A stretch of 20,426 nucleotides of DNA from a virus. The translations under genes and the position numbers were made by a program. Positions within the stretch are counted from its first letter, which is position 1. The number at the start of each line of letters is the position of its first letter. A model generated the notes under the pieces. That model was not told the DNA's origin and made no database searches. It saw nothing but the letters and a program-made list of their open reading frames with translations. Below are positions 1-20,426 of this stretch, in pieces. Where the stretch lies: IMG/VR virus record IMGVR_UViG_3300037189_009926, positions 1-20,426 of that record. The stretch is one strand, 5' to 3'.

Positions 1-1965
1 ACCTATTACGCTAAGGACTACACGCTATCGTCCCTCACTACCGAGGACTACATAACGGACCCGCGGTTCGAGACTATCCTGGTAGCCGTAGCGGAGAACA
101 ACGGAGCCCCCCAGTACCTGACCGCGGCGGAGTTCGAGGTATTCGCTCGTGATTATCCCTGGGAGTCCTCCGCCGTGGGGTGCCACAATACCGCGTTTGA
201 CGGGCGGATTCTGTCCTACCGCTACAACGTACACCCCGCGTTTTTAATCGACACTCTGTCAATCGCCCGGGTGTGGATGGGCGGGTTAGAGGCGGGTTCC
301 TCGCTTGCCAAGGTAGCGACCCACCTAGGGCTACCTCCCAAGGGTACCGAGGTGTTAAACGCCCTGGGGAAACGCGCGGCGGACTTCACCCCGGACGAGT
401 TCGCACGTTACGGGGAGTATTCGTGCCATGACGTGGACCTTTGCCGGACCGCGTTTAACGAGTTCATGCGCCAAGGGTTCCCGGAAAACGAGCTCCACAT
501 TATCGACATGACCGTACGGTGTTTCACGCGGCCGATACTCCGCCTCGATAAACCCCTGGTACGCCAGTACGCGGAGAACGAGGAGAACGCTAAACGCGCG
601 TTCCTCACTGAGGCGGTAGCCCCCACGGAGGAAGAGGCACGGGGGATATTCTCGAGTAATCCGAAGTTCGGGGCGTTGCTCATTTCCGAGGGGATAGAAC
701 CCCCCATGAAAATGTCCCCCACCACGCACAAAGAAACGTTCGCGTTCGCGAAATCGGACCCGGGGTTTCAGGAGTTGTTAGAGCACCCGGACGATAGAAT
801 CCGCTGGTTAGCGGAGGGGCGGCTAGCGGTTAAGTCCACCCTCGGGATTACGCGGAGTAAGCGGTTACTGAAACTGGCCGACGGCGGGAAACCGTTAGCC
901 GTGTTCCTGAAATACTGTGGGGCCCACACGCACCGGTGGTCAGGAGCCGACGGTACGAATTTTCAGAACCTCGATAAGGTTAAGAAGGGTAAGCCGGGGT
1001 CCGGTACGCTTCGCCGTGCCTTGATGGCCCCCAAGGGGTGGACCCTGGTAGTCTGCGACGCTAAACAAATCGAGGCGCGCATGCTGGCATGGGCCGCGGG
1101 TAACACACCGCTGTTAGACGCGTTCACGAAAGGCGAGGACGTTTACAGCGTAGCCGCTGCCCAGATTTACGGACGCCCGGTAAACCCTGCAGAACGCCCC
1201 GAGGACGACGCGCTTAGACAGGTCGGAAAAGCGACCGTACTCGGTTGCGGATACGGTATGGGTTCACTGAAGTTTGCCCAGACGATTCTACAGGGCGTAG
1301 TAGGTCCCCCTACGGTTTTCACCGAGAAAGATATTGAAACCCTCGGGGTAAACTACCACGCGTTCGCTACGAAGAAACGGGTAGAGGCCGCGATGAAACC
1401 GCCCATGAGATTGCAGGGGCAGGCACGGTTAATACACTGTGCGGTGGCCTGGCATATCTCGAACGCGTACCGACAGAGTAACCCCGCGGTGGTAGAGTTC
1501 TGGGCGAAGTGTGACCGGGCCATAGCGGAAATGATGCTAGATGAACCCGCACAGGTACTCGCTCCGCTCCCGGTTACGCTCGCCAGGCACGCGGTTATCA
1601 TGCCCTCGGGGTTGCCGATTCGGTACGCGGGGCTACAGCACGGGGAAAGCGGGGCGTATTACCTGCAGCAGTTTACACGTAAACACGTGAATTTTTACGG
1701 GGGGAAGTTCACGGAAAATCTGATTCAGTCGCTAGCCAGGGACGTACTCGCCGAACAACTGGTATGGGCTAAGGAACATATCGAAGACTGCTATCTGGTT
1801 TCGTCCACGCATGACGAGGGGATTTTCTGTGTACCCGAAGAACGCGGGGAGGAAATGCTGGCGAAACTAAAAGGGGCGTTTCGCATCTGTCCCGCGTGGG
1901 CCAAGGGTTTGCCGTTAGACGCCTCGGGCGGGTTTAACCGTAGGTATGGGGACGTAAAGAAATGA
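1..1965 (+). CDS. Family A DNA polymerase with 3'-5' exonuclease (5' end cut by window edge)
   Basis: Replicative phage DNA polymerase of the Pol I (family A) type. The frame is open from base 1, so the first ATG at 175 is internal and the true start lies outside the window; 654 residues are visible. The N-terminal part is a proofreading exonuclease: the segment starting TYYAKDYTLSSLTTEDY resembles the region just after the ExoI D-x-E motif of phage polymerases. ExoII is HNTAFDGR (about 184-207) and ExoIII is YSCHDVD (about 418-438). Polymerase motif A is CDAKQIEAR (about 1054-1080), motif B is RQVGKATVLGCGYG (about 1213-1254) and motif C is STHDEG (about 1804-1821). All expected catalytic acidic residues are present, so it should be active. 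The layout resembles the polymerases of phages that include the DpoZ group, but family membership alone does not show use of a modified base. It overlaps the next gene by ATGA. Confidence 0.95.
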   Translation, partial: TYYAKDYTLSSLTTEDYITDPRFETILVAVAENNGAPQYLTAAEFEVFARDYPWESSAVGCHNTAFDGRILSYRYNVHPAFLIDTLSIARVWMGGLEAGSSLAKVATHLGLPPKGTEVLNALGKRAADFTPDEFARYGEYSCHDVDLCRTAFNEFMRQGFPENELHIIDMTVRCFTRPILRLDKPLVRQYAENEENAKRAFLTEAVAPTEEEARGIFSSNPKFGALLISEGIEPPMKMSPTTHKETFAFAKSDPGFQELLEHPDDRIRWLAEGRLAVKSTLGITRSKRLLKLADGGKPLAVFLKYCGAHTHRWSGADGTNFQNLDKVKKGKPGSGTLRRALMAPKGWTLVVCDAKQIEARMLAWAAGNTPLLDAFTKGEDVYSVAAAQIYGRPVNPAERPEDDALRQVGKATVLGCGYGMGSLKFAQTILQGVVGPPTVFTEKDIETLGVNYHAFATKKRVEAAMKPPMRLQGQARLIHCAVAWHISNAYRQSNPAVVEFWAKCDRAIAEMMLDEPAQVLAPLPVTLARHAVIMPSGLPIRYAGLQHGESGAYYLQQFTRKHVNFYGGKFTENLIQSLARDVLAEQLVWAKEHIEDCYLVSSTHDEGIFCVPEERGEEMLAKLKGAFRICPAWAKGLPLDASGGFNRRYGDVKK

Positions 1966-2153
1966 CACCGAAACGCAGGATAGAAATTTATTATTTCGGC
2001 GAGGGCCGTCTCATGTGGGACCACGTAACGACCCGGCTGTATGCCATAAACTTCGCGCTCCGCCTCGGGTGGGTGTTGCAGTATAACCGCCGCGTGGTCG
2101 GGTGGTGGGTGCTAACGCATACACGTAAGGTGGTTGGGTGGTGCACGATATGA
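1962..2153 (+). CDS. Small protein of unknown function with a repeated VVGW motif
   Basis: A 63-residue basic, aromatic-rich protein. Its ATG lies in the ATGA that ends the polymerase, so translation is probably coupled. The C-terminal third contains two similar stretches, RRVVGWW and RKVVGWC, about 15 residues apart, echoed in the DNA by two GGTGGT/TGGGTGG-rich segments. This looks like a small internal duplication. No catalytic motif is visible and I do not recognise the family. Its frame ends in ATGA, which starts the next tiny gene. Evidence that it is real is mainly position, overlap at both ends and lack of any competing frame. Confidence 0.65.
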   Translation: MTPKRRIEIYYFGEGRLMWDHVTTRLYAINFALRLGWVLQYNRRVVGWWVLTHTRKVVGWCTI

Positions 2154-2227
2154 TTCTCGCGGTTATCGGGTGGGGGTTGCTAGCTATCGGGTTCGCTCAA
2201 TTACTCTGGGGGTTGTTCCATGAGTAA
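2150..2227 (+). CDS. 25-residue membrane peptide
   Basis: Starts in the ATGA at the end of the previous gene and ends in TAA inside the start of the next gene (ATGAGTAA, 8-base overlap). It encodes MILAVIGWGLLAIGFAQLLW followed by GLFHE, a single hydrophobic helix of about 20 residues with a short charged end. The precise overlap on both sides and the clean hydrophobic composition argue for a real gene. Small single-helix peptides like this are common in phage early regions and may act on the host membrane. A specific role cannot be given. Confidence 0.6.
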   Translation: MILAVIGWGLLAIGFAQLLWGLFHE

Positions 2228-2450
2228 ATGCATTCTCCCTATGTGCGCACGTGACGCGAGCGCACACGGTTATTGTAAGGCCCACGCGTTACGGAAGGCC
2301 CGGGGCATGGACCTGGAAACCCCGTTCCGTAAGCGGACGACTCCGCCCGCGCGGGTACTGCTCGAGGACGTAATCGCGATTTGCGAGAACGGCGGTTCGA
2401 TGATTACCGGTACCGAGCTCGCGGCGTTGTTCAGGAGGTTAGGGAAATGA
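2220..2450 (+). CDS. Zinc-knuckle small protein
   Basis: A 76-residue protein. The N-terminus carries C4-x4-C9-x8-C18-x2-H21, reading CILPMCARDASAHGYCKAHA, a Cys3His zinc-binding pattern seen at the front of many small phage proteins and HNH-type endonucleases. The remaining 50 residues contain a likely C-terminal helix and no HNH motif, so nuclease activity is not supported. It is most likely a small nucleic-acid-binding or structural zinc protein. An AGGAGG ribosome site at 2432-2437, inside its 3' end, serves the next gene, whose ATG overlaps its stop. Confidence 0.75.
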   Translation: MSKCILPMCARDASAHGYCKAHALRKARGMDLETPFRKRTTPPARVLLEDVIAICENGGSMITGTELAALFRRLGK

Positions 2451-2716
2451 CACGAGTACACGCGCTTAAGAATCTCTTGATTGATGGGGAATGGCACCCA
2501 AGTAGCGAGCTGGCACGTGTAGTGGGGCATAGGTTTGGCGCGGCCGTCTTGCTAGCGCGAAAGGATGGTTTCGGCATAGACCGTACACGGTCCGCGAAAC
2601 CCGGAGAGCACCTATACCGATTCGTGGGATACCGGGTGCATAAGGTTGCAAGCCCGAGGTGTTGCGATTGCGGTAGCTATAATATCGAAGTATTAGACGT
2701 GCGGCCCCGCCCATGA
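2447..2716 (+). CDS. Winged-helix-like small protein with a Cys cluster
   Basis: An 89-residue protein. The start at 2447 is chosen over an upstream ATG at 2381 because it overlaps the preceding stop as ATGA and sits ten bases after AGGAGG. Residues 6-60 have the pattern of a winged helix-turn-helix: a helix with a DGEWHPSSELARVVG turn, then a recognition-like helix with LLARKDGFGI and a short wing. Near residues 70-75 is CCDC, half of a possible zinc ribbon. It may be a DNA-binding regulator or an accessory to the nuclease that follows. Function is inferred from the fold pattern only. Confidence 0.7.
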   Translation: MTRVHALKNLLIDGEWHPSSELARVVGHRFGAAVLLARKDGFGIDRTRSAKPGEHLYRFVGYRVHKVASPRCCDCGSYNIEVLDVRPRP

Positions 2717-3069
2717 TTCGCACCCCCGAACGCGAGTCCCTGGTTTTATCCGCGTGCCTCCGCCATCTAGAACGATGCCCGGGGGTATTCGCCTGGCGCA
2801 ATAACACCGGTGTGGCTGTAATCAACGGCCGCCGGGTCGCATTCGGGTACCGCGGGTCGGCGGATATCCTGGCGGTTTACCAGGGCCGGTTTTACGCGTT
2901 CGAGTGTAAGTCGGCCACTGGGAGCCAGTCGGACGCGCAACGCGTTTACCAGGCCCGGGTGGAGGCCGCCGGCGGGGTTTACGCCATAGTCCGCGGAGTA
3001 AGCGACCTACCGTTTACCGCAGGATTTACGGGTAGGCGTAGGTATCATGGGTCATCGGACGATGAGTGA
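2713..3069 (+). CDS. VRR-NUC domain nuclease
   Basis: A 118-residue stand-alone VRR-NUC protein of the PD-(D/E)xK superfamily. The core is visible: E7 in the first helix, G48-S-A-D51, E64-x-K66 (FECKS) and Q76 in SDAQRVYQ. The RNNTGVAVINGR segment is also typical of this family. Phage VRR-NUC proteins are thought to process branched or recombination intermediates, and cellular FAN1 uses the same domain. All catalytic positions are present. The start overlaps the previous stop as ATGA. It ends in a basic then acidic tail (GRRRYHGSSDDE). It is the last gene before a 146-base gap. Confidence 0.9.
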   Translation: MIRTPERESLVLSACLRHLERCPGVFAWRNNTGVAVINGRRVAFGYRGSADILAVYQGRFYAFECKSATGSQSDAQRVYQARVEAAGGVYAIVRGVSDLPFTAGFTGRRRYHGSSDDE

Positions 3070-3215
3070 GTCATCCTAACCGCGCGTAATCCGGAACCGT
3101 AGGTACATCCGTACTCCATACGTAAAGCGATATTACCGCGTAACCCCGCGCGGTTACGTATCGCGTGCATGGCACGCCACGTGAAATACCCCCAGACATC
3201 ACACGGAGGCAACAC
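3070..3215 (+). promoter_or_regulatory. Intergenic region with an inverted repeat, possible promoter or operator
   Basis: This is the only substantial gap in the left arm. It holds a perfect 7-base inverted repeat, CGTAACC (3139-3145) and GGTTACG (3152-3158), around a six-base spacer. There is no T-run after it, so it is not a typical terminator. An operator or RNA structure near a promoter is more likely. No convincing -35/-10 pair was found. At its 3' end, ACGGAGGC (3203-3210) is a good ribosome site for the ATG at 3216. Confidence 0.4.
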
Positions 3216-3389
3216 ATGGAACGCATCGAACAGGCATGGTTTAACATTGGAAACGCGAATCGGGCCGTTGACCGGGCCGTTACCCCAGGGCATCGCAGGG
3301 AAGCCGCGGCGGTTCTCCGCCGGTGTATCGCCGAACTCCGTAGGGCGCAGCTCGAGACACTGATAGCCGATGAAGTGAGGTTCATGTGA
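3216..3389 (+). CDS. Small helical protein of unknown function
   Basis: A 57-residue protein. The start at 3216 is preferred over an in-frame ATG at 3165 because ACGGAGGC lies just upstream. The sequence is rich in Arg, Ala, Glu and Leu and should form two helices around PGHRREA. There are no cysteines or catalytic motifs. It is the first gene after the intergenic gap and so may open a second transcription unit. Its TGA overlaps the GTG start of the next gene. I do not recognise the family. Confidence 0.65.
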   Translation: MERIEQAWFNIGNANRAVDRAVTPGHRREAAAVLRRCIAELRRAQLETLIADEVRFM

Positions 3390-3607
3390 GTATTCTGACC
3401 ATGGCGGCCGCTGGCCGACTCCGGAAAATCGTTACCGAGGAAGTAATAGACGCGGCCCAGCATGGCGCGAAGTTCCCCCCGGAATTCACCGTACTACTCC
3501 AGAGGGAAGTTTTTAAGGAGGCGTGGGAGGACATGAAACCCCGCGCCGTCGTAATCGGAAAAATCACCGTGGTTCTCAAACCCGACGCACCCGAGGTAAA
3601 TCTATGA
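3386..3607 (+). CDS. Small protein of unknown function (GTG start)
   Basis: A 73-residue protein. GTG at 3386 overlaps the preceding TGA as GTGA and follows AGTGAGG, so it is chosen; ATG at 3401 is the alternative and would remove five residues. The middle is mixed-charge helix (RKIVTEEVIDAAQHG). The C-terminus alternates hydrophobic residues as in a beta strand (AVVIGKITVVLKP). No known motif is seen. It overlaps the next gene as ATGA. Confidence 0.65.
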   Translation: MSILTMAAAGRLRKIVTEEVIDAAQHGAKFPPEFTVLLQREVFKEAWEDMKPRAVVIGKITVVLKPDAPEVNL

Positions 3608-3837
3608 ACACTGTCGAACGAAAGGCCCGAAGCGTAACACCGGTGTTACACCCTAGCGCGTACGTACAGCTACGGATTTACGACGGGGAGAAACTGTTCT
3701 CAGTCGCGTTCGGCGAGGAAGGTTTCGAGCATGATTTCCGGGTGTCCGGGTTCTGTAAGCTCGAAGAGGCTAACGAGTTTTTCCAGCGATGGATGGAACG
3801 CCGAGTAGGCCGTCACTATGACTCGGTGGCCGCATGA
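3604..3837 (+). CDS. Small protein of unknown function
   Basis: A 77-residue protein starting in the ATGA that closes the previous gene. The order looks like two or three strands (YVQLRIYDGEKLFSVAFGEE) followed by a helix (LEEANEFFQRWMERRVG), a small alpha/beta layout. No catalytic residues can be assigned. A longer in-frame ORF from 3523 exists, but the overlapping start and operon pattern favour 3604. Confidence 0.65.
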   Translation: MNTVERKARSVTPVLHPSAYVQLRIYDGEKLFSVAFGEEGFEHDFRVSGFCKLEEANEFFQRWMERRVGRHYDSVAA

Positions 3838-4067
3838 ACGCGTATGAGCTGAACGAGTGCCGGATAAAGCGGGACCGGGGGAGCGACCCGATATTCGCAG
3901 AGCTGTTAGACGCGTATGAATCGCACGACGCGGATGCGGATTACCGGGGCAGGATTACGGAGGCCGTGGAACTGATAGGAGTTCTCCGAAAGAAATGGGC
4001 TCGCATGGACACGGCCGCGGTTAACGACGAACTCGATTACGTGGCGGAAATGCTCGAGGGGCGTTAG
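3834..4067 (+). CDS. Small acidic helical protein of unknown function
   Basis: A 77-residue protein with ATGA overlap at its start. It is acidic (several Asp/Glu-rich runs such as YESHDADADYRG) and mostly helical by pattern, with alternating Leu/Val and charged residues in the last 40 positions. No cysteines or known motif. Its TAG is immediately followed by the ATG of the next gene with no spacer. Acidic small phage proteins sometimes act as inhibitors or DNA mimics, but nothing here proves that. Confidence 0.65.
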   Translation: MNAYELNECRIKRDRGSDPIFAELLDAYESHDADADYRGRITEAVELIGVLRKKWARMDTAAVNDELDYVAEMLEGR

Positions 4068-4169
4068 ATGAAATTCCCAGTAGAAACCCACGCACGGGTT
4101 AACCGGTTAATCGTTCGGCTGTATCTCGTGGTCTGGGGTGTCACGCTGATTCTGTGGAGGTGTTTGTGA
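4068..4169 (+). CDS. 33-residue single-helix membrane peptide
   Basis: Starts directly after the previous stop (TAGATG). It encodes a short polar N-terminus, MKFPVETHARVNR, followed by a hydrophobic helix of about 18 residues (LIVRLYLVVWGVTLILW) and RCL. Its TGA overlaps the GTG of the lipoprotein gene that follows, so the two membrane-directed products are probably made together. Single-pass topology is clear; function is not. Confidence 0.6.
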   Translation: MKFPVETHARVNRLIVRLYLVVWGVTLILWRCL

Positions 4170-4498
4170 TACGACTTACCACCGCGTTACTGCTTTTGTC
4201 CTGTAACCACACCCCGGCCCGCGTACCCGTTACGAACGCCCCGGTGTCGACAGTGAAGTGTTTCGATAAGTTCGGTAACGTGATTTTCAGCCACGTAAGC
4301 CGCGACCGGCCGCACCAATTATCCCGCGTGGGGTGTATCTCGTGGCTCCGGTGTTGCGTAAGCGACCCGTGGACCTACGGGGAACCGGATAAGCGGCCGT
4401 GGGGAATCGGGTTCGAGGGGGACGCACCCGACTACAGCGCGGCCATCGTGGACGGGGTTGACGTTACGTGCACAGTCGTTAGGGGGTACATACCGTGA
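4166..4498 (+). CDS. Early-region lipoprotein
   Basis: A 110-residue protein if started at GTG 4166, which overlaps the previous TGA (GTGA) and follows a GGAGG site; ATG 4154 would place extra residues before the basic start of the signal. The N-terminus MIRLTTALLLLSC is a short signal peptide with a lipobox, so Cys13 should be lipidated and the protein anchored at the membrane. The mature part has five more cysteines, one alone (VKCFD), three in GCISWLRCC and one near the end (VTCTVV), suggesting disulfides outside the cytoplasm. A lipoprotein in the non-structural arm may protect the infected cell from superinfection, as known for T5 Llp, but no similarity to it is visible. Confidence 0.75.
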   Translation: MIRLTTALLLLSCNHTPARVPVTNAPVSTVKCFDKFGNVIFSHVSRDRPHQLSRVGCISWLRCCVSDPWTYGEPDKRPWGIGFEGDAPDYSAAIVDGVDVTCTVVRGYIP

Positions 4499-4545
4499 AC
4501 GGGTTAACGTGCGGTAAATGTGGCGCGGCGATGGGGGAGCCATGA
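4495..4545 (+). CDS. 16-residue CxxC micro-ORF
   Basis: GTG at 4495 overlaps the preceding stop as GTGA, and the TGA at 4543-4545 overlaps the next ATG as ATGA. It encodes MNGLTCGKCGAAMGEP, a CxxC half-knuckle. A GGGGG run upstream could serve as ribosome site. The double overlap matches the rest of the operon and fills what would otherwise be a 43-base gap. It may be a real peptide or a leader coupling translation of the next gene. Chance cannot be excluded at this size. Confidence 0.35.
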   Translation: MNGLTCGKCGAAMGEP

Positions 4546-4805
4546 GCGAACCAGGTAGATGTGAACGTTGCGACGAAATACTCCCACTGGACAAGGAGGC
4601 TTGGGCCAAGATTGCCGAACTCACGGCCCGCGCAGAACGTGCCGAGACAAACCTGGAGGTCTGCCAGAGGCATCTGGCTAAGGCCCGCAACGCCGCGCTC
4701 GAGGAAGCCGCGCTGGCCGCTGAGGGGTGGCTACGCCATGTCCGGGTACCAGAAGACACGCTAGGCGAAAGACTCCGCGCCCTCAAAAGCAAGGCGACGC
4801 CATGA
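4542..4805 (+). CDS. Coiled-coil small protein with N-terminal CxxC
   Basis: An 87-residue protein with start at 4542 chosen because it forms ATGA with the micro-ORF stop; ATG 4518 is the alternative. It opens with RCERCDEILPL, a CxxC motif, then a long charged helix (residues about 20-65, Glu/Arg/Ala-rich heptad-like spacing) that should form a coiled coil. A single further Cys lies in the helix. It resembles small phage proteins with an incomplete zinc ribbon plus coiled coil; function unknown. It overlaps the next gene as ATGA. Confidence 0.65.
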   Translation: MSEPGRCERCDEILPLDKEAWAKIAELTARAERAETNLEVCQRHLAKARNAALEEAALAAEGWLRHVRVPEDTLGERLRALKSKATP

Positions 4806-4951
4806 CAGTTCAATCGCCTACAGGCCAAGGGCTGTGTTATTGCTGCGCCCACCCTACCGACACGTTTTATCAACCGGATACACAACGTTGGTGGGTGTGG
4901 CTATGCCTCCGGTGCGAACGCGTGTTTGTACGTACCCCGGTGCGGCTATGA
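4802..4951 (+). CDS. 49-residue zinc-ribbon protein
   Basis: Starts in the ATGA at the end of the previous gene. It contains CYCC near residues 12-15 and CLRC near residues 35-38, so two Cys pairs separated by about 20 residues: a compact zinc ribbon. The loop between is aromatic-rich (FYQPDTQRWWVW). It is probably a small nucleic-acid- or protein-binding zinc protein. It overlaps the following nucleotide hydrolase gene as ATGA, so it may be produced with it. Confidence 0.65.
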   Translation: MTVQSPTGQGLCYCCAHPTDTFYQPDTQRWWVWLCLRCERVFVRTPVRL

Positions 4952-5268
4952 AACTCCGCAGAGGTATCAAGAAAGACTCCGGTAAGCCCGCGCTGGACTT
5001 AATCGACCCGGAGTTCGAGCTCGAAATGGCCCGGGTACTGACCGAGGGGGCCAAGAAATACGCGGTAGATAACTGGCGTAACGGCATGTCCATAGGTAAA
5101 TGCATGGCGGGTATTCGCCGGCATTTAAACGCCATAGCCCGCGGGGAACACATTGACCCCGAGTGGGGGCTACAGCACGCAGCCCACGCGGCATGTGGGG
5201 TTATGTTCCTTCATTACTTTATCCGCACCGGTAAAACGAACGTACCAGACGATAGGTGGGAAAAATGA
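4948..5268 (+). CDS. dATP/dGTP diphosphohydrolase-like protein (MazZ/PF18909-like)
   Basis: A 106-residue all-helical protein. Start 4948 is chosen for its ATGA overlap; an ATG at 4834 would run across the previous gene. The signature blocks of the phage dATP/dGTP diphosphohydrolase N-terminal family are visible: DSGKPALDLIDP near the start, then GAKKYAVDNWRNG, IRRHLNAIARGEHIDPEWG and QHAAHAACGVMF. The family converts dNTPs (or dGTP/dATP) to dNMPs plus pyrophosphate with metal held by Glu/Asp/His residues. In Z-genome phages the related MazZ supplies dGMP for 2-aminoadenine synthesis, but many phages with this domain do not have Z DNA. It is followed in coupled order by a deoxyribosyltransferase-like gene, supporting a role in nucleotide metabolism. 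Confidence 0.8.
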   Translation: MKLRRGIKKDSGKPALDLIDPEFELEMARVLTEGAKKYAVDNWRNGMSIGKCMAGIRRHLNAIARGEHIDPEWGLQHAAHAACGVMFLHYFIRTGKTNVPDDRWEK

Positions 5269-5648
5269 GAGTATACGTTGCTACGAACTTCGCCCGCGCA
5301 ACGTTAGCCCGCGCGGTTATGACCACGTTAGAACAGGACGGCCACGTTATAACGCACGACTGGACCGGCGAGAACGCCGCGGGTAAGTCGGGGGACGAGC
5401 TCGCCAGGTACCTGCAGCGATGCGCGATACAGGACTTTTCCGGGGTCCGCCGGTGCCAGGTACTCGTGGTACTGAACCACCCACAGGGCCGGGGTATGTT
5501 CGTGGAGGTCGGCATTGCGCTGGCCCTCGGTAAAATCGTCCTGGTAGTCGGGCCATCCATGGCAGAGTGTATTTTTTACGCCATGGCCCAGTGCATACAC
5601 GTTGAAACCGTGGCGGATATCGCCGGGGCCCTGGCGGCCCTGGAATGA
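5265..5648 (+). CDS. Nucleoside 2-deoxyribosyltransferase-like protein
   Basis: A 127-residue alpha/beta protein. ATG 5265 overlaps the previous TGA and is preferred over 5256. It starts with a strand, MRVYVATNF, then a helix. The middle VLVVLNHPQGRGMFVEVG with IALALGKIVLVVG fits the nucleoside 2-deoxyribosyltransferase fold (PF05014-like), where the Glu in this block is the nucleophile and the G-x-A-x-A-x-G-K segment shapes the base site. The usual Asp of a D-x-D or D-G motif appears replaced by N-H-P, so activity is uncertain. It could exchange or remove bases from deoxynucleosides, or be a related nucleotide-binding protein (DUF4406 type). Its neighbour is a dNTP diphosphohydrolase. Confidence 0.65.
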   Translation: MRVYVATNFARATLARAVMTTLEQDGHVITHDWTGENAAGKSGDELARYLQRCAIQDFSGVRRCQVLVVLNHPQGRGMFVEVGIALALGKIVLVVGPSMAECIFYAMAQCIHVETVADIAGALAALE

Positions 5649-5818
5649 AAACGGACGCGGAGAAGTCCCTAGACTTACTCATGTGCACCCCGGTTACTGA
5701 AATGACCCTGGAACAGCTAACCACCGCACAACCGTTAGCCCGCGCGTACCTACCCCCGGACCACCCGTTCCTGTACCTGGTAGGTAAGGAAATTTCCTTA
5801 CGCAAGTTTGTACGCTAG
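5645..5818 (+). CDS. Small protein of unknown function, last gene of the left arm
   Basis: A 57-residue protein starting in the ATGA of the previous stop and ending in TAG 35 bases before the terminator hairpin. The N-terminal part is acidic with a helix (DAEKSLDLL); the C-terminal part is mixed (PFLYLVGKEISLRKFVR). No motif is recognised. It is included because it continues the overlap pattern and leaves no unexplained gap before the terminator. Confidence 0.55.
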   Translation: MKTDAEKSLDLLMCTPVTEMTLEQLTTAQPLARAYLPPDHPFLYLVGKEISLRKFVR

Positions 5819-5852
5819 TAATCGGCACCCCAGTAAACCCCGAAAGCTAGTA

Positions 5853-5893
5853 GGCCCCGCTCACGGTGGAACGTGGCGGGGCCGAACCTTTTT
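5853..5893 (+). terminator. Rho-independent terminator between convergent arms
   Basis: GGCCCCGC (5853-5860) pairs with GCGGGGCC (5876-5883). A further CACG/CGTG pair (5862-5865 with 5872-5875) extends the stem past a one-base bulge and leaves the loop GTGGAA. A run of five T follows at 5889-5893 on the + strand. It lies between the last + gene and the last - gene, so it should stop the + transcript. The opposite side has no clear T-run, so termination of the - transcript here is less sure. Confidence 0.85.
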
Positions 5894-5905
5894 ACCGCTC
5901 GGGGA

Positions 5906-6160
5906 TTAAAGCTCGAACGCGTGGCGGTCAGAAGTTTTCTTGCTACGTGATTCCTGCAACGCGTCCATAAACGTTTCGTATTCGACACACGTCATACCCG
6001 TTTCGTCCGGGTGGGCCTTCATATCCCCCGGGGAACGAAAGCAGACATAGGCCCGTTCGGGGGTTTCTTTCTCGCTGTCCTTCGGGATGAACTCAAGCGC
6101 GTACTTCGATGACGTATGCGCACACCCGCACAACATGACCGCCGCAAGTAGGTATCTCAT
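5906..6160 (-). CDS. Late-region lipoprotein, possible outer-membrane spanin
   Basis: An 84-residue protein. The N-terminus MRYLLAAVMLCGC is a short signal with a lipobox; lipidation is likely at Cys13. The mature part is polar, with a Cys pair (YVCFRSP and MTCVEY) and a charged C-terminus. Its start overlaps the metallophosphoesterase stop as ATGA, and it is the last gene of the late transcript. A small lipoprotein near lysis genes could be an outer-membrane spanin, but it is not the usual Pro-rich Rz1 type and its partner would have to be the signal/TM protein at 7337. Spanin identity is only a suggestion. Confidence 0.7.
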   Translation of the reverse strand: MRYLLAAVMLCGCAHTSSKYALEFIPKDSEKETPERAYVCFRSPGDMKAHPDETGMTCVEYETFMDALQESRSKKTSDRHAFEL

Positions 6161-7326
6161 TTATCCAGCCACACCTTAGCCGTTAGAACTTTCTCCCCTC
6201 CGTGACGGCCGTGCACGAGGAAAAACGCTTGCTGGGCGGGTTCGTACGATGCCTTGATGGCTTGCGCGTACAGGTTATACCCAACAAGGGAACCGTTAAC
6301 GAGGAAGTCCCCGCCGTCGAACAGCGTATGGTAGTGGCCCATTACGGTTAGGTCCGCGCGGATAGGGTTGTTCCATTGGGCGATGGCCTTACGGAGCGGA
6401 ATCGTCAAACCCCCCACGCCTCCGTTGTACTTTGTTTCATACCCGTGGATAAGCCGCATTCGGAACTTTTCGAAGAACGTACGGTAAACCATGGCGTTCT
6501 GCGACACGTTGAACCGGACCCTAGGATTATTCTCGTACCTACCCGCTAGCGAGTGGTAAGCGAACGTTTCTAGCGAGGTCCCCGTGGGGTTCCCGAAATG
6601 CATCGTGTGGGTCATCCGGCCATGGTTCCCCGGTATGAAATCGGCCTCTAACAGATATGGCGATTCCCGTAGCAGGAAATCTACACCGGCCGCGAACAGC
6701 CCCCGCCAGTGTCGGGCCGCGTCCCCCGGGGCCAACGAGTTGTTCGCCATGAGTTCGTCGTGAATCCACCCGCTGAAAAAGTCCCCCAGGGCCGCGAGGT
6801 AAATCGTGGTTATTTTCGAGTCCCGCGCCATGATATCGGTTAGCTTCAGGACGTTTTTAAAAAACGCCTCGGAGCGTTCGCGGGCTATGTCCAGGGAGAA
6901 TTCGTTTAACCCATGGACAGAATCCTTACGGACCGGTTCCTCGATATGCCAATCGCTGGCCACCGCGCACGCTATAGCGTCGTAACGCTCGGACGCGGCC
7001 CGGTCGTAAACGATTATCTCCGGGGCCTTTTGCATTTTCACGAGTTCGGCGATTCGCTTATGTAGGGACTCGTTTTCGTCTAACAGCGCGGAGTGCTCGG
7101 TTTTCAGGTCGCGCTTTGCTTTCTCGTTCGCGCGGGTGGACCGGGCTACTTCAATCGGGTCCACCGTTATTTCGACATCCTCGAGCGGGTCTGCCACCAC
7201 AGTCTTAGCGCGTTTCTTCGCCAGGTAACGCGCATGGTCCGCCCGAGCGCACGCTTTACAGTGGGGCCGATTCTTAGGGAACTCCGTTTCGACCTTTTCC
7301 GACTTACAGCGTGTGCATTGTTTCAA
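6157..7326 (-). CDS. Metallophosphoesterase with N-terminal zinc ribbon
   Basis: A 389-residue calcineurin-like phosphoesterase. Residues 4-26 form a zinc ribbon, C4-x2-C7 and C23-x2-C26, followed by a basic and coiled-coil linker (about 30-100). The catalytic domain runs from about 115 to the end with all metal-binding blocks: D125-W-H127, G181-D182, G233-N-H235, H294 and G330-H-Y-H333. Relatives include SbcD/Mre11-type nucleases and other phage phosphoesterases of uncertain substrate. The zinc ribbon resembles that of HNH proteins and suggests nucleic acid binding. It sits between lysis genes and a lipoprotein in the late transcript, an unexpected place for a DNA repair enzyme. Catalysis is probable; the substrate is unknown. 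Confidence 0.88.
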   Translation of the reverse strand: MKQCTRCKSEKVETEFPKNRPHCKACARADHARYLAKKRAKTVVADPLEDVEITVDPIEVARSTRANEKAKRDLKTEHSALLDENESLHKRIAELVKMQKAPEIIVYDRAASERYDAIACAVASDWHIEEPVRKDSVHGLNEFSLDIARERSEAFFKNVLKLTDIMARDSKITTIYLAALGDFFSGWIHDELMANNSLAPGDAARHWRGLFAAGVDFLLRESPYLLEADFIPGNHGRMTHTMHFGNPTGTSLETFAYHSLAGRYENNPRVRFNVSQNAMVYRTFFEKFRMRLIHGYETKYNGGVGGLTIPLRKAIAQWNNPIRADLTVMGHYHTLFDGGDFLVNGSLVGYNLYAQAIKASYEPAQQAFFLVHGRHGGEKVLTAKVWLDK

Positions 7327-7336
7327 GCGGTACTCC

Positions 7337-7660
7337 TTAGTGTTTCAACAATGCATAAGCCCCGGCTGTAGCGGCCGCACCGGAAACGATACCCGCCACG
7401 AACGAGAGCACGATAATCGCCTTGACATTTACGGGTTTCGTTTTCTCGGCGAGCAACGCCAGGGCCTTATCGTTTACGTATGCACCCGCCGGGACCTTTA
7501 CCATGCGCTCGATATCCCCGGTCGGGGTAAGCGGAGCGACTACAGCCCCGTCCGGCATGGACAACGCGCGGGGGGTATCCCAGAAACCCGCCGGGGTTTC
7601 GTCGATACCCTGGGCATACACGGGAAACGCGACTAGCAACACCAGGGCTATCGCTCTCAT
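7337..7660 (-). CDS. Signal peptide plus C-terminal membrane helix protein of the lysis region
   Basis: A 107-residue protein. Residues 1-16 (MRAIALVLLVAFPVYA) look like a cleavable signal peptide ending in AYA-like V-Y-A. The centre is a Pro-rich soluble part. The C-terminus has a hydrophobic helix (VKAIIVLSFVAGIVSGAAA to AYALL) ending in KH. The predicted layout is an exported domain anchored by a C-terminal helix. It starts as ATGA on the stop of the holin candidate and is next to the endolysin, so a role in lysis (spanin-like or holin regulator) is plausible, but there is no known motif. Confidence 0.65.
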   Translation of the reverse strand: MRAIALVLLVAFPVYAQGIDETPAGFWDTPRALSMPDGAVVAPLTPTGDIERMVKVPAGAYVNDKALALLAEKTKPVNVKAIIVLSFVAGIVSGAAATAGAYALLKH

Positions 7661-8172
7661 GGTTTCACCAATGACGTATCTTTAAACGACCCGTCCGCCT
7701 GCTTTACATAGCCCTTGCTCGCTAACAGCGATTCCAGGGCTGCCCGTTGCGCGTCCGTGGGCGCGCCCATCGTGGCGGGGATAGGCGTAACTTCCACCGC
7801 GGGAATAGGTGTCGGCATACTGCCAACGGACGCTGGCGGGTTCAGGCCGAACTTAGCGAACAGCGGCTTAAGGATTTTCTTGGTAACCGCGTAACCGCCG
7901 GCCGCCGTGAAACCTACCTTTACACCCGTAAGGATTAGCCCCCAGTTCAACGGGGCACCCGAGGCCAGCGAGTTACCGATTGCGCCCGTGATGGCCGTAA
8001 TCAATACCAGGGTGGCCCCGCCCTCATCCGTTTTCAGCCACGGGATTTTATCCCCGCCGAACTTCTTAATCAGCGACACGCTAGCGATAACCGCCAGGGC
8101 AATTACCAGGGGCCAATCGCCAGACTGAATCGCCGCCATAACCGGTTTCACGAAAATTACGAGCTCGTCCAT
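7657..8172 (-). CDS. Holin candidate with three membrane helices
   Basis: A 171-residue protein directly downstream of the endolysin. Likely membrane helices are WPLVIALAVIASVSLI (about 20-35), ATLVLITAITGAIGNSL (about 53-69) and GLILTGVKVGFTAAGGYAV (about 77-95). They are followed by a Lys-rich segment and a long Pro-rich cytoplasmic-type tail that ends LVKP. Three helices and the position fit a class I holin, which releases the endolysin. The 75-residue tail is longer than usual for holins. The start follows an AGAGGG site. The call rests on topology and neighbours, not on a recognised family. Confidence 0.6.
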   Translation of the reverse strand: MDELVIFVKPVMAAIQSGDWPLVIALAVIASVSLIKKFGGDKIPWLKTDEGGATLVLITAITGAIGNSLASGAPLNWGLILTGVKVGFTAAGGYAVTKKILKPLFAKFGLNPPASVGSMPTPIPAVEVTPIPATMGAPTDAQRAALESLLASKGYVKQADGSFKDTSLVKP

Positions 8173-8184
8173 GTGTACGCCCTC

Positions 8185-8685
8185 TCAGAGTGTTATCGCA
8201 GTCTGCCACACATATTTTAATCGTGCCAAGTCGTCACCTTGGGCCCGCATGTACTGCTGATAAAGCAACGCCAGGTCCTTACCGGATTCGTAACCGGGTA
8301 GGCCAATGTGAGGGCTATCACCGAACCGACCGCCCCACGCTAACCGGTGTTTCGGGCACAGCGTGGCGAGCAATGCATAGCGCTTCGGGTCCCACGAGGG
8401 CTGTAGCCCCGGGTCTGGTGACGCGTCCGCGCACACGTCCGCGGCGATTCCGTAGTTATGCGCGCTCACTCCGCCGGGGGCCGCTCGGGGACCGCCCTTA
8501 AGGTATGCCTGGTACAGAGCATCGGAGCGCGAAATAGACCGGTAGAGCTCGGTAACGTAAAACTCTTGACCCTGCGAAGCCGCGTCCGCTAGCAGGTCCA
8601 TCAGGCGGGTGAGAAATTCCGGGTGGGCGTAGTCGAGGTTTACCCGGTAGGTTCCGTTCGCAAACTGAAAGTATGGGGAAGTCAT
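8185..8685 (-). CDS. Endolysin, M15 (VanY-like) L-alanyl-D-glutamate or D,D-peptidase
   Basis: A zinc peptidase that cleaves peptidoglycan cross-link peptides. The M15 signature is present: S-x-H-x2-G-x-A-x-D in SAHNYGIAADV, and the second half, LAWGGRFGDSPHIGL, with the last zinc His. The stretch YVTELYRSISRSDALYQ matches the substrate-side region of M15_4 enzymes. The frame is open up to 8841, but starting at 8685 removes the overlap with the tail gene (stop 8777) and yields 166 residues, the usual endolysin size. GTG codons near 8766-8769 are alternatives. There is no signal peptide, so it needs a holin. Confidence 0.88.
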   Translation of the reverse strand: MTSPYFQFANGTYRVNLDYAHPEFLTRLMDLLADAASQGQEFYVTELYRSISRSDALYQAYLKGGPRAAPGGVSAHNYGIAADVCADASPDPGLQPSWDPKRYALLATLCPKHRLAWGGRFGDSPHIGLPGYESGKDLALLYQQYMRAQGDDLARLKYVWQTAITL

Positions 8686-8776
8686 TGGCACCACCGGAGA
8701 CAGAACGACGCGACTGTGAGAACCACCGCGAGTTCCGCGGTAAACCGTAACGGGTTCTGCCACCACGGTTCCGGGG

Positions 8777-11755
8777 TCACGTGTAGAAGTCCGGCGACTT
8801 GTTTTTGGTGCCGATTCCCGTGGATTGATAATGGATATCACAGGTAAAGAAACACGGTTTGTTTGTCGAACCGCCTGTAATCGTGGGAATGGTTGTAGCG
8901 GTAAGCCCGACCAGAATCAGCCCGTCCGGTTCGATACTACCGGTGGACAACTGGGTCCCCGACGGCGACGCGGCCGATAGCTGCAGCTCGTCTACCCGGT
9001 GCCGATATTGCGGAATCGTGCCGATATTCGGGGTGGACACGGTAAGTACCGGGGCTACTTCCGCCGGGAAATTGGCCTGATTATGGCCCTTGGCATACGT
9101 TACACCGAACGTTACCACGAGGGACCCGCTGATAGCCGTTCCGTTGTGCGCCCAGTGTAAGTGTAAGTACAGGTCGGTCCCCGGGGCGTAATCGTGGGGG
9201 ACGTGGAATAACATGTCGCACAAATCCCCCGCCCCGTAAAACCACCCGCGGTAGGCCCCTCCCCGGAACGCGGCAAGCGTGGCCGCCCCGGCCCCGGTAG
9301 TTTTCGGGGAAACGTCCCCGATTAAGTCACCCCACGGGTATGTGCCCGCTACGAAAATCCCCTCCCCCGATGCTTTCGGCATGTTGAGTGATGGCGTTGT
9401 ATCCATCACAACTTCGTCAACATAGAAATCTAACCCGGTAGCCCCACCCGCTACGTACAGCCCTACGGACGCGATGCGAGCGCCAGCGGGGGCCGTGATA
9501 AACCCCTGAACGGTAGTCCACGAGGTGGACGGAGCATCGACCGCTATGGGCACGTCAACCGATAACAGCCCAGTCGAAACCGACTCCGGTAACGCGGTTT
9601 CGTCGAACCAGGAAACGAAACACTCTATCAAGCTGGTCGGTACGGTCGCGCTCGTTTTGTACCGCAACGCCAGGCGATAGCTTACCCCCGCGGTTACCGT
9701 GAACTGTGCGCTATCGAGCTCTACATCGGTTCCCGCGCTTTGCTGGTGAATTTTCAGGTACCGCTTACCGGATACCCCGTTGCTATCCGTCTGTGTGGAA
9801 ATCCCCGCCCCGCCGGTAATCGTTTTCCAGTGGTCAGGCAACCCGGTAGCGTCGAAATACGTTTCGAAACCACCGTTCAGCGGCTTACGTGACGTATCGA
9901 GCTGAGGGTTAATGTGTTGCGCTTGCGCTTGCGCGGCCCGAAACGAAACCTCCGTGGAGGGGGTACCTGCGACCACCTTAGACGCGTTACGCGTACGGGG
10001 GACAACGCGGGAATAATACAGCGTGCCCGGGGTCAGGGTCGGGAGTACAACGGAACGCCCCTGTGTAACCGCCTGCAGCGTGGCGGCCGCGGGGGTAAAC
10101 CCTGGGGTGGTACTGACGTGTATCTCGTACTCGTCCGGGAGTTTCGCCAGGGAGGGCGCGGGGGACGTACCGCCCGTACCCGCGAGGATTTCCAGGGCCA
10201 TACCGCCAATGGACGCGTGGGGGTTTAGCGCGATACCGGACGTACCCTGGAACCCCTTAAGCGCGTGCATTTCGTTACCCGCGCGGGTTTCCCGTGCAAG
10301 CCACCGGTGCGGGGACAATCCGGGCTTACCGCGGAGCGCGAACGCGGTCTGCAGCTTGCCTACCCCACGCGTGGAGTGGGATACGCGCTCAATCGCTAGC
10401 GACTGGTCCGCGTCAAACACACGGGTGTTAGCCACGAACGTGTAGTAATCCCCCGCCTCCGCCCATGGGTATGCGAACGGGAGAACCACCCCGAGGTTTA
10501 AGAGCGGCGTTGCCAGGTCCGCCAGGCACGTGGCCGTAAGCGTCCCTGCCTCCGTGGCCGTGTCTATGTTCGAGGTCGACGCCTCGGAAATTTCCATGAA
10601 TCGGCGGCCGAACAACGCGATAGACGCGGAGTCGGAACTTTCCACATACTTGCGCGGGAAACTCCCGTCCGACTGGGGGTGTTCGGAGTCCGAGTAAATA
10701 ACCCGCACCACGTTACGGACATCGGCGATATCCGACTTAGCCTCGGAGATTTCCGAATACTGGTCCGCGGTAAACGTGGCCTGAACCGTGGGGGACGTGC
10801 GCACGGGTTCCCACAGCGTTAAACGCCAGGCGGAGGTCCCCTCGTCATACTTCCACCGGATATCCCACCCGATTTGCAGCGCCAGGTCACGGATGCATGT
10901 AAGTACGCCCTGGCGTGCCACGATGAATTGCTTAATCGCCCACCCGGGGGACGAGGGCGTATACAGCGTGAACGCGGACAATCCGTTGTCGTTCAGTATC
11001 GCTTGAATGACGTTTTCGACCGAATATCCGCCGTTGTTCAGAATTCCCCGGTACGTGTACGTAACGGTATTATCGACCACGGTTCCCGAGGTCGGCCACG
11101 CGGGTTCTATCGCGGCGGCCGTTGTTCCCCCGGTGGTAACTTCGTACGCGAACGGCGAAGTAGACCGGGCCCCGTCCGTGGGTATGACGAACTCCCCCGC
11201 CGTGTAGGTTTCCCCCGGGCCCCAGATACGCAAACCCCGGTGTGTACCACCGTACGTCAATAACCCGTACACGCGTTCGATTTCGATAAACCGGTCCTGA
11301 ATCGTCGCGGCGTAGTCCCTGCAGGAAAGCACTAGCGCGTTCTTCCCTGTTTCGATGGTATCAACCACCCCGTGAAACACGGCGAGCCATGCACCCGAGG
11401 CCACGTCCGCGAGCGCGGTATCGCCGGCGACTGTCGCGACCTCGATAGTAATCTCCCGGCCCACAGCGAGTAACGCCCCGTAAGCCGCGGCCGGGTCGAA
11501 TGCGTGGTTTAGCGCGGAACCCGTCATAAGCGGGGTAATCGAGAGCTCGTCTTGCTCTCGTAGTAGCTGCACTGTAGCTACAGTGTGGGGGTCCCCGAGG
11601 GATTGTTCCCACGTTACCTCGCGGACCGCGTTGTACCCCGGGTACGATGATAAGTCCCGGTACGTACCGCCCGAGTCTTTCACCTTAACCCGGACGTGTT
11701 GGGCGATTTCGGACCCGGCGATAACAGCGGAGTCGCTTGCGCTTAGGGTTCTCAT
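8777..11755 (-). CDS. Tail hub / receptor-binding tail protein
   Basis: A 992-residue tail tip protein encoded after the distal tail gene. Residues 1-500 look like a tail hub, interrupted at about 180-238 by a small beta domain of the type seen in many phage adhesins (G-G-T-T-A-A-A-x-E-P-A-W-P). Residues about 535-608 look like a fibronectin type III domain. Residues about 626-787 form a carbohydrate-binding, jelly-roll-type module (NGGFETYF opening, FYVDEVVMD close). Residues about 797-992 are a C-terminal domain with LHLHWAHNGTAIS and TYAKGHNQA, a pattern of receptor-binding phage proteins. It probably contacts the cell surface during adsorption. Its ATG overlaps the previous stop as ATGA. 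Confidence 0.82.
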   Translation of the reverse strand: MRTLSASDSAVIAGSEIAQHVRVKVKDSGGTYRDLSSYPGYNAVREVTWEQSLGDPHTVATVQLLREQDELSITPLMTGSALNHAFDPAAAYGALLAVGREITIEVATVAGDTALADVASGAWLAVFHGVVDTIETGKNALVLSCRDYAATIQDRFIEIERVYGLLTYGGTHRGLRIWGPGETYTAGEFVIPTDGARSTSPFAYEVTTGGTTAAAIEPAWPTSGTVVDNTVTYTYRGILNNGGYSVENVIQAILNDNGLSAFTLYTPSSPGWAIKQFIVARQGVLTCIRDLALQIGWDIRWKYDEGTSAWRLTLWEPVRTSPTVQATFTADQYSEISEAKSDIADVRNVVRVIYSDSEHPQSDGSFPRKYVESSDSASIALFGRRFMEISEASTSNIDTATEAGTLTATCLADLATPLLNLGVVLPFAYPWAEAGDYYTFVANTRVFDADQSLAIERVSHSTRGVGKLQTAFALRGKPGLSPHRWLARETRAGNEMHALKGFQGTSGIALNPHASIGGMALEILAGTGGTSPAPSLAKLPDEYEIHVSTTPGFTPAAATLQAVTQGRSVVLPTLTPGTLYYSRVVPRTRNASKVVAGTPSTEVSFRAAQAQAQHINPQLDTSRKPLNGGFETYFDATGLPDHWKTITGGAGISTQTDSNGVSGKRYLKIHQQSAGTDVELDSAQFTVTAGVSYRLALRYKTSATVPTSLIECFVSWFDETALPESVSTGLLSVDVPIAVDAPSTSWTTVQGFITAPAGARIASVGLYVAGGATGLDFYVDEVVMDTTPSLNMPKASGEGIFVAGTYPWGDLIGDVSPKTTGAGAATLAAFRGGAYRGWFYGAGDLCDMLFHVPHDYAPGTDLYLHLHWAHNGTAISGSLVVTFGVTYAKGHNQANFPAEVAPVLTVSTPNIGTIPQYRHRVDELQLSAASPSGTQLSTGSIEPDGLILVGLTATTIPTITGGSTNKPCFFTCDIHYQSTGIGTKNKSPDFYT

Positions 11756-12576
11756 ATTTGCTGTAGCGAAACGGAAAGGGTTCGAGCCGTGGTAACGAAC
11801 GTACCGTCCACCACCGCCTTGTGCACCTTGCTCGTATCAGACTGCCCAAGCGCGGTACGCGAGGAACCCTCCCAGAGTACGTCACCCGTTAGCGTTAGCT
11901 GGGGTAACAGGGGACTCGAGTTCGACGCGGCGTGTGTGTATAGCTGGGACGCCCACGCGTCCGGAATAACAAACGGGAGTATTACCAGACAATCCCAGTA
12001 ACGGGTCGCCGCGCTGTACCCTGACAGGGCCACGGCCCCGGAGGAAATCGCGATACCGGACGGGAGGGACCCGGTGGTTTTCCCCGCGCCATCGGACCAG
12101 TACGCGTTATTACCCGCGGAATCCTCGGTGCAGATAAAGTGGGTGAACCCGGTTGACCCGCCCGTGGCGGTAGCCTTGCGGAATACAAGTACAGTACAGC
12201 CCGTAGCGGTGGGGTAGATTGACGCCACGTTGAACACGTTCCCCGAGGTAATTTTCAGGCACCCCGCACCTAGGAATTTCTCGGTTGTATCAATGGAACA
12301 CCCGGTGGTGACCGAGGTCGTCCGGCCCTTGCTCCCGTACAGATTCGAGTCAAACCGCCACGCCTCACCCATGCCACGGATTAACTGGTCCCATGCGAAC
12401 GCGTCCGCCGCGGCCATGTGGGGGGTTTCGAACTTCAGGTCGTGCTTTACCGCGATACGGCTACGGCGGAGCGTACCGTCGAACGCTTGTGAAACGTCCC
12501 CAATATCCCGGCGAGATTCCTCTAGCGTGTCGTTCAGAATGGGAAGTTCGACGCCGATGACTTGTAGGTATGCCAT
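11752..12576 (-). CDS. Distal tail protein-like minor tail protein
   Basis: A 274-residue protein between the tape measure and the tail hub, the usual position of the distal tail protein (Dit). The N-terminal 80 residues include LRRSRIAVKHDLKFETPHM, resembling the strand-rich base of Dit-like proteins that form a ring at the tail end. The rest is Gly/Ser/Thr-rich beta sequence, possibly a carbohydrate-binding-type module. It begins one base after the tape measure stop and ends in ATGA with the hub gene. Family assignment is inferred mainly from gene order. Confidence 0.65.
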   Translation of the reverse strand: MAYLQVIGVELPILNDTLEESRRDIGDVSQAFDGTLRRSRIAVKHDLKFETPHMAAADAFAWDQLIRGMGEAWRFDSNLYGSKGRTTSVTTGCSIDTTEKFLGAGCLKITSGNVFNVASIYPTATGCTVLVFRKATATGGSTGFTHFICTEDSAGNNAYWSDGAGKTTGSLPSGIAISSGAVALSGYSAATRYWDCLVILPFVIPDAWASQLYTHAASNSSPLLPQLTLTGDVLWEGSSRTALGQSDTSKVHKAVVDGTFVTTARTLSVSLQQI

Positions 12577-12577
12577 G

Positions 12578-14857
12578 TTAGAACCCCGCGGCGGCCGCGC
12601 GTTGCTGAACGGTAGCCCCCGACATGTTGAAGTTTACCCGCATGTCCGCGGACCGGACCGCCCGTACCAGGGCCGCCAGTTCGCCATCGATTGTAATATC
12701 GATGCTCTGGGGGCCGCTTGCCCCGCCGATAGCATCGGACGAGTTGAACTGGGTTCCCTTGATTCGGTATCCCGTGGGAACGTTCGTTAGCGATTCCGAC
12801 AGGCTGTCGGCCACGTCCGCGAGGTTCCCCAGGGAGTTACCCGCGTCGATACCGCCCTCGTTAATGTGTTTCCAGATGTATTTCGACTCGTCCCCCCATC
12901 CTTCCGCCTGCTTCTGTAGCCCCGACGCGGTACCGATTAGTTTCTGGCCCGCCCCGAGGATGCCCATCGTTAGGTTAACTAGCCCGGTGGTATCGATTCC
13001 CATTGCGCCCACAATGCGGGCAACGCCGGCGACCAGATACGCGAACCCGATAGTTAACTGGCCCGCGGCCCCGATAATCCCGGCGATGCTAGACGCGATA
13101 ACCGCGACCAGCATAAGCGTTTCTGCTTTCAGGATGTTCGCCACAATGCCGACGATATTGAACGCGTCCCCCATACCTAGCAGGTCGCCCACCAGGTTGT
13201 TCACGATACCGACTAGCACGTCGAGTACCTGGTTAATCACGTTCAGCGAGGGGACGATGGCCTGTAGCAACCGGCCCACAATCAGGAACACTGGCTGCAG
13301 GGACTTCATAATCACGAGGGACACATCGTTGACCGCGGCGAGTAGCGGGATAATCCCCTCTACCAGGCCGTTCAAACCCTCCGCGAGTTTCTTTGTGAAC
13401 GCGTTCGACATTTCGATTACTTTGGCGAACTTTTTGTTGTCCTTAATAATCTCGGCGAAAACGGCGATGATGGCCCCCCACCACCCGCCAGACTGAAACC
13501 CGGAGATACCCGCCTGTACTATCTGCCCCGCGCGGCCCAATGCGCTGAGGCCCGATTGCGTGGCGGCCATAATACCGGCGGCCATTTTCTCGCTAGCCTC
13601 CTTAATCTTGTGCCCCGTTTCGGCCATCGCGTCCAGAGACTTACCCCACGCTTTCGTTACCTTGGACGGGTCAACGCCTTGCTGCATATCCAAGCGGATG
13701 CGCTTGGCCATGTCCTCGAGTCCCGCCTGTAGCTGGGCGGTATCGAAGTAAACCTTGTCGTGGGCCATGGACACGGCGAAGTCCGAGGCCATTTCCTTAA
13801 GCCCCTCTTGGGCTTTTTCTATCGCGTCTTGCTGGGCAAAGTTAAACGCCGCGTACTTCTCCGCTAGCTGTGTCGAGAGCTCTTTCGCTTCCTTTTCCTT
13901 CTGGGCGATGGCCAGCGCGAAGTTCTGGACCGTGTCCTTACCGGCCATGACTTTCGCCTTTAGCGGGTCATTCTCTTGGGCGTCTAGCGTGTCGATAACG
14001 TCCTGGTGCCCCGCCCCGGCCCCGTTGTACTTCGTAACCAGGCCGTCAACCATTTCACCGAAGCCGCCTAGCCCCGCGGTCGCGGTTTTCACGAGGGACG
14101 CAAAGTCGAATGTCTGGTCGGCCGCCTCTTTCAGCTCCTGTACGTATTTCGCTTGCGCCTTTTCCCCCGCCTCAAGTTCCTGGTATCGCTTGTTCCCCGA
14201 CAGGAGTTCCTTAGACGCGCCCAGACCCTCCATACGGGACTTTTCGGCCCGTATGGCGTCCAGTGTGTCCCGGGCATACGGTAACTTCGCCGTGGCTGCA
14301 GCGGCTGCAATCGGCCCCTTGAAGTTCGCAAGCTGTTTAACTGCCCCGTACGTGATGATTACCGCGGCCGCGATTCCGAGAATGGCCCCGGTCACCAGAC
14401 CCGCGGGGGTGAGCATGCCGCGTATAGCTTGACCCATGCCCCCGAACATTTCCGCGACTTTACCCACGCTAGAAATCGCCGCGCCTATCGCTGCGATTTT
14501 CACAACCATCACGGCCGCGTCCGATACGAACGCCTTTTGCTTTGGCGTTAACGCGTCCCACGCGGATATCAACCGATTTATGAACTGTTCTAACTGGCCT
14601 ATCGCGGGGATAAGCGCGGTGGCAATGCGCACGGATAAAACGTTGTACGCATTCGTTACGTTATCCACCGCGCGCTTAACCGGGTCCGAGAACTTCGCGG
14701 CGTTCGCTGTAAGTACCGCGCCGATACCCGTTAGCATGCCGGTGACTTCCATCACGTCCCGGCCCAGCTTTTTCATTTCCTTACCAACGCGGTCTAACCC
14801 GTCGATGGCCTCGGAAACCTTAGCGGAAACAACGAACTCTAGCCTTTCTTGTGCCAC
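12578..14857 (-). CDS. Tail tape measure protein (GTG start)
   Basis: A 759-residue protein starting with GTG at 14857, three bases after the G-T extension stop; an upstream GGAGG at 14864-14868 supports this start. It is rich in long helices and Gly/Ala. Hydrophobic segments lie at about 114-132 and 152-172, with another cluster at about 500-620. This is typical of siphovirus tape measures that fix tail length and help DNA cross the membrane. At the general rule of about 1.5 angstrom per residue the tail would be about 110 nm. No lysozyme or peptidase domain is visible. Confidence 0.9.
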   Translation of the reverse strand: MAQERLEFVVSAKVSEAIDGLDRVGKEMKKLGRDVMEVTGMLTGIGAVLTANAAKFSDPVKRAVDNVTNAYNVLSVRIATALIPAIGQLEQFINRLISAWDALTPKQKAFVSDAAVMVVKIAAIGAAISSVGKVAEMFGGMGQAIRGMLTPAGLVTGAILGIAAAVIITYGAVKQLANFKGPIAAAAATAKLPYARDTLDAIRAEKSRMEGLGASKELLSGNKRYQELEAGEKAQAKYVQELKEAADQTFDFASLVKTATAGLGGFGEMVDGLVTKYNGAGAGHQDVIDTLDAQENDPLKAKVMAGKDTVQNFALAIAQKEKEAKELSTQLAEKYAAFNFAQQDAIEKAQEGLKEMASDFAVSMAHDKVYFDTAQLQAGLEDMAKRIRLDMQQGVDPSKVTKAWGKSLDAMAETGHKIKEASEKMAAGIMAATQSGLSALGRAGQIVQAGISGFQSGGWWGAIIAVFAEIIKDNKKFAKVIEMSNAFTKKLAEGLNGLVEGIIPLLAAVNDVSLVIMKSLQPVFLIVGRLLQAIVPSLNVINQVLDVLVGIVNNLVGDLLGMGDAFNIVGIVANILKAETLMLVAVIASSIAGIIGAAGQLTIGFAYLVAGVARIVGAMGIDTTGLVNLTMGILGAGQKLIGTASGLQKQAEGWGDESKYIWKHINEGGIDAGNSLGNLADVADSLSESLTNVPTGYRIKGTQFNSSDAIGGASGPQSIDITIDGELAALVRAVRSADMRVNFNMSGATVQQRAAAAGF

Positions 14858-14860
14858 GTA

Positions 14861-15432
14861 TTACCTCCGCGGGGCCGGTTTCCGCTTGGCCTTTTCAAAT
14901 GCCTCTTTCTCGGCATCGTCGCACATTTTCAGATACATCGCTAACTCGAGGAATTCCCCAGCGGAACATTCCTCGAGCTCCCGTGGAAGGCACCCGAACT
15001 CACGGCAAACACGGAGGAATACGCTCCGGTCCGGGTGCTCTACAAGTTTTTTTCGATTTCGTCCGCGTTAGCCATTTCGCCTACTTCCTTAAGCGCTTTG
15101 GCGAACGCTCCCACGAAATCGTCCACGCTGCGTTCTTCCATGGCCGCGATATCAGCGACCTCGAGAACTTGCACGTCCGTACCGGGTACGTACACGCATT
15201 CAATCAGGGCGTAGGAAAGCGACTTGATATCGTCCCGCGAGCCATCCTTTTCGAGCGAGATTTTCGAAAGCCGCCTTTGCTGTTTCATGGACGGCGCACG
15301 GACCTCGAATGTCTTACCCTTCCACTGAACGAGCTTAGACGTACGGACCGCGGGGGACGCCAGTAGATGGTCCCGGAGTTCCTTACGTGCGTCGCGTTCC
15401 TCGGGCGTTTGCTCGCTTATCGACTTAGCCAT
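14861..15432 (-). CDS. G-T frameshifted tail assembly chaperone (-1 fusion)
   Basis: The G frame (15432 down to the slippery site) joins by -1 frameshift to a second frame that is open until TAA at 14861-14863. The extension has 61 residues: it begins LVEHPDRSVFLRVCREF, then has an acidic ECSAGEFLELAMYL helix, and ends KRKPAPRR. The product would be about 190 residues. In lambda and most siphoviruses the T part binds the tail tube protein and the G part the tape measure. The extension has no own start with a ribosome site and fills the whole gap before the tape measure gene, strongly supporting the fusion. Confidence 0.85.
15040..15432 (-). CDS. Tail assembly chaperone G
   Basis: A 130-residue protein between the tail tube genes and the tape measure. 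It is charged and helical (SISEQTPEERDARKELRDHL at the start; ending ADEIEKNL). No enzyme motif is present. The size and position match the G chaperone, which coats the tape measure during tail assembly. The stop TAG lies six bases after the slippery heptamer, so most ribosomes should end here and a minority make G-T. Confidence 0.85.
   Translation of the reverse strand: MAKSISEQTPEERDARKELRDHLLASPAVRTSKLVQWKGKTFEVRAPSMKQQRRLSKISLEKDGSRDDIKSLSYALIECVYVPGTDVQVLEVADIAAMEERSVDDFVGAFAKALKEVGEMANADEIEKNL
15046..15052 (-). other. -1 programmed ribosomal frameshift site, A AAA AAC
   Basis: The G reading frame here is GAA AAA AAC TTG TAG, so the heptamer A AAA AAC is in the correct X XXY YYZ phase. 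A -1 slip gives AAA AAA CTT and opens the 61-residue extension. About 17 bases later the mRNA can form a short stem, CGGAG with CTCCG, which might stimulate slipping; that stem is weak. Confidence 0.85.
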
Positions 15433-15455
15433 GTGTGTTACCCTCTCTCACTACG

Positions 15456-16124
15456 TTATGAATCCGTGCTCCACGCTGCAGCCTGACCGCCGGTTCCGTC
15501 CACCCCGGCGACCGCGCAAGACTGCCACGAAAGCGTGGTATTGACCAGCGAGGCTACTTCACCGGACTCTTTCATGTCGGCGAACTTAGCGAACGCGCGG
15601 AAGTAAACCCCGTTCGGCATGGTAATACTGATTACCCGGCGGGTACCCGCGAGAAAATCGGACAATGGGATAACCGGGTCCGCGTCACCGATATCCGTTC
15701 GAAGGTCGCCTAGCTGGCCCAGAGTCCCCGAGAAATCCGCGAGGCCCGCGGTACGTGAGTGGTACTCGGTCGCGGAGTCCATCACAGTCGAGTCGAGTAA
15801 ATCCCGGGCCGCGTTAATCTCGAACGACTTAGCCTCAGCGACCTGGAACCGGGGCAGGTAGCGCCCCGTAATCGTGACCGGGCCCGTAAACGAACCCGAG
15901 TTTTTACGCGCAATGCCGCGCACGTAATCGATAGTAACCGCGGAATCCGCCAGGGGTGTGCCGTTGTCGATAACCGATAGGGACGAATCCGGGTCGATAA
16001 CCTGCTTAGTCGCGTCCGTAATCTGGTACGCGGACGCGGAAAGGGACGTGGTGGCCTCCGTGGTCATTGCCACCGAGGCCCCGGTCTGTTCTATGACGCA
16101 TGCGTATGCAGCTTGTGCGCTCAC
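15456..16124 (-). CDS. Tail tube protein with extra N-terminal domain
   Basis: A 222-residue protein. Residues from about 95 to the end resemble the neighbouring 131-residue tail tube protein: KSFEINAARDLLD here against KSCEMSASGDLLD there, and ADMKESGEVASLVN against ADYKITGEVAGVVQ. The first 90 residues (Thr/Ser/Val-rich with YQITDATKQVIDP and VTIDYVRG) form an extra beta domain seen in other phage tail tube proteins. It is likely the major tail tube subunit. It lies just upstream of the chaperone gene. Confidence 0.7.
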   Translation of the reverse strand: MSAQAAYACVIEQTGASVAMTTEATTSLSASAYQITDATKQVIDPDSSLSVIDNGTPLADSAVTIDYVRGIARKNSGSFTGPVTITGRYLPRFQVAEAKSFEINAARDLLDSTVMDSATEYHSRTAGLADFSGTLGQLGDLRTDIGDADPVIPLSDFLAGTRRVISITMPNGVYFRAFAKFADMKESGEVASLVNTTLSWQSCAVAGVDGTGGQAAAWSTDS

Positions 16125-16137
16125 AGTAGCCCCTTAG

Positions 16138-16533
16138 TTATACGGTTCCGAGCGCGCCTACAGCGTGAAGCGTAGCGGAGAACTGAACAACGCCAGCGAC
16201 TTCGCCGGTAATTTTGTAGTCCGCGACTTTCACGGCGCACTTAAATCCGGTCGAACCATCGGGGAGGTACCGGACATACCCGGTCGCACCCGACGCGAAC
16301 GAGGTACGGATAAGCGCTTGCGGGGCGTCCGCGGATTCGAAGTTACCCGAAACCGTAAACTGAACGTCCTTAAGCCCCTGAATCTTGACATGATACCCGG
16401 TCGTATCTTTGAAGTCCGTAACGTCAAGCAAGTCCCCGCTTGCGGACATTTCACAGGACTTAATGCCGGCGACCTCTCCAGTCGTGTCGGTTGCGGCGAA
16501 GTGTACTGCTCCGGGGTGGGCGGCTATTGCCAT
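16138..16533 (-). CDS. Tail tube protein (short form)
   Basis: A 131-residue beta-rich protein that matches the siphovirus tail tube pattern: an early G-x-K-S-C-E-M strand, an acidic DLLDVTDFKDTT loop that would take part in stacking of rings, and a closing KITGEVAGVVQFSATLHAVG hairpin. It stands between the tail terminator and the longer tail tube gene, and the two appear related (same block order). It may be the major tube protein, with the 222-residue form as a variant, or the reverse. The ribosome site is ACAGGAGTACACGTC-like just upstream. Confidence 0.7.
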   Translation of the reverse strand: MAIAAHPGAVHFAATDTTGEVAGIKSCEMSASGDLLDVTDFKDTTGYHVKIQGLKDVQFTVSGNFESADAPQALIRTSFASGATGYVRYLPDGSTGFKCAVKVADYKITGEVAGVVQFSATLHAVGALGTV

Positions 16534-16566
16534 GACGTGTACTCCTGTGTTCGTTGGGAATGCTAC

Positions 16567-16989
16567 TTAAGAAGCAATATATCTGCAAACGGCGGTCATT
16601 GTCCAAAGGTTGCGCTGTGTCACGGGGTCTAAACCTACGTGCGTCGGGGAGGATTCACGCATTAAAACGTCTATGTACCCGCTAGGGACCGCTTGCTGTA
16701 GGTATCCCCATACCGCATACGCCAGGGCCTCCCCCTGTACATGGCCGTCATAACCGGCCATCCCGTGAATGATGATTCCAACGTCCGCATGGATTAGGGC
16801 CTTACGCGCGGTGGTAATCAGGGGTTCCGGGAAATCCCCGCCCGCGTTATTCAGGCGAACCACTAGCGTGTTCGGCATAGGGTGCGCATCGTAGGAAAAC
16901 AGGTTGCTGTTACTGGCGAGGGTCACGCTCGCGAGGGTTTGCCCGTTCAGGAACGTTTCCAGGTCGCCGGGGCAGTCTTTCGGGGTCAT
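16567..16989 (-). CDS. Tail terminator / minor capsid-like protein
   Basis: A 140-residue protein between the HK97 gp10-like gene and the tail tube. The order of strands and helices (FEPL-like FPEPLITTARKALIHADVG, then ALAYAVWGYLQQAV, then MRESSPTHVGLD) fits tail terminator and minor capsid proteins that close the tail top and join it to the head. The start is in ATGA of the previous gene. Named from position and pattern. Confidence 0.65.
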   Translation of the reverse strand: MTPKDCPGDLETFLNGQTLASVTLASNSNLFSYDAHPMPNTLVVRLNNAGGDFPEPLITTARKALIHADVGIIIHGMAGYDGHVQGEALAYAVWGYLQQAVPSGYIDVLMRESSPTHVGLDPVTQRNLWTMTAVCRYIAS

Positions 16990-17519
16990 TTTCCGCCAGC
17001 TCCTATCAGTACCTTGAACAGCTTAAACAGAATCCCGCTACCTCCGCCACCGCCCTTTCCGCCCTTGGGTTGTGGAGCGGTCCCCTTCCGTTGCGTCCGT
17101 TGCGCATTATCCCACGCGTTTTTAATGTCCTTCTTGACGCGTTCCTTTGCTTTCGCGGCCGCGCCTCGCATGGTTCGGACGTAGGCTTTCTGTAGCCACT
17201 TGTAGCCCTTGCCGTTGTTCTGTGCCCCGGGTAGCCCTTTTGTCGTGTGCCCGTCGTATGGGATTTCGTGCACGTACAGGGCGTAGGGCATTTCATACCC
17301 CATCGTTACCAGGGGGTTGTTTCCACCCTGGGGTTTCCGAATGAACGCGGAGGCCCTCAGCGCGCCGGATACCACGGGAACGGTTTTCTGTGCCTCGTCC
17401 ATCGTCGTTAGCGCGATATCGTAGGTAATGGCGTTCTCCGCGGACGGGGCGAGCGAGGCCCCCGCGGCCTCGAGCCGTTTACGGAGTTCGGGCATACCCT
17501 TGATATCAATCTTAACCAT
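16986..17519 (-). CDS. HK97 gp10-like head-tail joining protein with amphipathic tail
   Basis: A 177-residue protein. It opens with the typical gp10-type pattern: GMPELRKRLEA, a helix up to KTVPVVSGALRASAFI, then MGYEMPYALYVHE. Gp10-like proteins take part in the head-tail interface. The last 25 residues are unusual: a basic, Gly-rich linker (PKGGKGGGGGSG) followed by ILFKLFKVLIGAGGK, an amphipathic or hydrophobic helix. The start overlaps by one base (TAATG) with the previous stop; the end overlaps the next gene as ATGA. Confidence 0.8.
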   Translation of the reverse strand: MVKIDIKGMPELRKRLEAAGASLAPSAENAITYDIALTTMDEAQKTVPVVSGALRASAFIRKPQGGNNPLVTMGYEMPYALYVHEIPYDGHTTKGLPGAQNNGKGYKWLQKAYVRTMRGAAAKAKERVKKDIKNAWDNAQRTQRKGTAPQPKGGKGGGGGSGILFKLFKVLIGAGGK

Positions 17520-18010
17520 TACAGCTTGTCACTCCGCCGGAAAATCGGAACCATACTCGACATGTCTTCGGACGAGTCTGCGGTCAGGTTGTTATGTGTG
17601 CCGTGCGACCGGGGGCCGCTGGCCTGTTCAGACGGGGCCGGGGCATCGCCGAGAATCAGATAACCGAACTCTTTCAGGTCCTTGTTTCTCTGGTCCTGTA
17701 CTTTCTGCCACGCTTCGGGAACCGCGCCGGCCCCGGCGATGGCCTCCATAACGGCGATGGCCGCACCCTGGCGGATGTACGTAGCGCACCACGCATAGGC
17801 GCTAGGGTAGGTGGCCCCCGCGTCCGTGGAAATCGTGGCCCCGGTAACGTGGACCGCGGCGAGGCGGCCGATAAGCTCCGCGGCCACGTTCGTTATCATT
17901 TCGCCCACGATGGTTGCGGTCGGTTTCGTGGAGGCGGAGAACGCCACGAGGGACGGAAAGTAATGGTCATGTACGGAAGTATGCGTGAGGCCGAAAACGG
18001 GAATAGCCAT
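17519..18010 (-). CDS. Head-tail connector-like protein
   Basis: A 163-residue protein directly before the gp10-like gene. The helical pattern (ATIVGEMITNVAAELIGRLAA, then AWCATYIRQGAAIAVMEAI and the DLKEFGYLILGDAP loop) is like small head-tail adaptor proteins (gp6/DUF-type). The C-terminal 40 residues are Ser/Asp-rich and probably disordered. The call rests on helical pattern and gene order. Confidence 0.55.
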   Translation of the reverse strand: MAIPVFGLTHTSVHDHYFPSLVAFSASTKPTATIVGEMITNVAAELIGRLAAVHVTGATISTDAGATYPSAYAWCATYIRQGAAIAVMEAIAGAGAVPEAWQKVQDQRNKDLKEFGYLILGDAPAPSEQASGPRSHGTHNNLTADSSEDMSSMVPIFRRSDKL

Positions 18011-18019
18011 AGGTGCCCC

Positions 18020-18382
18020 TTAGAATTTCCCCAGTGACTTGAGTATACCCGCGATTGTACCCGAGGCACCCAAAAGAGCGCCAAAGAACCCTAGCAGCAT
18101 GCGGATACGATGGCGTTCGAGCTCGAGTACAGCGAACCGGCCATTAAGTACCGTGTGCTGTTCCTCGACTTGGGCCGTCCGCCGCATGTGTTCGTCTAGC
18201 AGGGTGTTATTGTGTTCGAGGTGAGTAGCGATAGAGTCTAGCCGCGCATCAAGGCGGATATCGCGGTCCTCGCGGCGTTGTTCAAGTGAAGAGATTTTAT
18301 CCGCCGTGCGTTCCTCGTTCGCGCGGAGCCGTTCCTCGATACGAAATAGAGTCGTATCTGTAAGCCCCGTGTGGTCGTTCAA
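18020..18382 (-). CDS. Coiled-coil protein with C-terminal membrane helix
   Basis: A 120-residue protein. Residues about 12-95 are charged helix with heptad-like spacing (RIEERLRANEERTADKI, QRREDRDIRLDARLDSI), followed by a hydrophobic helix (MLLGFFGALLGASGTIAGIL) and KSLGKF. This is the layout of XhlA-type haemolysin-like and some holin-associated phage proteins, but it is coded among head-tail genes, far from the endolysin. Its ATG overlaps the LamG gene stop (ATGA), so the two may act together at a membrane. Function unknown. Confidence 0.65.
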   Translation of the reverse strand: MNDHTGLTDTTLFRIEERLRANEERTADKISSLEQRREDRDIRLDARLDSIATHLEHNNTLLDEHMRRTAQVEEQHTVLNGRFAVLELERHRIRMLLGFFGALLGASGTIAGILKSLGKF

Positions 18383-20352
18383 GGCGTGCCCCGGTCCAGG
18401 ATTTTGACGTTGGATATGGTGCCGTTCAGCATGGTTTGCCCAGTGGACACGCTCCCGATAATAGCCGTGGCCGCTTGCGTGGCGATAATACCCGTACCGC
18501 CTCCGCCGGGGCTAGAAATGGTCGCGGCGACTGGCGAACCATCCGCCCAAAGGGAGAGCGTCCCCGAGTTCGCGCAACCGTAAACCGTATGAGCGGAAGT
18601 AGCCGATAGGGTCAACGAAGTCGCCTTAGCACGGAGGTAAGCCCCGGCCGCGTCACGGACGTCGAGTGTCACTAACCCGCTAGTGTCAACGAACAGCGAA
18701 CCGCTGTTCGCGACCGCGGAGTTTCCCAGGGCGATAACCCCCGGAATGGAGTTGTCACCGAGCCACACCCCGCCAGTTGGCAGAACCGTTGCCCCGATGC
18801 ACCACGCGGAAGGGTTACGACCGTACAGCGGGTTCGCAACGGTAAGCCCCGTTACAGCGCGGGTAACTGCCGTGGCGCCCGTGGGCGCGTAAGAAGTCGC
18901 GATGGAGCCCAGTTCTGTTTGAGCCCCTGTCGCCGCTACCGTGAGCGCGGTAATTCCCGTGCAACCTGTGCCCACGACACACCCGACCAACATTCGCGTT
19001 GTTGCCGCCGCCAGCGTTGCCGTGACACTGCATCGGCTCCATGTGTCTCCGACAGTGCAGGCGACTGGCGTTCCCTTCACTGCCTCGCTGCCGTTCTGTT
19101 GAAACCAAAGCCAGACAGTCGAGCCCGCGCCTGCGGTTCGCTTGAGGTAGATGCTCCCGGTATAGGCCGCGACGGTTGTTGCGGCCCCAACTGAATAGAA
19201 TGCGGAAGCGTCGCCACTGTTGTTCGCCACCGCAGGGAACGCGAACGTCTCGGCGGTCAGCGTTCCATCTAAGGCTACCGCCGCGTTCGCCGTTCTAGTC
19301 GGAGCAGCAGCCGTTACGCCGTAGGGTGTCCACTCTACATTGTCGAGCGCATCACTGTACTTCTGGAGGTTCGTCCCGGCAGGCTCAGACAGATACCCAC
19401 CACCCGTCACGCATGGGCGCCCGCTCGCGAGCACCGTCATCGACTGCCCCGTCGAGTCCACGCACGTCGCCGCACTCGCGCGAGTAAACGTTAAACTCTC
19501 CCCGAAACTCCCCTGCAAAGTCGTGGGTGCATATACCCCGAGGTTCTGCGCCATGGCTATATGCTGGGCGTCGGAAAACAATTCTTCCGACATGAAGCAG
19601 CCCTGAGTGAATGCGTTGGCAAACTGGTTAGCGCCTGGGTACGTCCGGTGATTGCAGGTTGTTGGAGTTGCGGCGGCCGCGCTCACCGGCCCATCGAGGT
19701 TTGTGGTGGTCGCTCCAGATTGAACTCCATTTATGAAAACCTTTCCGACTGACGTTCCAGAACCGACGTAGTGATAAGAGACGCAAGCCAGAGTTGGGGC
19801 CCCGCTCGTCACGGCTCCCGCCGCCGCGTTAATCGCACTACCGGAGCCAGCTGTAACGTAAACGTAGGGCGCGGGGGTTCCGGCCGTTGTCACGCTGAAC
19901 TCAAATGCACGATTGCCCGCGGTGTTGGTATCATGCGCAATGAGCATCGGACTCGCCAGCGTGTTTAGCTGCCCGAACCAGCACGCTGTCCAGTCCGTTT
20001 GCGACATGCTGGCGTTAGGAGTTGCAAATCCGTCGTTACCATCAGTCGCGCGCCCGGAAACCGTGCATCCGTTATCCCCGCATGGTAGCCGCGTCCGCGT
20101 GGCCGCGGTCGGGGAACCTACCGCGGAAACAGATAGCGCGGTCCCGCCATCGGTCTGCGTTAGTGCGGCCCCGCCATCGGGTCGCATGCAGAAAGCGGAA
20201 GGCCCCCGGAGCGAGGGCATAACATCGCAGATATCCGCGATAGCGGTAGGGTTCGACACCGGACCGCTAAACACGGTTGGCTTACGGGTCAGAAAGTAAG
20301 AAGCCCCGCCGATAAGCGTAACGGCGAGGCCAGCGGCAAATAACCTTTTCAT
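18379..20352 (-). CDS. LamG / phage spike-domain protein with N-terminal signal or anchor
   Basis: A 657-residue protein. Residues 1-21 (MKRLFAAGLAVTLIGGASYF) form a signal peptide or membrane anchor followed by LTRKP. Domain order: LamG/concanavalin-like at about 110-272 (TDWTACWFGQL, VFINGV), a phage head-spike-type beta domain at about 283-497 (FTRASAATCVDS, TNLQKYSDALDN, SIATSYAPTGATAVTR), and a second LamG-like domain from about 500. It has 16 cysteines, high for a virion protein and suggesting disulfides. The start has an AGAGGGTG ribosome site. DNA for residues about 100-480 uses a different codon style from its flanks. It may be a surface-exposed adhesin or a virion decoration; export is odd for a structural protein. 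Confidence 0.75.
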   Translation of the reverse strand: MKRLFAAGLAVTLIGGASYFLTRKPTVFSGPVSNPTAIADICDVMPSLRGPSAFCMRPDGGAALTQTDGGTALSVSAVGSPTAATRTRLPCGDNGCTVSGRATDGNDGFATPNASMSQTDWTACWFGQLNTLASPMLIAHDTNTAGNRAFEFSVTTAGTPAPYVYVTAGSGSAINAAAGAVTSGAPTLACVSYHYVGSGTSVGKVFINGVQSGATTTNLDGPVSAAAATPTTCNHRTYPGANQFANAFTQGCFMSEELFSDAQHIAMAQNLGVYAPTTLQGSFGESLTFTRASAATCVDSTGQSMTVLASGRPCVTGGGYLSEPAGTNLQKYSDALDNVEWTPYGVTAAAPTRTANAAVALDGTLTAETFAFPAVANNSGDASAFYSVGAATTVAAYTGSIYLKRTAGAGSTVWLWFQQNGSEAVKGTPVACTVGDTWSRCSVTATLAAATTRMLVGCVVGTGCTGITALTVAATGAQTELGSIATSYAPTGATAVTRAVTGLTVANPLYGRNPSAWCIGATVLPTGGVWLGDNSIPGVIALGNSAVANSGSLFVDTSGLVTLDVRDAAGAYLRAKATSLTLSATSAHTVYGCANSGTLSLWADGSPVAATISSPGGGGTGIIATQAATAIIGSVSTGQTMLNGTISNVKILDRGTP

Positions 20353-20360
20353 ACACCCTC

Positions 20361-20426
20361 TTATGCGGTCATCTGAAACACTTTCACGTTTACCGCGCCG
20401 GCGACACCTAGCACGGAAACCTTAGT
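20361..20426 (-). CDS. C-terminal end of an upstream late gene (cut by window edge)
   Basis: On the - strand the frame from base 20426 reads TKVSVLGVAGAVNVKVFQMT then A and TAA at 20361-20363, eight bases before the start of the LamG gene. It is open to the edge. The Val-rich, beta-type ending would fit a capsid or decoration protein, whose genes normally lie here, but 21 residues are too few for a name. Confidence 0.5.
   Translation of the reverse strand, partial: TKVSVLGVAGAVNVKVFQMTA

Follow-up and report, generated by a model that had tools for sequence, protein, structure and literature searches.

A DUF5664 gene next to an NDT-superfamily gene in a viral genome fragment: a candidate nucleotide-breakdown module in phages without PurZ

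Introduction

Genes related to those described here were first studied in Z-genome phages. Phages with PurZ mostly encode DatZ along with MazZ-2 or with a DUF550 enzyme (MazZ) that is often fused to DUF5664, while phages with PurZ0 encode DutZ, DUF5664, and DmtZ, a member of the nucleoside 2-deoxyribosyltransferase (NDT) family; each of these two groups has its own DpoZ polymerase (PMC12884076). The DUF5664 protein of Arthrobacter phage Wayne (DUF5664-1) converts dATP, dGTP, and dUTP to dNMPs. DmtZ is encoded beside DUF5664 and the dATP pyrophosphatase DutZ, to which it is often fused; it converts dAMP to adenine, and the joint action of DutZ and DmtZ yields adenine from dATP (PMC12884076).

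The stretch of DNA analyzed here (hereafter, the window) is the entire 20,426-base record of a viral fragment, whose genome is incomplete. As with DUF5664-1 and DmtZ-DutZ of Wayne, a predicted purine dNTP pyrophosphohydrolase and a predicted NDT-superfamily enzyme for dNMPs are encoded close together and would be able to act in sequence. Unlike in the Wayne-type system, however, no PurZ0, Dut domain, or DpoZ was found, the DUF5664 protein falls outside the DUF5664-1 clade, and the NDT-like protein differs from DmtZ at 2 key residues. The MazZ enzymes of phages SH-Ab 15497 and PMBT28 (DUF5664-DUF550) share the DUF5664 domain, and a clade common to them and the window protein was not rejected, but the window has no DUF550, purZ, datZ, or DpoZ. 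In Stenotrophomonas virus Jojan60, an NDT-superfamily domain is likewise joined with DUF5664 downstream of a DNA polymerase gene. There, however, the domains are fused, with an NDT domain of the DUF4406 type, and the polymerase had no similarity to that of the window detectable by tblastn at an E-value of 0.01.

The NDT-like protein itself has the fold, the Tyr/Asp/Glu triad, and a Gly 4 residues before the Glu (Glu-4) in common with the N-glycosidases DNPH1/RCL and BcmB/MilB, from which it differs by an identity below 25% and by Gly75 in place of the phosphate-binding Ser. It belongs to the same superfamily as nucleoside 2-deoxyribosyltransferases such as that of Chroococcidiopsis (8pqr) and has their catalytic Glu motif, whereas the Asp found at Glu-6 in the aligned NDT is replaced by Gly75. 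Members of this superfamily can be transferases, and some act on other substrates.

The DUF5664 and NDT families and the DutZ-DmtZ relay are already known; the pairing of NDT and DUF5664 outside PurZ phages appears to be undescribed in the literature that we searched. In this literature, which lay mostly outside subscription journals, a search for NDTs in phages gave no account of the pairing in phages without PurZ, as judged from titles and the opening parts of abstracts, and DUF5664 was treated only in PMC12884076.

Results

Organization of the gene run

The 2 genes are part of a run on the plus strand (Table 1), in which ATGA overlaps occur at 4 successive junctions (positions 4,802, 4,948, 5,265, and 5,645). 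The ATGA coupling of the DUF5664 and NDT-like genes that had been noted in the original prediction is real, but as every junction of the run carries the same overlap, it reflects an operon style and is no sign of a special pair; we rejected it as evidence for one. The 49-amino-acid ORF directly 5′ of the DUF5664 gene, with its 2 CxxC pairs, possibly encodes a small zinc-binding protein. Genes on the minus strand are of the long-tailed phage type and encode a major tail protein, a tail assembly chaperone, and a tail completion protein; searching with the central tail protein of the window gave no sequenced relative.

Table 1. Features of the window discussed in the text.
Feature	Coordinates	Strand	Evidence or remark
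Family A DNA polymerase with 3′-5′ exonuclease, 5′ end cut by window edge	1..1965	+	PF00476, phrog_17
Putative endonuclease/Holliday-junction-resolvase-like nuclease, same early region	2713..3069	+	phrog_93, 3e-12
Upstream operon ORF, 95 aa	4518..4805	+	ATGA junction at 4802
Small ORF, 49 aa, two CxxC pairs	4802..4951	+	ATGA overlap with DUF5664 start
DUF5664/PF18909 protein, 106 aa, predicted purine dNTP pyrophosphohydrolase	4948..5268	+	PF18909, phrog_801
NDT-superfamily protein, 127 aa, predicted deoxynucleoside-monophosphate N-glycosidase	5265..5648	+	PF05014, AF2 fold, triad
Small ORF, 57 aa, last gene of plus-strand run	5645..5818	+	ATGA overlap with NDT stop
Exonuclease-like protein, in convergent minus-strand run	6157..7326	-	phrog_284, 7e-32

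The DUF5664 protein

The predicted PF18909-like diphosphohydrolase proved to be a complete member of its family. PF18909 (dATP/dGTP diphosphohydrolase, N-terminal; DUF5664) matched residues 6 to 96 with 97 bits (E = 6e-28; cut-off, 27 bits), spanning profile positions 4 to 94 of 99; the most conserved positions were present, and phrog_801 was matched at 8e-31. The ORF stops after this single domain and lacks the DUF550 domain of the SH-Ab-type MazZ, so that the protein is not a MazZ, which has DUF550 alone or fused to DUF5664. An AF2 model (pLDDT 91) was mostly helical and had no significant match among PDB folds, nor was a solved relative of DUF5664 found by sequence and fold. Phylogenetic testing rejected membership in the DUF5664-1 clade of PurZ0 phages (Wayne, DrRobert; AU p = 5e-4). 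Grouping with the DUF5664-2 clade of PurZ phages (SH-Ab, PMBT28) gave an AU p of 0.39, in a tree of 99 columns that is too short to place the window sequence firmly.

The NDT-like protein

Taken alone, the PF05014 match of the protein encoded downstream is modest (30.3 bits versus a cut-off of 28.8; E = 5e-7). Its placement in the NDT superfamily was corroborated by a profile of its family, which finds the solved CMP N-glycosidase BcmB (2.8e-8) and NDTs (6e-7), and by an AF2 model (pLDDT 89, pTM 0.84), of which the top folds were BcmB (2e-5) and DNPH1 (1e-4 to 1e-3), along with a match to an NDT (3e-4). Residue comparison located the triad at Tyr4 (5274-5276), Asp57 (5433-5435), and Glu81 (5505-5507).

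In rat DNPH1 (Ser87), human DNPH1 (S98), and MilB (S97), a phosphate-binding Ser precedes the Glu by 6 residues (PMC3834327, PMC10603095). The window protein has the Gly at Glu-4, as in DNPH1, and Gly75 at Glu-6 instead of this Ser. Elsewhere, Glu-6 is Ser in the NDT-like proteins of 5 of the viral loci described below (L021, L023, L031, L053, and L081), in Jojan60, and in a Wayne-like DmtZ, Thr in the DmtZ of Sapo, Leu in L025, and Ala in L107. The aligned NDT transferase has an Asp at this position, which none of the DUF5664 partners has, and an SIRG stretch in L023 and L081 resembles the phosphate-binding stretch of rat DNPH1. Judged by these residues, the recurrent NDT partners of DUF5664 look like enzymes for 5′-monophosphates. 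The window protein likely is one as well, although this is less clear: its substrate is uncertain, as it has neither the phosphate Ser of DNPH1 nor Asp12 of DmtZ.

A manual alignment placed Ala10 and Asp57 at the positions of Asp12 and Asn77, which are essential in DmtZ, and BLAST against the DmtZ of Sapo gave only a 19-residue match (E = 0.015). The protein was rejected as a member of DmtZ on these 2 key residues. The original prediction nevertheless gave a good hint in pointing to the NDT-like protein as significant by itself; an NDT-family enzyme, DmtZ, which the prediction did not name, is now known in PurZ0 phages (PMC12884076).

Searches of IMG/VR and of sequenced phages returned no close viral relative of the NDT-like protein, and those detected in a genome scan were mainly bacterial chromosomal proteins, mostly with 25% to 38% identity. 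The nearest (L107, 38%) is encoded on contig CALMSM010000252.1, binned in a Saccharibacteria MAG; no DUF5664 match was found in this genome bin. By eye, the ORFs of the contig read as phage-like, and GATC is depleted in it (4 observed versus 23.6 expected).

Recurrence of the pair

We sampled 80 other viral loci containing DUF5664 from IMG/VR (0.95 Mb), and searched all 80 whole records with PF05014, the 45 larger ones with DUF4406 (PF14359), and all loci with single sequences. An NDT-superfamily gene was detected in 7 loci and in each of them was joined with or lay close to DUF5664: L023 encodes a fusion, the 2 genes are directly adjacent in L021, L025, L027, L053, and L081, and in L031 the NDT gene lies approximately 0.8 kb downstream. 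There was no convincing NDT-like match elsewhere in the 80 loci, 73 of which had no detectable NDT partner. A random-placement estimate for the 6 close cases gave a product near 1e-11, a rough figure that treats the cases as independent and says no more than that chance placement is very unlikely. The partners are diverse (PF05014, DUF4406, DUF1937, and DUF7768). Pairing arose repeatedly, since both gene orders occur and the paired DUF5664 proteins do not form one clade (AU p = 2e-66), with well-supported branches forcing at least 4 changes.

In a reverse search, DUF5664 was found within 5 kb in 14 of 80 DUF4406 loci, in all 14 cases on the same strand and within 1.6 kb, and in 10 of them within about 110 bases. 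Several of the 14 nearly duplicate one another, L027 turned up a second time, another (L191) is the record of L021, and the query derived from paired DUF4406 copies. The fraction is therefore biased, although the nearness is still striking.

Pairs of this kind are also present in complete genomes of cultured phages. In Jojan60, a DUF4406-DUF5664 fusion (UPU15984.1), in which the NDT domain comes first and which is annotated as a purine trans deoxyribosylase, is encoded 2 genes downstream of the DNA polymerase, while in LittleE, Azrael100, and Gaia, DUF4406 and DUF5664 are adjacent or 1 to 2 genes apart. None of these 4 whole records had a match to the PurZ/PurA family (PF00709). The 45 larger DUF5664 records did not match this family either, while the Hiyaa control did.

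One of the smaller loci (L073:3698-5575) contains PurZ, DUF5664, and DatZ in a row by tblastn, and is a candidate Z-genome phage contig in IMG/VR; its detection shows that a Z phage can be picked up in this way.

Polymerase and sequence composition

The family A polymerase with exonuclease that had been predicted upstream of the pair was found as described, with matches to PF00476 (5e-18) and phrog_17 (3e-69) and with exonuclease motifs II and III visible in the ORF, which is open at base 1. A tree grouped it with L002, RHph_TM3, KPP25, Rollin, and phiA008 (support 99/98). Placement among DpoZ polymerases did not hold: both DpoZ-1 (AU p = 2e-46) and DpoZ-2 (AU p = 1e-7) were rejected. The gate residue of helix O is Tyr in the window and Phe in most DpoZ, but this residue alone decides nothing, as Hiyaa (DpoZ-1) has Tyr and RHph_TM3 and Rollin (both non-DpoZ) have Phe. 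In line with the original prediction that purZ and datZ are missing, no convincing homolog of purZ, datZ, dutZ, or DmtZ was found within this viral fragment.

GATC does not occur in the window, against 63.5 to 74.8 expected occurrences. This total loss is suggestive, though short of proof, of selection against the site and would accord with DNA that is sensitive to restriction. The doubt expressed in the original prediction about full adenine replacement was right. TATA, AATT, and GCGC are low as well. Post hoc, zero GATC was found in 3 of the 80 DUF5664 loci: L023 and L081, both with an NDT pair, and L094, in which no NDT gene was detected. We rejected a general rule linking the loss to the module; zero counts were seen in the window and in 2 of 7 module loci, but also in the unpaired L094, and GATC was not depleted in 4 paired loci (L021, L027, L031, and L053).

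Discussion

A possible two-step breakdown of purine deoxynucleotides

On balance, we favor, with some reserve, the reading that the DUF5664 and NDT-superfamily genes form a two-step nucleotide-breakdown module in a phage with ordinary DNA. DUF5664 would take pyrophosphate off purine dNTPs (dATP, dGTP, and perhaps dUTP), yielding dNMPs. Its partner, as a DNPH1-like N-glycosidase, would then pass through a covalent deoxyribosyl-phosphate intermediate on Glu81, releasing the free base and deoxyribose 5-phosphate. Because this second step destroys the product of the first, the pair would drain or sanitize purine deoxynucleotides during replication; candidate purposes are to drain purine dNTPs that are in excess, to clear away unusual dNMPs, or to salvage. 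We infer the activity, substrates, and purpose of the 2 window proteins from their domains, the triad, the predicted fold, the recurrent adjacency or fusion through independent pairings, and the absence of PurZ from complete carrier genomes. By analogy with the published reactions, the pair is most simply read as a similar relay, but with no Z pathway. Against a drain, a phage with canonical DNA would gain no obvious benefit from losing dATP and dGTP while it replicates. Also counting against the module are the 73 loci with no detectable NDT partner, the mostly bacterial chromosomal relatives of the NDT-like protein, the genome bin of L107 with no DUF5664 match, and the transferases and other substrates known in the superfamily.

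If this reading is true, it detaches a nucleotide-pool module from the Z-genome system, where its parts were originally studied, and makes the DutZ-DmtZ relay of PurZ0 phages a single instance of something that phages do more widely. DUF4406 and other NDT-like domains related to it would gain a testable role, as dNMP N-glycosidases beside a dNTP pyrophosphohydrolase, and DUF5664 would be weakened as a marker of Z genomes. It would also raise the direct question of what a phage with ordinary DNA has to gain from destroying purine deoxynucleotides.

Alternative explanations

The fragment could belong to a Z-genome phage with purZ, and datZ or dutZ, beyond its 20 kb, given that the genome is incomplete and that the DUF5664 tree cannot separate the window protein from the N-terminal domain of MazZ. 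We regard this as barely credible, as the polymerase lies outside both DpoZ clades, there is no DUF550 fusion, and GATC is absent; moreover, in the DUF5664-bearing Z phages examined, purZ adjoins DUF5664 close to the polymerase, where the window has none, and purZ was matched in only 1 of the 80 DUF5664 loci (L073) in the stretch examined. With the same kind of pair recurring in complete genomes that lack the gene needed for 2-aminoadenine DNA, the pair is no mark of an exotic genome here, and the link to Z-DNA considered in the original prediction was not supported. Its alternative, a change in the nucleotide pool that would show in virion DNA, had no positive evidence either, a pool-draining pair being more likely. 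Such a change could run through base exchange, in which the dNMP made by DUF5664 serves as sugar-phosphate donor and the NDT-like protein swaps the base, creating a non-canonical nucleotide other than Z for incorporation by an ordinary family A polymerase. NDT chemistry permits this, and DmtZ carries out base exchange with the Z base (PMC12884076). The window protein, however, differs from DmtZ at Asp12 and at the Asn of its triad, the polymerase is not a DpoZ, no base-synthesis gene was recognized in the fragment, and a protected genome would not need to lose a site at which the DNA seems to be restriction-sensitive, all of which make base exchange very improbable. If it were true, the recurrent NDT/DUF4406-DUF5664 pairs of phages without PurZ would be uncharted routes of DNA modification.

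Two further explanations were considered. The genes may balance or clean the nucleotide pool independently, sharing an operon but no pathway, with the NDT-like protein sanitizing damaged or host-derived nucleotides. The unspecific ATGA coupling, the 73 loci without a detectable NDT neighbor, and the mostly bacterial chromosomal relatives of the NDT-like protein are in keeping with this, and DNPH1 itself is a sanitizer of the nucleotide pool (PMC10603095). Set against it, unrelated phages repeatedly show adjacency or fusion, in either gene order and with NDT domains of different subfamilies, and we hold independence to be unlikely, if worth keeping in view. Alternatively, the NDT-like protein could act outside the dNTP pool, for instance on a defense signal or a cofactor, in which case the pair would be a counter-defense module. 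The varied nucleotide substrates of the superfamily would allow for this and the diversity of partners would fit an arms race, yet the pair matched no PADLOC defense model and the best folds are those of nucleoside monophosphate N-glycosidases; we consider this role decidedly unlikely.

Annotation of related genes in cultured phages

Several records of cultured phages contain further genes or labels of note. In LittleE, gp170 (L187:1483-1839) is annotated as a MazG-like pyrophosphatase, while its Pfam match is DUF4406 (E = 8e-25); gp172, the next gene but one, has a weak match to the pyrophosphohydrolase family PRA-PH. In Gaia (gp125-127; L189:1579-2776), DUF4406 and DUF5664 flank a MazG gene, and in some phages the module may include a third nucleotide enzyme. 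The DUF5664 proteins of phrog_2252, phrog_5033, and Gaia gp127 (L189:2210-2776) are labeled “endolysin; inhibits RNA polymerase”, which is probably an annotation error that has been carried over into GenBank records.
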